A DNA stretch of 64,000 bases from Devosia rhodophyticola (GTDB lineage Bacteria; Pseudomonadota; Alphaproteobacteria; Rhizobiales; Devosiaceae). The first letter of the stretch is position 1; the number at the start of each line of letters is the position of its first letter. The DNA lies in the NCBI RefSeq assembly GCF_028816475.1, contig NZ_CP118247.1, positions 2,720,001 through 2,784,000 of the forward strand, given 5' to 3'. Below the pieces are notes generated by a model. It ran no database searches, was not told where the DNA came from, and saw only the letters and a program-made list of their open reading frames with translations. A program made the position numbers and the translations under genes. Of the stretch, positions 1 to 64,000 are shown piece by piece.

Positions 1-526
1 CGCCCACAAAAGCCGCGTTGCCTATGACATGGACCATGTCGGCGGGTGTGTGGCCGGGGGTGAACAGGGTGTGGGCGGTTAGATTGCCGATCTTGTAGGT
101 GTCGCCCTCCTTGAACAGGCGATCGAACTGGGAGCCGTCACGCTGGAAATCCGTGCCTTCGTTGAAAATCTTGCCGAAGGTGTCCTGGACGAGACAAATC
201 TGGTCACCAATGCCGAGCTTGCCACCCAGTTTCTGTTGGATATAGGGGGCGGCAGAGAGGTGGTCGGCGTGAACGTGGGTTTCGATCAGCCATTCGAGGC
301 GCCAATTATTGTCGCGGATATGGGCGATGATCTGGTCGGCACCGTCAAAGGTCATTTTGCCGGCGGCGTAATCGAAGTCGAGGACGGAATCGATCACCGC
401 GCAGGCAGTGGAGGCCGGGTCCTTGACGATATAACTGATCGTGCTGGTGGCGGTGTCGAAGAAGGACACAACTGTGGGACTCGTCGTCATGTCAGGGACA
501 AAAGGGATGGGCTGAAGCGTGGTCAA
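1..526 (-). CDS. MBL-fold metallo-hydrolase, Blh/persulfide-dioxygenase type (3' end cut by window edge)
   Basis: The reading frame carries the metallo-beta-lactamase metal-binding motif THVHADH near residue 80 and a second metal ligand in the TPGHTP motif, preceded by the IDSVLDFD segment typical of the Blh/ETHE1 branch. Enzymes of this branch oxidise glutathione persulfide during sulfide detoxification. The start is taken as TTG at 526 because an AGGAAA ribosome-binding site lies four bases upstream; an in-frame ATG at 490 has no such site. It begins 11 bases after the YeeE/YedE gene and is probably in its operon, under the divergent BigR-type repressor. The C-terminus lies outside the window, so a fused rhodanese domain cannot be excluded. 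The fold is clear; the substrate is inferred from context. Confidence 0.88.
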   Translation of the reverse strand, partial: MTTLQPIPFVPDMTTSPTVVSFFDTATSTISYIVKDPASTACAVIDSVLDFDYAAGKMTFDGADQIIAHIRDNNWRLEWLIETHVHADHLSAAPYIQQKLGGKLGIGDQICLVQDTFGKIFNEGTDFQRDGSQFDRLFKEGDTYKIGNLTAHTLFTPGHTPADMVHVIGNAAFVG

Positions 527-537
527 TTTGTTTCCTT

Positions 538-993
538 TCAATTGAGCGAGGGTTGCGGGGTGAGGGAGCGGGTCGACAATTGGGTCTTGCGCAGTCGGCT
601 GACCAAAATCATGGCAACGAGCATGGCGGCGACGAACGCAAAGGGTGATGGCTCACCCAGGCCGAGTGCAGGAATGGCGCCGCCGGGGCAAAAACCGGCA
701 ATGCCCCAGCCGATGCCGAACAAGGCTGATCCACCAATCAGGGGCAGGTCGAGTTCGCGGCTGGTCGGGAGATGGAATTTTATGTCAAGAAGTGGTGATT
801 GCTTTTTGAAGACCAGACGGTAGCCGAAAAATGTCACGGCGAATGCTGAGACCATGACCACGAGAAGGCTGGGGTCCCATGTGCCGAGGGGATCGAAGAA
901 ATTGAGTACTTTGGCTGGATTGCTCATGCCGGAGATCACGATACCCGCGCCAAATACGAGGCCGATCAGGGCCGCAGACACTATGGATCGCAT
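538..993 (-). CDS. YeeE/YedE family membrane protein, second half-transporter (PmpB-like)
   Basis: This 151-residue membrane protein has about four hydrophobic helices and the family signature GIAGFCPGGAIP around residue 100. That cysteine-containing loop is thought to pass thiosulfate or other sulfur species through YeeE/TsuA proteins. The start ATG overlaps the stop of the preceding half-transporter by one base (TGATG), implying translational coupling. Such split YeeE/YedE pairs commonly accompany BigR and Blh genes. Likely role: inner-membrane movement of a reduced sulfur compound. The family assignment is firm; the transported species is inferred. Confidence 0.85.
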   Translation of the reverse strand: MRSIVSAALIGLVFGAGIVISGMSNPAKVLNFFDPLGTWDPSLLVVMVSAFAVTFFGYRLVFKKQSPLLDIKFHLPTSRELDLPLIGGSALFGIGWGIAGFCPGGAIPALGLGEPSPFAFVAAMLVAMILVSRLRKTQLSTRSLTPQPSLN

Positions 994-1424
994 CAAAATC
1001 CTCCCAGTACATGGCGAACGACAAACACCGTCGCAAATGTTGCGGCCATGAATACGACCGTCGCGGTGATTGAGCGAGGCGAAAGGCGGGCATTGCCGCA
1101 AACGCCATGGCCGCTTGTGCAACCACCTGCAAAGGATACGCCAATTCCGACGACAGCGCCGCTGAAAAGTACCGCCCAGAGGGGTGAGTCGCTGGCAAAC
1201 TGGAGGGATTGTCCGGGCAGGTTGATGAACAGCAGTGGGGCGGCAATGGCCCCGACAAGAAAGGCCAGACGCCAATTCTTGTCCGAACCTGCGGTTGAAA
1301 GCGCGCCAGAGACAATGCCGGTCATGCCCGCAATGCGCCCGTGAATGGCCATCAGTGCGACGGCAGCCCCGCCAATAAGCACCCCGCCCAAAAGGGCCTG
1401 CCAGGGAGTAAAGTCTGTTATCAT
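993..1424 (-). CDS. YeeE/YedE family membrane protein, first half-transporter (PmpA-like)
   Basis: A 143-residue polytopic membrane protein. It contains the signature FAGGCTSGHGVCG (about residues 98-110), the cysteine-bearing pore loop of YeeE/YedE sulfur transporters, followed by the characteristic RLSPRS stretch. It is the first gene of the leftward operon, divergent from the ArsR/BigR regulator with about 80 bp between start codons. Together with the next gene it would make one complete two-lobed YeeE unit. Likely role: thiosulfate or sulfide-derived sulfur transport linked to persulfide oxidation by the downstream hydrolase. Confidence 0.87.
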   Translation of the reverse strand: MITDFTPWQALLGGVLIGGAAVALMAIHGRIAGMTGIVSGALSTAGSDKNWRLAFLVGAIAAPLLFINLPGQSLQFASDSPLWAVLFSGAVVGIGVSFAGGCTSGHGVCGNARLSPRSITATVVFMAATFATVFVVRHVLGGF

Positions 1425-1488
1425 TTTGTTTGTGCCGCGTTATAGGTTGAAGGCTTACATCAGCGCCGCCGATATTTGTTGCATTAAC

Positions 1489-1508
1489 ATATTCGAATGT
1501 TCTAATAT
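1489..1508. promoter_or_regulatory. candidate BigR operator in the divergent intergenic region
   Basis: An AT-rich inverted repeat, ATATT (1489-1493) and AATAT (1504-1508), surrounds an eight-base palindrome ATTCGAAT (1491-1498). It sits directly against the regulator start codon and about 65 bp from the YeeE/YedE start, where a repressor could control both directions. BigR proteins are known to bind AT-rich palindromes in such divergent regions. Assignment is by position and symmetry only. Confidence 0.45.
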
Positions 1509-1818
1509 GTCAACCATGGACGTCAAGGAACTTGAACCCAGGGCCGAAGAGGCCGCATTGTTGCTCACCGCTATGGCTAACACCAAGCGGTTGTTGATCC
1601 TGTGCAATTTGCTGGGTGGCGAGCGCAGCGTCAGTGAATTGTCTGAACTGGTGGCATTGGAGCAATCGCCCTTGTCGCAGCATCTGGGGAAGTTGCGGGC
1701 GTTGGGGCTGGTCAGAACGCGGCGCGATGGGCAATCCATCCGCTACAGTCTGGCGTCCGATAATGTGACGAAGGTGCTTGAGGCGCTCTATGATATTTAT
1801 TGCGCGCCAGAGTCGTGA
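1507..1818 (+). CDS. ArsR-family persulfide-sensing repressor, BigR-like
   Basis: A 103-residue winged-helix repressor: helices with ANTKRLLILCNLL, the recognition region SPLSQHLGKLRALG, and the wing RTRRDGQSIRYSLAS. Cysteines occur at the two positions used by BigR/SqrR proteins to form a di- or polysulfide: one in RLLILCNLL (about residue 37) and one in the C-terminal helix (DIYCAPES, about residue 99). The start is ATG 1507, with a second ATG three codons on. The longer upstream open frame would run through the operator region and is not credible. It is divergent from the YeeE/YedE-Blh operon, its expected target. BigR identity is inferred from cysteine placement plus neighbours. Confidence 0.85.
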   Translation: MSTMDVKELEPRAEEAALLLTAMANTKRLLILCNLLGGERSVSELSELVALEQSPLSQHLGKLRALGLVRTRRDGQSIRYSLASDNVTKVLEALYDIYCAPES

Positions 1819-1885
1819 GCCGGTCGGCAAGTTTGCCGCGCAAGTGCGCTCCATCTCCCAAGTATTGCAAAATTAGGAAAATGAG

Positions 1886-2269
1886 ATGCCGAACCGCGAG
1901 CAGAACAAGGCAAACGCCATCGCGTTCTATGAGATGATGTTTAACGACTGCGATCCGCGCGAGGCCATCGCGCGCTACACGGGAGTCGACTACATTCAGC
2001 ACAATCCGCATGTAGCCACCGGCAAGGATGGTTTTATCGACTATTTCGAGCGAATGCAGAAAGAATGGCCGGATAAGCACGTCGAGGTAAAACGCGCAAT
2101 TGCCGAGGGCGACATGGTGGTTCTGCATTGCTTCCAGCATTGGCCAAACGACCACGACTATGCAGGCATCGATATTTTCCGTTTCGATGAGAATGGCAAA
2201 ATTGTCGAGCACTGGGATGTACTGCAGGTGGTTCCGGAGCACTCGGCAAATCCCAACGGCATGTTTTAG
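1886..2269 (+). CDS. SnoaL-like / NTF2-fold protein
   Basis: A 127-residue protein with the SnoaL-like pattern: an N-terminal helix, the segment [19 protein letters not shown] (residues 36-54), and a C-terminal sheet containing [20 protein letters not shown]. This NTF2 cone fold is used by small cyclases, isomerases and lyases, but also by proteins with no known reaction. AGGAAA lies just upstream of the ATG. It precedes a GntR regulator and two sugar-acid enzymes and might belong to the same catabolic unit. No substrate can be read from the sequence. Confidence 0.8.
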
Positions 2270-2363
2270 CGGCCCGTCCGGTCAAGCGCCCCGGAAGGTC
2301 TCGTCCACGGCGCAAAGGACTTGCAAAAGGCTTATTATTAGGACTATAGATTTTGAAGGGTGG

Positions 2364-3134
2364 ATGCTGCGAGGGACGGTTCGCGTGAATAAAGAGCAGA
2401 TCAAGCCGTTTCAGATTCTGCGTGGTAGTCGACAGCCGCTTTATATGCAGGTTGTCGATCATTTTCGACAGTATTTGCGCGCCGGTGTGTGGGCACCCAA
2501 TGATGTGTTGCCGTCGCTGGACCAGTTGACCCACGATTTGGGCGTCGCGCGCGTGACCATTCGGGACGCGATCAAGATACTGGCGGACGAGGGACTGCTG
2601 ATTGCGGCGCGTGGGCGCGGTACAATTGTGACGGAAAAAGCCCGCGGACACCGGCCGCTCAAACTTGAGACCAATCTGGAGCGGTTGAGCGCCAGCCTTC
2701 AGCACGACCGGCCTGATTTTTCCAATATTGAAGAAGGCATTGAGATGCCGGTTGTCGGCCCCGATTTAGGCCTGCTGGCGCCGTCGTACAACTACATCAA
2801 ACGTGTGCACGTGCGCGACACGCTGCGCTATTGTGTGATCCGGCTGTATCTCGATAGCGACCTGTTCAATCGCGCGCCGGAGCGGTTTCGTCGTGAACTG
2901 GCTGTGCCCGTGCTTAATGAACTGGCCGACGCGGATATTATCTGGGTCAATCAGTTGGTCCGTTTCGGCAAATGCGATGAGGAAACCTCGCAAATGCTGA
3001 AGTATCCGGCGGGGGACCCGGTGGCGCATATCCGGCGCGTGCTACGCAATCAGGCAGACCGGATCCTATATTATGCGGACGTTACCTACCGCGCCGATAT
3101 CCTGGAAATCGACACGGAGGAGCATCGTGACTAG
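2364..3134 (+). CDS. GntR-family transcriptional regulator (HutC/UTRA-like)
   Basis: The N-terminal winged helix includes PLYMQVVDHFRQYL, LPSLDQLTHDLGVARVTIRD and ILADEGLLIAARGRGTIV (about residues 25-90), a classical GntR DNA-binding domain. The remaining 160 residues form a ligand domain of UTRA type (VAHIRRVLRNQADRILYYADVTYRAD). ATG 2364 follows GAAGG; a GTG at 2385 is an alternative start. Its 3' end overlaps the following enolase-superfamily gene by eight bases, so it probably co-transcribes with and senses the substrate of the two acid-sugar enzymes. Confidence 0.85.
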   Translation: MLRGTVRVNKEQIKPFQILRGSRQPLYMQVVDHFRQYLRAGVWAPNDVLPSLDQLTHDLGVARVTIRDAIKILADEGLLIAARGRGTIVTEKARGHRPLKLETNLERLSASLQHDRPDFSNIEEGIEMPVVGPDLGLLAPSYNYIKRVHVRDTLRYCVIRLYLDSDLFNRAPERFRRELAVPVLNELADADIIWVNQLVRFGKCDEETSQMLKYPAGDPVAHIRRVLRNQADRILYYADVTYRADILEIDTEEHRD

Positions 3135-4263
3135 ATTTGCCCGGGTCGAAACCTTCGTGTTCCGCTATCCAATTGAAACGCCGGTGCGGACCGCGTTGGG
3201 GGTCATGTATGATCGACCAATGGTGCTGGTAGCGGTAACGGACCGCAACGGTATGACCGGCTTTGGCGAAATCTGGTGCAACTATTCAGCTGTCAGTCCC
3301 GAGTATCGCGCAAGGATTGTTGATCAGATCCTAGCGCCGCTCCTGTTGGCGAGTAAATTGGAAACCCCGGCCGAAATCAGCGAATTTCTGCGCCAGAAAA
3401 CCCACCTGATGGCGTTGCAGTCGGGTGAGCAGGGGCCGTTTTCGGCAGCGATTGCCGGCCTCGATATTGCACTCAATGATTTGACAGCGCGGCAAGCGGA
3501 CATGCCGCTTTGCGCTATGCTGGGCGAATTCAGAGAGCATGTGCCGATTTATGCGAGCGGCATCAATCCCGAACGACCCGAGGAGGTAGTGAGCGCCTTT
3601 GCGCGGCTTGGTTATGGCGCATTCAAGGTTAAGGTCGGGTTCGGCCAAGAGCTCGATTTGCGCAATTTGTCAGCCGTGCGGGCGTTGGGGGACGATTTTG
3701 TTTTGGCCATTGATGCCAATCAGAATTGGGATTTACCGACTGCTACAAGCATGATGAATCTGACGGCCGAGTTCGATCTGGCATGGGTTGAGGAGCCGAT
3801 GGCGGCGGACCGGCCAACCGGGGATTGGGACGCGCTGGCGGCGGCGACCAACCAAAAGCTGGCGGCGGGCGAGAATTTGACCAGTTGGGAGCTGTTGGAA
3901 GCCGCCATTGCCAAAGGGATTTTATCAATCATTCAGCCTGATGCTGCCAAATGGGGCGGGATCAGCGGGTGTCTCGCGGTGGCGCGCAGCGCTCAGCAAC
4001 ATGGCCGCCAATATTATCCGCATTATCTCGGTGGCGGGATCGGGTTGATTGCCTCAGCCCATCTGCTGGCGGCGGCCGGTGGCGATGGGTTGCTCGAAGT
4101 CGATGCCAACCCCAATCCCTTGCGAAGCGCTTTTGCCGATCAATTTTTGCAGGAACCGCATCGCGGAATGCAACTGACAAATCGCCCAGGGCTAGGATTT
4201 GAACCGGATCTGGAGCCATTTTCGAGCTATTCCACCCATTATCGGTCGGTTGAACTCAACTGA
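3127..4263 (+). CDS. mandelate racemase/muconate lactonizing enzyme family protein
   Basis: Enolase-superfamily barrel of 378 residues. Visible catalytic features are the KVKVG strand end (KxK-type base), DANQNW (first metal Asp), the second metal ligand in WVEEPM and the third in AAGENL, with PHYLGGGIG near the C-terminus. A capping domain precedes the barrel. The start is GTG 3127, preceded by GGAGG at six bases; it overlaps the gntR stop. Members abstract a proton alpha to a carboxylate, as racemases, cycloisomerases or sugar-acid dehydratases. The substrate is not identifiable; pairing with a second superfamily member suggests acid-sugar catabolism. Confidence 0.85.
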   Translation: MTRFARVETFVFRYPIETPVRTALGVMYDRPMVLVAVTDRNGMTGFGEIWCNYSAVSPEYRARIVDQILAPLLLASKLETPAEISEFLRQKTHLMALQSGEQGPFSAAIAGLDIALNDLTARQADMPLCAMLGEFREHVPIYASGINPERPEEVVSAFARLGYGAFKVKVGFGQELDLRNLSAVRALGDDFVLAIDANQNWDLPTATSMMNLTAEFDLAWVEEPMAADRPTGDWDALAAATNQKLAAGENLTSWELLEAAIAKGILSIIQPDAAKWGGISGCLAVARSAQQHGRQYYPHYLGGGIGLIASAHLLAAAGGDGLLEVDANPNPLRSAFADQFLQEPHRGMQLTNRPGLGFEPDLEPFSSYSTHYRSVELN

Positions 4264-4332
4264 TAAGTTGGCTCGACAAATGCCGGTAAAGACGCAATTC
4301 TCTGAGTCATAATTGAGGAGGGGGAGTTCCGG

Positions 4333-5532
4333 ATGAAGATCACGGACATAAAATGCGCCGTCATTGCCAGCAGTCCTGTAATCCGCATTACCACGGATGA
4401 AGGAATTACCGGGTGGAGCCAGATCGAGACACCCAAGCCCTATCTGCAGCCCATCGTGATGCAGCTGAAAAGCTGGCTAGTGGGGCAGGACCCGGTCAAT
4501 GTCGAACGGGTGGTCAAACGCATCCGGGTACGGGGTGGTTTTAAACCATGGGGCGCAGCTGTCAGCGCCATTGAAACCGCGCTCTGGGACATTGCAGGAA
4601 AGGCCGCAAATGTTCCCGTCTATCGCTTGTTGGGCGGCAAGGTGCGCGATCAGGTGCGTACCTACCGCACGCTTTATCATCATGAAGCAGGTGTGGGGCA
4701 CACGCCGGAGGACTATGTGCGTTGGGCAGAATATGGCAAGGCGCTGCCGGAAGGCTTCACCATGTTCAAGCTGCCGACCTCGTTTCACTCGTCGATGGTT
4801 TCGGACATGGAGGGGTTTCACTATGGCGCCGTCCAGAAGGATGCGCCGTTTCCTTATCCGCACAAGGGGCTGATAAGTCAGTTGGGGTTCGAACATCTGG
4901 TTGCCTGCGTGACGGCCGCCAAGGAAACGCTGGGCAAGGGGATTGGTCTGGCGGTGGATGCCGGGCCGGGATATCTGGCTCATGACGCACTGCGTTTTGC
5001 CAAGGCAATGGAGCCGCTGCATCTTTTGTGGGTCGAGGACATGATTACGGGTGATTATTCGCCGTTCGTCAATCCTGATGTTTTCCGCGAAGTCACCCGC
5101 GCGACGACGACGCCGATCCATACCGGCGAGCAGATATATCTGCGGCAGAACTTCAAGGCGTTGATCGAATCCCATGCGGTCAATGTTGTTGGTCCCGATC
5201 CTTGCGATTGTGGCGGTATCGCCGAACTCAAGTGGATTGCCGAATATGCGGATCTGCACGGCATCGCCATTGCGCCGCACGGAACGGCCAATGGCATTTT
5301 GGGATTGGCGGCGCTAATTCAGGTTTGCGCGACGCTGCCCGACAATTTCATCGCCTTTGAGTTCCCGGCACGATTTGAGTCATTCTGGTACGATATTACC
5401 GAGGGCTTTGACGGGGTGCCGGTCAAGAATGGCATGATTGATGTGCCGGATCGGCCGGGGCTTGGGGTCAATTTGATCCCTGAGGCGGCTCGCAAGTATC
5501 TCTCCGAGGAAGATGCCGATTTCTTCGATTAA
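4333..5532 (+). CDS. enolase-superfamily acid-sugar dehydratase (mandelate racemase/muconate lactonizing type)
   Basis: A 399-residue enolase-superfamily protein, distinct from its neighbour. An N-terminal cap (residues 1-120) includes AAVSAIETALWDIAGKAANVPVYRLLGG. The barrel shows the metal ligands in AVDAGPGY, WVEDM and HTGEQ, and a late histidine in IAPHGTANG. The HTGEQ/APHG combination resembles mannonate, gluconate or galactonate dehydratases. GAGGAGGGGGA lies 15-6 bases before the ATG. It follows the first family member by 69 bp. Likely role: dehydration of a hexonate or other aldonate to a 2-keto-3-deoxy acid. The exact substrate is undetermined. Confidence 0.85.
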   Translation: MKITDIKCAVIASSPVIRITTDEGITGWSQIETPKPYLQPIVMQLKSWLVGQDPVNVERVVKRIRVRGGFKPWGAAVSAIETALWDIAGKAANVPVYRLLGGKVRDQVRTYRTLYHHEAGVGHTPEDYVRWAEYGKALPEGFTMFKLPTSFHSSMVSDMEGFHYGAVQKDAPFPYPHKGLISQLGFEHLVACVTAAKETLGKGIGLAVDAGPGYLAHDALRFAKAMEPLHLLWVEDMITGDYSPFVNPDVFREVTRATTTPIHTGEQIYLRQNFKALIESHAVNVVGPDPCDCGGIAELKWIAEYADLHGIAIAPHGTANGILGLAALIQVCATLPDNFIAFEFPARFESFWYDITEGFDGVPVKNGMIDVPDRPGLGVNLIPEAARKYLSEEDADFFD

Positions 5533-5536
5533 GGAA

Positions 5537-6310
5537 TCAAAGCTGAAGCTCGATCCAGGCGGGCGCGTGGTCACTCGCGTCTGCTTGGCCACGGACTTGC
5601 CTGTCGATGCCACCGGTTTTTAGCGCCTTTGCCAGATCGCGGCTCAATAAGAGGTGGTCGAGTCGCAGGCCGGCATTTCGCGGCCAACGGTTTCGCATGT
5701 AATCCCAGAAGGTATAGAGCGTTTCGTCTGGATAGAGGGCGCGCAGGGCGTCGGTCCAGCCCTGCGCGAGCAATTGTTCGAATTGAGCACGGGCGGCCGG
5801 CTGGACCAGCGCATTGTCGCGGTATGAGGTCGTGAGGTAAATGTCGCGGGGCTGGGGGACGATGTTGTAGTCGCCCGCCAGAACCACCGGCAGGCCGGTG
5901 TCGAAAAGTTCGGAGGCATGGTTAGTGAGGCGATCGGCCCAGGCCAGCTTATAGGCATATTTGGGGCCTGGTTGCGGATTGCCGTTGGGTGCGTAAAGTG
6001 AGGCGATCAGGATGCCGTTGACGGCCGCCTCGATGTAGCGCGCCTGATGATCATCATCGTTGCCGGGCAGGTTGGTGCGCGTGAGAACTGGCTCGCTGCC
6101 GCGCGCCAGAATGGCCACGCCGTTCCAGGACGATTCGCCCTGCCAGACGGCGGCGTAACCCGCGTCTGCGATGGCGGTGGCGGGAAACTGACGCTGGCTT
6201 GCCTTGAGCTCCTGCAAACAGACAATGTCGGGCGCGGCGTCGGCAAGCCAGGCCATCAGATTGGGCAGGCGGCGGTTGATGCCGTTGATATTGTAGGTGG
6301 CGATTCTCAC
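5537..6310 (-). CDS. exodeoxyribonuclease III family AP endonuclease
   Basis: EEP-superfamily nuclease of about 257 residues with the canonical ordered motifs: RIATYNINGI, CLQELKAS (catalytic Glu), LYAPNG, LAGDYNIVP (Asp/Asn pair) and the terminal ASDHAPAW (Asp-His). The protein cleaves 5' of abasic sites and removes 3' blocking groups. GTG 6310 is chosen because it makes a four-base GTGA overlap with the upstream hydrolase; the longer frame adds seven uncharacteristic residues. It is the last gene of the five-gene leftward cluster starting with ligD and ku, which fits an end-processing role in break repair. XthA-type rather than ExoA-type naming is not decided. Confidence 0.9.
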   Translation of the reverse strand: MRIATYNINGINRRLPNLMAWLADAAPDIVCLQELKASQRQFPATAIADAGYAAVWQGESSWNGVAILARGSEPVLTRTNLPGNDDDHQARYIEAAVNGILIASLYAPNGNPQPGPKYAYKLAWADRLTNHASELFDTGLPVVLAGDYNIVPQPRDIYLTTSYRDNALVQPAARAQFEQLLAQGWTDALRALYPDETLYTFWDYMRNRWPRNAGLRLDHLLLSRDLAKALKTGGIDRQVRGQADASDHAPAWIELQL

Positions 6311-6951
6311 GGAGCGATGCGCCGGACCCATTCATCAAGGCTTTGCGCGATGGTTTGAAGATGATCGGCGGTTGAAAATCCCGAAATGGTTTTGCGCGGC
6401 TTGAGGTCGTGGTCGCCATCCTCGAGCAGTTCGACTTCAATGGTTGGGGCGAGATCGTAGCTGGCGATTTCTTCGGGCGAGCCGAACGGGTCACGGGTTC
6501 CCTGATAAATCATGGTTGGGGTTTTGTGCGTGCGCAGGTGTGCGGTGCGCAATTGTTGTGGCCTTTCTGGTGGGTGAAAGGGGTAGCCGAGGCAAACCAG
6601 TCCGGTGATGCGACCAGCAGCGAGAAGGTCGTCTGCGACCATGCTGGCGACGCGTCCACCCATAGACTTGCCGCCGATAATCAACGGTCCGTTGGTCGGG
6701 CCGAGATCGTCGACGGCGGCGATGAATTCGGGCATTACCCTGTCGGCGCGTGGTGGTGGTTTGCGGCCGGCAACGGTGCGTCGGCTGGCCATGTAAGCGA
6801 ACTCGAAGCGGGCGACGCGAAAATTCTGTTTGGCCAGCGCATCGGCGGTCGCAGTCATGGACGCGGAGTCCATCGGGGCGCCTGCGCCATGAGCCAGCAG
6901 CACCGTTACACGCGCATCGTGGGGGCCATTAAACAGGAAATGGGTTGCCAT
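6307..6951 (-). CDS. alpha/beta hydrolase of the KANL3/Tex30 family
   Basis: A 214-residue alpha/beta hydrolase. It has the oxyanion region LLAHGAGAPMDS, the nucleophile elbow GGKSMGGR (Ser about residue 102) and late acid/histidine residues in IYQGTRDPFGS and EDGDHDLKPR. This pattern, including the HGAGAPMDS start, matches the KANL3/Tex30 hydrolases, whose substrate is unknown. ATG 6951 overlaps the upstream stop by one base (TAATG); four bases overlap downstream. It is embedded in the Ku/LigD cluster, so a link to DNA repair is possible but purely contextual. Confidence 0.85.
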   Translation of the reverse strand: MATHFLFNGPHDARVTVLLAHGAGAPMDSASMTATADALAKQNFRVARFEFAYMASRRTVAGRKPPPRADRVMPEFIAAVDDLGPTNGPLIIGGKSMGGRVASMVADDLLAAGRITGLVCLGYPFHPPERPQQLRTAHLRTHKTPTMIYQGTRDPFGSPEEIASYDLAPTIEVELLEDGDHDLKPRKTISGFSTADHLQTIAQSLDEWVRRIAP

Positions 6952-8030
6952 TAGCCCGTGGTCCCGTCGCGGGTGGTTTTTTCGGCAAGACTTATGCCAG
7001 CGCGAGCGCGGCGTGCCCAGTCCGAGCTTTGATCGAGTTGCAGGTAGCTCCGCCACCAACCGCTGGCGCTGTTGAGGTTCCCGGCGTCATATTCGAGTGC
7101 GCCCAGATTATAAACGGCATCGGCAAAGGTGGGATCAAGTGTTGCGGCCTTGATCAAATGCTGTCGGGCGGCGTCAATGCGGCCCATATCTCGGAATAAA
7201 CCGCCATAGTTGAACCAGGCTTCGATGAACAGGGGATCGCGCTTAAGGGCGGTCGCATAGGCCAACGCTGCTCCCTCGATATCATCAAGTTGACGCAGAC
7301 AGTTGCCCAGATTGAAGGGGGCGGTGGCGTCGCTGGTGTCGATGGCGGAACAGTGTTGGTAGAGCGAGGCCGCTTCGGCATAAAGTTCGGCGGCTTCAGC
7401 GTTTTCTGCCAGTCCGAAATAGTCCTCTGCTTCGTCGTCGGTTTCGGGCAGGTCCAATAGCCGTTGCCCGCCGAGCTCGGCCAATGAATGGTTGTCACTG
7501 GTCAGTATCTTGTCGGCCCCGGCATGAAGGGTGAGCGCGGTCAATGAGCCGACCGGGCCGATCTGATGAACGGACCGAGCGATGGCACTCCAATTGGCGC
7601 CCGAGGCAATAAGCCCGGCGTATTTTTTGGCCAGGATGACATCACGGAAGGAAAAAGGTTCGGCGTGGTGCTCGAATGCATCAAGGAGGGTCAAAAGATC
7701 AAGAACAGGGGCGCTGAGCCGGGATTGATCAAGTAGTGCCTGGCGGTCGATGTTGGCGGGCGGCGTTTCGGGCAGCGTGCCGAGGGTCTTCAGAAATCCG
7801 TTTTCGCTGAGCAATCTGGCCCCATTGGCTCGTGCCGCTTCCAGCCGCGTTTCCAACTCGGTTTCGCTCAGGCGCGTCAGGAGCGTTCGGCCAACGACGA
7901 TTGTAGTGGTGCCACGGGTAAAGTTGCGATGCAGGCGGCCGCCAAGTGCGGTGACGCGTTTGGCCGCGAGGCGCAGCGGAAAGGCGCTCAATGCCCCGAT
8001 GACGCCAAAACTTTGCCCGCGCAAATGCAT
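6951..8030 (-). CDS. BRCT - MerR-like - TPR multidomain protein encoded next to Ku
   Basis: A 359-residue protein with three modules. Residues 1-85 read as a BRCT domain: a GQSFGVIGALS strand, LAAKRVTALGGRL helix, TTTIVVG strand, then ARANGARLLSENGFLKTLG, as in NAD-dependent ligases. Residues 115-190 resemble the MerR-type helix-turn-helix found before TPRs (FSFRDVILAKKYAGLIASG, then a segment ending in RLLDL). Residues 205-345 hold at least four TPR units (for example APFNLGNCLRQL, AWFNYGGLFRDMGR, AVYNLGALEYDAGN). It starts six bases after the ku stop and overlaps the hydrolase gene. A scaffold or accessory role in end joining is inferred from context. Confidence 0.82.
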   Translation of the reverse strand: MHLRGQSFGVIGALSAFPLRLAAKRVTALGGRLHRNFTRGTTTIVVGRTLLTRLSETELETRLEAARANGARLLSENGFLKTLGTLPETPPANIDRQALLDQSRLSAPVLDLLTLLDAFEHHAEPFSFRDVILAKKYAGLIASGANWSAIARSVHQIGPVGSLTALTLHAGADKILTSDNHSLAELGGQRLLDLPETDDEAEDYFGLAENAEAAELYAEAASLYQHCSAIDTSDATAPFNLGNCLRQLDDIEGAALAYATALKRDPLFIEAWFNYGGLFRDMGRIDAARQHLIKAATLDPTFADAVYNLGALEYDAGNLNSASGWWRSYLQLDQSSDWARRARAGISLAEKTTRDGTTG

Positions 8031-8036
8031 GGGACG

Positions 8037-8948
8037 TCAGGCTTTCTTCTTGGAGGCCGCCTTGGGCGATGCGGCCTTGCTGGCTTCGAGAGCGGCCTTG
8101 AGTGATGCCTTGGCCGGCGAAGTTTTGGCGGGCGTGGCCTTCGCAGGTGCCTTTGCCTTGCTTTTGGCGGCAGGTTTCGCATCGCCCAGACTTGCCTTGA
8201 GCGCGTCCATCAGATTGATGACGTTGCCGCGTTCGGGAGCGGCGGCGATGATCGGATTATGGCCTTTGAGCTTTTCGCGGATCATGGACATGAGTGCTTG
8301 CTCATACCGGTCCTCATAATCCTTGGGATTGAAGGGTTTTACCTTCTGTTCGATGAGTTTTTCGGCGAGTTCGAGCATTTCGGGATCGGGCTTGCCGACC
8401 GGAATGTTGTCAAAATATTCGGTGGTACCGCGCACTTCATTGGGGTTGCGCAAAGTTGTTACGAACATGCCGTTTTCGCGGGCACCAATAGTAATAACGC
8501 GCTCGCGGCTGGTCATGACCAGTCGGGCAACGGCGACCTTGCCGCTTTTGCGCAAGGCCTCGCGCAGAACAACGAACGTCTCTTCGGCCATGGCGCCGTC
8601 AGGGGCCAGATAGTAGGGCGTATCCTGATAGAGAACATCGACTTCGCTCTCGTCGACGAACGCCTCAATGTTCATCGTGTGGTTGGATTCGATGCGTACT
8701 GCATCCAGATCCTCGTTTTCGATGATAATGTATTGTTTGGGTTCGTACTCATAGCCACGCACCAGATCAGAGCGCTCTACCAGCCCCAGTTCAGGATCGA
8801 CCGGCTTCATGTTGATGCGGTTGTGGGTTTCCTTGTGCAGCTGATTGAAGCTGATGCGCTCCGACGCGCTGGTTGCGGGAAACAGTTTAACTGGACAACT
8901 TACAAGGCTCAGCCTCAGTTGACCCTTCCAACTCGCTCGTGGCGCCAA
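8037..8948 (-). CDS. ku: Ku homodimeric DNA end-binding protein (non-homologous end joining)
   Basis: A 303-residue bacterial Ku. The N-terminal strand WKGQLRLSLVSCPVKLFPAT and the motifs LVRGYEYEPKQYIII, DTPYYLAPDG and NPKDYEDRYEQAL are family hallmarks. The last 45 residues are a lysine/alanine-rich tail ending KKKA, the kind of basic extension that binds DNA beyond the ring. TTG 8948 is the start, with AGGAGG correctly spaced upstream. Ku rings thread onto double-strand ends and recruit LigD, encoded 39 bases upstream on the same strand. Confidence 0.96.
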   Translation of the reverse strand: MAPRASWKGQLRLSLVSCPVKLFPATSASERISFNQLHKETHNRINMKPVDPELGLVERSDLVRGYEYEPKQYIIIENEDLDAVRIESNHTMNIEAFVDESEVDVLYQDTPYYLAPDGAMAEETFVVLREALRKSGKVAVARLVMTSRERVITIGARENGMFVTTLRNPNEVRGTTEYFDNIPVGKPDPEMLELAEKLIEQKVKPFNPKDYEDRYEQALMSMIREKLKGHNPIIAAAPERGNVINLMDALKASLGDAKPAAKSKAKAPAKATPAKTSPAKASLKAALEASKAASPKAASKKKA

Positions 8949-8987
8949 GGCAGCCTCCTGTACGCGAACTCTGCTGAATCATTGGGT

Positions 8988-11420
8988 CTATCCTGGCGTC
9001 AAATCCCGTTCGGACTCATTAATGTCGGCCCAGGGGTCGCCAGAAGTGGTTAATAAACCCGGAAGTGTAGAGTAATTCAGGTCCGATGGAGAGTCTATGG
9101 ACTCCAGATCGCGCCAATCGAGCGGCGTTGAAGCGGGCAGGTGGGGGCGGGCGCGCAAGGAATAGGCCGCTACGGCAGTGGCGCTGCGCGCATTGCGATG
9201 ATAATCAATGAAAATCCGGTTCTTGCGATTGTCGGCGCCCATTGTGGTGACGAAAGTGTCGCGGCCCGTGGTGGCGAGCTTTGTCGCGATGGCGGCGCAG
9301 GCAGAGTGGGTCTGCTTCCAACCCAGTTTTTGGGTAACGGGGACGACAATGTGGACGCCCTTGCCGCCAGAGGTTTTGACAAAAGGCACAAAGCCCATGG
9401 CCTCAAGACCAGCGCGCAGGTGGACGGCGGCGTTGGCTACGTCGCGCCAGGCGATGCCTTCGCCGGGATCAAGATCAAAAATTACGCGGTCGGGTTTGTC
9501 GAGATGGCTCTTATGGGTGCCCCAGGCGTGGAATTCCACGACGCCGAACTGGGCCAGTGCCAAATAGCCCTTGGCGTCCTCAATTGAAATATAGGTCTGC
9601 TTTTCGCCTTCCGAATTCTGGGTGGGAAAAGAGGCAAGGGTTGCGGGCATGCCGGTGAATGGGTGACGCTGGAAGAAACAGTCCTGCGGTTTGCCGGTGG
9701 GGCAACGAAACAGCGACACCGGGCGGCCAAACAAATGGGGCAGCATGAAGTCACCTACGGCAGCGTAATAGACGGCGATTTCGAGCTTGGTGGGGCCGGA
9801 CTTTCCGAACAGGCGCCGGGTGGGATTGGTTACCCAGATGCCGGCCAGATCGGCATCCGAGACGATGCGTTGGCGCGGCGCCGTTGGTGCCGTTGTAAGT
9901 TCGGTCTCGCGCAGACCCTTGAACACGGCGTGACGAAGCATGCCATCGCTGGTGATTGCGGCGTATTGAATGCGCGCCTTGAGCATTGGCTTGACCGGTA
10001 GGATCTCTCTTGGGGCGCCCTCAATCGGATCCTCGATGCGCATCGTGCCCAGCCGATCTGCGAGCGACTTTATAGTGGCGGCATCAAAACCGGTCCCTAC
10101 CTTGCCGCGGTAGATCAAGTCATCACCTACCCATTCGGCCATGGCGAGCGCCCCGATGCCGCCATTGGCCGGACTATCACTATAGCCAGCGATAACGAAA
10201 TCGCCGGTTTTGAGCGCCTTGATTTTGAGCCAGCTCTTGGAGCGCCCATCGGTGTGTTTGCTGTCGGCTCTCTTGGAGACAATGCCCTCCAAACCCAGAT
10301 CGGAGGCATGGTCGAACAGCGGCGTGCCGTCGCCCTCGACGTGATCGCTGAACTGGATGGCCGAGCGAGTATCAATGTGGCCAGATAGGAGTTGGGCAAG
10401 CAGGAGCTTGCGCTTGACCAACGGCACGTTGCGAAGGTCCCAGCCATCAAGATGCAGCAGGTCGAATGCGTAAAACACCAGCTGATTGCCTGCCCCGTTC
10501 GACAGCGCGTCCTGCAATTTTCCGAAGCGGCTGATGCCTTTATCGTCCAGCACGACGATTTCGCCATCTATGACCGCTTCGCGACAATTGAGCTTGGCAA
10601 AGGCCGCCGGGAGGCCGCCGTAACGCTTGGTCCAATCGAGCCCGCCCCGCGTGATAAGGCGGGCGGTGTCGCCTTCAAGAAACGCCAAAGTCCGATAGCC
10701 GTCGAATTTGATCTCGTGCAGCCAATTGCCCTGTCTGGGCGGGGCGTCTGCGGGGGAAGCCAATTGCATCTTGAGAGAAGTCGGGAACGGCTTTTTGACT
10801 GCCCCGACACGTTTGCCCGGCTGGGGTTTGGCTTGCTTTTTGGACGGAGTGGGCGTGGCGACAAGATCTTCGATCAGGCGGCCTGATTTAACGCTTTCGG
10901 GGCGGTCGAGCAGAATATCTCCCTCGATATCCATCGCTTGATCGCGCTCCTTGAAAAGGAGCCAGTTGCTCTTTTCGCCCTCGTTCGGTTTTCCCTTGAG
11001 CCGCGCCAGCATCCAGCCGCCGCGCAGCTTTTCGCCGACCAGTCGGAATTTGAACGCACCATTTTCGAGGTCAATGGCCGGGTCACCCATTGGCGCCCAG
11101 GTGCCGGTGTCCCATACGATCATCGGACCGCCACCATATTCCCCCGCGGGGATTACGCCTTCGAAATCGAGATAATCGACGGGGTGGTCTTCGGTGGCGG
11201 CGGCGAAGCGTTTGTCGGCGGGATTGAGGGACGGGCCTTTTGGCACCGCCCAGCTCTTGAGGACGCCGCCGAGTTCCAGCCTTAAATCATAATGGTCGGC
11301 GGTGGCGGAATGCTTGTGGACGACGAAGCGATTGCTGCCGCCGTCCGACGTTCCGGTGGGCTCCGTCGTTTTGGCAAAGTTGCGTTTGCCCCGGTATTTT
11401 TCAAGTTTGCCATCGGCCAT
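8988..11420 (-). CDS. ligD: multifunctional ATP-dependent DNA ligase LigD (phosphoesterase-ligase-polymerase)
   Basis: An 810-residue LigD with all three domains. The 3'-phosphoesterase (about residues 25-185) has FVVHKHSATADHYDLRLE and VIPAGEYGGG. The ATP-dependent ligase (about 215-520) has the adenylation motif EIKFDGYR with Lys about 238, then DGEIVV and EGIVSKR. The primase/polymerase domain (about 530-800) has FDLDPGEGIAW with metal-binding aspartates, TSGGKGVHIVVP and DYHRNARSATAVAAYS. The order phosphoesterase-ligase-polymerase is the Pseudomonas/rhizobial arrangement, unlike mycobacteria. It heads the repair cluster and works with the adjacent Ku to trim, fill and seal breaks. Confidence 0.96.
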   Translation of the reverse strand: MADGKLEKYRGKRNFAKTTEPTGTSDGGSNRFVVHKHSATADHYDLRLELGGVLKSWAVPKGPSLNPADKRFAAATEDHPVDYLDFEGVIPAGEYGGGPMIVWDTGTWAPMGDPAIDLENGAFKFRLVGEKLRGGWMLARLKGKPNEGEKSNWLLFKERDQAMDIEGDILLDRPESVKSGRLIEDLVATPTPSKKQAKPQPGKRVGAVKKPFPTSLKMQLASPADAPPRQGNWLHEIKFDGYRTLAFLEGDTARLITRGGLDWTKRYGGLPAAFAKLNCREAVIDGEIVVLDDKGISRFGKLQDALSNGAGNQLVFYAFDLLHLDGWDLRNVPLVKRKLLLAQLLSGHIDTRSAIQFSDHVEGDGTPLFDHASDLGLEGIVSKRADSKHTDGRSKSWLKIKALKTGDFVIAGYSDSPANGGIGALAMAEWVGDDLIYRGKVGTGFDAATIKSLADRLGTMRIEDPIEGAPREILPVKPMLKARIQYAAITSDGMLRHAVFKGLRETELTTAPTAPRQRIVSDADLAGIWVTNPTRRLFGKSGPTKLEIAVYYAAVGDFMLPHLFGRPVSLFRCPTGKPQDCFFQRHPFTGMPATLASFPTQNSEGEKQTYISIEDAKGYLALAQFGVVEFHAWGTHKSHLDKPDRVIFDLDPGEGIAWRDVANAAVHLRAGLEAMGFVPFVKTSGGKGVHIVVPVTQKLGWKQTHSACAAIATKLATTGRDTFVTTMGADNRKNRIFIDYHRNARSATAVAAYSLRARPHLPASTPLDWRDLESIDSPSDLNYSTLPGLLTTSGDPWADINESERDLTPG

Positions 11421-11481
11421 GGAAGAAATCTAACCCGGATTTGTCAGAACGCCAGTGGGGAAATCGTGTGCATGGCGGGCG

Positions 11482-11797
11482 GAGCATTTTGTCAATTTTC
11501 ACAAGCAGGACATGAATGACGTCAGCATTGGATGGACAAACAGGTCCATTTGAATGTCGGCCAGTTCCTTTTGGGCGTGGCTGCGCTGGGCATTGATGCG
11601 GCCCGATGGAAGGTATCGAGGTCAAGATTCTGGACGAAGAATTTGGCCTGCGGGAAAAGGGTCTTTCAAGCCTTGTGGTGGTTCCCATCGGCTATCGCGA
11701 TGCAGCCGCCGATTTCAATGCAGCCCTGCCGAAATCGCGTCTGACCTATGCCGATAGCGACGCCACGAAACCGACAGCCAGAATCGCCAATGGATAG
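11482..11797 (+). pseudogene. NfsB-like nitroreductase, 3' remnant
   Basis: Only the C-terminal third of an oxygen-insensitive NAD(P)H nitroreductase survives, spread over three frames. EHFVNFHKQDMND starts at 11482, [23 protein letters not shown] at about 11529, and [19 protein letters not shown] from 11606, ending PKSRLTY and a stop at 11797. These blocks are collinear with NfsB. At least two frameshifts separate them and no N-terminal FMN-binding half is visible; ligD occupies that sequence. This is decayed DNA rather than a read error. Confidence 0.72.
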
Positions 11798-11911
11798 CGG
11801 GAAGTGTCAGCAGCAAAACCGCACAACCGCCTAGCGGCCACGCTAGAAGACCGAGCCTGTATTTTTGAGGTCGAAGCGGTTCATTGCGAAGCCCTGGCGG
11901 CGCATTTGAGC

Positions 11912-12205
11912 ATGGATCAAGAGCATTATGGCGCTATCAAGTTAGCTGGCGACTTGGCCGGATAGCTCAATGGTGGCGACATCGCGTGCCAGGGTCGCGG
12001 CGTCGAAATTCCATTTCCGCAGCGCGATTTTCACATCCGCTCGGGCAAGTTGCCGGTCAAAATTACCGAGCAAGCCCGCAAAAAAACGTCGCGGGGGGCG
12101 GGCGTGAGCCGACACAGGGTTGTCTTGTCGGGACCAACAAAAATGTCGGTCGCGGACATCCTGGACATCACTGGGTGTTCCAATTTCTACAAAATCAATT
12201 GGTAA
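11912..12205 (+). pseudogene. possible STAS (anti-anti-sigma-like) domain remnant
   Basis: One frame reads MDQEHYGAIKLAGDLAG, then an in-frame TAG at 11963, then continues through SGKLPVKITEQARK and VVLSGPTKMSVADILDITG to a TAA at 12203. The beginning, the KITEQARK helix and the final DILDITGCSNFYKIN segment fall where STAS domains have their first strand, helix and last helix, in a region of the right length (about 97 codons). The middle is poorly conserved and there is no credible ribosome-binding site. Tentative. Confidence 0.35.
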
Positions 12206-12274
12206 TAGCCCTGAACACCCTGCCTCCAATGCCGACAATGTCCGCTACCGGGTCTGGAACGCCTGCTTTATTTT
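12206..12274. other. short spacer after degenerate region 11.4-12.2 kb
   Basis: The 850-bp stretch between ligD and the ABC ATPase gene holds only the two remnants listed. The open frames 11884-12420 (+) and 11942-12238 (-) have no recognisable protein features and no ribosome-binding sites. No RNA gene is seen. Confidence 0.5.
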
Positions 12275-13378
12275 CTATTTCAGATAGGCATCGCGCCAGT
12301 TTTCCGAGGCGCCGATTGCCAGGCCTGTTGCGTCGAACAGATGCACAAAATCTTCATGGAAGCCTATACTCAGCGTATCACCCGATTGCGTACCGCGAAT
12401 GCCGGTCAGGGCTGCGGTGAAGGGTTCTCCAGATTTCAGCGCCGTGTGGATGATGGTCTGCGATCCCAGCACCTCGGTAGTCTCGACCTGAACCTCCAAC
12501 GGTCCATCGCCGGCATGGCTATGCTCAGGCCGGATCCCCAGCGTAACCGGACTGCCGTCCGCAAGCGCGATCTGACGCCCCGGTAGTGGAATTTTGGTGC
12601 CGTCGGCAAGCGTCACGGCGAGCCTGTTATCAACCCGCTGGACTGTGCCGTTCAGCATGTTCATTGGCGGCGCGCCAAGAAATTTGGCGACGAAGGCATT
12701 CTGCGGCCTGGCATAGAGTTCGACGGGCGAACCAACCTGCTCGACCTGTCCCTCACTGAGCACCACAATCGTATCGGCCATGGTCATGGCCTCCACTTGA
12801 TCGTGTGTCACATAGATCATCGTCGATCCGAGCCGCTTGTGCAGACTGATGAGTTCGCCGCGCATCGTCACCCGGAGTTCCGCATCGAGATTGCTCAGCG
12901 GTTCGTCGAACAGGAAAGCCCTGGGCTCCTTGACGATTGCCCGACCGATGGCGACGCGCTGGCTCTGCCCGCCGGAAAGCTGGTTTGTCCGTCGTGCCAA
13001 CAAATGTTCGATCTGGAGAATATTGGCGGCCTTGGCCACCCGTGCCGCGATCTCGTCCTTGGGTAATCGCTGGTTCTCCAGGCCAAACCGCAAATTTTCG
13101 GCCACGCTCATATGCGGGTAGAGCGCATAGGACTGAAAAACCATGGCCATACCGCGCGCCGAAGGCAATAAATGGTCGCAGCGCTGGCCGTCAATGTGTA
13201 CCTCGCCTCCGCTTACCTCTTCGAGCCCCGCCATCATGCGCAGCAGCGTAGATTTTCCACAGCCGGAGGGACCAACGAAGACGGTGAACGAGCCCTCATG
13301 AATGGCGAGATTGATGCCATGGATCACCTCCAGGCCCTGGAAGCTCTTGGTGACCGACTTGAGTTCGATTTCGGCCAT
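12275..13378 (-). CDS. carbohydrate ABC transporter ATP-binding protein (UgpC/MsmK type)
   Basis: A 367-residue sugar-type ABC ATPase: Walker A GPSGCGKST (about residues 37-45), Q-loop VFQSYALYPHM, signature LSGGQSQRVAIGRA, Walker B FLFDEPLSNLDAELR and switch VTHDQVEA. The C-terminal 120 residues form the MalK-like OB/TOBE regulatory domain (LGIRPEH, VEVLGSQTIIHTAL region). It energises the two permeases and solute-binding protein encoded upstream. The start overlaps the stop of the glycosidase gene (TGATG), so it is the last gene of the LacI-controlled operon. It may also serve other sugar importers lacking an ATPase. Confidence 0.93.
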   Translation of the reverse strand: MAEIELKSVTKSFQGLEVIHGINLAIHEGSFTVFVGPSGCGKSTLLRMMAGLEEVSGGEVHIDGQRCDHLLPSARGMAMVFQSYALYPHMSVAENLRFGLENQRLPKDEIAARVAKAANILQIEHLLARRTNQLSGGQSQRVAIGRAIVKEPRAFLFDEPLSNLDAELRVTMRGELISLHKRLGSTMIYVTHDQVEAMTMADTIVVLSEGQVEQVGSPVELYARPQNAFVAKFLGAPPMNMLNGTVQRVDNRLAVTLADGTKIPLPGRQIALADGSPVTLGIRPEHSHAGDGPLEVQVETTEVLGSQTIIHTALKSGEPFTAALTGIRGTQSGDTLSIGFHEDFVHLFDATGLAIGASENWRDAYLK

Positions 13379-15961
13379 CAGGACACCTCGAATGCGATGC
13401 TGTCACCGGCCTTGAGAGCAATGACATCGGCATGGCTTCGGCCATCGACGATGATCTCATTGGCAGCAAGGGTGCCGCCATCGACCGACAAATTGATGGC
13501 GTCGCCAACCTTGGTCAATGTGCCAAATCCCGTGCCTGCTGACCAGAACAGGCTGTAGTCGCCGTCCGCTTTGGGTGCAAAGCTCAAGCGACCCGCCACG
13601 AAGTCTGCGGAAAGTCCCGAATACGCATTTACCAACTGCCAAGCGGACATTGAGCGGGCATAGTAGGAGCCGCATTCGATATTGTTCCAAGGGTTGCGGC
13701 GGGCGCCATCATAACGGTCGCGGGCGGCACGGACGATATCCAGTCCCTCCTCGACAAGACCCTGCATGATCATGTGCGAAGCCGACATATATTCGACACC
13801 CGTCCATACCTCCTCTGCATAGGGGGCGGCCACCATCGGCTGACGGATGCCCGCTGGATAGGTGGCGATCAATAGACCACCTTCGCCTTCATAGGCATAA
13901 TTGCGGCAGGGGTTGAAATGATTGGTCAGCGTCGTTCGGAAATTATTGCCATGAACAGATTTGAGTGCGGTCTTTACCTTGCTGGCATCAAGAAACCCGC
14001 CAAGTCCGGCAACTTCGGCATGCCATTGTCCTAGAATCTGGTCTGATATGCAGCCCTCGCCCATCTGATATTTGAGTTCGGAAAATTCATCCGACCAATA
14101 GGTCTCCATGATGCCGTCGGCCAGAACCCCGGCGTTGCGGCCCACATCGAATGGGGTCAGCACGGATCTGTCGGACAGGTCGATCTTCTGGATGAACCAG
14201 CTTCCATTGAACAGTTCACTATTGATAAAGTCGGCACCGGCCTTGCCCATGCGGTCGGTCTTCTCGGCCAGCGCATCGTCACCCATTGCCCTGGCCATCT
14301 CGGCGGTGGCCAGCAAGGCAGCCACATACATCGAATTGAGCCATGAATTGGGTTCGAAAAGCTCCATGTCGAGCGTCTGATGCTGGCGGCCGGAGAGAAT
14401 GCCGGTCTGATCGGGGTCCCAGCGATCCTGGTTCTCCGGGCTCCAGGCATATTCAATGGCGCGCTTGAGTTGTGGCCAGTAGCGGCCGAGCCAGGCGCTG
14501 TCACCCGAGAGTTTCCAGTCGCGATAGGTCTTGATGATGGCACCGAAATGCCCGTCGGCGCAGGGACCGATGACGTCGAATCCGGAGCCAAGCGGTAATT
14601 TTTGTCGGAACGTCAGCCCGCCACTGGGCAGCATATTATAGGTGAGTTCGGTCTCGCGCAAAGTCCGCTCGATCGCGGGAAAAAGATGCGGAAGGGCTTG
14701 CTGGTAGTTCCAGACATGGGTACACGACCCCTCGCATGACCCGTCATGTGTATGCTGTCCCTCCCAGGCCCACAATTGACCCTGTTCGAGCCGGATCACC
14801 GTTGCGGTCCGAAGCAGGGCGAGCGTTGCACTGGCCGCATACTTGATTTCGGCGGGCAGGGTGGTGCCAAAAAAGCTGTCGCGGAACGCAACAGTGGCCT
14901 CAGTCAGCGTGTCCCAGCGGGTTAGCGCATCGGTGGCACAGGTCAGCGAGTCCGACCATTGCGTGGAATAATAATTGGTCCAGCTCGGCGTCGCCCGATC
15001 GGGGATTTCGCCATCGGGCTTGGGCCGGAACGCCCAGTATATGTCACCCTTGGGAAAGCTCCAGGAGATGACAAAGCGCACCGTCTTTCGCCCGCCAGCC
15101 GGCACGGTGATGCGCGCGCCAAGCGTGGCGTGTTCGGGTTGCTTACTCATATGCTTGCTGGCGCGCGGCTGGTCATAGTGCCGTTGTGGCAACCTGCCAG
15201 CGCGCGCGAATTCTTTCCAGAATACCGCCAGATCGTCGAACCACTGGCCGCGGAAATGATGGTCGATATGATCGACGTCATCCGCGTCGGTGGCAATGGT
15301 AAGGTCGCCACGCTGCGTTTCGGGCAGATCATTATCGGTCGAGGTGAGATGCAGTGAACTGATGCCGCCCTCCTGCCGGAACGTGTGGCGTCCGCTATTG
15401 GAGCCGTCATTGCCCAACGTTCCCGCCAGCGTATAGGTAAGCTCGTCGGCGGTGTCGTTGACCACCTCGAACTGGAACATGCCAACTGGCATGGACGAGA
15501 TCCCGGTCATTGTGCGGAATAAACGGCGACAATGCCGTCATTCGTACCCCGCCTGGAAACTGGCTATCTGAAAATACCAGGTCGGCGGTGGGAAAGCGGC
15601 CGTAGAAATCGACCTTGTCGAAATGGGGTACCCCTGCCAGCGTCTGTCGGTTTGCGCCATGGCCAAAACCATCGAACATCTTGCGCATGCCTGGCGCGCC
15701 CGTCGGGTTGAGATCATAGGGACCATTGAGCACCCGGGCGTCGACAAGTTCACCTTTCTTCTCTGCCTTAATGGCGAAGTGTGAATAGCCATTATAATCC
15801 TGCAATGCTGGCCGGTTGCGGATGGACCAGTCGATCAGCCTGCCGCTGCCCGAGATCGAAAACCCGCCTGAACCAATACCGCCGAGAGGAAAGGCGAGGT
15901 ATTTGGTGCGTTCGCCCGAATAGTGAAACGTGTCATCAACGGCGCGTAGATCATCCCACAT
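13378..15961 (-). pseudogene. GH116 / GBA2-type (non-lysosomal glucosylceramidase-like) glycosidase, frameshifted
   Basis: Two overlapping frames encode one protein of about 860 residues. 15961 to about 15498 gives the N-terminal beta domain (FPLGGIGSGGFSISGSGRL, ALSPFIPHNDRD). About 15496 to 13378 gives the rest of that domain (SSMPVGMFQFEVVNDTADE) and the alpha/alpha barrel, with CTHVWNYQQALPHLFP, FEPNSWLNSMYVAAL, GCISDQILGQW and AYEGEGGLL. These match GH116, retaining enzymes on beta-glucosides, xylosides or glucosylceramide. One extra base in GGGATCTCG near 15496-15500 breaks the frame between NDRD and SSMP. It sits between the permeases and ATPase, so it is probably intracellular, acting on the imported glycoside. 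A real mutation and a read error are both possible. Confidence 0.85.
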
Positions 15962-15981
15962 GAGTCAAATATCCTTAAAGT

Positions 15982-16833
15982 TCAATTTTTGATGCCACTC
16001 ATTGTGATGCCTTCGATCACGAATTTCTGGGCGATGAGGAAAAGCAGAACAACCGGCAGGATCGACAGGCTCATGGCGGCCATCACCACTGAAAGATTGC
16101 CCGCGCCCAGATAGCCGCGCAGCACGTCCATCGCCAGCGGCAGGGTCATCTGGTCCTGCTTGCCGAGCAATACCTTGGCCTGGAAATAGTAGTTCCAGGT
16201 CTGGGTAAAGGTGATGATGCCAAGCGCAGACAATGCTGGCCGCAATTGGGGGAGCGAAATTCGCCAGAAGATCTTGATATAACCGGCGCCATCCATCAGC
16301 GCCGCTTCTTCCAGGGCCTTGGGCTGACTGACCATGAATTGTCGCATCAGGAACACGCCAAAACTCGAGGTCAAATACATCAGCGCCAACCCCATAGGCT
16401 GGTTGACCAGACCGGTGCGCGCATAGCCAAGATAGATCGGCAGGATGGTGACCTGCGCGGGAAACATCAATCCGACCAGCAAAATGAAGAACATCGCATC
16501 GCGACCGCGAAACTTGAGCCGGGAGAATGCGAACGCGGCGAGTGAGCATGTGATCAACTGGCCAATAGTCACTACGACGGCGATCATCACCGAATTGGCA
16601 TAAATCCTGATGAAGGGCACCTTGGAATTCAGCACCGCCCAGTAATTGGTAAGGTCAAGACTGGGCGGCAGGAAGCTCGGAGGCATCTTGTAGGCATCCG
16701 ACACCGAGCGGAATGACATCGAGAACAACCACAGAAATGGCAGCAACATGCCGATGGCCAGCAGCATCATGCACGCGATGATGGCCCAGTCTATTATGCG
16801 CTTGGCGGAGCGTGTCTGCATCATTGTGTTCAT
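15982..16833 (-). CDS. carbohydrate ABC transporter permease (MalG/UgpE type)
   Basis: A 283-residue inner-membrane permease with six hydrophobic segments. It has the EAA loop EEAALMDGAGYIKIFWRISLP (about residues 195-215), which docks on the ATPase. ATG 16833 overlaps the upstream permease stop by four bases (ATGA), so longer upstream frames are rejected. It forms the heterodimeric channel with the preceding permease. Confidence 0.92.
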   Translation of the reverse strand: MNTMMQTRSAKRIIDWAIIACMMLLAIGMLLPFLWLFSMSFRSVSDAYKMPPSFLPPSLDLTNYWAVLNSKVPFIRIYANSVMIAVVVTIGQLITCSLAAFAFSRLKFRGRDAMFFILLVGLMFPAQVTILPIYLGYARTGLVNQPMGLALMYLTSSFGVFLMRQFMVSQPKALEEAALMDGAGYIKIFWRISLPQLRPALSALGIITFTQTWNYYFQAKVLLGKQDQMTLPLAMDVLRGYLGAGNLSVVMAAMSLSILPVVLLFLIAQKFVIEGITMSGIKN

Positions 16834-17741
16834 TGTTGAACCCACCGACGGGAGAGGAGCTGTTGGATTGCGGTGATGACCAGGATGATCGCGGTCATGA
16901 CCACCGAGATTGCGGCGGCGTAACCGATCTGGAAGCTGCCAAAACCCTCCTCGACGATCAGGATCGACAGCGACCGGGTCGTGTCGCCAGGTCCGCCCTG
17001 AGTCAGGATGACGATCGATTCGTAGACCTGCAGCGCGCCGATCGAGGCATAGACAATGCAGAAAAACACGACCGGCGATATATAGGGCAGGGTGATGCGC
17101 ACGAATTGTCGCCATGCAGGCGTCCCGTCCATCACCGCCGCTTCGATAATCGCCTTCGGCACCCCCTGCAAGGCGGCGATAAAGATGATCATGAAGAACC
17201 CGGTATTTTTCCAGACATCCATGATGATGATCGAGGTCATCGCCTGGTCGGCATCAGTCAGCCAACGCACGCCTGGCAGGCCGATCAGCCGCAGATAATA
17301 GTTTATGACGCCCAGATCATCGCCATAGAGGTAACTCCAGACGATCGAGACGAATGCCGCCGCGATGATGACCGGCAAGAAAAACGACAATCGAAAGAAA
17401 TAGAGCAGCCAGCTTGGCATCATTCTGTTCAGCGCAATCGCCAGGACGAGCCCGATGGCAACGTTGAATGTTACCGCAAAGAAGGTGAAGCGCAGCGTGT
17501 TCGACAGGATCTGGAGCGACCGTCGATCTGAAAAAAACCGGGCAAAATTGTCGAATCCTACCCAATGCGAGCCCAACATGGGATCGAAATAGGCAAAGGC
17601 GAGAATGCATGTGACGACAACGGGCGCCAGCACGAAGGTCAGATAGAGCACTGCAGTTGGCAGCACGAAGAGATATCCCGTGCGGGCCTGCGCTCGGCTC
17701 AATTCCGAGGGGCGGTTTCTTGAAACGTCGATGGCTGTCAT
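16830..17741 (-). CDS. carbohydrate ABC transporter permease (MalF/UgpA type)
   Basis: A 303-residue permease with six predicted membrane helices and the EAA motif IEAAVMDGTPAWRQFVRITLP at about residues 205-225. ATG 17741 is preferred over an in-frame TTG six codons upstream. It lies 130 bp after the solute-binding protein gene, separated by a strong hairpin, and overlaps the second permease by four bases. It forms the translocation pore together with that partner. Substrate probably a glucoside or oligosaccharide, inferred from the linked GH116 gene. Confidence 0.92.
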   Translation of the reverse strand: MTAIDVSRNRPSELSRAQARTGYLFVLPTAVLYLTFVLAPVVVTCILAFAYFDPMLGSHWVGFDNFARFFSDRRSLQILSNTLRFTFFAVTFNVAIGLVLAIALNRMMPSWLLYFFRLSFFLPVIIAAAFVSIVWSYLYGDDLGVINYYLRLIGLPGVRWLTDADQAMTSIIIMDVWKNTGFFMIIFIAALQGVPKAIIEAAVMDGTPAWRQFVRITLPYISPVVFFCIVYASIGALQVYESIVILTQGGPGDTTRSLSILIVEEGFGSFQIGYAAAISVVMTAIILVITAIQQLLSRRWVQQ

Positions 17742-17818
17742 GATCCGGGGTCCGCACAAAACGCTGTATCAGCCTTCCGCCTCAACAGACGCGGTAAGCA
17801 ATGTTGTTATTGTGGAGG

Positions 17819-17859
17819 CCCGTCCGGGCGACGCAGCCGAGGCTGCGGGTCCGGACGGG
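17819..17859 (-). terminator. intercistronic hairpin downstream of the solute-binding protein gene
   Basis: CCCGTCCGG (17819-17827) pairs perfectly with CCGGACGGG (17851-17859). A second nested stem, GCAGCC/GGCTGC (17833-17838 and 17841-17846), closes inside it. No U-run follows, so it is more likely an RNA-stabilising or partial attenuating structure than a full terminator. It would raise the binding-protein:permease ratio, as usual for such operons. Confidence 0.7.
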
Positions 17860-17870
17860 TGGGAGAGTTC

Positions 17871-19163
17871 TTATCCGCCCATCTGCTGCTTGAGGCGCGC
17901 GAACGACTCGTTCAGCTCCGCATCGGCCTGCTTGACACCATCGGCGATCGAGACTTCGCCCGCCATCATCGCGGTATAATAGCGAATGACGATCTTCTCG
18001 ACTTCCTGGAAATTGGCTGGTGAGGGAACTGCCTTCGTGTGCGGCAATGTCTGGTAGTAAAGTGCCGCTGACGGTGGATAGCTCAGGAAAGCTTCGGTCG
18101 AGGCTGCCGACAGGCGACCCGGTACGCCGCCACCCTTTTCGCCTTCTTCCTTCTGCGTTTCTTCGTTGGTGAGTTCAAGAATGAGCGCCTTGGCGAGGTC
18201 GGGATTGGCTGTGGCCTTGTTTATGGCGTAGCCGCCAAAGCCGATGACAGTGGTGTCGCTCTCCTTTGATGGAGGAATGGCGACGTCCATATTGAGATCG
18301 TTGGATTTGGCGCTTTGCACGATCCAGTGCCCGCGGCTGATCATCGCCACCTGACCCGCCATGAACTGGCTGTCCATCGTTGCGCCGCTGCTTGGAATGG
18401 GCGAGACGCCATCGATATGAATCAGGTCATAAAGGAACTGCAGGCTCTCGGCGACCTTGGGGTCGAGCATATTTGATGCCGACCAGTCGTCATTAAGAAT
18501 ACTGGTGCCGTTCGAGAAGAACCAGGGCTGTATGAAGAAGTTCTGATTGGGCACTTCATAACCGAACTGCGTCACGGTGCCCGATGCGTCCTTGATCGTC
18601 AGCTTTTTTGCGACTTCGCGGAATTCGTCCCAAGTCCATTTGCCATCCACGGGATAAGCAACGCCGGCCGCGTCGAACAGATCACGATTGTAGTTGATCA
18701 TGATGTTGTTCCAGCTGATGGGGACGTAATTGATTGCCCCATTGTAGGAACCCTGTTCAAACAGGCTTGGCGCGAAGTCGGAGAAGCCGCTATTGGCCGC
18801 GACGAAATCATCGAGCGGCATCCACAAGTTACGCGATGAAAAGGCCTGGAAGGTTTCGATGGCAGTGCCATAGACGTCCGCTGCCGCGCCTGCATTGAAC
18901 TGGCCCAGCACTTTGGTCACATAGTCGCCCCAGCCACCGGAGATGGCGTCGATTTCAAGCTCGACCGTGACGTTGGGATATTTGCTGTTGAATCGCGCTA
19001 TGGCGTTGGTCATTGCGCCCAACTCGGCATCGCCACCAAAAGCCTGGAGTTTCAAAGTTGCCGTTTCGTCCGATTGCGCAAAAGCCGGTGCTATCCCCAA
19101 ATTCACACCGGCGGCAAAAGCCGCTGACGATAGCAACAAACTGCGTCGTGAAATCTTATTCAT
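17871..19163 (-). CDS. extracellular solute-binding protein, family 1 (sugar ABC transporter)
   Basis: A 430-residue periplasmic binding protein. Its N-terminus is a signal peptide with a Tat-like start (MNKISRRSLLLSSAAFAAG) and a likely AFAQ|S cleavage. The mature part has family-1 features: FNSKYPNVTVELEIDAI, the WTWDEFREVAKKLT segment, and the FGGYAINKATANPDLAKALI region near residue 300. First gene of the leftward operon, divergent from lacI. It captures the carbohydrate in the periplasm and delivers it to the two permeases. The ligand is not identifiable from sequence. Confidence 0.92.
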   Translation of the reverse strand: MNKISRRSLLLSSAAFAAGVNLGIAPAFAQSDETATLKLQAFGGDAELGAMTNAIARFNSKYPNVTVELEIDAISGGWGDYVTKVLGQFNAGAAADVYGTAIETFQAFSSRNLWMPLDDFVAANSGFSDFAPSLFEQGSYNGAINYVPISWNNIMINYNRDLFDAAGVAYPVDGKWTWDEFREVAKKLTIKDASGTVTQFGYEVPNQNFFIQPWFFSNGTSILNDDWSASNMLDPKVAESLQFLYDLIHIDGVSPIPSSGATMDSQFMAGQVAMISRGHWIVQSAKSNDLNMDVAIPPSKESDTTVIGFGGYAINKATANPDLAKALILELTNEETQKEEGEKGGGVPGRLSAASTEAFLSYPPSAALYYQTLPHTKAVPSPANFQEVEKIVIRYYTAMMAGEVSIADGVKQADAELNESFARLKQQMGG

Positions 19164-19218
19164 GAATTTCCTCCCTATGCGCCGCTCTCGACGCCCAATT
19201 GTTCACTCGTTCCCCAGT

Positions 19219-19230
19219 CGAAACGTTTCG
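19219..19230. promoter_or_regulatory. LacI-family operator O1 (CGAAACGTTTCG)
   Basis: A perfect 12-base palindrome with the central CG typical of LacI/GalR-family operators. It lies 56 bp upstream of the solute-binding protein start codon, and an identical copy lies 77 bp away beside the lacI promoter. Confidence 0.85.
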
Positions 19231-19286
19231 TGTAAAATGCCTGATACGCCGACAGTTTGATCTGTCTTCTTCCTATCGCACCAAAT

Positions 19287-19313
19287 TTGCCTACACGAAA
19301 CGTTTCGTATAAT
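19287..19313 (+). promoter_or_regulatory. lacI promoter with embedded operator O2
   Basis: A -35-like TTGCCT (19287-19292) and a perfect -10 TATAAT (19308-19313) flank the palindrome ACGAAACGTTTCGT (19295-19308), whose core CGAAACGTTTCG (19296-19307) is identical to O1. A bound repressor would occlude polymerase, giving autoregulation. The 15-base spacer is slightly short. The start codon is 51 bases downstream of the -10. Confidence 0.78.
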
Positions 19314-19364
19314 GCACTTAACGGCTCTTTTGACAAGGGGGCATACTTTACGGGAGAGAATGAA

Positions 19365-20390
19365 TTGGCCACCATCAAGGACGTCGCACGACGGGCAGGC
19401 GTCGCCATCTCCACCGCGTCGGCGGCCATCAACCGTTCCGCCCCGGTTAGTCAGGACGTGATAGACAGGGTTGAAAAGGCTGTGCGCGATATTGGCTATG
19501 TGCCTCATGGCGCCGCACAAAGTCTGCGCATCGGCCAGTCCCGCCTGATCGGCCTGATATTGCCCGACATCACCAATCCGCACTTTTCCAATGTGGCAAA
19601 GATTGTGGAATCGGCCTGCCTGAAAATCGGCTACATGGCCGCCGTCTATTCAACCAATGAAGATTTCGATCGCGAACGGCAGATACTCAGAATGATGCGG
19701 GCGCAGCGCGTTGCCGGCCTCATCATTATCCCGACGCGCTCCGATATCGAGCACGGCAAGCGGCTGGCTGAGGAAATCCATGTGCCGACGATTCTCCTCG
19801 ACTCCTTTGTCAAAGGGCTGCCTTATGACGTGATCAAGCTCGACAATGTGCGCGCCGGACGTCTGGCCACCGAATATCTGCTCGATCTTGGTCATTCTCG
19901 CATTGCGGTGACAGGCGGCCGCGACAACATCATTACCGGTGAAGATCGCCTTCGGGGTTATTTCGAAGCGCATGCCGCGCGCGGCGTCGCGGTCCAGCCG
20001 CGTCTCCAGATCGCCGGTCGCTTCCTGCAGGCGGTTGCGCATGAAAGTACGCTAGCACTGATGCGCGCGCCCGAGCCCCCGACGGCCATTTTCTCCCTAT
20101 CCAACATGATGACCCTTGGCGTACTCAATGCCTTGCGCGAATTGAAGCTGTCGGTGCCAACAGATGTCTCGGTCATCAGCATCGACGACTTCGACTATGC
20201 CAATATCATGAACCCGCCGCCCACCGTCGTTGCCGCACCCGTGACCGAAATGGCCCAAACCGCGATCGATCAGCTCTTTCAGCAAATCCTGAGTAAATCC
20301 AAGCCAACCAGCTCAGTGGCCCAATTCTCGCCCGAACTCATCGTGCGCGAGAGCTGCCGATCGCCAGCCGGCGACGACCACGCCTCTTAG
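19365..20390 (+). CDS. LacI-family transcriptional regulator of the divergent sugar operon
   Basis: A 341-residue LacI/GalR regulator. The helix-turn-helix TIKDVARRAGVAISTASAAIN is followed by a hinge region (VPHGAAQSLRIGQS) and a periplasmic-binding-like effector domain (LIGLILPDITNPHFSNVAKI, IDDFDYANIMNPPPTVV). TTG 19365 is chosen because GGGAGAG lies upstream and longer frames would pass through the operator and -10. It most likely represses the divergent transporter/GH116 operon and itself via the two CGAAACGTTTCG sites, with release by a sugar. Confidence 0.92.
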   Translation: MATIKDVARRAGVAISTASAAINRSAPVSQDVIDRVEKAVRDIGYVPHGAAQSLRIGQSRLIGLILPDITNPHFSNVAKIVESACLKIGYMAAVYSTNEDFDRERQILRMMRAQRVAGLIIIPTRSDIEHGKRLAEEIHVPTILLDSFVKGLPYDVIKLDNVRAGRLATEYLLDLGHSRIAVTGGRDNIITGEDRLRGYFEAHAARGVAVQPRLQIAGRFLQAVAHESTLALMRAPEPPTAIFSLSNMMTLGVLNALRELKLSVPTDVSVISIDDFDYANIMNPPPTVVAAPVTEMAQTAIDQLFQQILSKSKPTSSVAQFSPELIVRESCRSPAGDDHAS

Positions 20391-20482
20391 TTCTGGTTGA
20401 GCATTTAGAATCGCCAATTGTCGTGATTCACCAGACTGATGCGCTCGTGAGTGGGTTTCAGCCTGTGCCAGATAGGACCAGA

Positions 20483-20970
20483 TCAGACTTTGCACTGGAT
20501 CGCTAGCCTGCCCGGTGCGATACTTGACGGATGGTCCTCGATCGCCCGGTGTGCTGCGGTTTCAAGCACTGCTTCCCGCATCGTGGCGGCGTCTTTGAGA
20601 GCTAGGTCGGACGCCAGGGCGGCGCGGTGCTGTCTCAGCACATCTTCTACGAACCCGGCAACCTGCACACTGAGCGCGCGCCGGTGTTCGGCCCGTCCCA
20701 CACGCGGCGCAATCCAGATCAATATCCTGCGCAGTTTCGGTTCCTGCGGGTGGTCGTCAAACGCCATGTCGACCAACGTGTCGACCGCCTCTGCGAGGGT
20801 ATCGCCCGGCATCGCGGCAATTGCCTCGGCAAACCGCTCAATAAAGGCCTCGCCATAATAATCGACGACGGTGGCCACCAGCGCCTGCTTGTTGGGGAAA
20901 TATTGGTAGGCGAACCGACGCTGACACCTACCCCCGTTCCGCCACTACCGCTGTGGTCGTGGTCTCACGC
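20483..20970 (-). pseudogene. TetR-family regulator, 5'-truncated and frameshifted
   Basis: From about 20925 leftward the frame reads AYQYFPNKQALVATVVDYY, the end of a TetR helix-turn-helix, then a full ligand domain (about 130 residues) to a stop at 20483. Upstream, TTTTAVVAERG and GVSVGS, the earlier HTH segments, are visible but in different frames; at least two single-base losses separate them, one beside a C5 run at 20931-20935. The first helix and start codon are missing where remnant transposase sequence begins. Confidence 0.7.
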
Positions 20971-21027
20971 AGAAGAAAGGAGAAATGCAAATGACCAAGA
21001 TGATCTCCGCAATCGACCAAGCATGCA

Positions 21028-21240
21028 TCAATTTGCCAAGGGAGCCGCTTGATCAAGAGGCCCCATTTTTTGTTCCAGCAGGGGCACGTAATGGACGGGA
21101 TCAAAGACCATATCTTCGCGAGTCAGCGCCTTGAGGAATGGCCCAAGTTCGGCGGCCTTGAGCGCGGCCCGGTGTTTCTGTGCACCGGCGCCTTGAGGGC
21201 GGTCGGCCTGTCCGCTGCGATCGGAAAATCTGTCACGCGA
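21028..21240 (-). pseudogene. IS21-family IstA transposase fragment
   Basis: A 50-codon stretch on the minus strand reads TREDMVFDPVHYVPLLEQ then KMGPLDQAAPLAN before a stop at 21028. The FDP-HY-PLLEQK-G-LDQAAPL pattern is the conserved late region of IS21 IstA proteins; the normal next residue is Trp, here replaced by TGA. No catalytic DDE region, IstB gene or IS termini are present, so only a scar remains. It abuts the truncated TetR gene and probably caused its loss. Confidence 0.5.
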
Positions 21241-21283
21241 CCTGAAGCAACTGACCTGCCAACACCACCGGATTGCGGCGCTT

Positions 21284-21321
21284 TATTCCCGCTCTTCGGG
21301 GCTATCCGAAGAGCGGGAATA
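21284..21321. repeat. perfect 16-bp inverted repeat with 6-nt loop
   Basis: TATTCCCGCTCTTCGG (21284-21299) and CCGAAGAGCGGGAATA (21306-21321) are exact reverse complements separated by GGCTAT. No T-run follows on either strand, so it is a poor terminator candidate. It directly touches a 13-base copy of the tRNA 3' end. Confidence 0.85.
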
Positions 21322-21334
21322 GTGGGCCCACCAG
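21322..21334. repeat. 13-bp direct repeat of the tRNA-Ile 3' end (possible att-site remnant)
   Basis: GTGGGCCCACCAG here is identical to 21697-21709, which encodes the acceptor/T-arm end of the tRNA. The two copies are in the same orientation, 375 bp apart, on the 3' side of the tRNA, as expected for attL/attR. The match is short and partly self-palindromic, so chance is possible. Confidence 0.35.
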
Positions 21335-21694
21335 CAGCGACTACCACCACCGAAAAGCCCGGATTTTCTATAATTCGAAGTAGTGGAGCGGAGCACTATG
21401 TCCCACTTGTAGGCTCAAATGCCATGCGGCCCTGGAACGCACAACGCTGCATATGCGGTGGGCGCACGAACCAGCATACGGAAAGAAGTTTGAAGTCCTC
21501 ATTGATGGCGACGCTAAATGCATCACTTAGGGGTTTGACCCTCTAGCCGTCTTTCAAGACGCCTAGCGGCTGGCGCAGATAATAAATACCTTTGCGTGAC
21601 CTCATTAGATAAACCGGGTTCAACAAGGCAAATGCCTCCCTTGAATGTCCCACTAACGAACATCAAGAGATAACCCATTATTTTCAAAGGGAGA
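21335..21694. other. gene-poor remnant DNA between the repeat and the tRNA
   Basis: No convincing gene. An open frame on the plus strand (21384-21530, no early start codon) encodes CPTCRLKC followed by about 35 residues to a stop. It could be the tail of a zinc-ribbon protein but is unassignable. The last 160 bases hold nothing recognisable. Confidence 0.4.
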
Positions 21695-21770
21695 TGGTGG
21701 GCCCACCAGGACTCGAACCTGGAACCAGACCGTTATGAGCGGTCGGCTCTAACCATTGAGCTATGGGCCC
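21695..21770 (-). tRNA. tRNA-Ile (CAU anticodon, lysidine-modified)
   Basis: A 76-base cloverleaf with encoded CCA: acceptor GGGCCCA, D arm AGCTCAATGGTTAGAGC, anticodon stem GACCG/CGGTC around loop CTCATAA, and T loop GGTTCGAGTCC. The anticodon is CAU. It is called Ile rather than Met because C4-G69 and C5-G68 in the acceptor and the short D loop match TilS substrates such as E. coli tRNA-Ile2. Elongator tRNA-Met is the alternative annotation. Confidence 0.9.
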
Positions 21771-21858
21771 TCGGGGGTTCAATAGCAGGCGGGTGGGGCA
21801 TGTCAAATAGGTTGGGTGTTATTTTTGTGGGTTGGTGCCGAATGGTTGTCGGCGCTGA

Positions 21859-22470
21859 CTAATGCTGGAAGACGACGAGGCCCGCTGCGGTGGCCATCAT
21901 GGCGCCGGCGGTCTTGTTGAGGCGACCGAGTGCCCGGGGGCTGCGGAAAAAGTCGCGGGCGACTGAGGCCAGCAAAGCGTAGCCGCAGCCGATCGCCAGT
22001 AGAACAACGACGACAATGGCCGCTAGTTCGGCAAAGGCCAAGGGGTTCATCTGGTTGAGCGGGATGACAGTCGGCAAGATCGCCAGATAAAACACGATGG
22101 TTTTGGGATTGCCCAGCGTCAGGGAAAAGCCGGCGAGGAAGGTTTTCAGGGCGCTCTCGCTCTTGGGACGCATCTGTTCGGCGCCAGGGCGGGCGGTCCA
22201 AAATCTGTAGGCGACGTATAGCAGATAGGCAGCGCCAGCCCAGCGGACGATAATGAAGATCGGGCCGAAATAGGTGGCGATGGCCGCCAAGCCAAAGACG
22301 GCAAAAACAAAATAAAGCAAATCACCGGCGAGAATGCCCAAGACCATGGGAAATGCACCCTTGAAGCCACCGCCCAAGGCACGGGCAACAACAGCGGCGA
22401 CGCCGGGTCCGGGCACGAGAACCGCGATGGCGTAGGCCAAGGTGAAGGCGAGCAGGGTAAAAAGGGACAT
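21859..22470 (-). CDS. LysE/RhtB-family amino-acid exporter
   Basis: A 203-residue inner-membrane protein with six hydrophobic segments and the family signature AVLVPGPGVAAVVARALGGGFKGA near the N-terminus (VPGPG motif), plus SLTLGNPKTIVFYLAILP in the middle, the LysE family's GNPK motif. It exports amino acids or related metabolites by proton exchange; the substrate is undefined. ATG 22470 is the best start (MSLFTLL), with two upstream in-frame alternatives. It stands alone, downstream of a nucleoside hydrolase on the same strand. Confidence 0.88.
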   Translation of the reverse strand: MSLFTLLAFTLAYAIAVLVPGPGVAAVVARALGGGFKGAFPMVLGILAGDLLYFVFAVFGLAAIATYFGPIFIIVRWAGAAYLLYVAYRFWTARPGAEQMRPKSESALKTFLAGFSLTLGNPKTIVFYLAILPTVIPLNQMNPLAFAELAAIVVVVLLAIGCGYALLASVARDFFRSPRALGRLNKTAGAMMATAAGLVVFQH

Positions 22471-22538
22471 TCGGAAATTCCACATGGCGACGCGGCACAT
22501 TATGCCGCGTCAATCATGACGACAAGCTAGCAAATGAA

Positions 22539-23477
22539 TCAGGGCAGGCGCGCCAATCGCTCCGTGAGCAGGGCGAAGTAGCCGTCCGCATTGCCGTGAC
22601 GCAGATAGGTAGCGTTGCGCGGTTTATCGGTTACGTGCCAATAGTCAACTACGGTCATGCCGACAGTGAGTTCGCTGGCCGTTTCGATGCTGACGTTGCA
22701 TTGGCGACCCTCAAACAATTCGGGTTGCAGCAGATAGGCGATCACGGTGGGATCATGCAACGGCGCGCCCGCCCAGCCGTATTTCTTGAGATCGAAGGTT
22801 TCGGAAAAACTGAGCATGGCGTGGACGGCTGTACCGGTCTTGTTGCCCAATTGCCTGATGGCGGCGAGGCGTTCCGGGGTTGCCTGCATACCGTGGGAAA
22901 CATCAAGCGGCTGGATGGTGATGGGTGCGCCGGAGCGCATGACCACATCGGCGGCTTCGGGGTCCACATAGATATTGAATTCTGCAGCGGGAGTGATGTT
23001 GCCTGCTTCGAAATAGCCGCCGCCCATCAGGACGATTTCGGCAATGCGTTCGGCGATTGCGGGCTGTTTGATCAGCGCCATGGCAATATTGGTGAGCGGG
23101 CCCAATGCACACAGAGTGATGGTTTTGGGCGCCGCCTGCATCAGGGTTTCGACGATGTAGTCGACGCCGTGGGTTGGCTGAATGTCAATTTTGGGGTTGG
23201 GCAGGTTTGGGCCGTCAAGGCCGGTCTGGCCGTGCACGTGCTCGGCGGTAACCAGGGGACGGCGTAGTGGGCGTTCGCATCCGGCGTAGACCGGGATGGA
23301 CGTTCGACCTGATAGTTCAACGACTTTAAGGGCGTTTTTGACATTTTGATTCAGCCCGACATTGCCCGCAACTGCGACTATGCCCAACACATCCAGATCC
23401 TCTGGGGAGGCGAGCGCCAGTAAAATGGCGACAGCGTCGTCCTGACCGGGATCGGTGTCGATAATAATTTTCTTCAT
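22539..23477 (-). CDS. nucleoside hydrolase (inosine-uridine preferring type)
   Basis: A 312-residue nucleoside hydrolase with the calcium-binding signature DTDPGQDDAVAILLAL at residues 7-22. Further motifs are ITLCALGPLTNIA, the IVLMGGGYFEAGNITPAAEFNIYVDP block and a late His-Asp pair in APLHDPTVIAYLL. It hydrolyses the N-glycosidic bond of ribonucleosides to ribose and base, for salvage or catabolism. Length and motifs are complete. The base preference, pyrimidine (RihA/B type) or purine, cannot be set from sequence. Confidence 0.93.
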   Translation of the reverse strand: MKKIIIDTDPGQDDAVAILLALASPEDLDVLGIVAVAGNVGLNQNVKNALKVVELSGRTSIPVYAGCERPLRRPLVTAEHVHGQTGLDGPNLPNPKIDIQPTHGVDYIVETLMQAAPKTITLCALGPLTNIAMALIKQPAIAERIAEIVLMGGGYFEAGNITPAAEFNIYVDPEAADVVMRSGAPITIQPLDVSHGMQATPERLAAIRQLGNKTGTAVHAMLSFSETFDLKKYGWAGAPLHDPTVIAYLLQPELFEGRQCNVSIETASELTVGMTVVDYWHVTDKPRNATYLRHGNADGYFALLTERLARLP

Positions 23478-23605
23478 GATTTGAACTCTCTGGCGTTACC
23501 CGATCAGTCTAGTGCGAAGCGGGCTTGGGGTCGACGGCCGTAACAGCGCTTTTCCAAGGGAACGTTTGCCATTTCGATCCGTTAGCGAAGGTGGAGACTT
23601 CAAAA

Positions 23606-24919
23606 ATGATCAAGCCAGTGCGGCGTCCTCGTGCCTTGCAGCTATCCCAAGGCGTGTCGGATAGTCAGTTCGAACGGATATTAGGCAACGCGGCCAAAGG
23701 CGCAGTGGTGTTGATGGGGCTTGTCGTGCTGTTAGCAGCGCTCAAGACCGGGCAGGTCATTCTGGCACCGGTCAGTCTGGCCATCCTTATCGGGTTGATG
23801 TTCGGGCCGGTCGCGGACCGGATGGAGGCCTTCGGTGTGCCACCGGCGCTGTCGGCGGCGGCGGTTGTGCTGATGCTGATCGGTATCCTCTTGGGCGGCA
23901 TCGCCCTGTTTGCTGTGCCGCTGTCGGACTGGGTGGATCGTGGACCGCTGATCTGGGAGAAGCTGCGCACCGAACTCGCCAACTGGAAAGAGCCGCTGCA
24001 GTCGGTTTCGGCGTTTCAGGAGCAATTGTCGGGTATTATGGGAAACTCCACTTCCATGGCTGTAACCGTGGAAGACGGTGGGCCAGTTACCAACATTGCC
24101 TTTTTGGCACCGGCGGTAGGTGCACAAATCCTGGTGTTTTTGGCGAGCTTTTACTTCTTCGTTGCAACGCGGGACCATATCCGCATTTCGGTGCTGTCGT
24201 TATGTGTCAGTCGGCGGATGCGCTGGCGGACGGCTCATATATTCCAGGACATTGAGCACAAGGTTTCGCGCTTTCTGTTATCAATCACTTTTATCAATTT
24301 TTGCGTCGCTGTGGCGGTGTCCCTAGCGATGTGGGGCATCGGCATGCCGTCGCCGATTCTGTGGGGGGCCATGGCGGGGGTGTTGAACTACATCCCGTAT
24401 GTGGGGCAGGGCATCATGGTGATTGTCCTGCTGGCAGTTGGGCTGGGAACACAGACGGGACTAGCGGCAATCCTGTTGCCGACGGCCTGCTATATCGGGA
24501 TCAATTTTGTCGAAGGGCAAATCGTGACCCCACATTTCATCGGACGCACGATGACGCTCAATCCGTTCATCATTTTCCTGTCGATCAGTTTCTGGATCTG
24601 GGCCTGGGGGCCAGTGGGTGGGCTCATTGCGGTGCCGAGCCTGTTGATCGCGACTTCGATCCTTGATCACGCCATACCGCGCAAGCCTGTGATGCCGAAA
24701 CGCCCGGTGCGGCGCACGCGGAACATGTCCGATCGTGATGAGTTGCTGGCCAATGCAGCAACGGTTATCCGCGAAAAATCTGATGCGGAAGACGCCGCAA
24801 ACGCTGCGGCTGTTGATGCCAAGAATAAAAGCAGGGATACCCCAGAGTCTGCAGATTCCCCCAAGCAGCATCTGCCACCCGAAGGCACGGCACCGTCTGG
24901 CGCACAGGCGACGTCCTGA
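23606..24919 (+). CDS. AI-2E family transporter (PerM/YhhT type)
   Basis: A 437-residue protein with about eight membrane helices and the AI-2E family core FVATRDHIRISVLSLC, followed by FINFCVAVAVSLAMWGIGMPSPILWGAMAGVLNYIPYVG, a region rich in the family's invariant Pro/Tyr residues. A hydrophilic, charged tail of about 70 residues follows. ATG 23606 has GGAG upstream; the longer frame adds 27 uncharacteristic residues. Family members have been linked to quorum-signal export, cation/proton exchange and lipid scrambling, so the substrate is unknown. Confidence 0.87.
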   Translation: MIKPVRRPRALQLSQGVSDSQFERILGNAAKGAVVLMGLVVLLAALKTGQVILAPVSLAILIGLMFGPVADRMEAFGVPPALSAAAVVLMLIGILLGGIALFAVPLSDWVDRGPLIWEKLRTELANWKEPLQSVSAFQEQLSGIMGNSTSMAVTVEDGGPVTNIAFLAPAVGAQILVFLASFYFFVATRDHIRISVLSLCVSRRMRWRTAHIFQDIEHKVSRFLLSITFINFCVAVAVSLAMWGIGMPSPILWGAMAGVLNYIPYVGQGIMVIVLLAVGLGTQTGLAAILLPTACYIGINFVEGQIVTPHFIGRTMTLNPFIIFLSISFWIWAWGPVGGLIAVPSLLIATSILDHAIPRKPVMPKRPVRRTRNMSDRDELLANAATVIREKSDAEDAANAAAVDAKNKSRDTPESADSPKQHLPPEGTAPSGAQATS

Positions 24920-25015
24920 ACCTGGCGCAATATTCGGACTTGCTTGACGGGAGCGCGCTGTGGCTCAACACTGCCATTGTCCGATTGGGCAAAGGATAGT
25001 GATCAGGGGCCCCAA

Positions 25016-26887
25016 GTGTCAGTTGAAGCAGTTGCCAGTGGTGCAGAGGCCGCCGCCCACGGGGTGGATCTGGTTCCAGTTGTGGTATTGCTGGCGGCAG
25101 GCGTTTTTGCCGTGCCCCTGTTCAAGCGACTTGGATTGGGCTCGGTGCTCGGCTATCTGGCGGCAGGGCTGTTGCTTGGCCCCTCCGGTATTGCGCTGAT
25201 CGCTGATCCCGGATCAGTACTGGCGGCAGCAGAACTGGGCGTGGTGCTGTTCCTGTTCATTATCGGACTTGAGATGGAGCCCAGCCGATTGTGGGCGCTG
25301 CGGCGGCAGATATTCGGTCTTGGCGCGCTGCAGGTGGTAATTAGCGGTGCCCTGTTGACAGGGGTTGGCGTTTTACTGGGGTTTGCACCAGCGATAGCCT
25401 TTGTTTTTGGCATGGGATTTGTGCTGACTTCGACGGCTATCGTCATGCAGATTTTGGGCGAACGCGGCGAATTGTCGACGTCGGGCGGGCAAAAGATCGT
25501 TTCAATCCTGTTGCTGGAAGACCTGGCCATCGTGCCGCTTTTGGCGTTAATTGCCATTCTTGCCCCTTCAGGAGCCGATGAAAGTCTGGTCAGCCGGCTG
25601 GGCGGGATTGCCATCGCCCTTGGTGCGGTGGGGTTGCTGATCGTTCTGGGGCGGCGGATCATGAATCCGCTGTTTGCACTTCTGGCTTCGGCAAAACTGC
25701 GCGAGGTCATGACGGCGGCGGCGTTGCTGGTTGTTCTGGGGTCCGCCCTGCTGATGCAGGTCAGCGGGCTGTCCATGGCCATGGGGGCATTTTTGGCAGG
25801 TGTGCTGTTATCCACTTCGACATTCAAGCATCAGCTTGAGGCCGATGTTGAGCCGTTTCGCGGCATTTTGCTGGGACTTTTCTTCCTTGCCGTCGGTATG
25901 TCGCTGGACCTGCAGGTAGTGACGGGACACTGGCAAATCATTGCGATAGCGGTGGTTGGCTATATGGTGGTCAAAGCGATTGCCATTTACGTGCTGGCAC
26001 GGGTGCTGAAGTCGGACCATGCCCAAGCCCTTGAGCGCGCTGCGCTGATGTCACAAGGCGGCGAATTCGCCTTTGTGCTTTATACGACGGCTAGCGCCGC
26101 CGGGCTGATAGACGGGCCGACCAACGCCATATTTACGGCCACTGTGATCATATCCATGGTGATCACGCCGTGCCTGTTGATCGCATTGCGTTACCTGACG
26201 CCAAAACCGCAGCAATCGATGGAGGGGGTCGAGGTCGCCGAAGATTTGCACGAGCGCATACTGATCATCGGTTTTGGACGATTTGGCCAGATTGCCAGCC
26301 AGACCTTGCTAGGGCAGGGGCACCGCCTGACGATCATTGATACTGACACAGAGATGATCCGCGTCGCCGCGCAGTTCGGTTTCAAGGTTTATTATGGCGA
26401 CGGCGGGCGGTTGGACATTTTGAGGGCTGCGGGTGCGGCCAATGCGGATCTGGTGCTGATCTGCATTGATGACAGGCGGACCGCGACCAGAATTGCTGAA
26501 TTATTCCGGGATGAATTTGCACTGGTCAAAGTCATGTCCCGGGCGTTTGATCGTGGCCATGCGATTGAGCTGATCAAGGCGGGGGTCGAATATCAGCTGC
26601 GCGAAACTTTCGAATCGGCCGTCCAATTCGGAGCAAAAGCCATCGAAATACTGGGTGCCACGTCCGAGGAGATCGAGGCGGTTGTCGAGGGCGTGCGTGA
26701 TCGTGACCGGCGACGGTTTGAGATGCAGATCAATGAGGACGTCAGTGCATTGGACGCCGCCAATATGTTGTTGCTGCAGAACGCGGCTGATCAGGCCCGC
26801 GAGGGTGGGGTGGCAATCGAACCGGACGAGATCGCCAAAACCGTTTCTGACGCGGGGATCGATGTTGCAAAGGAAACACAGGATTAG
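25016..26887 (+). CDS. CPA2 monovalent cation:proton antiporter with TrkA-N domain (KefB/KefC-like)
   Basis: About 623 residues. Residues 1-370 form a 12-13 helix CPA2 antiporter core (LVPVVVLLAAGVFAVPLFKRLGLGSVLGYLAAG, GLEMEPSRLWALRRQIFGLG, SQGGEFAFVL). Residues about 400-520 are a TrkA-N/RCK domain with the dinucleotide-binding GFGRFGQIASQTLLGQG and DTDTEMIRVA. The C-terminal extension is charged. Members perform potassium efflux under electrophile or pH stress. GTG 25016 is assumed; a TTG at 24944 or GTGs further downstream are alternatives, with no strong ribosome-binding site for any. No KefF/KefG partner is adjacent. Confidence 0.9.
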   Translation: MSVEAVASGAEAAAHGVDLVPVVVLLAAGVFAVPLFKRLGLGSVLGYLAAGLLLGPSGIALIADPGSVLAAAELGVVLFLFIIGLEMEPSRLWALRRQIFGLGALQVVISGALLTGVGVLLGFAPAIAFVFGMGFVLTSTAIVMQILGERGELSTSGGQKIVSILLLEDLAIVPLLALIAILAPSGADESLVSRLGGIAIALGAVGLLIVLGRRIMNPLFALLASAKLREVMTAAALLVVLGSALLMQVSGLSMAMGAFLAGVLLSTSTFKHQLEADVEPFRGILLGLFFLAVGMSLDLQVVTGHWQIIAIAVVGYMVVKAIAIYVLARVLKSDHAQALERAALMSQGGEFAFVLYTTASAAGLIDGPTNAIFTATVIISMVITPCLLIALRYLTPKPQQSMEGVEVAEDLHERILIIGFGRFGQIASQTLLGQGHRLTIIDTDTEMIRVAAQFGFKVYYGDGGRLDILRAAGAANADLVLICIDDRRTATRIAELFRDEFALVKVMSRAFDRGHAIELIKAGVEYQLRETFESAVQFGAKAIEILGATSEEIEAVVEGVRDRDRRRFEMQINEDVSALDAANMLLLQNAADQAREGGVAIEPDEIAKTVSDAGIDVAKETQD

Positions 26888-26980
26888 CCCGGCTGGATTT
26901 GGGGCTTTCAACTGCTTAAATTAAGTGCAAGACTGACGTTTCAAGAGGGGAATACATCGTTATGAAATCTGGATTGCGAT

Positions 26981-29458
26981 ATGCCGCAAAAGCCGATCGT
27001 CTACGACGCCCCTACACCCGAACCTCGGGCTACAACAGTTGAAGCCATTCAGGCGGAGATTCTTGAAAGACTAATATATTCGATAGGAAAAGATCCGATT
27101 GTTGCCCGGCCACATGACTGGCTGGCAGCGACGATTTTGACCGTGCGTGACCGGGTCATGGATCGTTGGATGGAATCATCGCGCGAGACCTGGCGCTCGT
27201 CGCAAAAGCGCGTCTACTATTTGAGTCTTGAGTTTCTCATCGGTCGGCTGATGCGCGATGCGATGAGCAATGTTGGGCTGATTGAACCGGTCCGCGACGC
27301 TTTGAAAAATCTCAATGTCGATCTGGGTGATCTAGTCAATCTGGAACCTGACGCCGCATTGGGCAATGGCGGACTTGGTCGGTTGGCGGCCTGTTTCCTG
27401 GAATCGATGTCTTCGGTCAAAATTCCTGCCTACGGCTATGGAATTCGCTATGTGCATGGCCTGTTTCGGCAGGAAATGAGCGAAGGCTGGCAGGTTGAAC
27501 TGCCCGAAGAATGGCTGGCGCATGGCAATCCGTGGGAATTCGAGCGGCGCGAAAGTGCTTATGAAATCGGTTTTGGCGGCTCGGTCGAGCCGGTTATCGA
27601 TCCCGATGGCATCGAGCGGCAGGAGTGGCGGCCCAATGACCATGTGATGGCGGTCGCTTTTGATACGCCCATCGTTGGGTGGCGCGGGGCGCGGGTCAAC
27701 ACGCTACGGCTTTGGAGCGCGCAGCCGATTGATCCGATCCTGCTCGACAAGTTCAATTCCGGTGACCATATCGGCGCGTTGGAAGAAAGCTCGCGCGCAG
27801 AAGCCATTACGCGGGTTCTTTATCCAGCTGATTCAACGGCGGCCGGACAGGAATTGCGGCTGCGACAAGAGTTCTTTTTCTCCTCGGCCTCGCTTCAGGA
27901 CATCGTGCGACGGCATCTTCAGCAGTATGATGAACTCGACTCGTTGCCCGATAAGGTTGCCATTCAGCTCAACGATACTCATCCCGCGATCTCAATCTGC
28001 GAAATGATGCGCATTTTGCTCGATGTTCATGGGCTGGAATGGGCGCATGCGTGGAAATTGTCGCGTGGGGTTTTTGGATACACCAACCATACATTGCTGC
28101 CTGAAGCGCTGGAAAGTTGGCCGGTGGCCTTGCTCGAACGCCTTCTGCCAAGGCACATGCAGATCATTTATGCGATCAATGCCGAGGTATTGACCGAGGC
28201 GCGTCAGCGGGCGCAGTTCACCGATGGCCAGATTGCCAATGTTTCGCTGATTGACGAAAATGGTGGGCGTCGCGTTCGCATGGGACAGCTGGCATTTGTC
28301 GGATCGCATTCGACCAATGGCGTTTCGGCGCTGCACACGGAGCTGATGAAAAAGACCGTCTTCTCGGACTTGCACAGGCTTTATCCGGAGCGGATCAACA
28401 ACAAAACCAATGGCATAACGCCAAGGCGCTGGCTGATGCAGTGCAATCCGGGCCTGACCAAGCTGATAACGGATCGGATCGGACCTGAGTTTCTGGACAA
28501 TATCGATCTGCTGCAGGGGCTGAATGCGCATGCGGACGACCAGAATTTTCAAAAGCAGTTTGCGGCTGTCAAACGCGACAACAAGGTGCGGCTAGCCAAG
28601 GTGATCAAGGATCGTCTGGGCATCAATGTATCGCCAGACGCTATGTTTGACGTTCAAATCAAGCGTATCCACGAATACAAGCGCCAGTTGCTCAACATCA
28701 TCCAGACCGTTGCAGCATATGACGAAATTCGCGCCCACCCGGAACGCGATTGGGTGCCGCGCGTTAAAATCTTCGCAGGCAAGGCAGCGCCGGGATACTG
28801 GAACGCCAAGCTGACCATCAAACTGATCAATGATGTCGCCAAAACGATCAACAACGATCCCTCGGTGCGGGGCCTGCTCAAGGTTGTGTTCCTGCCCAAT
28901 TACAACGTCAGCCTGGCTGAAGTGATTGTGCCCGCAGCGGATCTGTCGGAACAGATTTCAACTGCAGGCATGGAAGCCTCGGGCACTGGCAACATGAAGT
29001 TCATGGCTAACGGTGCCGTCACTATCGGGACAATGGACGGCGCCAATGTTGAAATGCACAAGGAAGTGGGCGACGACAACATTGTCATTTTCGGGCTGAG
29101 GACCGAAGAGGTCAATGAAAAGCGGTCAACCAGCGAAGTACCACGATCATCCATTGATGCGTCGCCGCGGCTGATGGAGGCTCTGGAATCGATCAGCTCG
29201 GGAGTATTTTCGCCCGATGATCCGAACCGTTATCGCGATCTAATCGGCGGCCTTTACGATCACGACTGGTTTATGGTGGCACGCGATTTTGACGCCTATG
29301 TCGCCGCTCAGTCCAAGGTGGACAAATTGTGGAGCGATCCGCGCCGCTGGAGTTCGATGGCCATCAAGAACACGGCTCGGGTGGGCTATTTCTCTTCAGA
29401 TCGCACCATTCGCCAATATGCGGAGGATATCTGGGGCGTTTCGGTGCCTGAGACATAG
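26981..29458 (+). CDS. glgP: glycogen/starch phosphorylase
   Basis: An 825-residue glycogen phosphorylase, full length for the family. Visible landmarks are YYLSLEFLIGRLM, the substrate loop GYGIRYVHGLF, DTHPAISICEMMRIL, FDVQIKRIHEYKRQLLN and the pyridoxal-phosphate lysine motif EASGTGNMKFMANGA at about residues 665-680. It releases glucose-1-phosphate from alpha-1,4 chain ends. It is first in the cytosolic glycogen operon glgP-B-C-A-pgm-X, about 100 bases before glgB. Confidence 0.97.
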   Translation: MPQKPIVYDAPTPEPRATTVEAIQAEILERLIYSIGKDPIVARPHDWLAATILTVRDRVMDRWMESSRETWRSSQKRVYYLSLEFLIGRLMRDAMSNVGLIEPVRDALKNLNVDLGDLVNLEPDAALGNGGLGRLAACFLESMSSVKIPAYGYGIRYVHGLFRQEMSEGWQVELPEEWLAHGNPWEFERRESAYEIGFGGSVEPVIDPDGIERQEWRPNDHVMAVAFDTPIVGWRGARVNTLRLWSAQPIDPILLDKFNSGDHIGALEESSRAEAITRVLYPADSTAAGQELRLRQEFFFSSASLQDIVRRHLQQYDELDSLPDKVAIQLNDTHPAISICEMMRILLDVHGLEWAHAWKLSRGVFGYTNHTLLPEALESWPVALLERLLPRHMQIIYAINAEVLTEARQRAQFTDGQIANVSLIDENGGRRVRMGQLAFVGSHSTNGVSALHTELMKKTVFSDLHRLYPERINNKTNGITPRRWLMQCNPGLTKLITDRIGPEFLDNIDLLQGLNAHADDQNFQKQFAAVKRDNKVRLAKVIKDRLGINVSPDAMFDVQIKRIHEYKRQLLNIIQTVAAYDEIRAHPERDWVPRVKIFAGKAAPGYWNAKLTIKLINDVAKTINNDPSVRGLLKVVFLPNYNVSLAEVIVPAADLSEQISTAGMEASGTGNMKFMANGAVTIGTMDGANVEMHKEVGDDNIVIFGLRTEEVNEKRSTSEVPRSSIDASPRLMEALESISSGVFSPDDPNRYRDLIGGLYDHDWFMVARDFDAYVAAQSKVDKLWSDPRRWSSMAIKNTARVGYFSSDRTIRQYAEDIWGVSVPET

Positions 29459-29557
29459 TTCGGCGACAACTTGTGCGCGGGGCATCAGCCTCGCGCCAAA
29501 GATGTGACGGTCCGGGCGGGGCCGTATGGCAGTCGCAGTTTAGCGGGGGAAGTGTAG

Positions 29558-31753
29558 TTGAGTAAGGAAAGCTGGCAGGCGGAATCGGCCGAGGTCGAGG
29601 CTATTGTGAATGGGCGCCACGGTGATCCGTTCGCCTTCCTGGGCCTGCAGCAGGTCGGCGAGCACTTCGTGTTGCGCGCGTTTGTGCCTCACGCCGAGAT
29701 GCTGACCGCCTACACTCTTGCTGGTGAAAAGCTGGGCATGCTGGTGCCGCGCCATGGCGCTGGATTTTTCGAGGGCAAGGTAAAAATCAGCGAGCGCCAG
29801 CCGATCCGCTATCGCGCAAAAAATGCGAATGGCGAATGGGATGCGTATGATCCTTATACGTTTGGCCCGGTTCTTGGGCCGATGGACGATTATTACATTG
29901 GTGAAGGCAGCCATCTGCGCCTGTTTGACAGGTTGGGCGGCCACGAGATGGAATTTGACGGCATTCACGGCACGCATTTTGCGGTGTGGGCGCCCAATGC
30001 GCAGCGCGTGAGTGTTGTTGGCCCGTTCAACGATTGGGACGGGCGGCGAAATCCAATGCGCAAACGGTTTGATACCGGCATCTGGGAGGTTTTTGTGCCT
30101 GTGCTGGGGACGGGTACGATTTACAAATTTGAGATCGTAGGCGCCGATGGGCAAGTGTTGCCGCTGAAGGCTGATCCGTTTGCCCGCCAATCTGAAATGC
30201 GGCCGCGCACGGCCTCGGTTGTGCCCGACCCGACGCCCTTCAGCTGGACTGATCAAAAATATCTCGATGAGCGGGCGCAGCGCGACTGGCGGCGCACGCC
30301 AATGTCGATTTACGAGGTGCACCTGGGATCCTGGCGCCGACGCCCGGACGGCACATTCATGAGTTACGACCAACTGGCCGAACAACTGGTGCCCTATGTG
30401 GCCGATATGGGATATACCCACATTGAGCTGCTACCGATCACCGAACATCCGTTCGATCCCTCGTGGGGCTATCAGCCCATCGGACTTTACTCGCCGACAG
30501 CGCGGCATGGCGACCCCGCTGGATTTGCCCGGTTTGTCAATTCGGCCCATGAAGCGGGGCTTGGGGTGATCCTTGATTGGGTCCCCGCCCATTTCCCGAC
30601 TGATGAGCATGGGTTAGCACATTTTGACGGCACTGCGCTTTATGAGCATTCCGATCCGCGACAGGGGTTCCACCCCGACTGGAACACGGCGATCTATAAT
30701 TTCGGACGCAAGGAAGTTGTGTCGTTTCTGGTCAACAACGCGCTTTATTGGCTGGAAACATTCCACCTCGATGGATTGCGGGTCGATGCGGTGGCGTCGA
30801 TGCTTTACCTCGATTATTCGCGCCAGGCGGGCGAATGGGTGCCCAACAAGCACGGTGGCAACGAAAATATCGAGGCCGTCGAGTTTCTCAAACGGGTCAA
30901 TAGCGAGGCCTACCGGCTGCATCCGGGCACATTCATGATCGCTGAGGAATCCACGGCTTGGCCCGGGGTAAGCCAGCCTGTGCACACGGGCGGGCTTGGG
31001 TTCGGGTTCAAGTGGAACATGGGCTTCATGAACGACACGCTCAAATATATGAGCCGTGAAGCGGTGCATCGTCGCTATCACCACAACGACATGACCTTTG
31101 CCGCAGTTTATGGATTTTCCGAGAATTTCGTGCTGCCGCTCAGCCATGATGAAGTGGTGCATGGCAAGAAATCGTTGTTGGAAAAAATGCCGGGCGATGA
31201 TTGGCAAAAGTTCGCAAATTTGCGTGCTTACTATGCCTTCATGTGGGGGTTTCCCGGCAAGAAGCTGTTGTTCATGGGACAGGAATTTGCCCAACGAGAA
31301 GAGTGGAGCGAGGCCAAGGCGCTCGATTGGTGGTTATTGGATGCTGGTATGCACGAGGGCGTGCGGCGTTTGATAACCGACCTCAATACTGCCTATCGAC
31401 AAATGCCGGCACTGCATGCGCGCGATTGCGAGCCTGAAGGGTTTGAGTGGATCATCGGCAATGATCACGCAAATTCGGTTTTTGCCTGGGTGCGCCGGGC
31501 GCCGGGTGAAGACCCGGTGGTGGTTGTGGCCAATCTGACGCCGGTACCGCGCGATAATTATACGATCCCGATGCCCAAGGTCGGCAAATGGGTTGAACGG
31601 ATCAACACGGACGCGGGTTGGTACTCAGGCTCCAATTCGGGCAATCAGGGCGTGGTTGAAGCACTGGCAGGAGAGGGCGGCCATTGGCCAGCCCATACCA
31701 AGTTGCATTTGCCACCATTGTCGACACTATTTTTGAAGTTCGAGGCGGATTGA
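29558..31753 (+). CDS. glgB: 1,4-alpha-glucan branching enzyme
   Basis: A 731-residue GH13 branching enzyme with N-terminal carbohydrate-binding modules (about 1-220) and a catalytic barrel. Motifs in order are VILDWVPAHFP, GLRVDAVASMLYLDYSR (nucleophile Asp), MIAEESTAWPGV (acid/base Glu) and LSHDEVVHGK (transition-state Asp). TTG 29558 is the start, preceded by GGGGGA at eight bases. It introduces alpha-1,6 branches into nascent glycogen. Between glgP and it a small GC-rich hairpin (GCGCGGGGC...GCCTCGCGC) may tune expression. Confidence 0.97.
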   Translation: MSKESWQAESAEVEAIVNGRHGDPFAFLGLQQVGEHFVLRAFVPHAEMLTAYTLAGEKLGMLVPRHGAGFFEGKVKISERQPIRYRAKNANGEWDAYDPYTFGPVLGPMDDYYIGEGSHLRLFDRLGGHEMEFDGIHGTHFAVWAPNAQRVSVVGPFNDWDGRRNPMRKRFDTGIWEVFVPVLGTGTIYKFEIVGADGQVLPLKADPFARQSEMRPRTASVVPDPTPFSWTDQKYLDERAQRDWRRTPMSIYEVHLGSWRRRPDGTFMSYDQLAEQLVPYVADMGYTHIELLPITEHPFDPSWGYQPIGLYSPTARHGDPAGFARFVNSAHEAGLGVILDWVPAHFPTDEHGLAHFDGTALYEHSDPRQGFHPDWNTAIYNFGRKEVVSFLVNNALYWLETFHLDGLRVDAVASMLYLDYSRQAGEWVPNKHGGNENIEAVEFLKRVNSEAYRLHPGTFMIAEESTAWPGVSQPVHTGGLGFGFKWNMGFMNDTLKYMSREAVHRRYHHNDMTFAAVYGFSENFVLPLSHDEVVHGKKSLLEKMPGDDWQKFANLRAYYAFMWGFPGKKLLFMGQEFAQREEWSEAKALDWWLLDAGMHEGVRRLITDLNTAYRQMPALHARDCEPEGFEWIIGNDHANSVFAWVRRAPGEDPVVVVANLTPVPRDNYTIPMPKVGKWVERINTDAGWYSGSNSGNQGVVEALAGEGGHWPAHTKLHLPPLSTLFLKFEAD

Positions 31754-31807
31754 ACCGCACTCGTTAGACAAGATCCGGAGTAATCCGGACATTTTGAGGA
31801 GGGTATA

Positions 31808-33075
31808 ATGGCTGATTATCGGGTTCCATCACCGCTCGCACGTGAGGCCATGGCCTACGTCCTCGCCGGTGGTCGCGGCACACGTTTGATGGAGTTGACG
31901 GACAGGCGGGCCAAGCCAGCTGTCTATTTTGGCGGCAAGTCCCGCATTATCGATTTTGCACTCTCCAACGCGATCAATTCGGGGATCAGAAGGATATCGG
32001 TGGCCACCCAGTATCAGGCCCATAGCCTGATCCGCCATTTGTCTCGCGGTTGGAACTTTTTGCGGCCAGAACGTAACGAAAGCTTTGATGTGCTTCCGGC
32101 CAGCCAGCGCGTCAAGGAAGATATGTGGTATGCAGGTACCGCCGATGCGGTTTACCAGAACATGGATATCATTGAGGATTACGGTGCACGCTATATCGTC
32201 ATTCTGGCGGGCGACCACATTTACAAGATGGACTATGAAATCATGCTGCGCCAGCATGTCGATACGGGCGCCGACGTGACGATCGGGTGTCTCGAAGTGC
32301 CGCGCATGGAAGCATCCGGTTTTGGTGTCATGCACGTCGACGGGCGTGATCGGGTCATTGATTTTGTCGAGAAGCCCAAAGACCCACCTGCCATCCCTGA
32401 CAAGCCGGATACGGCGCTGGCGTCGATGGGCATCTATGTGTTCGAGACGCGCTTCCTGATGGAGCAATTGCGGCGCGATGCGGCAACCGAAGGGTCCAAC
32501 CGCGATTTCGGCAAGGATATCATTCCCTATATCGTCAAGAATGGCACGGCGTGGGCGCATCGCTTCACGCGATCCTGCGTGCGATCGTCTAAGGAGGAAG
32601 TGGCCTACTGGCGCGACGTTGGCACGATTGACGCCTATTGGAAGGCGTCAATTGATCTGACCGATATCAATCCGCAGCTCGATCTTTATGATCGCGACTG
32701 GCCGATCTGGACTTACGCCGAAATCACCCCACCGGCCAAGTTCGTGCATGATTTTGACGGGCGACGGGGCACGGCGGTCAATTCGCTTGTCTCGGGTGAC
32801 TGCATTATTTCGGGCGGCAATCTGCAAAAGACACTTCTATCGACAGGATCGCGGGTTCATTCCTATTCGGAACTGAATGAAGCGGTGGTGCTGCCCTATT
32901 GCGATATCGGGCGCGGTGCGCGGCTCAATCGGGTGGTGGTCGATCGTGGCGTCAATGTGCCGGACGGTCTGGTCGTCGGGGAAGATCCAGAATTTGACGC
33001 ACACTGGTTTCGACGTTCCGAAAATGGGGTGACCCTGATTACCCAGGCGATGATTGACAAGTATCTGGCGGGCCG

Positions 33076-33079
<4 letters not shown>
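31808..33079 (+). CDS. glgC: glucose-1-phosphate adenylyltransferase (ADP-glucose pyrophosphorylase)
   Basis: A 423-residue GlgC: the nucleotide-binding [53 protein letters not shown], the catalytic Asp in [12 protein letters not shown], and substrate motifs FVEKP and ASMGIYVF, then a left-handed beta-helix domain. It makes ADP-glucose, the committed step for glycogen. The stop overlaps the glgA ATG by four bases (ATGA), indicating coupled translation. Confidence 0.97.
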
Positions 33080-36150
<3,071 letters not shown>

Positions 36151-36163
36151 TTCCAGGAACACA

Positions 36164-38176
36164 ATGAGCAAATCGCTTATCCCCAATGGGGGAAGCACTG
36201 AATATCTGGGCGCAACGATTACCGAGGAAGGCGTCAATTTCGCGGTATATTCGGAAAGCGCATCGGCCCTCTGGGTTTCAATCTATGACGAACAGGACAA
36301 GGAAACCGAACGGGTCGCATTCGACGTTCATCAAGATAATATCCATGCGGTGCATTTAGCAGGGCTTGGGGCCGGAACGCGTTATGGATTGCGGGCCGAT
36401 GGGCCGTATGACCCTGGTCAGGGTTATTTCTTCGATCCGGCAAAATTGCTGGTTGATCCCTATGCCAAGCGTTTGGATCGGGTATTTGTGCGTTCGCCCA
36501 GGCTACGGTTGCCGCGTGAGGAAGCGCTCGATACCTCCCCGCTCATCCCGAAGGCTATCGTGCAGGAGGGCGGATACAAGCCGATCATGCCGCGTACCAA
36601 GGCGCCCAGTCTCATGTATGAGATGAATGTGCGCGGGTTCACCATGCGCCACCCAAGTGTGCAAGGGCCGCTGCGCGGCACTGTGGCTGCACTGACCACC
36701 CAGCGGGTGATCGACCATTTCCACTATCTGGGCGTCGATACAGTTGAGTTGATGCCGGTTGCCGCGTGGATTGATGACGGACATTTGCCCAGCCTGGGGT
36801 TGACCAATGCCTGGGGCTATAATCCGGTTTCGTATTTTGCGCCGGACCCACGACTGCTGCCACGCGGCCCGCAGGAATTGCGGCACATGACAGATCTTTA
36901 CCGCAAGAACGGTATCTCGGTTATTCTTGACGTGGTTTACAATCACACCGGAGAGGGCGATGCCAACGGGCCGGTGCTAAGCATGATGGGGTTGGACGCC
37001 AAGACCTACTATCGGTTTGTCGAGGCCGACGGAAAGCAGCATCTTGTCAATGATACGGGCACGGGCAATACGCTGCGGTGCGACCATCCGGCGACACAAC
37101 GCCTGGTGATTGAAAGCCTAAAATACTGGGTTGAGGAAATGGGCGTCTCCGGCTTCCGTTTTGATCTTGCGCCTGTCTTGGGGCGTGAGCCTGCGTTCAA
37201 TTCGAATGCGGAGCTGCTGCAAAAAATCAAGGCTGATCCGGTGCTGTCGAAATCGCTTCTGGTTGCCGAACCGTGGGATCCGGGTCCGGGCGGATACCAG
37301 TTGGGCCAGTTCGGCAAGGAATTTCGCGAGTGGAACGACACTTATCGCGATGAGGTGCGCAGCTTCTGGAAGGGCGAACCGGGCAAGATCGGCGCGCTGG
37401 CCGGTAAGGTGGCCGGGTCCGCAGATGTGTTCAACCATGCCGGGCGTAAACCCAGCCATGGGGTCAATATGTTAGCTGTGCACGACGGTTTCACCTTGCG
37501 GGATCTGGTCAGCTACAATGATAAGCACAATGAAGCCAACGGCGAAGGAAACCGCGACGGACACAGCCACAACTCGTCCTGGAATGGCGGGGTAGAGGGC
37601 GAAAGCGACGATGAGGGTATCAATGCCAATCGCAAACGCGATGTGCGGGCGTTGCTGGCGACCTTGTTCATGTCGCGTGGCGTGCCGCTGATCCAGCAGG
37701 GCGACGAAATGTATCGCACGCAGGGCGGCAACAATAACGCCTATGCTCAAGATAATGAGATCACGTGGGTCGATTGGGAAAATTCTGACGGTGAGCTGGT
37801 TGATTTCGTGGCGGCGCTCAACCGTTTTCGCAAGGAACACAAGGCGCTGGTGCATGACCATTTCCTGACCGGAAAATCCAGGGCGGGAACACGCGATGTG
37901 GTCTGGCTGCATCCTGATGGACGCGAAATGAGCGAGCAGGACTGGGGCGATGCACATGCCTCGACGCTGGGCATGCAATTGAGCACCAAGGATGATGTGG
38001 TTCTGGTGTGGTTCAACCGTCGTGCTGATGATGTTGCCGCGCAATTGCCCGATGGAAATTGGCAGGTTGGATTGCAATCGACAGGCGGCGATGCGGTTGG
38101 AATTGCCGACGGTCGCGTCAATTTGCCGGCACGATCCGTGCTGGCATTGGTGCGCGGAACGGATTCCAGCGACTAG
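36164..38176 (+). CDS. glgX: glycogen debranching enzyme
   Basis: A 670-residue GH13_11 isoamylase-type enzyme. An N-terminal CBM48 (GVNFAVYSESASALWVSIYD) is followed by a barrel with VILDVVYNHTGEGD, FRFDLAPVLGRE (nucleophile Asp), LLVAEPWDPG (acid/base Glu) and LAVHDGFTLRDLVSYNDKHN. ATG 36164 is preceded by AGGA at six bases; a longer frame overlapping pgm is not credible. It removes alpha-1,6 limit-dextrin branches left by GlgP. It is the last gene of the operon and converges on ureG with only four bases between stops. Confidence 0.96.
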   Translation: MSKSLIPNGGSTEYLGATITEEGVNFAVYSESASALWVSIYDEQDKETERVAFDVHQDNIHAVHLAGLGAGTRYGLRADGPYDPGQGYFFDPAKLLVDPYAKRLDRVFVRSPRLRLPREEALDTSPLIPKAIVQEGGYKPIMPRTKAPSLMYEMNVRGFTMRHPSVQGPLRGTVAALTTQRVIDHFHYLGVDTVELMPVAAWIDDGHLPSLGLTNAWGYNPVSYFAPDPRLLPRGPQELRHMTDLYRKNGISVILDVVYNHTGEGDANGPVLSMMGLDAKTYYRFVEADGKQHLVNDTGTGNTLRCDHPATQRLVIESLKYWVEEMGVSGFRFDLAPVLGREPAFNSNAELLQKIKADPVLSKSLLVAEPWDPGPGGYQLGQFGKEFREWNDTYRDEVRSFWKGEPGKIGALAGKVAGSADVFNHAGRKPSHGVNMLAVHDGFTLRDLVSYNDKHNEANGEGNRDGHSHNSSWNGGVEGESDDEGINANRKRDVRALLATLFMSRGVPLIQQGDEMYRTQGGNNNAYAQDNEITWVDWENSDGELVDFVAALNRFRKEHKALVHDHFLTGKSRAGTRDVVWLHPDGREMSEQDWGDAHASTLGMQLSTKDDVVLVWFNRRADDVAAQLPDGNWQVGLQSTGGDAVGIADGRVNLPARSVLALVRGTDSSD

Positions 38177-38180
38177 TTAT

Positions 38181-38813
38181 CTATTCGGCGGCGTGGGCTG
38201 CGGATAGTCCACCCGTCGTTTCGATAAAGGTGATGATCTCATCGAGATTTTCGCGTTGCAGCATGTTTGTGAAAATATAAGGGCGGCCGTTGCGAGCGCG
38301 TTCGGTGTCGGCGTGCATTACGTCGAGGTCGGCGTGAACGTAGGGTGCCAGATCTGTGTGGGTGATCACCAGAAGATCCGAACGCGTGATGGCTGGACCG
38401 CCTTTGCGGGGGATTTTTTCGCCTTGGGCAACCGAGATGATATAGATGGTGATGTCTGCAAGGTCTGGAGAAAACGTCGCGGCAAGATTGTCGCCGCCGC
38501 TTTCAATCAGCACCAGATCGAGATCGGGAAACTTTTGGTTCAGATCAGCAATGGCTGCCAGATTGAGTGATGCATCTTCGCGGATGGCGGTGTGGGGGCA
38601 GCCGCCAGTTTCAACGCCAACGATGCGGTCTTCGGAAATGGCCTGAGCACGGGCGAGGATCAGGGCGTCTTCGCGGGTATAAATGTCGTTGGTGACGACT
38701 GCCATCGAATAGCGGTCACGCAATGCTTTGAGCAGCATTTCGCACAGGGTGGTCTTGCCGGAGCCGACCGGGCCGCCGATCCCGACGCGCAGGGGGCCGT
38801 TGGCGGATTTCAT
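38181..38813 (-). CDS. ureG: urease accessory GTPase UreG
   Basis: A 210-residue SIMIBI GTPase: P-loop [13 protein letters not shown] (residues 9-21), [12 protein letters not shown], the nickel-binding [16 protein letters not shown] (Cys-Pro-His motif), [14 protein letters not shown] and [18 protein letters not shown]. It delivers nickel to apo-urease with UreF, UreD and UreE in the cytoplasm. ATG 38813 overlaps the preceding membrane-protein gene. Last gene of the urease operon. Confidence 0.97.
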
Positions 38814-39241
38814 AGCAGCCTCACAACAGTAAGAACGGCAAAGCCGATGCCCAACGCCAGGCACAGCGGCGAATAGACGCGACGGTCGTTGTAGCGAAAA
38901 CTGGGATGCGGGGTTTTTTCCGCCCAACGTTGGGTGTAGCCGATTGCGCCACGGCCGAGAAATATGGCAGCGAGCGGCAGGCCGAGCAGGGTGAGCGCGA
39001 TGCCGCCGCTATCGTGATCTGCCAGGGACAGCGCAACGATGCCGGCCGCCAAGGTGGCAATGGCTACGGCGAGCGAAGCCAATTTGGGGGGCATGTGTTC
39101 AACACCCTTAAAGCCAGTCACCGTTTGGGCCAAAAGTTTCTCATCCCGAATGGGCCAGGTTCGACCCATCGACCAAAGAAGATGGGCCAGGGCGACCGCC
39201 AGTAGTGGAACAAACATCAGGGCGGCAATCATCATGCTCAT
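38810..39241 (-). CDS. DUF3995 membrane protein within the urease operon
   Basis: A 143-residue protein with four hydrophobic segments (residues about 5-25, 50-72, 78-95 and 122-143), [22 protein letters not shown] after the first, and the conserved [15 protein letters not shown] near the end. This matches the DUF3995 family. Its start overlaps ureF and its stop overlaps ureG, four bases each, so it is firmly an operon member. Function unknown; a role in nickel or urea movement would be guesswork. Confidence 0.82.
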
Positions 39242-39900
39242 GATCTGAATATTCTCGTCGACAAGGTTTCGTGGCGCATCTGGGCGATATCAGCGGCGTA
39301 GGCGATGCTGACTATGTCCGCAAGGTCGGCAGTCAGAATTTTCTGCGTTCGTTCGGCAATGATCGGTTCGAGCGCAGCCAAAATTGACAGGCCGTCCGTC
39401 TGGCCGATGGGCACAAGGCGCACCGCCACAGAGATTTGGGCGTGAACGGCGGCCGTCAAGAAGGCGGCGATGGCTGATGACGCGGCGATGCCATGTGCGC
39501 CGACTAACGCGCCAAAGGAAATCGGATAGGGACATTGCTGAAGGAGAGGCAGAGGGACATTGGTTGGCCAGGCTTTCGCGGCAAGGGCAAAGGCACTGCC
39601 GAGCGCCAGTGTTTCCTCGTGCCGTTCGCGGGCCGGGGTTAGTGCAAGGCAAAGGTCGGCGAGTTCCTGAAGTTGGGTTTTATCGTCAAATGCCTGACGC
39701 GCGTGGTTCAACAAAATGGCGTCAGAATTGATGCTGCCGTGGCGCAATACGCCTTCGATCCAGTTTCCGGTTGATTTCAGATCATGGACGTCGTTCGTCG
39801 CGATGGCAGTCTCGAGTCCTGCGGACCAGGCGAAGGCGCCAATGGGAAAGGCCGGGGAGAGCCAGGTCAGCAGTTTTTGCAGGTCGGTTGTTTCACTCAT
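39238..39900 (-). CDS. ureF: urease accessory protein UreF
   Basis: A 220-residue all-helical UreF. The N-terminal LLTWLSPAFPIGAFAWSAGLE is the family signature, with later conserved VLRHGSINSDAILLNHARQA and the terminal [16 protein letters not shown], whose tail inserts into UreD/UreG. It acts as the GTPase gatekeeper in the UreDFG activation complex. Overlaps ureE upstream and the DUF3995 gene downstream by four bases each. Confidence 0.95.
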   Translation of the reverse strand: MSETTDLQKLLTWLSPAFPIGAFAWSAGLETAIATNDVHDLKSTGNWIEGVLRHGSINSDAILLNHARQAFDDKTQLQELADLCLALTPARERHEETLALGSAFALAAKAWPTNVPLPLLQQCPYPISFGALVGAHGIAASSAIAAFLTAAVHAQISVAVRLVPIGQTDGLSILAALEPIIAERTQKILTADLADIVSIAYAADIAQMRHETLSTRIFRS

Positions 39901-40358
39901 TTGGCACTGAGGGCGTGCGCTGTTTCACCATGCGCATGGTAAGCGCCATGCACCGGAAAGAAGGGCTCGGTGATGTCGGCTATCCGGGCGCCAAGGCCTT
40001 GGAGCATGGTTTTGAGGACATGATCGCGTTTGATCAGGATGCGCCCGCCCTCCAATTGAGCTGCCGTGTGGCGATTGCCGATGTGCCAGGCCAGTTGGAC
40101 CAGCGAAGCGCCGTCTTGCGCTTCAATTTGATAGAGCAGTTCGGGAGCTGCAATTATTTCGACGATTTCGGTGTTTTCCAGCAGCAGAGCGCCGCAATGC
40201 TCCAGTGTAAGGGTTTGGGGGAAATCGACGAGAACGCCATTGCCGCCTATTGTATGCAGCAGTTTTCGGCGCAGCCGCCGTTCGTCGGCAACCAGTGATA
40301 TCTGGTCTGTTGGCGAATGCGTGTGACCCGGTGCAAGGTAGGCGGTGGCGCGTTGCAT
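39897..40358 (-). CDS. ureE: urease accessory nickel chaperone UreE
   Basis: A 153-residue UreE: an N-terminal substrate-binding domain (LVADERRLRRKLLHTIGG) and a C-terminal nickel domain containing LAWHIGNRHTAAQLEGGRILIKRDHVLKTML, including the conserved metal-binding His of RDHVL. A short His-containing tail (HGAYHAHGET) may bind extra nickel. ATG 40358 is preferred over ATG 40364 because CAGGA directly abuts the latter and is correctly spaced only for the former. It precedes ureF with a four-base overlap. Confidence 0.94.
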   Translation of the reverse strand: MQRATAYLAPGHTHSPTDQISLVADERRLRRKLLHTIGGNGVLVDFPQTLTLEHCGALLLENTEIVEIIAAPELLYQIEAQDGASLVQLAWHIGNRHTAAQLEGGRILIKRDHVLKTMLQGLGARIADITEPFFPVHGAYHAHGETAHALSAK

Positions 40359-40451
40359 TGACATTCCTGAAAATGACGCCCGATAAATAGGCTTCCCAAC
40401 CTGGACGGCAGTTTAGCCGATAGTTGGCGTGCCGAAAAGTGTTGATATGAT

Positions 40452-40841
40452 TCAGGGGGCGTCGGTCACTTCGTAGCAGGCGTCAATGGGGGCGGCGTCG
40501 GGGCCGTCGCGCAGGTCGTAAAGCTGCGCGTCGCTGCCCTTTGTCCACCAAACCCAGACGTCCGCGACATATTTGGCGCCGGATGCCGAAATGACCTCTC
40601 GCATCAGCAATTGTTTGCCGTCGATGGGCAGCAGGGCAAGGTAGTTGGGTGCCGCGTTCACATAGGTGACTTCGAACGGTTCCCCCTTGTCACAGGCATA
40701 TTGCACGGCGCGTTGTTCAGCAGTGCCGGTGCCCTCGATGCCAAGATTCAGAGTAATGGTCGCGCTGAGTGCATGGGCGCCTGGCGTGGAAAGGGTCAGA
40801 AAAAGAGAGACTGCGACGGCGTGGTAGCGGTTGGGACTCAT
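40452..40841 (-). CDS. MliC-family (C-type lysozyme inhibitor-like) periplasmic protein
   Basis: A 129-residue exported protein. Residues 1-24 form a signal peptide (AVAVSLFLTLSTPGAHA). The mature part has the MliC/PliC pattern VQYACDKGEPFEVTYVNA then LLPIDGKQLLMREVISASG, a tryptophan-rich YVADVWVWWTKGSDAQLYD strand and a second cysteine near the end (DACYEV), likely disulfide-bonded to the first. MliC proteins inhibit C-type lysozyme in the periplasm. No lipobox is seen. It overlaps the ABM-domain gene by four bases and sits oddly inside the urease operon. Confidence 0.78.
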   Translation of the reverse strand: MSPNRYHAVAVSLFLTLSTPGAHALSATITLNLGIEGTGTAEQRAVQYACDKGEPFEVTYVNAAPNYLALLPIDGKQLLMREVISASGAKYVADVWVWWTKGSDAQLYDLRDGPDAAPIDACYEVTDAP

Positions 40842-41134
40842 AGCTGTTCCACCTGCTCAGACTGGACAATCTCGATCTTTGTTGCTTTGACGAACGGCTT
40901 GCTGACAGCTTTGAATTCAAGCATGTGCGGGCTGGCAAGATGGGCGTCGAGCGCCGCGCGACTGTTCCAGCGCTCGACAAAAACCACGCGCTCGGGATCG
41001 GTCACGCTGGCGCACAAATCGTAGTGAATGCAGCCGGGTTCGGCGCGGGTGGCTTCGATGCAGGGGCAAGCAGCGTTAACGAATGGCTCGAGCGCCCCCA
41101 GTTCGATCTGTAGTGTGGCGACAACGTAGATCAC
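40838..41134 (-). CDS. antibiotic biosynthesis monooxygenase (ABM/YgiN-like) domain protein
   Basis: A 98-residue ferredoxin-like ABM protein: VIYVVATLQIELGALEPFVN, ATRAEPGCIHYDLCASVTDP, VVFVERWNSRAALDAHLASPHM. The EPGCIHYDL and ERWNS-ALDAHLxSPHM segments match the YgiN-type quinol monooxygenase/heme-degradation family. GTG 41134 is chosen for the AGGAGCC six bases upstream. It lies between ureC and ureE, followed by the MliC gene with a four-base overlap. The substrate is unknown. Confidence 0.85.
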   Translation of the reverse strand: MIYVVATLQIELGALEPFVNAACPCIEATRAEPGCIHYDLCASVTDPERVVFVERWNSRAALDAHLASPHMLEFKAVSKPFVKATKIEIVQSEQVEQL

Positions 41135-41208
41135 GGCTGGCTCCTGTTTGGGCAAAGCTAACGCAAAGGCCGCCTCTATGCCACTAGTGCCAGCGGAATG
41201 GGGCGGAA

Positions 41209-42917
<1,709 letters not shown>

Positions 42918-42952
42918 GAGCTAATTCCTCAGTAAGCGGCCAGATGGTCGGA

Positions 42953-43348
42953 CTAATGCTTGGCGGCACCATGCAGGCGTCGATAGGCGGCAACGGCTGC
43001 ATCGATGATGGCATCGAGCAGAATTTCACCCTCGCGAATGACGGAGTCGGCGCGCATGGTGCCCGCCACTAACGATACGGCAAGCGCCTGAATGGCGTAG
43101 GCGTGCTTTTCGCGGCCGGCCTGATAATGTTCATTGCCTTCCTGCTCGAACTTCTTGAGCAAGACCGAATAGGTCGGCGTTGTGATCAGTTTTTTGGCCT
43201 GGCTCCAGCTTACAGCATTCAGGTTGCCAGAGAGATCGAGGGCAAGGCTGCCGAGTAACTCCATTGCCGCCTGATCCTTGACGCCGCTCTCCTGCATGTC
43301 CTTGAGGATGGCGGCGAGGCGCTGTTTGAAATCCTGTTCTTTGGTCAA
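42953..43348 (-). CDS. conserved protein of unknown function between ureB and ureC
   Basis: A 131-residue mostly helical soluble protein without recognised catalytic motifs. Notable stretches are FKQRLAAILKDMQESGVKDQAAMELLGSLA and a C-terminal helix VIREGEILLDAIIDAAVAAYRRL. TTG 43348 has AGGAG seven bases upstream; an upstream ATG at 43369 lacks one. Ure operons of other Rhizobiales are known to carry an extra ORF of similar size at about this position, so it is probably a conserved operon component. A structural or accessory role in urease assembly is only inferred. Confidence 0.75.
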   Translation of the reverse strand: MTKEQDFKQRLAAILKDMQESGVKDQAAMELLGSLALDLSGNLNAVSWSQAKKLITTPTYSVLLKKFEQEGNEHYQAGREKHAYAIQALAVSLVAGTMRADSVIREGEILLDAIIDAAVAAYRRLHGAAKH

Positions 43349-43454
43349 TGTCTGTCTCCTGAAATGCATTTGCCGTGCTTAGAGCATTCTGGAAAAGAAT
43401 TGGCCATGCCCGCTGAGGCGGGAAGCGGCGAAGTTGGCGATGATTGAAGCTGGC

Positions 43455-43769
43455 TCACGCTTTGTCCACCTTGCCCATGACCAACTGTCTGAAACCATAA
43501 ATGGTGCGGCTGCCGCCGATGGGCACCAGCGTTACCTCGCGAGTCTGGCCCGGTTCGAAGCGCACGGCGGTGCCGGCCGCGATATCGAGCCGCATACCGC
43601 GCGTTGCTTCGCGATCAAAGCGCAGGCCGGTGTTTGCTTCAAAAAAATGATAATGCGAGCCGATTTGGATCGGACGATCACCGGCGTTGGCGACCTCAAT
43701 GGTGAGCGCCGTGGCGCCGCTGTTGAGCTCAATGTTGCCGGATCTGGTGATGATTTGCCCGGGGATCAT
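43455..43769 (-). CDS. ureB: urease subunit beta
   Basis: A 104-residue urease beta chain with the canonical [18 protein letters not shown] start, then [20 protein letters not shown] and [25 protein letters not shown]. It forms the alpha-beta-gamma trimer interface with UreA and UreC. It follows ureA by nine bases. Confidence 0.97.
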
Positions 43770-43778
43770 GGCGTTTCC

Positions 43779-44081
<303 letters not shown>

Positions 44082-44091
44082 ATTCTGCGTC

Positions 44092-44910
44092 CTAGGTATG
44101 CCAGAGGCGGGGCAGGCCACCGCCACCCGATAATTGAGCAATAAGTGGAACAATCAGACGCCGCAAGGCCAACCCGTTGGGCGCCAACGCCCGAATGATC
44201 AGGCGGTCGCCGATGGCGCTGGCGGCGATTTTGGTATCGTCTGGCAATAGTTGGCGGATGCGGTCGAGCCGGGCAGCAGCATCGGGTGCAATCCGCAGGA
44301 TTGTTGCGAAAGCGCGCATTCCGGCGAGCAGGGATATGCCGTCGCGCTCCATCGAAGTGCCGCAGAGCTGGTTCGCCTCGGCATGAATCAGCCGTCCATT
44401 GCGCCTGATGCGCCATTGATCGGTGAGTTGGGCGTTACGTGCCTCCTCGCCCATGGCGTCGCGGCCGAGCAGGACGGCTTCGACGGCGGTCAGCGTTGCG
44501 CCTTGAGCGAGATCAATGTCGATGGTGCGAGACAGCTTGCTGGCATCAAAAAGGATGGTCTCCTGCGGAAGCCAATCGATATGGGCGTTTTCACCGGCAA
44601 TCAGTCGGGTCGCGACCCGGGCGACGTCGCCGGTAGACTTGTAGATCCGCTCGCAAGCCTGCGTTGTCAAAACCAGATGGCTATCTGGAGATGCCTCTGC
44701 ACGCCATTCCATCGTGTCACCGCCGGTCAAACCGCCTGCGGTGTTGATCAGAACCGCCTCCAAGGCCTGACTGTGGGTATTGGGCAAGCGAATTTTTGCG
44801 CACCCGTCCTGATAAAGGGAAAGCAGGCGGGTGCCGCGCGGACCGAACTGGGTGGCAATCCGCCCTAGTCCTCTCGCCCGTTGCATCGCAACTGGAATTG
44901 ACTTGTTCAC
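44092..44910 (-). CDS. ureD: urease accessory protein UreD
   Basis: About 272 residues. UreD hallmarks are [81 protein letters not shown] and LLGRDAMGE. It is the scaffold that brings UreF-UreG to apo-urease and holds a nickel tunnel. The start is uncertain: GTG 44910 is given, while TTG 44934 and ATG 44886 are in frame and none has a strong ribosome-binding site. First gene of the urease operon. Confidence 0.92.
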
Positions 44911-45020
44911 GATTTCTTTAACCGATTTTTTCAAGGCAACGAATTCCGATTGCTCACGTTGTGTTCCCGAGCCGCAAATTCTGCGCCAGTAAAAAATTGA
45001 ACATCTGAGAGGAATCCAAA

Positions 45021-45350
45021 ATGAATATTAAAACCATTGCTTCCGCTATCGCTCTTTCTTCTGCAATGCTTCTTGGTGGCTCGGCCTATGCTGAGACAAT
45101 GATTGGCAGTACAACTGTAATGGAGGCCGATCTCCCTGCTGTGCAGCAGCGTTGTGACCAGCTTTCATTGGCTTCCGACACGTCGGCCACCGAAAGCGAT
45201 GCCATGGGCACCGATAGTACGGCCGGCGGATCTGCTGCGAATGTGGACGACGCTGAAGAGGTTAACGAACTTGAGCAGGTTACCACCACAATCGACCTTG
45301 ATACTGTGACTCTTGAGCAGTGTCAGGAAGCTGGCCTCATCGCCAAATAA
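45021..45350 (+). CDS. small exported acidic protein of unknown function
   Basis: A 109-residue protein with a clear signal peptide (TIASAIALSSAMLLGGSAYAE, cleavage after AYA) and a mature part of about 85 residues. That part is rich in Asp, Glu, Ser and Thr, with a low-complexity middle (SDTSATESDAMGTDSTAGGSAAN) and two cysteines (QQRCDQL, LEQCQEAG). GAGAGGAA precedes the ATG. It is the only rightward gene between the leftward ure and urt operons and has its own terminator. No family is recognised; a periplasmic role is inferred. Confidence 0.82.
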   Translation: MNIKTIASAIALSSAMLLGGSAYAETMIGSTTVMEADLPAVQQRCDQLSLASDTSATESDAMGTDSTAGGSAANVDDAEEVNELEQVTTTIDLDTVTLEQCQEAGLIAK

Positions 45351-45373
45351 TTGGCCCGCATTCCGTCTAATCA

Positions 45374-45399
45374 ACGCCCAGCGCAAGCTGGGCGTTTTT
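45374..45399 (+). terminator. intrinsic terminator of the small exported protein gene
   Basis: ACGCCCAGC (45374-45382) pairs with GCTGGGCGT (45387-45395), loop GCAA, followed by a T5 run starting at the last stem base. It lies 24 bases after the stop and works on the plus strand; the minus strand has no matching T-run. Confidence 0.92.
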
Positions 45400-45403
45400 C
45401 TGT

Positions 45404-46105
45404 TTATACCATCAAATGGCGGCGCACCTCTGGCAGATCGAGATCGCTGGCGGGGCCGGCGTGCTGAATTTCGCCGCGATCCATGACGTATATATCGTCG
45501 GCGATCTCGCGGCAGAAATCCAGATATTGTTCGACCAGCAGAATTGTCATGCCTTTCTTATCGCGCAGAAACTGCAGCGCGCGGCCAATGTCCTTGATGA
45601 TTGAAGGCTGAATGCCTTCGGTTGGTTCGTCCAACACCAACATCTTGGGGCGCGTTACCAGCGCTCGCCCAATGGCCAGTTGCTGTTGTTGGCCGCCGGA
45701 AAGATCGCCGCCGCGGCGGCCCAACATGGATTTGAGGACCGGAAACAGTTCAAAAATGTATTCGGGAATCGATCTGTCGGCGCGCTTGAGGCCGGCATAG
45801 CCGGTTTCCAGATTTTCCTTGACGGTCAGCAGTGGGAAGATTTCGCGCCCCTGCGGCACATAGCCGATGCCCATGCGCGCCCGTTTGTAGGGCGGGGACT
45901 TTTTGAGAAGATCGCCGTCAAAACTGATCTGACCGTCTGAGATGGCATTTACGCCGGTGATGGCCCGTAGCGTTGAGGACTTGCCGACGCCATTGCGGCC
46001 AAGAACCGCGGTTATTCGGTTGGATTCACATTCAATCGAGATGGATTTGAGTGCCTGGGCGGCACCATAATGCATATCAATGTCGCGGATGGAAAGTGCG
46101 GTCAT
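45404..46105 (-). CDS. urtE: urea ABC transporter ATP-binding protein UrtE
   Basis: A 233-residue LivF-type ATPase: Walker A LGRNGVGKSSTLRAITG, the UrtE-typical GIGYVPQGREIFPLLTVKENLETGY, signature LSGGQQQQLAIGRALVTRPK and Walker B LVLDEPTEGIQPSIIKDIG. The GREIFPLLTVxENLxTG and EPTEGIQPSII segments separate UrtE from LivF proper. It pairs with UrtD to power urea uptake. Last gene of urtABCDE, three bases after urtD. Confidence 0.95.
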   Translation of the reverse strand: MTALSIRDIDMHYGAAQALKSISIECESNRITAVLGRNGVGKSSTLRAITGVNAISDGQISFDGDLLKKSPPYKRARMGIGYVPQGREIFPLLTVKENLETGYAGLKRADRSIPEYIFELFPVLKSMLGRRGGDLSGGQQQQLAIGRALVTRPKMLVLDEPTEGIQPSIIKDIGRALQFLRDKKGMTILLVEQYLDFCREIADDIYVMDRGEIQHAGPASDLDLPEVRRHLMV

Positions 46106-46108
46106 GGT

Positions 46109-46858
46109 TCAGCGTCCCAGATAGCGTTCTATGACATGGGGGTTAGCACTGACCTGTTCGAGTGAACCTTCTGCTAGCACTGAGCCCTCCGCAAGGCAGG
46201 TCACGCGTGAATCGAGATCACGCACAAAGCTCATGTCATGTTCGACCACAACGACGGAGCGAGTCTTGGCGATCTGCTTGAGCAATTTGGCGGTTTCAAC
46301 GGTTTCGGCATCGGTCATGCCGGCTACGGGTTCGTCGACCAGCAGCAATTTCGGATCCTGGGCGAGAAGCATACCGATTTCGAGCCATTGCTTTTGACCG
46401 TGGCTGAGATCAGCAGCGAGGTCGTCCTTGCGCGAGAGCAGGCGAACGGTTTCAAGAATTTCAGTAATGTGATCCACGTCTGCCTGGTCTGAAGCATAGA
46501 ACAGGGTCGCGAAGATGCCACGCGGCTTGCGCAGCGCCATTTCGAGATTGTCCCAGATTGTCTGGCTTTCGAAAACCGTGGGTTTTTGGAATTTCCGTCC
46601 GATACCGAGATTGGCGATGGCGGCCTCATCCAATTGGGTGAGGTCGGTGCGGCCGTTGAACAATATCTCACCGTCGTCAGGGCGGGTTTTTCCGGTGATG
46701 ATATCCATCATCGTGGTTTTTCCAGCTCCATTGGGGCCGATGATGGCCAGCATTTCGGCGGGGTGTACGATGATCGACAGTTTGTTGATGGCCTTAAAGC
46801 CGTCGAAAGCGACCGAGACGCCGTCAAGATAGAGCATGGTGTCTATTTTTTCGGTCAT
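46109..46858 (-). CDS. urtD: urea ABC transporter ATP-binding protein UrtD
   Basis: A 249-residue LivG-type ATPase with Walker A IGPNGAGKTTMMDIITGKTRPD, the UrtD-typical NLGIGRKFQKPTVFESQTIWDNLEMALR, signature LSHGQKQWLEIGMLLAQDPK (LSHGQ, as in UrtD proteins) and Walker B LLVDEPVAGMTDAETVET. It starts three bases after urtC and partners UrtE. Confidence 0.95.
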   Translation of the reverse strand: MTEKIDTMLYLDGVSVAFDGFKAINKLSIIVHPAEMLAIIGPNGAGKTTMMDIITGKTRPDDGEILFNGRTDLTQLDEAAIANLGIGRKFQKPTVFESQTIWDNLEMALRKPRGIFATLFYASDQADVDHITEILETVRLLSRKDDLAADLSHGQKQWLEIGMLLAQDPKLLLVDEPVAGMTDAETVETAKLLKQIAKTRSVVVVEHDMSFVRDLDSRVTCLAEGSVLAEGSLEQVSANPHVIERYLGR

Positions 46859-46861
46859 GGT

Positions 46862-48031
46862 CTACTCCGCCGGCTTGGGTTGGACGTCACTTGCGGGTTT
46901 GTGCTCGGTCGGTTCGGGGCGCTGGTGTTGCTCGCGCCTCGTGGTCATGGTCCGATATTGGCCGATCAGGCCAACGATGCCCTTGGGCAGGAAAAGGGTT
47001 GTCACAACAAACAGAGCGCCGAGCGCGAACAGCCAGATTTCGGGGAAGGCACCGGTAAAATAAGATTTGCCGACATTGACTAGAACAGCGCCGATGATCG
47101 GACCGATGATGGTGCCGCGGCCTCCGACGGCGGTCCAGATGACCACTTCGATAGAGTTGGCCGGGGCAAACTCGCCGGGATTGATGATGCCGATCTGAGG
47201 GACGTAGAGCGCGCCGGCAACGCCTGCGATCACGGCCGAAACGGTGAAGGCAAATAGCTTTACATATTCAACGCGATAGCCAAGAAAGCGCGTGCGGCTT
47301 TCGGCATCGCGGACGGCGATCATGACTTTGCCGAGTTTGGAATTGACGATGGTGGAGCAGATCAACACCGAAATCGCCAGGCCAACGGCGGTGGCGGCGA
47401 AAAGGGCGGCGCGCGTGGTGTCGGCTTGCACCGATGCGCCAAGGATTTCCTTGAAGTCGGTCAGACCGTTGTTGCCGCCAAAGCCCATGTCGTTGCGAAA
47501 GAAGGCCAGAAGCAGAGCATAGGTCATGGCCTGGGTCATGATCGAGAGATAAACGCCGGTGACGCGGCTGCGGAAGGCCAGAAAGCCGAAGATGAACGCC
47601 AGTGTGCCGGGCACCAGCATGACCATGGCGCAGGCAAACCAGAAATTGTCAAAGCCGAGCCAGTACCAGGGCAGTTCCTGCCAATTGAGAAAGACCATAA
47701 AGTCGGGCAGGTCGGGGTTGGCGTAAACGCCGCGATCGCCGACCTGCCGCATCAAATACATGCCCATGGCATAGCCGCCGAGCGCGAAAAACGCGCCATG
47801 GCCAAGCGAGAGAATGCCGCAATATCCCCAGACCAGATCGAGCGCCAGCGCCAGCATGGCGTAGGTCAGATATTTGCCGAAGAGCGTGACGAGATAGACC
47901 GGAATGTGACCGAATTGCCCGGGTGGGATGATTAGGTTGGCTGCCGGGACGGCAACGGCCACGAGTAACAGGATGGAAACCAGCCAAATGGCCTTCCTGT
48001 CGATTGCGCGGAAAATGGCTTGGGTAATCAT
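46862..48031 (-). CDS. urtC: urea ABC transporter permease UrtC
   Basis: A 389-residue LivM-type permease with about ten membrane segments. Marker regions are ALALDLVWGYCGILSLGHGAFFALGGYAMGMYLMR (with the UrtC GYCGILSLGHGAFFALGGYA box), FRNDMGFGGNNGLTDFKEILG and VIWTAVGGRGTIIGPIIGAVLVN, then a hydrophilic C-terminal tail. ATG 48031 overlaps the urtB stop by four bases, so the longer upstream frame is rejected. With UrtB it forms the urea channel. Confidence 0.95.
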   Translation of the reverse strand: MITQAIFRAIDRKAIWLVSILLLVAVAVPAANLIIPPGQFGHIPVYLVTLFGKYLTYAMLALALDLVWGYCGILSLGHGAFFALGGYAMGMYLMRQVGDRGVYANPDLPDFMVFLNWQELPWYWLGFDNFWFACAMVMLVPGTLAFIFGFLAFRSRVTGVYLSIMTQAMTYALLLAFFRNDMGFGGNNGLTDFKEILGASVQADTTRAALFAATAVGLAISVLICSTIVNSKLGKVMIAVRDAESRTRFLGYRVEYVKLFAFTVSAVIAGVAGALYVPQIGIINPGEFAPANSIEVVIWTAVGGRGTIIGPIIGAVLVNVGKSYFTGAFPEIWLFALGALFVVTTLFLPKGIVGLIGQYRTMTTRREQHQRPEPTEHKPASDVQPKPAE

Positions 48032-49659
48032 GCCTCTATTGACCTTCCCTTGAGAGCGAAAAGACCACGAGGGCGCCGCTGGATGAACAGGATGATGAGC
48101 ACTAGAATGATGATCTTGCCGAGAACGGCGCCGGCATAGGGCTCGAGAAACTTGTTGGCGATCCCAAGGGTCATGGCCCCGACCAGCGTGCCCCACAGAT
48201 TTCCAACGCCGCCAAATACCACCACCATGAAGCTGTCGATGATGTAGCCTTGGCCAAGGTTGGGCGACACATTGTCGATCTGGCTGAGTGCAACGCCCGC
48301 AAGTCCCGCAATGCCTGAGCCAAGACCAAAGGTCATGGCGTCGACAAACGGTGTGCGAATGCCCATGGCTGAGGCCATGCGCCGGTTTTGGGTCACCGCC
48401 CGCATTTGCAGGCCCAGCGCAGTGCGTTTGAGCACCAGCAATAGGGCAAAGAATATTACAGCCGCAAAGACAACGATCCAGAGGCGGCTATAGGTGATGG
48501 AAATGCCGCCAAGTTCAAAGCCGCCCGACATCCAGGTGGGATTGCCGACCTGCCGATTGGTGGGGCCAAAGAGCGAGCGTACCGCCTGTTGCAGAATAAG
48601 TGAGATGCCCCAGGTTGCCAGTAGCGTTTCAAGAGCGCGACCATAAAGCCAGCGAATGACCCCACGTTCGATGGCGATGCCGACAAGCGCGGTGATAAGG
48701 AAAGCAAGGGGCAGGGCGATGGCGAGAGAATAATCGAACAGGCCGGGCGCGTTCTGACGGATGGTTTCCTGTACGGCAAAGGTTGTGTAGGCACCCAGCA
48801 TAACCATTTCGCCATGAGCCATATTGATGACGCCCATGACGCCGAAGGTGATGGCCAGGCCAATGGCGGCGAGCAGCAGCACCGAGCCAAGCGATATGCC
48901 GTACCAGACGTTCTGGGCGACGTCCCATGCGGCCTGATCGCGGGCCAGACCGTCGATATTGCTCTGGATGGTGAGCTTGAGTTCGTCGGGCGCTGATGCA
49001 AGAGCGGCGCTCAGTTGGGCGAGAGCGTCGCGACCACCAATAGCGGCAACGAGCGGGACGGCGGCGCGCTTTTGCTCAAGGCTTGTGGCGTCCAATTTCA
49101 GGATGATGATGGCGCGCGCGGTGATCATTGTTGCTTTGATTGTCGGATCGGTTTCGTTGGCAATGGCGCTTTCGAGCAATTCGAGGCTATCGGGATCGGC
49201 ATCGCGCAAAATGCTCTGGGCCGCGGCGAGGCGCACAGAATCGTTGGGACTGAGCAGGGTCAATTGGCCAATGGCGGTGCGCAATGTGCGGCGCAGGCTA
49301 TTATTGACTTTGACTTTGTCGAGATCGGATTTGGCAGCGGTGTCGAGATCGGCGTTGGTGACGGGATCGGTCAGCGCCTGTTCGGCGCCGGATTTGGCAA
49401 TAAAGACCACCTTGCCCGAGGTCTTGACCATATAGAGGTCGCCAGCCGCCAGCGTTTCAAAGACGGGCACGACGCGGGGATCGCCGGTTTGAGTCAGTGC
49501 ATCAATTGCGGCGGTGCGGTCCTTGAAACTGCCGGGACCAAGCGCATCGACCAATGTGGAAAGTTCGGCATCCGGGGCCTGCGCGAGGCTGGGCGTGTTG
49601 GCCGCGAATGCCAGACCGAGCAGCAGCATGAGAATGGCAAATGGCTTAATGACTGGCAT
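48028..49659 (-). CDS. urtB: urea ABC transporter permease UrtB with N-terminal HEAT-like domain
   Basis: A 543-residue UrtB. A signal-like segment (1-26) is followed by an extracytoplasmic region of about 220 residues with HEAT-like helical repeats (TDPTIKATMITARAIIILK and AAVPLVAAIGGRDALAQLSAAL), as in other long UrtB proteins. A LivH-type permease follows (GISLGSVLLLAAIGLAITFGVMGVINMAHGEMVMLGAYTTF, GMRMASAMGIRTP-like coupling region, GQGYIIDSFMVVVFGGVGNLWG). It is separated from urtA by a hairpin and overlaps urtC by four bases. Confidence 0.95.
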   Translation of the reverse strand: MPVIKPFAILMLLLGLAFAANTPSLAQAPDAELSTLVDALGPGSFKDRTAAIDALTQTGDPRVVPVFETLAAGDLYMVKTSGKVVFIAKSGAEQALTDPVTNADLDTAAKSDLDKVKVNNSLRRTLRTAIGQLTLLSPNDSVRLAAAQSILRDADPDSLELLESAIANETDPTIKATMITARAIIILKLDATSLEQKRAAVPLVAAIGGRDALAQLSAALASAPDELKLTIQSNIDGLARDQAAWDVAQNVWYGISLGSVLLLAAIGLAITFGVMGVINMAHGEMVMLGAYTTFAVQETIRQNAPGLFDYSLAIALPLAFLITALVGIAIERGVIRWLYGRALETLLATWGISLILQQAVRSLFGPTNRQVGNPTWMSGGFELGGISITYSRLWIVVFAAVIFFALLLVLKRTALGLQMRAVTQNRRMASAMGIRTPFVDAMTFGLGSGIAGLAGVALSQIDNVSPNLGQGYIIDSFMVVVFGGVGNLWGTLVGAMTLGIANKFLEPYAGAVLGKIIILVLIILFIQRRPRGLFALKGRSIEA

Positions 49660-49687
49660 GAGGGATCCCAGATAATTTTCGAAGTGT

Positions 49688-49712
49688 GGTGAGGGCGAAT
49701 GCCGCCCTCACC
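49688..49712 (-). terminator. urtA-urtB intercistronic hairpin
   Basis: GGTGAGGGCG (49688-49697) pairs perfectly with CGCCCTCACC (49703-49712) around loop AATGC. It begins only ten bases after the urtA stop, and no T-run follows in the transcribed direction. It probably protects the upstream urtA message and partly attenuates read-through, giving excess binding protein. Confidence 0.75.
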
Positions 49713-49721
49713 GGGAATGGA

Positions 49722-51017
49722 TTACATTGCCGAGGCAACGCCACCGCAGGTCTTGGTTGCAGTGTTGTAGTTGCCGCAGGAGATGGGTGCGGTCCAATCA
49801 GCGGTGATGTTGACGTCTTCGGGCAGGTAGTCGGACCAGGCGTCGCCACCGACGGGGTCGGTCTCGGAGACAACTTCGAACTGACCGTCATCCTGGATTT
49901 CACCGATCAGCACCGGCTTGGTGATGTGGTGGTTTGGCAGCATTTCGGCCACGCCGCCGGTCAGGTTGGGGGTCTTGAGACCGATGATGGCGTCAAGAAC
50001 GGCATCGGTGTCGGTAGTGCCTGCCTTTTCAACGGCCTGAACCCAAAGATTGAAGCCGATGACGGTTGCTTCCATGGGGTCATTGGTAACGCGATCAGCG
50101 TTCTTGGTGTATTCTTGCCAGGCAGCGATAAAGGCTTCATTTTCGGGTGTTTCAACGGACTGAAAATAATTCCAGGCCGCTAGGTGGCCAACGAGTGGGG
50201 TGGTGTCGAAACCGGCCAGTTCTTCTTCACCGACCGAGAACGCGATAACCGGAATGTCTTCGGCCTTGACGCCCTGATTGGCTAGTTCCTTGTAGAATGG
50301 CACATTGGCATCGCCGTTGATGGTGGAGACCACTGCCGTCTTTTTGCCAGCTGATCCAAAATTCTTGATGTCGGTGACGATGGTCTGCCAATCGGACTGA
50401 CCGAATGGGGTATAATTGATCATGATATCTTCGGGCGCGACGCCCTTCGAGGCGAGGTAGGCCTCAAGAATTTTGTTGGTGGTTTGGGGATAGACATAAT
50501 CGGTTCCGGCCAGAACCCAACGCTCGACGCCTTCGTTTTCCATCAAGTAGTCAACTGCTGGTATGGCCTGCTGATTGGGCGCGGCGCCGGTGTAAAATAC
50601 ATTGCGCTGGCTTTCTTCGCCCTCGTACTGAACCGGATAGAACAGGATCGAGTTGAGTTCTTCAAAGACCGGAAGAACCGATTTGCGCGAAACCGAGGTC
50701 CAGCAACCAAAGACGGCAGCAACGCCATTGACGGCGATCAGTTCGCGGGCCTTTTCCGCAAACAGGGGCCAGTCGGACGCAGGATCAACGACGACGGGTT
50801 CGAGTTGCTTGCCCAAAAGGCCGCCCTTCTTGTTCTGTTCGTCAATGAGGAACAGGACGGTGTCCTTAAGGGTTGTTTCGGAAATGGCCATTGTGCCTGA
50901 GAGCGAATGCAGGACGCCAACCTTGATGGTTTCCTGTGCGACGGCAGGGGCCAGCGCCCCGACTGTCATTGCTACGCCCAGGCCAAGTCCTGCAATCATG
51001 CGGTTTAGATCTGTCAT
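49722..51017 (-). CDS. urtA: urea ABC transporter substrate-binding protein UrtA
   Basis: A 431-residue periplasmic protein: signal peptide (1-27, ending PAVAQ), then ETIKVGVLHSLSGTMAISE, GVAAVFGCWTSVSRKSVLPVFEE, LFYPVQYEGEESQRNVFYTGAAPNQQ, and SWSDYLPEDV-like end region, all UrtA-specific. GCWTSVSRK and YPVQYEGEE distinguish UrtA from amino-acid and short-chain amide binders. GGAGGT precedes the ATG. First gene of urtABCDE under a sigma-54-type promoter. Confidence 0.96.
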   Translation of the reverse strand: MTDLNRMIAGLGLGVAMTVGALAPAVAQETIKVGVLHSLSGTMAISETTLKDTVLFLIDEQNKKGGLLGKQLEPVVVDPASDWPLFAEKARELIAVNGVAAVFGCWTSVSRKSVLPVFEELNSILFYPVQYEGEESQRNVFYTGAAPNQQAIPAVDYLMENEGVERWVLAGTDYVYPQTTNKILEAYLASKGVAPEDIMINYTPFGQSDWQTIVTDIKNFGSAGKKTAVVSTINGDANVPFYKELANQGVKAEDIPVIAFSVGEEELAGFDTTPLVGHLAAWNYFQSVETPENEAFIAAWQEYTKNADRVTNDPMEATVIGFNLWVQAVEKAGTTDTDAVLDAIIGLKTPNLTGGVAEMLPNHHITKPVLIGEIQDDGQFEVVSETDPVGGDAWSDYLPEDVNITADWTAPISCGNYNTATKTCGGVASAM

Positions 51018-51058
51018 GTTTACCTCCGACAGCTGTGTGTTTGCACCGTCCAGGTAAT

Positions 51059-51074
51059 TGCAAAGGCCGTGCCA
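51059..51074 (-). promoter_or_regulatory. sigma-54 (RpoN) promoter of urtABCDE
   Basis: On the minus strand the site reads TGGCACGGCCTTTGCA, matching the -24/-12 consensus TGGCACG-N4-TTGCW at every fixed position, with GG and GC dinucleotides correctly spaced. The expected transcription start is near 51048, leaving a leader of about 31 bases that includes GGAGGT before the urtA ATG. RpoN promoters upstream of urea transporters are normally driven by NtrC during nitrogen limitation. Confidence 0.88.
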
Positions 51075-51582
51075 GTACTTAGCTGTTGCCTTTAAGACAT
51101 TGATTCAATTGAAGTTCGGCTTGAATGTCGATCAACGTGCGAAGATGTACACTGGCGCCGCTGCCAGTTCGCTGGGCAATTCGACAATAGAGTGCTCAAT
51201 GAATAGGCAATTTTGTGGATTGAAGGATATTTGCCTTCTTTTCAGGCGATATTTGCGAGATGCAAACGGTGTGGCGATGCGGTGTCGTGTGGACTAGATT
51301 GAAGGCGCTGAAGGTTTTTCGCCTTCGGCAGAGGTCTGTTTGCACCAACGGCCTCGGCCCCATGCCGGCAACGGCATGGGGTTGTGCGACATCCAAGTCG
51401 GGGAAAGGCTCGATCACATCGTAGGGCGCGGCGGAACCGCACCAGTGCAAACCCGTTAAGTCACCAGCAAGACATCTGAATTGGCATTGGCCAATTCACC
51501 AGTGATCGGTTGGCTGCCGCAAAGGCTGACGCTCCTTTGCGGTGTCCGCCGTGGGGCGCGGAACTTTGGTTCCGCGTTTCCC
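51075..51582. other. 500-bp non-coding region between ald and urtA
   Basis: No gene can be supported; the short open frames here lack ribosome-binding sites and family motifs. The urtA-proximal part would be expected to hold enhancer sites for an NtrC-type activator. GCAC/GTGC half-sites occur (TTTGCACCAACGG near 51340, GCACCAGTGCAAACC near 51439), but none has the full TGCACY-N5-GGTGCA spacing. The 51360-51590 portion is GC-rich with short inverted repeats and nothing assignable. Confidence 0.5.
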
Positions 51583-52701
51583 CTATGCTGCCAGAACGTC
51601 TTCGGGCTTCATGAATGTATAATTCTGCACTTCGGCCACCGGTTCGCAGGTGACATGGCCATTCCAGACATTAAGACCGGCGCGCAGGTGCTTGTCGGCC
51701 CGCAATGCTTCTTTCCAGCCGAGGTTGGCCAGGCGCAGTACATGCGGCAGCGTGGCGTTATTAAGGGCGTAGGTTGAGGTTCGCGCTACGCCGCCGGGCA
51801 TATTGGCAACGCAATAGTGCACGATGCCATCGACGACATAAGTGGGATCGGCGTGAGTTGTGGCGTGCGAGGTTTCAAAGCATCCGCCTTGATCGATGGC
51901 AACATCGACCAGCACTGCGCCGGGTTGCATGGTGCCAAGCATATCGCGCGTCACCAGTTTTGGCGCCGATGCGCCCGGAACCAACACGGCGCCGATGATC
52001 AGATCGGCTGCTGCAACATGTTCGGCGATTGCCGCCTTGTTTGAATAAATTACGCGTGCCTTGGCACCGAAATGGCCCGAAAGGCGCTCTAGAGCCGCTG
52101 GGCTTTTGTCCAGAATCGTGACGTCTGCCTGTAGGCCAACGGCGTTTTCGGCGGCGTGAAAGCCAACGACGCCGCCGCCAAGGACGACTACCTTTGCGGG
52201 TTTTACGCCCGGTACGCCGCCCAGCAGGACCCCGCGACCGCCATGGGCTTTTTCGAGTGCGGTAGCACCCGCCTGGATCGACATGCGGCCAGCAACCTGG
52301 CTCATGGGCTTGAGCAGGGGGAGGGCGCCGTTGGCGTCGGTGACGGTTTCATAAGCAATGGCAATTGCACCGGAATTGACCAGATCGCGAGTCTGGTCGG
52401 GGTCGGGTGCAAGATGAAGGTAGGTGAACAACAGCTGACCGGGGCGGAGCATGGCGCGCTCGACGGCTTGGGGTTCCTTGACCTTTACGATCATATCGGC
52501 GGCGTCGAAAACGACGCGGGCATCATTGGCAATTTCAGCGCCAGCGGCGCGATATTCGTCGTCGCTGTCGCCAATGCCGGCGCCAGCTTGTGTTTCGACC
52601 ATGACCCGGTGGCCGGCATGGGTCAGTTCCGTCACGCTTTCCGGCGTGAGGCCGACCCGATATTCATGGTTTTTGATTTCTTTCGGTACACCAATCAGCA
52701 T
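51583..52701 (-). CDS. ald: alanine dehydrogenase
   Basis: A 372-residue alanine dehydrogenase, the standard length. Markers are [22 protein letters not shown] at the start, [27 protein letters not shown], catalytic His/Asp context in the barrel, the NAD-binding [31 protein letters not shown], and the late [21 protein letters not shown]. It reversibly deaminates L-alanine to pyruvate and ammonium. ATG 52701 is favoured over an ATG two codons upstream because GAGGGAG is six bases before it. Divergent from an Lrp-type regulator, its probable activator. Confidence 0.96.
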
Positions 52702-52824
52702 TGCCATCTCCCTCGACAAGAACAGGCAACCAACAAAACAAGTTTTGGCTGAAAAGTCCTTGCAATGTTGATGCGAAAGCCGCAGTTTTTCGAATGTAGT
52801 TCGGCAAATTAGCGGAATGGCGCA

Positions 52825-53289
52825 ATGACATTGCAACTCGACGCAGTAGACCGCAAACTTTTGCGAGCGCTGCAACAGGATAGTCGAAAGAGCGTGCAGC
52901 AGCTTGGGGATATTGCAGGCCTATCAGCCTCGGCCTGCCATCGTCGCCTCAAGGCGCTGGAGGAACATGGCATTGTAGCGGGGTATCAGGCCGTTCTCAA
53001 TGCATCGGCGCTCGGCCTCTCGATGCAGTTTTTTATCGAGGTGGGACTGACCAGCCAAAGCGAGGCGGTACTTGAGGCGTTTGAGGCGGCGGTACTCGAC
53101 ATTCCCGAAGTGCTCGAATGTCACCTGATGGCGGGGCAATCGGATTATATCCTGCGGGTGATCTGTCGCGACCACGAGGATTTCGAGCGATTGCATCGTC
53201 GCTTGAGCGCCCGGCTACCTGGGGTGGCGCGGGTTCATTCCAACATGAGCATTCGAACTGTCAAGGCGCGCTCGGGGCTGCCGCTTTAA
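52825..53289 (+). CDS. Lrp/AsnC-family regulator, AldR-like
   Basis: A 154-residue Lrp/AsnC protein: winged helix (LDAVDRKLLRALQQDSRKSVQQLGDIAGLSASACHRRLKALEEHGIV) followed by a RAM/AsnC effector domain (FIEVGLTSQSEAVLEAFEAAV, PEVLECHLMAGQSDYILRVICRD). Position, divergent from ald with 123 bp between starts, makes it the likely alanine-responsive regulator of ald, as known for AldR and other ald-linked Lrps. Confidence 0.9.
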   Translation: MTLQLDAVDRKLLRALQQDSRKSVQQLGDIAGLSASACHRRLKALEEHGIVAGYQAVLNASALGLSMQFFIEVGLTSQSEAVLEAFEAAVLDIPEVLECHLMAGQSDYILRVICRDHEDFERLHRRLSARLPGVARVHSNMSIRTVKARSGLPL

Positions 53290-53371
53290 CTGTGGCGCTG
53301 GTGATGGCGTCAATTTGACTTGCCGAACGCGACGAGCTGGCGACAATGGCGTCAAAAGACGGTTGGTGACT

Positions 53372-55534
53372 ATGGAAAAGCAAATCGTAGGTGGTGGGCC
53401 AAAGAAGGTTCTCTATACGCTCCAGACAGTGGGCAAAATGGGTTTGGGCAAGGCGGCCAAGGCGCTGACCTCGAAAAACACCTGTAAGGCCTGCGCCTAT
53501 GGCATGGGCGGCCAGCGCGGCGGGATGACCAATGAACTCGATGAATTTCCATCGGTTTGCAACAAGTCCGTGCAGGCGCAATCGAGCGATGTGCAGGGGG
53601 CAATTCCAACCGAGATATTTGATCACGAAATTGCTGATTTGCAGGAGTTGACGGGACGCGAAATCGAGCAGTTGGGCCGTCTCGGCACGCCGCTTTTCAA
53701 AGCGGCTGGCGCCAACAAGTTCCGCCCGGTCGACTGGGATTGGGCGCTGGCGCACGCTGCCGAAAAGCTTTCGGCAACTGACCCGGCGCGGAGCTTTTTT
53801 TATTCTTCGGGACGGTCATCGAACGAGGCGGGGTTCATTTTTCAGCTGTTGGCGCGGGCCTATGGCACCAACAATGTCAATAATTGCTCGTACTATTGCC
53901 ACCAGGCCACCAGCGAAGGGCTGGCAACCACGATCGGCAAGGGAACCTCGAGCGTTGAGCTGGAAGATCTGACCGGGACTGACCTGATATTCGTGATCGG
54001 GGCAAATCCCTCATCCAATCATCCGCGTTTCATCCATATGCTCAAGAACTGCCGCGAGCGGGGCGGGCAGGTCATTGTTATCAATCCGGCAAAAGAGCCG
54101 GGGCTGGTCAAGTTTGCCGTGCCGAAATCACCGCGTTCAATGCTCAAGGGCGGTAGCGAAATTGCCTCGGAATATTTGCAGCCGCGCATCGGGTCGGACA
54201 TTGCGCTGATGAAGGGACTTGCCAAGGCTGTTCTGGAACAGGGTTCGACGGCGGACGGGTTTATTGCGAGCCATAGCAACGGCTTTGCTGAATTTCGCGC
54301 GGATATCGAAGCGCTGGGCTGGGACGAGATCGAGGCCAGTTGTGGTATTTCACGGGCTGAGATCGACCGTATCGCGCGTATTTATGGTGCCGCAGAAAAC
54401 GCCGTATTTGCCTGGGGCATGGGGATGACGCACCATCTGCATGGCGTTGCCAATGTCGAGGCCATTGCCAATTTGGCGTTGTTGCGCGGCATGGTGGGTA
54501 AACGGTTTGCCGGCTTGTTGCCGCTTCGCGGCCATTCCAATGTGCAAGGGATCGGTACGATTGGCGTCAAGCCGGTTTTGGCCAACGAGGTCTTGGCGAA
54601 AATGGAGACAGCGTTTGGAATAAAATTTCCGGCGGCCAAAGGCATGGACACCATGGCCTGTCTTGAGGAAGCGGCGCGCGGCGGGATTGACAGCGCGGTC
54701 ATCATGGGCGGCAATTTATGGGGCGCAACACCCGACCAGGGCTTCGCTACCCGGGCGATGGCCGCAATTGGTTTCAAACTGTTCCTGACCACCACACTCA
54801 ATCTTGGTCATGTCAATGGATTGGGCGAGGGCGAAGCGCTGATCCTGCCGGTGACGGCACGCGACGAAGAATGGCAACCCACCACGCAGGAATCAATGTT
54901 CAACTACGTGCGACTGAGCGACGGCGGTATCAAGCGGGTGGGCAACGTACGCCCGGAAAGCCAGATATTGTGCGATATCGGGGCGCGGATATTGCCCAAT
55001 GGCCCAATTGATTTTGCGGCGTTCAGCCAGCATCGCAAGGTGCGCGAGGCGATAGCCGCCATTGTGCCGGGCATGGAGCAGCTTGGCGATATAGACGTTG
55101 CCAAGAAGGAATTTCATATCCGGTACAGGGTGTTGCATACGCCTGAGTTCGGCACCATCGACGGGCGGGCAAATTTCGTGATCACGCCCCTACCAACAAG
55201 TGACACAGGCAAATTAACGCTGGCCACCGTTCGCAGCGAGGGGCAGTTCAACACGATCATTTATGAGGACGCCGACAGCTATCGCGGCGGCGCAGGGCGG
55301 GATGCGGTATTTTTGAACCGGCAGGATATGAGTGCATTTGGCGTTGCCGAGGGGCAGCGTATCACAATCACTTCAGGCAGCGGGCGCATGGAAGGGACGG
55401 CAACGGCGTTTGATCTGCCGCGTGGCAGCGCCATGGCCTATTATCCCGAGGCCAATGTGCTGGCGGGCAAGGCGGTTGATCCGCGCAGCCGAACGCCGGC
55501 CTTCAAGTCAATTGCGGTCACACTGGTGGCTTGA
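53372..55534 (+). CDS. FdhF/YdeP-family molybdopterin oxidoreductase
   Basis: A 720-residue protein of the formate dehydrogenase/DMSO-reductase superfamily, YdeP branch. An N-terminal iron-sulfur-like CKACAYGMGGQRGGMTNE...CNKS cluster is followed by PLFKAAGANKFRPVDWDWAL, SSGRSSNEAGFIFQLLARAYGTNNVNNCSYYCHQ, FVIGANPSSNHPRF and a C-terminal molybdopterin-dinucleotide domain (TVRSEGQFNTIIYEDADSYRG). YdeP proteins are linked to acid resistance, but their substrate is unknown. ATG 53372 is chosen; an upstream in-frame extension lacks family similarity. No FdhD or electron-transfer partner gene is adjacent. Confidence 0.9.
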   Translation: MEKQIVGGGPKKVLYTLQTVGKMGLGKAAKALTSKNTCKACAYGMGGQRGGMTNELDEFPSVCNKSVQAQSSDVQGAIPTEIFDHEIADLQELTGREIEQLGRLGTPLFKAAGANKFRPVDWDWALAHAAEKLSATDPARSFFYSSGRSSNEAGFIFQLLARAYGTNNVNNCSYYCHQATSEGLATTIGKGTSSVELEDLTGTDLIFVIGANPSSNHPRFIHMLKNCRERGGQVIVINPAKEPGLVKFAVPKSPRSMLKGGSEIASEYLQPRIGSDIALMKGLAKAVLEQGSTADGFIASHSNGFAEFRADIEALGWDEIEASCGISRAEIDRIARIYGAAENAVFAWGMGMTHHLHGVANVEAIANLALLRGMVGKRFAGLLPLRGHSNVQGIGTIGVKPVLANEVLAKMETAFGIKFPAAKGMDTMACLEEAARGGIDSAVIMGGNLWGATPDQGFATRAMAAIGFKLFLTTTLNLGHVNGLGEGEALILPVTARDEEWQPTTQESMFNYVRLSDGGIKRVGNVRPESQILCDIGARILPNGPIDFAAFSQHRKVREAIAAIVPGMEQLGDIDVAKKEFHIRYRVLHTPEFGTIDGRANFVITPLPTSDTGKLTLATVRSEGQFNTIIYEDADSYRGGAGRDAVFLNRQDMSAFGVAEGQRITITSGSGRMEGTATAFDLPRGSAMAYYPEANVLAGKAVDPRSRTPAFKSIAVTLVA

Positions 55535-55657
55535 GCCCGACCACAGCCCCGGATGCTGGGGAATTCCCCGGTTGGCGAGAATGGTGCATTGCCCCGTGAC
55601 CGGGGATGGCCTAGATACGGGACAAATTCAAAACCGCTATTAAGAGGTTCGCAGCCT

Positions 55658-57313
55658 ATGGCTCGCCAGTTTATCTATCATATGAACGGAATGTCCAAAG
55701 CCTACGCCGGTGGCAAGAAGGTTCTGGACAACATCAATCTGTCTTTTTACCCCGACGCCAAGATCGGCGTTTTGGGCCCCAACGGCTCGGGTAAATCGAC
55801 TTTGCTCAAAATCATGGCGGGGATTGATACAGAATTTGGCGGCGAAGCATGGTTGGCGCAGGGCGCCAAGCTTGGCTACCTGGCCCAGGAACCGGATCTT
55901 GATCCGGCACTTAACGTGCTGGGCAATGTCATGACGGGCGTCAAGGAAAAGCAGTCCATCCTTGATCGCTACAACGAACTGATGATGAATTATTCGGACG
56001 AGACGGCGGACGAAGCCACAAAACTGCAGGATCAGATCGACGCAGAAAATCTGTGGGATCTGGAAAGTCAGGTGGAAGTGGCGATGGAAGCATTGGGTTG
56101 CCCACCGGGCGATGCTGATGTGACCAAACTTTCGGGTGGTGAGCGGCGGCGCGTGGCGCTGTGTGCTCTGCTTTTGGCCAAACCGGACCTGCTGCTGCTT
56201 GACGAACCGACCAACCATCTGGACGCTGAAACAACCGCCTGGCTGGAACGGCATCTGCGTGAGTTCGATGGCGCTGTCCTAATCATTACCCATGACCGGT
56301 ACTTCCTTGACAATGTGACCGGCTGGATTCTCGAACTGGATCGCGGGCGCGGTGTTCCATACGAGGGCAATTATTCAGCCTATCTGGCAGCAAAGGCCAA
56401 GCGCTTTGCGCAGGAAAAATCGGAAGATGCGGCGCGCGCAAAGGTGTTGGAGCGCGAGCGCGAATGGATGGGGCAAAGCCCGCAGGCACGCCAGTCCAAA
56501 TCCAAGGCGCGTCTCAAGGCCTATGATGAGCTGGTCAAGCTCAACGATGCCCGTACGCAGTCGACGACGGCCCAGATTATCATTCCGCCCGGCGAACGAC
56601 TTGGGCAAAATGTTATCGACATCGAGGGGTTGAGCAAATCCTACGGTGATCGGCTGCTGATCGACAATCTCAGCTTCAAGCTGCCACCGGGCGGCATTGT
56701 CGGGGTCATTGGTCCCAATGGTGCGGGCAAGACAACGCTGTTCCGCATGCTGACCGGTCAGGAGACGCCAGACGCGGGCGTCGTCACCATCGCTGACACC
56801 GTCAAACTGGGATATGTCGACCAAAGTCGAGACACACTCAATCCCAACAAGACTGTGTGGGAAGAGATTTCCGAAGGCGACGAAATTTTGATGCTGGGCA
56901 AGCGCGAAATGAACTCGCGGGCCTACACGTCAACGTTCAATTTCAAGGGCGGTGACCAACAGCAAAAGGTCGGAAACCTGTCGGGCGGTCAGCGCAATCG
57001 CGTGCATCTAGCCAAAATGCTGAAGTCGGGCTCCAATGTCCTGCTACTTGATGAACCGACCAATGATCTTGATACCGAAACGCTTGCAGCGCTTGAAGAA
57101 GCGTTGGAAGAGTTTGCCGGTTGCGCTGTGATCATCAGCCATGATCGCATGTTCCTTGATCGTCTGGCCACGCATATGCTGGCATTTGAAGGCGATAGCC
57201 ATGTTGAATGGTTCGAAGGCAATTTTGCTGAATATGAAACCGACAAGATCCGCCGGTTGGGCGCTGATGCGGTCAATCCGAAGCGGGCGACCTACAAGCC
57301 GCTGACGCGGTAA
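55658..57313 (+). CDS. ettA: energy-dependent translational throttle protein EttA (ABC-F)
   Basis: A 551-residue ABC-F ATPase with two nucleotide-binding domains. Domain 1 has Walker A GPNGSGKSTLLKIMAG, signature LSGGERRRVALCALLL and LLLDEPTNHLDAETTAWLERHL. The linker (PtIM) is followed by domain 2 with GPNGAGKTTLFRMLTG, LSGGQRNRVHLAKML and LLLDEPTNDLDTETLAALEEAL. The start MARQFIYHMNGMSKAY is typical of EttA, fixing ATG 55658. It binds the ribosomal E site and gates early elongation by ATP/ADP ratio. Confidence 0.95.
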   Translation: MARQFIYHMNGMSKAYAGGKKVLDNINLSFYPDAKIGVLGPNGSGKSTLLKIMAGIDTEFGGEAWLAQGAKLGYLAQEPDLDPALNVLGNVMTGVKEKQSILDRYNELMMNYSDETADEATKLQDQIDAENLWDLESQVEVAMEALGCPPGDADVTKLSGGERRRVALCALLLAKPDLLLLDEPTNHLDAETTAWLERHLREFDGAVLIITHDRYFLDNVTGWILELDRGRGVPYEGNYSAYLAAKAKRFAQEKSEDAARAKVLEREREWMGQSPQARQSKSKARLKAYDELVKLNDARTQSTTAQIIIPPGERLGQNVIDIEGLSKSYGDRLLIDNLSFKLPPGGIVGVIGPNGAGKTTLFRMLTGQETPDAGVVTIADTVKLGYVDQSRDTLNPNKTVWEEISEGDEILMLGKREMNSRAYTSTFNFKGGDQQQKVGNLSGGQRNRVHLAKMLKSGSNVLLLDEPTNDLDTETLAALEEALEEFAGCAVIISHDRMFLDRLATHMLAFEGDSHVEWFEGNFAEYETDKIRRLGADAVNPKRATYKPLTR

Positions 57314-57323
57314 CGAGGCTGAC

Positions 57324-58172
57324 ATGGATGAGGTGTTTGGCGTCACTTTCAGTGGCGCGGCGCTGGCGTGTCGGAGCCAGGGCGATGGGCTGCCGATTGT
57401 TTTCCTGCACGCTGGCGTCTGTGATAGCCGCATGTGGGCAGATCAAATGGCGGCTGCGACTGCCGAGGGATTTCGCGCCATCGCCTATGACCGGCGCGGG
57501 TACGGGGAAACCACGTCGAGCGACGTGTCGTTCAGTCATCTCGACGATCTTGAGGCGGTATTGCGAGCACTCAATATTCATGCAGCCATTCTGGTCGGAT
57601 GTTCGCTCGGCGGCGGGTTGGCGCTGGATTTCGCGCTTAAGCATCCGGGTCGGGTGATCGGGCTGGTGCTGATGGGAACATCGGTGGCGGGCGCGCCCTA
57701 TGATTTGCTGGAAAGCGAGCACGGGTTGGAAATGGCGGAAGCGGACGCCGTTGAACGTGGCGATCTGGACATGCTCAATTTGGTGCATGCGCACGAATGG
57801 CTTGATGGACCGCGTGCGCAGAACGGTCGCGTTGGCGGGGACGCTCGCAGGCTGTTCCTCGATATGAATGCCAAAGCGCTCAAGGCATCGCCTTTGACAC
57901 AGGAACAGGCGCGTCCCCCAGCCTATGAACTGGTCGACGTGATCAATGCTCCGACCTTGCTGATTGTTGGCGATCAGGATTTCAACAGCCAGATCCAGCT
58001 GCATGAATATCTGTCTGAGGAAATGCCCAACGCCTTTGCGGTTGTGCTGGAAAATGTCGCGCATATTCCGAGTATTGAGCGGCCGGATCTGGTCAATCCG
58101 CTACTGGTTGAGTTTCTCGATGCGGTTGTCGGTACTGACGACGACGAAGATGAAGACGAGCAAGCCGAGTAG
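57324..58172 (+). CDS. alpha/beta-fold hydrolase
   Basis: A 282-residue alpha/beta hydrolase with the oxyanion segment IVFLHAGVCDSRMW, the AYDRRGYGETTS strand-turn, nucleophile elbow LVGCSLGGGLALDFA (Ser about residue 92), Asp in LLIVGDQDFNSQ and His in VENVAHIPSIERPD. The last 15 residues are highly acidic (DDDEDEDEQAE). It begins ten bases after ettA and may be co-transcribed with it. Esterase, lactonase or haloperoxidase-like activity is possible; the substrate is unknown. Confidence 0.9.
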   Translation: MDEVFGVTFSGAALACRSQGDGLPIVFLHAGVCDSRMWADQMAAATAEGFRAIAYDRRGYGETTSSDVSFSHLDDLEAVLRALNIHAAILVGCSLGGGLALDFALKHPGRVIGLVLMGTSVAGAPYDLLESEHGLEMAEADAVERGDLDMLNLVHAHEWLDGPRAQNGRVGGDARRLFLDMNAKALKASPLTQEQARPPAYELVDVINAPTLLIVGDQDFNSQIQLHEYLSEEMPNAFAVVLENVAHIPSIERPDLVNPLLVEFLDAVVGTDDDEDEDEQAE

Positions 58173-58193
58173 GGGGCTTCATAAAGTGAATCA

Positions 58194-58225
58194 ATGCCCT
58201 GCCACATTGATTCCGGGCAGGGCAT
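58194..58225. terminator. convergent terminator-like hairpin
   Basis: ATGCCCTGCC (58194-58203) and GGCAGGGCAT (58216-58225) form a perfect 10-bp stem with a 12-base loop between the convergent hydrolase and attachment-protein genes. No strong T-run follows, so it may act with Rho or as a bidirectional barrier. Confidence 0.6.
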
Positions 58226-58248
58226 CAAGATATTGAGATTAAAGGGTT

Positions 58249-58698
58249 TTAGACAGCGAGGATGCCGTCGAAATGCTTGTCGAGTTGTGCGGTGGGCATA
58301 TTGGTCAGGTCCTTGTCCAGCTCGCCGACAATGGCGTGTCGCACGGCCGGGGTTATGGCTTTGCGTATGACACCGAGAGCGATTGGCGACGCAGCGATGA
58401 CCAGTCGATCGTAAGCGCCCTTGCGCAATTTTTCATCCAGCATGGTGGCCATGGACTTGACGAACTCCGACTCGCGATGCTCGACCGGATCGGTTCGGGG
58501 CTGCATGCCACTCTTGCTATCACCGCCCGGTATGGCGCCGCGACCGGGACGATCCGCCATGATATCCTGAGCTTGCAGAGCCGGGATGGCGAAATCCAAT
58601 CCATCAACCTGTTTTAACCCCTTACCCGGACCGGTATGCTCGAGAACGCGTGCCTGAGCACCGTCGGCGAGCAAAATCCAAGTGATGGTCTTTTTCAT
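58249..58698 (-). CDS. host attachment family protein (baeRF-type)
   Basis: A 149-residue protein of the host-attachment family: the start TITWILLADGAQARVLEHTGPGKGL, the middle GRGAIPGGDSKSGMQPRTDPVEHRESEFVKSMATML, and RLVIAASPIALGVIRKAIT followed by VGELDKDLTNMPTAQLDKHF. The family was named from Agrobacterium attachment mutants but is structurally an archaeal eRF1 domain 2 relative (baeRF), so a ribosome-rescue or nucleolytic role is more plausible. ATG 58698 is preceded by AAGGAG. It stands alone, convergent with the hydrolase. Confidence 0.82.
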   Translation of the reverse strand: MKKTITWILLADGAQARVLEHTGPGKGLKQVDGLDFAIPALQAQDIMADRPGRGAIPGGDSKSGMQPRTDPVEHRESEFVKSMATMLDEKLRKGAYDRLVIAASPIALGVIRKAITPAVRHAIVGELDKDLTNMPTAQLDKHFDGILAV

Positions 58699-58835
58699 TG
58701 CAAAGCTCCTTGATTGAGGAAATGTGTCGCCCCAGAAAGGCCAACGCGGAACAAGTGAAAAAAGTTGGTGTTGATTGTGTAGCAATTTCGCCCAAACTTA
58801 AAGGCGAATTGACGCAGCGCAGGCGAAGGGACGCC

Positions 58836-59752
58836 TTAGTCTGGTGTTGAACTTACCAATTGAGAGCCGGTTAATCGAATAATCCGGGCGATGCATTGAT
58901 AGATTTCGGCGAAAGGCGTTGCCTGTCGCCAAACCAGCGATAGTTGCCGACCAGCGCCCGGCGCTGCCAAAGTTTGTGTCTGAATCCGGGCGCCTGCAGT
59001 TTCCTTGCGCAGGGCTATCTGAGGCAGCAGCGTGACGCCCTGTCCGTGCGCGACAAATTCAACGATAGTCGATAGTGAAGTTGCCGCAAAGGTTCGGCCC
59101 CCGGCAATGTCATCGAGATTGCAGGCAGCGATTGCCTGGTCGCGAAGACAATGCCCCTCATCGAGGAGCAATATTGTCTCGGGATCAATGCTGGTGAGTT
59201 CGACAGGGGCTGTGTGGGGCACGCCGCCGACGGCGGTTGCCAAAACAAACGCATCGATAAAGAGCGATGCACTGGCGAGTGTCGGCCCGGTTGATGGTGG
59301 CTCGGTTGCGATAAGCGCCAGATCAACGCTGCCATCGTAAAGACCTGCCAGCAGCGTGTCGGTTCTACTTTCGCTGACCATGAATTTCACCTCTGGCAGT
59401 TCGGTGGCAAGAGCAGGGAAAATTTCGGGCAGCAGATATGGCGCGACGGTGGGGATCAGCCCAAAGCGAACAGGGTGCAGGGGGTGCCACTTTGACCGGC
59501 TGTAAACGCCTCGAGCGCATCGGCATTGTCGAGAACGCGACGGGCGCGTTCCATGAACTCTCGGCCAAACGGGGTTAGCTGGATGGTACGGCCTAGCCGA
59601 TCAAACAATGGTGTGCCGCATTGCGCTTCCATTGATTGAATTTGTTGGGATAGTGCCGGTTGGCTGATGTGACACAGCACGGCGGCGCGTCCAAAATGGC
59701 CGGTTTCGGCGATGGCGAGCGCGTAGCGAAGCTGCTTGAGTGAGAGTACCAT
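58836..59752 (-). pseudogene. oxyR: OxyR-type LysR regulator, single-base frameshift (probably intact in the organism)
   Basis: The first frame from 59752 encodes a LysR helix-turn-helix (LSLKQLRYALAIAETGHFGRAAVLCHISQPALSQQI). It runs to AFTAGQSGTPCTLFALG and a stop. The effector domain continues one frame over (IPTVAPYLLPEIFPALATELPEV through 58836) and carries both OxyR redox cysteines in DEGHCLRDQAIAAC. One extra C in the C5 run (G5 on the plus strand, 59480-59484) restores SGTPLHPVRFGLIPTV and about 305 residues. It senses peroxide by a disulfide and is divergent from katA, its expected target. Confidence 0.9.
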
Positions 59753-59850
59753 AGGCCTAGCTTATACCATTTAGTAGATCAATCAATTTGCCTAATGGGA
59801 TTGCATGGGCCAAAAGCTCACCAGCAGATGACTTTCAACGGGAGAATATT

Positions 59851-61347
59851 ATGGTCGACAAGCCAACGATGACCACGAGCGCCGGGGCGCCCGTTTCCGA
59901 CAACCAAAATTCGCAGACGGCTGGTCCTCGCGGTCCGGTGTTGATGCAGGATTATCACTTGCTGGAGAAGTTGGCACATCAGAACCGCGAACGTATTCCT
60001 GAGCGGGTTGTGCATGCCAAGGGGTGGGGGGCGTTTGGCACGGTGACCATTACCCATGACATTTCCAAATATACGCGTGCCAAGGTGTTTGCCGAGGTTG
60101 GCAAGAAAACAGACGTGCTGCTGCGGTTTTCCACTGTGGCGGGCGAAATGGGGGCTGCTGACGCCGAGCGCGATGTGCGCGGCTTTGCGCTCAAATTTTA
60201 CACGGAAGAGGGCAATTGGGATTTGGTGGGTAACAATACCCCCGTATTTTTTGTGCGCGATCCGCTAAAATTCCCCGATTTCATTCATACGCAGAAGCGC
60301 CATCCCAAGACCAATCTGCGGTCAAAGACGGCGATGTGGGATTTCTGGAGCCAAAGCCCTGAGTCGCTGCACCAGATCACGACGCTGTTTTCAGACCGGG
60401 GTCTGCCCGTCGCGCCGATGTACATGAATGGCTATGGCAGCCACACCTATTCGTTCTGGAACGATGCGGGCGAACGTTATTGGGTCAAATTTCACTTCAA
60501 GACGTTGCAGGGGCACAAGACCTATTCCAACGCCGAAGCGGAAAAGGTCATTGGTGCCAGTCGCGAAAGTTATCAGGAAGAACTTTTTGGCGGCATTGAG
60601 CGTGGCGAATTTCCAAAGTGGCGGGTCGAAGTACAGATCATGCCGGAAATGGACGCAGACAAAACGTCCTACAATCCGTTCGATCTGACCAAGGTTTGGC
60701 CGCACGCCGATTATCCGCAGATCGAGGTGGGTGTGCTTGAGCTTAACCGGAATGCTGAAAATTATTTTGCCGAGATCGAGCAAGCGGCGTTTTCGCCCTC
60801 CAACGTGGTGCCGGGAATCGGCCATTCGCCCGACAAAATGCTGCAGGCGCGGATATTTTCTTATGCAGATGCGCACCGCTATCGCCTGGGTACGCATTAT
60901 GAAGCGTTGCCGGTGAACCAGCCAAAGGTTCCAGTGCGCCACTACCACAAGGATGGGGCGATGCGCTTTATGCCGAATAATCCCACCCCGGACGCCTACT
61001 ATGAACCCAATTCGGTTGGCGGGCCGGTCGAGGACAATTCGGTGAAAGAGCCTCCGTTGCGCATTGTTGGCGATGCAGATCGCTATAATCACCGGGACGG
61101 CAACGACGATTATGGCCAGCCGCGAGCATTGTGGAACCTGTTCGACGATGCTCACAAGCGTCGCCTATATGCCAATTATGCCGCTGCCATGGAGGGGGTG
61201 CCCGATGCAATCATTGCACGTCAACTTGCCCATTTCGAGAAAATCCATCCCGACTATGCAGCAGGCGTATCGGCCGCGCGGGCAGAACTGGCTGCAGCTT
61301 CTGGTCCGGCTGACTCGATTTCGGACAATGAAAGCGCCAAGGTTTGA
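59851..61347 (+). CDS. katA: heme catalase (clade 3-type KatA)
   Basis: A 498-residue monofunctional catalase. It has the distal histidine motif [18 protein letters not shown], distal Asn in [26 protein letters not shown]-type region [22 protein letters not shown], and the proximal heme tyrosine in [14 protein letters not shown] (about residue 345). Length fits small-subunit catalases. ATG 59851 follows GGGAG at eight bases. It converts hydrogen peroxide to water and oxygen in the cytoplasm. About 98 bp separate it from the divergent OxyR-type gene, which probably induces it. Confidence 0.97.
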
Positions 61348-61350
61348 TAA

Positions 61351-61384
61351 GATTGCGGGCATCGAAAGGTGCCCGCAATCTTCA
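61351..61384 (+). terminator. intrinsic terminator of katA
   Basis: GATTGCGGGCA (61351-61361) pairs perfectly with TGCCCGCAATC (61370-61380), an 11-bp stem with loop TCGAAAGG, followed by TTCATT. It starts three bases after the stop codon. Confidence 0.85.
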
Positions 61385-61523
61385 TTCGAACTGATCCATA
61401 AGATCTGGCACGGCCCGGAATTTCGATAAAAATTGAATCAAATCACGTCGCAATTTTTCAATTGATCCCATTTTCCTCCTGTCATGGTGCGCCCAATTAA
61501 GCGCCGCATCATGGAGAGCGACG

Positions 61524-62648
61524 ATGAGTGAAATTGTTGAAGGTGAGAAGGCGTTCTCAAGTTTTCGCGTTCTCAATGGGGACGCCGATAGTGGGGAACG
61601 GGATCAGCTGTTTCGGAACATGGCACAATTGTTTGCCTATGTGTCGGATCGTTGCGATGATGATCAGGTAGCCCAGTACGACGAAGTGCTTTGTCACTTG
61701 GCCGAACTGGTCGAAGTGGAAGCACGGGTGCATGTCGCCAAGCTGTTGGCGCCGCTCGAGCGGGCACCGGGCACTGTGGTGGTCAATCTAGCCAATGACA
61801 CTTTTGAAGTGGCACGCCCGCTGCTCGAATTTTCCAGTGTCCTTTCCGATGACGATTTGATCGACATTATTGGCAATCGTACCGAGGCACACCGCACGAT
61901 CATCGCGGGGCGCGACAAGGTGCCGCCACGCGTTGGCGACGCAATTGTTGATCACGGCGGTACCGCGTCCGTGGCATGTCTGGTTCGGAATGCGGCTGCT
62001 GAACTGGGCCACCAAACGCTTGAAAAACTATTGGTTCGGGCGACCAAGGATGCTGAAATTGCTACCGACCTTCGGGGACGTCCCGAAATCGACTGGAGCA
62101 GCCTGCATGGCAAAATTCGTGTGGCGGCGGACAAGGTGATCGACAATCTTGCCGAGGTGGATGGCAACATCGACCAGGCGGCGGCGAGCAAGGTCAACGC
62201 GGTCGTTTACAACCGCCTGCGCAATCGTGCCGGATTCTCGGCCGCTGAGTGGAAAGTTGCCTACAATCAGGTCAAGGCGCTCAGTGATCGTCGGCAGTTG
62301 GACCAGAAGGCAATGCTGCGGTTCGTACGCTTTGGTTATGGCCACCACGCGGCTGCGGCGCTGACGGTGACGTTGCGCGTTGGTCCCGAAGTGCTAATCA
62401 AATGGTTGGCTATGCAGGATTATGTTGCCATCACCGTTGCATTAAAGGCTCTGGGGCTGCCGCCTGATCTGTTCGAAGGTCTGGTTTCGGTTCTGCCGTG
62501 GCGCGATCTGCCCGATGCCGCTGAGCTGCAAATGATCAATGCACGGTATGAAGCGCTAAGCGTTGATGAGGCAAGTGGCATTTTCGAACTTTGGCGGGCC
62601 CACGCTTTCCGTAAACGCCAGGTGTCTGAGGAACGCGCCACAGCCTAG
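61524..62648 (+). CDS. DUF2336 domain protein
   Basis: A 374-residue soluble protein, mostly helical. It contains the DUF2336 pattern: RDQLFRNMAQLFAYVSDRCDDDQVAQYDEVLCHLAELVEVEARVHVAKLLAPLERAP with ANDTFEVARPLLEFSSVLSDDDLIDII (HEAT-like helical repeats), then a second helical half ending VSEERATA. GGAGAG precedes the ATG. DUF2336 proteins are widespread in alphaproteobacteria and lack a settled function. It is monocistronic, with a terminator on each side. Confidence 0.85.
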   Translation: MSEIVEGEKAFSSFRVLNGDADSGERDQLFRNMAQLFAYVSDRCDDDQVAQYDEVLCHLAELVEVEARVHVAKLLAPLERAPGTVVVNLANDTFEVARPLLEFSSVLSDDDLIDIIGNRTEAHRTIIAGRDKVPPRVGDAIVDHGGTASVACLVRNAAAELGHQTLEKLLVRATKDAEIATDLRGRPEIDWSSLHGKIRVAADKVIDNLAEVDGNIDQAAASKVNAVVYNRLRNRAGFSAAEWKVAYNQVKALSDRRQLDQKAMLRFVRFGYGHHAAAALTVTLRVGPEVLIKWLAMQDYVAITVALKALGLPPDLFEGLVSVLPWRDLPDAAELQMINARYEALSVDEASGIFELWRAHAFRKRQVSEERATA

Positions 62649-62666
62649 GCAAATATCAAGCCACCA

Positions 62667-62710
62667 CGACGCCCGAATTGGTCAAAACCGGTTCGGGCGT
62701 CGCTATTTTT
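62667..62710 (+). terminator. intrinsic terminator after the DUF2336 gene
   Basis: CGACGCCCGAA (62667-62677) pairs with TTCGGGCGTCG (62692-62702), with a partly pairing inner loop, followed by CTATTTTT (62703-62710). It lies 18 bases after the stop codon. Confidence 0.88.
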
Positions 62711-62754
62711 GGGTAGAACAACCCCTCGCATTACACTGGACCTTTTTCAACATC

Positions 62755-62778
62755 AGATATAAAGACATCTTTATATCT
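62755..62778. promoter_or_regulatory. perfect 24-bp operator of the SahR-like regulator
   Basis: AGATATAAAGA (62755-62765) and TCTTTATATCT (62768-62778) are exact inverted repeats separated by CA. The site lies 18 bases before the regulator start codon and overlaps a plausible TATAAA -10 box, so the product probably autoregulates the regulator-metF operon. AT-rich palindromes containing TAAAGA/TCTTTA are typical of ArsR-type methionine-cycle regulators. Confidence 0.8.
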
Positions 62779-62796
62779 TATTTGAGGTCCCGCCGA

Positions 62797-63765
62797 ATGG
62801 CAGATCTGACGGCATTGGTGAATATTTTGAAAGCGGCGGGTGAAGACACGCGCTTGCGCTTGTTGGCTTTACTGGCTGAAGGCGATCACACGGTCAAGGA
62901 TCTGACTGAAATTTTGCGGCAGAGCCAGCCGCGTGTGTCGCGTCATCTTAAATTGCTGGCCGATGCAGGCCTCGTGCAACGCAATGCCGAAGGGGCGTGG
63001 GCCTATTATAGTCTTGCCCAGCACGGCGAGGGAGCCGCACTCGGGCGATGGCTGGTTGAACGATTGGACGACGGGCCGGAACGTAAGCTTGATCGCGTGC
63101 GTCAGAACGCCGTGCGTGCAGCGCAGCAGGAGCAGGCTGCGGCATTTTTTGCCAAGGTTGCTGGTCACTGGGACGAGTTGCGGCGATTGCACGTACCGGA
63201 ATCAGCGGTTGAAGAGGCGGTCGCGGATGCATTGGCCGGGCAGGATGTTGATCTGCTGATTGATCTGGGCACGGGTACGGGTCGCATGCTTGAAGTGCTG
63301 GCCGACAATTACAAGCGCGGCATCGGCATTGATTCGAGCCGGGAAATGCTGGGTGTAGCGCGGGCCAAACTGACAACCGGTGCCATTGGCAATGCGCAGG
63401 TTCGGCTAGGCGATATGACGGCCATGGACGCCTCGGTTGGACCGGCCGATGTATTGGTTCTGCACCAGGTTCTGCATTATTTTGATGATCCGGGCCGCAT
63501 TCTCGCTCAATCAACGCCGTTACTCAAAGATGACGGGCAGATGCTGATTGTCGATTTTGCACCCCACGAACACGAATTCTTGCGCGTTGAGCAGGCGCAC
63601 AGGCGGCTGGGACTTTCCACTGAACAGTTGGACGACTGGGCGAAAGCGGTTGGTTTCTCTGTCGATCTGGTGCGCGAATTTCCCAGCGAGAGTGGTGAGC
63701 AGGGGCTCACCGTATGTCTATGGCGGCTGACCCGGCCCGCCCAAAGCTTCAATATAGGTAACTGA
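62797..63765 (+). CDS. ArsR-methyltransferase fusion regulator, SahR-like (methionine cycle)
   Basis: A 322-residue two-domain protein. Residues 1-95 are an ArsR winged helix (LLALLAEGDHTVKDLTEILRQSQPRVSRHLKLLADAGLV, NAEGAWAYYSL). Residues 130-310 are a class I SAM-binding Rossmann domain with LLIDLGTGTGRMLEVLA (motif I), GIGIDSSREML, LRLGDMTAMD-like motif and VLVLHQVLHYFDDPGRIL. ATG 62797 follows the palindromic operator and GAGG. The metF start is only two bases after the stop. Alphaproteobacterial SahR regulators have this architecture and respond to S-adenosylhomocysteine. Identity inferred from architecture and context. Confidence 0.87.
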   Translation: MADLTALVNILKAAGEDTRLRLLALLAEGDHTVKDLTEILRQSQPRVSRHLKLLADAGLVQRNAEGAWAYYSLAQHGEGAALGRWLVERLDDGPERKLDRVRQNAVRAAQQEQAAAFFAKVAGHWDELRRLHVPESAVEEAVADALAGQDVDLLIDLGTGTGRMLEVLADNYKRGIGIDSSREMLGVARAKLTTGAIGNAQVRLGDMTAMDASVGPADVLVLHQVLHYFDDPGRILAQSTPLLKDDGQMLIVDFAPHEHEFLRVEQAHRRLGLSTEQLDDWAKAVGFSVDLVREFPSESGEQGLTVCLWRLTRPAQSFNIGN

Positions 63766-63767
63766 GA

Positions 63768-64000
63768 ATGTCACAAATTAAAGAGCGGCCCAGCCGATTG
63801 TCGGCGCAGGACCGCCCCGAGTTGCAGATTTCCTTCGAATTCTTTCCGCCCAAGACGGATGCGATGGAAGAGAAATTCTGGGACTCGATCAATAAGCTGG
63901 CACCGCTCAAGCCACGATTTGTGTCTGTTACCTATGGTGCGGGTGGGTCAACGCGCGAACGCACTTTGCGCATGGTATCGCGCATCACCAGCGATACGGG
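63768..64000 (+). CDS. metF: 5,10-methylenetetrahydrofolate reductase (3' end cut by window edge)
   Basis: The first 77 codons show the MetF signature ISFEFFPPKTDAMEEKFWDS (catalytic Glu in FEFFPPKT) and FVSVTYGAGGSTRERTLRM. It reduces methylene-THF to methyl-THF with FAD, supplying methyl groups for methionine synthesis. It starts two bases after the SahR-like regulator, indicating one operon controlled by the upstream palindrome. The rest lies beyond the window. Confidence 0.95.
   Translation, partial: MSQIKERPSRLSAQDRPELQISFEFFPPKTDAMEEKFWDSINKLAPLKPRFVSVTYGAGGSTRERTLRMVSRITSDT

What the first reader, a model, noticed from the sequence alone, without database searches (positions are those of the whole stretch)
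5537..11420. Five-gene NHEJ cluster with a BRCT-MerR-TPR protein beside Ku and LigD
Genes ligD, ku, a BRCT/MerR-like/TPR protein, a KANL3/Tex30-type hydrolase and an exonuclease III run in one direction, with spacings of 39, 6, -1 and -4 bases. BRCT domains bind phosphopeptides or DNA and occur in eukaryotic end-joining factors (XRCC4 partners, ligase IV). A bacterial BRCT protein translationally linked to Ku could be an undescribed end-joining scaffold, with TPRs for partner binding and exonuclease III for end trimming.
Basis: partly seen in the sequence, partly recalled or inferred. Interest (0 to 1): 0.72.

Follow-up and report, generated by a model that had tools for sequence, protein, structure and literature searches.

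The report
BRCT-TPR partner gene of bacterial Ku
Many alphaproteobacteria that rejoin broken DNA with the protein Ku carry, right after the Ku gene, a gene for an apparently undescribed three-part protein that probably grips Ku's tail and DNA, which suggests that bacterial end joining can have a dedicated third component.

Summary
In detail: ligD, ku, a BRCT/MerR-like/TPR gene, a hydrolase gene and an exonuclease III gene run in one direction, spaced 39, 6, -1 and -4 nt. The 359-aa protein is modelled confidently (pLDDT 92.6): an N-terminal BRCT domain nearest to those of RFC1 and LigA and without the phosphoserine-pocket Ser/Thr, a MerR-like winged helix, and TPRs. The gene follows ku: in 66 of 66 loci (64 distinct proteins, down to 23% identity) ku is the next gene match upstream on the same strand. 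In the class sample 13 of 55 Ku-bearing and 0 of 330 Ku-less genomes have it. LigD's place varies; hydrolase and exonuclease were found only in part of the family. A new correlate: the motif [KR]PxAxS in Ku's disordered tail, in 50 of 53 linked and 3 of 92 unlinked Ku, including a hold-out of 15/15 against 2/35. The lineages are few, so phylogenetically independent support is thin. Best reading: a Ku-tail-docking, DNA-binding accessory factor of a subtype of bacterial NHEJ. Nothing was tested at the bench. No paper found describes it, but key Sinorhizobium NHEJ papers were not held.

The parts
8988..11420 (-). ligD: DNA ligase D, order PE - ligase - polymerase; the only NHEJ-ligase-domain match in this genome
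8037..8948 (-). ku: bacterial Ku, TTG start; the only Ku match in this genome
8160..8177 (-). codons of KPAAKS, the [KR]PxAxS motif at the start of Ku's Lys/Ala/Pro-rich tail; candidate docking site
6951..8030 (-). BRCT - MerR-like - TPR protein, 359 aa, directly downstream of ku (gap 6 nt)
7776..8030 (-). BRCT domain, residues 1-85, RFC1/LigA-like, net charge +8
7551..7748 (-). MerR-like winged helix, residues about 95-160; one homologue (L108) lacks it
6954..7445 (-). TPR domain, residues 196-359, acidic, with an asparagine series N240/N274/N308
6307..6951 (-). alpha/beta hydrolase (Abhydrolase_11, PF20408), overlaps the BRCT gene by 1 nt; found in part of the family
5537..6310 (-). exonuclease III family gene, GTG start, overlaps the hydrolase gene by 4 nt; one of three above cut-off in the genome; found in part of the family

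Best explanation
The 6951-8030 product is a dedicated accessory factor of a subtype of alphaproteobacterial NHEJ. Shown by sequence: it is a BRCT - MerR-like - TPR protein, co-inherited with and placed right behind one kind of Ku, whose tail usually carries a [KR]PxAxS motif. Inferred: the acidic TPR domain docks on that basic Ku-tail motif, the positively charged RFC1/LigA-type BRCT grips DNA at or near the end (perhaps the 5'-phosphate side), and the MerR-like module is a structural or protein-binding spacer. The protein would add a second DNA grip beside the Ku ring, stabilising synapsis or positioning LigD. In part of the family the same operon adds exonuclease III, which could remove 3'-blocked ends such as those left by Ku's AP-lyase activity, and a hydrolase of unknown role.
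For: Linkage: 66 of 66 loci (64 distinct over their first 300 residues) have Ku as the next match upstream on the same strand, median gap 12 nt, 52 of 66 within 50 nt, largest 605 nt; two more phylum-search loci agree. Class sample: 13 of 55 Ku+ and 0 of 330 Ku- genomes, counting matches at E <= 1e-9; family: 14 of 30 and 0 of 31, counting full-length matches. Ku tree: 24 of 24 Ku of one clade (support 100/99) are linked and six more linked Ku lie elsewhere; 5 label changes against 25.2 in shuffles. In genomes G348, G358 and G529 one Ku is linked and another is not. BRCT: family profile against all PDB sequences gives RFC1 E 4e-7, LigA best 3e-6; Foldseek's best hit is RFC1's BRCT, best VIA Z 8.5; net charge +4 to +11 in all 37 rows; the 15 weak off-family genome hits of the N-terminal profile are 10 LigA, 4 RNase_T exonucleases and 1 BRCT-only frame. 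TPR: N240/N274/N308 in 36/36, 36/37, 34/37 rows; net negative over residues 196-345 in 37 of 37 rows. Ku-tail motif: discovery 35 of 38 linked, 1 of 57 unlinked; hold-out 15 of 15 and 2 of 35. RFC1's isolated BRCT prefers 5'-phosphate DNA ends (PMC9293009, passages); LigA without its BRCT joins double-strand breaks less well (PMC10386641, passages); B. subtilis Ku has AP-lyase activity, which leaves blocked 3' ends (PMC4245934, passages).
Against: No binding or repair result exists here. The motif's independent contrasts are few: 3 supported pairs, 2 concordant, 0 discordant, 1 not differing (with the traits swapped 5 pairs, about 1.8, 0 and 3.2), which cannot reach significance. Three linked Ku (L106, L107, L108) lack the motif and three unlinked Ku carry it. 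Ku tails are basic in linked and unlinked Ku alike (median +9 in both). TPR asparagines and acids partly reflect the general TPR consensus, and over residues 196-359 one of 36 rows is +2. In M. tuberculosis Ku the extended C-terminus binds LigD (PMC9638933, passages), so the motif could serve LigD. In intact RFC the BRCT binds DNA with another face and the 5' phosphate has no major role (PMC9293009, same passages); one review says LigA's BRCT does not contact DNA directly (PMC5052709, passages). 42 of 55 Ku+ class genomes lack the gene, so it is not needed for NHEJ in general. VIA rows within 1 Z (LigA, PARP4, TopBP1) are ties with RFC1.
Confidence: 0.55

Rival explanations
1. It is a regulator of the NHEJ operon: the MerR-like domain binds a promoter and the TPR/BRCT parts sense damage or a partner.
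For: MerR-like winged helix by fold (GlnR-DNA complex 7tea, Z 6.6, 69 residues aligned) and a sub-threshold MerR_1 match in one homologue (L102); the gene lies in the operon it would control.
Against: The MerR-like module has a median net charge of -1, no long dimerisation helix follows it in the models, and a homologue without it (L108) keeps the Ku linkage. A regulator does not explain the Ku-tail motif.
Confidence: 0.12
2. It is a scaffold that reads phosphorylated partners through its BRCT, as several eukaryotic BRCT proteins do.
For: The BRCT fold is well supported; the structural aligner places TopBP1, PARP4 and BRCA1 BRCTs within 1 to 1.5 Z of the best RFC1 row; the Ku motif contains a serine.
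Against: The Ser/Thr of the phosphoserine pocket is replaced in 35 of 36 rows; the sequence profile finds RFC1 and LigA BRCTs, with XRCC1 only at E 0.78.
Confidence: 0.1
3. The protein works mainly with LigD or with the end-processing enzymes, recruiting exonuclease III and hydrolase, and the Ku-tail motif is a LigD site inherited with a Ku lineage.
For: LigD is found in 47 of 66 loci, many of them with flanks of only 1.5 kb; exonuclease III in 34 of 66; Ku's extended tail binds LigD in M. tuberculosis (PMC9638933, passages).
Against: LigD order and strand vary (Ku-BRCT-LigD in L102, L104, L116; opposite strand in L106, L107; no match in 10.5 kb at L105). Exonuclease III was not found in the 13 distant loci held with longer flanks (L098-L109, L116). 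Unlinked Ku, most of them beside a LigD, nearly always lack the motif.
Confidence: 0.15
4. Passive linkage: the gene does something unrelated and has travelled with ku by operon inheritance.
For: Operons can persist without functional coupling; most linked Ku of the 87-Ku tree (24 of 30) fall in one clade.
Against: Linkage survives to 23% identity and across a Ku tree that needs five label changes. The strong matches of the class and phylum samples (13 and 10 genomes, own genome included in each) all have Ku beside them; the weak ones without Ku are other BRCT proteins.
Confidence: 0.08

Closest known systems
Two-component bacterial NHEJ (Ku + LigD)
   Same: Has Ku and a three-domain LigD in one operon.
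   Different: Adds a conserved BRCT-MerR-TPR protein and a Ku-tail motif that goes with it; bacterial NHEJ is described as two-component in PMC12784962 (passages).
RFC1 BRCT domain (2ebu, 2k6g, 2k7f, 7u1a)
   Same: Closest by sequence profile (E 4e-7) and first by Foldseek; basic; Gly12 kept.
   Different: The residue before the Gly is V, I or L in 34 of 36 rows where RFC1 has Thr; joined to a MerR-like and a TPR domain rather than a clamp loader.
LigA (NAD+ DNA ligase) BRCT domain
   Same: Next-best profile matches (9vse, 2owo, 5tt5, 1l7b); 10 of the profile's 15 weak off-family genome hits are LigA.
   Different: Stands in a separate protein without ligase domains.
MerR-family regulators (GlnR, 7tea)
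   Same: Winged-helix fold of residues 88-157.
   Different: Near-neutral, no dimerisation coiled coil in the model, below the Pfam cut-off, missing in one homologue.
Eukaryotic NHEJ BRCT factors (ligase IV, Pol lambda, Pol mu, TdT)
   Same: A BRCT protein acting, by inference, beside Ku.
   Different: RFC1/LigA-type BRCT without the Ser/Thr-Gly pocket; no shared other domain; an analogy only.

Membership tests
BRCT domain superfamily | beta-alpha-beta-beta-alpha-beta-alpha fold | tested here: met
   E7-11 H19-28 E32-35 E43-46 H56-68 E72-75 H76-82 in both models; most of Foldseek's first 50 rows are BRCT entries
BRCT domain superfamily | profile match above Pfam's cut-off | tested here: inconclusive
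   window 14.9 of 21.3 bits, not met; homologue L108 21.5 bits, met; 9 of 37 members at E <= 0.05; family profile against PDB sequences E 4e-7
[quoted passage not shown]
   position 11 is Ser/Thr in 1 of 36 rows; Gly12 in 36 of 36
Phosphopeptide-binding BRCT | Thr/Ser-X-Lys at the start of alpha2 (same passages) | tested here: inconclusive
   no fixed triplet seen; basic residue at 62 in 27 of 36 rows
RFC1/LigA-type BRCT | nearest relatives by sequence are RFC1 and LigA BRCTs | tested here: met
RFC1/LigA-type BRCT | binds 5'-phosphorylated double-stranded DNA ends (shown for RFC1) | not testable with these tools
   net charge +4 to +11 is compatible
MerR transcription regulators | winged-helix DNA-binding fold | tested here: inconclusive
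   7tea Z 6.6, rmsd 3.0, 69 aligned, the only MerR row of 50; Pfam MerR_1 below cut-off in L102
MerR transcription regulators | dimerisation helix after the winged helix (recalled) | tested here: not met
   strands 167-185, then TPRs, follow in the models
TPR proteins | tandem 34-residue helical pairs | tested here: met
   several TPR families above cut-off; consensus TPR structures Z about 19-21
Bacterial Ku/LigD NHEJ | Ku and LigD with PE, ligase and Pol domains | tested here: met
Bacterial Ku/LigD NHEJ | active end joining in this organism | not testable with these tools
   no experiment
Anti-phage defence systems (PADLOC) | match to a catalogued system protein | tested here: not met
   only a weak TPR-protein match for the BRCT protein (17 bits, E 5e-4), none for the other four at E <= 0.01

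The most novel reading that the evidence does not exclude
A subtype of alphaproteobacterial NHEJ is a three-component machine: Ku carries a short docking motif ([KR]PxAxS) in its disordered tail that is bound by the TPR domain of a dedicated BRCT-MerR-TPR protein, whose RFC1-like BRCT holds the DNA end, making it a bacterial analogue of the eukaryotic end-joining scaffolds.
Probability: 0.38. Interest if true: 0.9.

Novelty: new variant of a known kind. Interest (0 to 1): 0.74.

Why it matters
Bacterial NHEJ is described as Ku plus LigD, and whether additional factors take part in synapsis is called a gap in a 2026 paper (PMC12784962, passages). A protein that, in the samples searched, was not found without Ku, sits beside it in every locus checked and goes with a motif in Ku's tail is a concrete candidate for such a factor. 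The cluster is on pSymB of Sinorhizobium meliloti 1021, a genetically tractable plant symbiont, so the question is directly testable. It would also give a BRCT protein a role in prokaryotic end joining.

Tried and rejected
A Ku-BRCT fusion: locus L041 has a 694-aa open frame, but the Ku and BRCT reading frames differ and the frame is open by chance; the coordinates show the same for L106. Rejected.

General stress (EcfG-type) promoter before ligD: the recalled pattern GGAAC-N15-18-CGTT occurs 4 times in the window, none near this operon, and 4 or more occur in 19 of 100 shuffles. Promoter and terminator scans gave no more than shuffles.

Stronger charge of the Ku tail as a correlate: rejected, median +9 in both groups (p 0.43; 38 linked, 54 unlinked); tails are longer in linked Ku (44 against 28 residues), which relatedness may explain.

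Whole-model fold search: TPR matches fill the list, so residues 1-195 were modelled and searched alone. MerR structures other than 7tea are not among the 50 rows shown there; that is no evidence against the fold.

Are the family profile's weak hits hidden Ku-free members? No: of 15 (4 class, 11 phylum), 10 are LigA, 4 are RNase_T exonucleases (3 with a Pfam BRCT match at E <= 0.01) and 1 is a 105-aa BRCT-only frame. A sixteenth, G414, is a family member cut off by a contig end behind Ku (L117).

Defence-system reading: no catalogue match of note. Viral contigs and the phage collection were not searched.

Literature: ten searches ran; judging by their listings, which were capped, none returned a paper on this protein. 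Seen as passages: PMC7719229, PMC9293009, PMC10386641, PMC4245934, PMC11936186, PMC12784962, PMC3102665, PMC9638933, PMC10932983, PMC9226535, PMC5052709, PMC10345425; PMC8656161 had no hit for the terms asked. Not held: Kobayashi 2008 and Dupuy 2019; not looked up: Dupuy 2017, Bertrand 2019, McGovern 2016, Aravind and Koonin 2001.


Full report
WHAT IS THERE. The window lies in a 3.47-Mb alphaproteobacterial genome; the named genomes with the closest copies of this gene are Devosia and Pelagibacterium species. On the minus strand, ligD (8988-11420), ku (8037-8948), the BRCT/TPR gene (6951-8030), a hydrolase gene (6307-6951) and an exonuclease III gene (5537-6310) follow each other with spacings of 39, 6, -1 and -4 nt. 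LigD, Ku, the hydrolase family and exonuclease III are confirmed by curated profiles. The genome has one Ku match, one NHEJ-ligase match, one copy of this protein and three exonuclease III-family genes above cut-off.

DOMAINS. AlphaFold2 on a 37-row alignment gives mean pLDDT 92.6 (pTM 0.55, so the relative placement of domains is uncertain), and residues 1-195 alone give 89.7 and pTM 0.84. Residues 1-85 have the BRCT order of strands and helices. A profile of 36 N-termini finds RFC1's BRCT (E 4e-7) and several LigA BRCTs (best 3e-6) among all PDB sequences, with XRCC1 at 0.78; aminopeptidase P rows (about 1e-3, residues 71-183), taken as chance, also appear. Foldseek ranks RFC1's BRCT first (E 5e-5); the structural aligner gives RFC1 entries Z 7.2-8.5, but LigA (7.9), PARP4 (7.6) and TopBP1 (7.5) are ties, so the subclass rests on sequence. 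The N-terminal profile's 15 weak off-family hits in whole genomes are 10 LigA, 4 RNase_T exonucleases and one BRCT-only frame, 14 of 15 with a Pfam BRCT match, an independent sign that the domain is a BRCT. Residue 11, where phosphopeptide BRCTs have Ser/Thr, is Ser/Thr in 1 of 36 rows, while Gly12 is invariant. The domain is basic in all 37 rows (+4 to +11). Residues 88-157 match the MerR-family GlnR-DNA complex (Z 6.6, 69 aligned); median charge is -1, no dimerisation helix follows, and homologue L108 lacks the module. Residues 196-359 are TPRs (Z about 19-21 to consensus TPR proteins), net negative over residues 196-345 in all 37 rows (-1 to -17; over 196-359 one of 36 rows is +2), with Asn at 240, 274 and 308 in 36/36, 36/37 and 34/37 rows. 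Part of that pattern is generic TPR consensus.

LINKAGE TO KU. Of these, 66 loci were checked for neighbours in one script. In all 66 the Ku match is on the same strand upstream; median gap 12 nt, 52 with a gap of 50 nt or less, largest 605 nt (L012 and L020, the same protein); in L108 the two frames overlap by about 158 nt. Two pairs are the same protein over the first 300 residues, leaving 64, and one is the window itself. L117, cut by a contig end just behind Ku, was left out; two loci seen only in the phylum search (L085, L086) also have Ku directly upstream. The orders around G465 and G358 added no new locus. In the class sample 13 of 55 Ku-bearing and 0 of 330 Ku-less genomes have the gene (matches at E <= 1e-9; Fisher p 3e-12); in the family sample 14 of 30 and 0 of 31 (full-length matches; p 6e-6). 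These p values ignore relatedness. LigD is less constant: LigD-Ku-BRCT in most loci with long flanks, Ku-BRCT-LigD in L102, L104 and L116, opposite strand in L106 and L107, no match in 10.5 kb at L105. Exonuclease III was found in 34 of 66 loci, all among L001-L040, and a hydrolase match in 39, three of them on the opposite strand; many loci hold flanks of only 1.5 kb, so these are lower bounds, but none of the 13 distant loci with longer flanks (L098-L109, L116) has an exonuclease III match. In Sinorhizobium medicae the same five genes are annotated, this one only as 'tetratricopeptide repeat protein'.

KU PHYLOGENY. In a tree of 87 Ku (30 linked, L117 counted as linked), 24 Ku form one clade (100/99) whose members are all linked; six more linked Ku lie elsewhere. 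The label needs 5 changes, against 25.2 when shuffled. Genomes G348, G358 and G529 hold a linked and an unlinked Ku.

KU-TAIL MOTIF. Reading the tails suggested a motif, [KR]PxAxS, at the start of the variable extended tail. In the set in which it was seen it occurs in 31 of 32 Ku of the linked clade, 4 of 6 linked Ku outside it and 1 of 57 unlinked Ku; shuffled tails predict about 1.3, 0.1 and 0.7. I then fixed the pattern and the expected outcome in a note and tested new sequences: 15 of 15 linked Ku from G529's order, and 2 of 35 unlinked Ku from family genomes, several of which also carry a linked Ku. The 15 come from one order that also contains a discovery sequence (L105), so they show conservation rather than independent gains. 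Together: 50 of 53 linked, 3 of 92 unlinked. On a core-only Ku tree, for which three of the 145 rows were dropped for short core matches (L108 among them), the counts are 50 of 52 and 3 of 90; only 3 supported independent pairs exist, 2 concordant, 0 discordant and 1 not differing, too few for significance. L106 and L107, two of the three linked Ku without the motif, sit beside proteins with Gln instead of Asn308, an anecdote in line with docking; against it, L104 has the motif but not the Asn, and L108 lacks the motif but keeps the Asn.

MECHANISM. The simplest reading is a Ku accessory factor: TPR to the Ku tail, BRCT to DNA. [quoted passage not shown] LigA without its BRCT joins double-strand breaks less well (PMC10386641, passages), although a review holds that this BRCT does not contact DNA directly (PMC5052709, passages); and Ku's tail recruits LigD in M. 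tuberculosis (PMC9638933, passages). None of it was measured for this protein. The exonuclease III could clean 3' ends left by Ku's AP lyase (activity shown for B. subtilis Ku, PMC4245934, passages); this step is inference. The hydrolase has no assigned role.

NOVELTY. None of the papers found in the searches named under Tried and rejected describes a BRCT protein in bacterial NHEJ; a 2026 paper calls the involvement of additional factors an open gap. The S. meliloti NHEJ papers most likely to mention the gene are not held, so earlier description cannot be ruled out. I file it as a new variant of a known kind.

Noticed in passing
window 11420-11760: Remnant of a nitroreductase-like gene on the + strand, split over frames, just upstream of ligD (family name recalled, not searched).
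   Followed up: no
L100:5267-7420 (-): One open frame matches LigD residues 5-439 and then Ku residues 34-265, directly upstream of the BRCT gene: a possible natural LigD-Ku fusion or an assembly effect.
   Followed up: no
L108:1484-2143 (+): A 220-aa homologue with BRCT and TPR but no MerR-like module, still beside Ku; its BRCT passes Pfam's cut-off.
   Followed up: partly
L145 (G529 second Ku): An unlinked Ku with RPRAAS in its tail in a genome whose other Ku is linked; both might share one BRCT protein.
   Followed up: no
window 13378-15961: Two overlapping ORFs in different frames (15407-15961 and 13378-15510) look like one long gene split by a frameshift.
   Followed up: no
G000:C1:3282350-3283111 and 1677112-1677900: Two further exonuclease III-family genes above cut-off besides the one in the cluster.
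   Followed up: no
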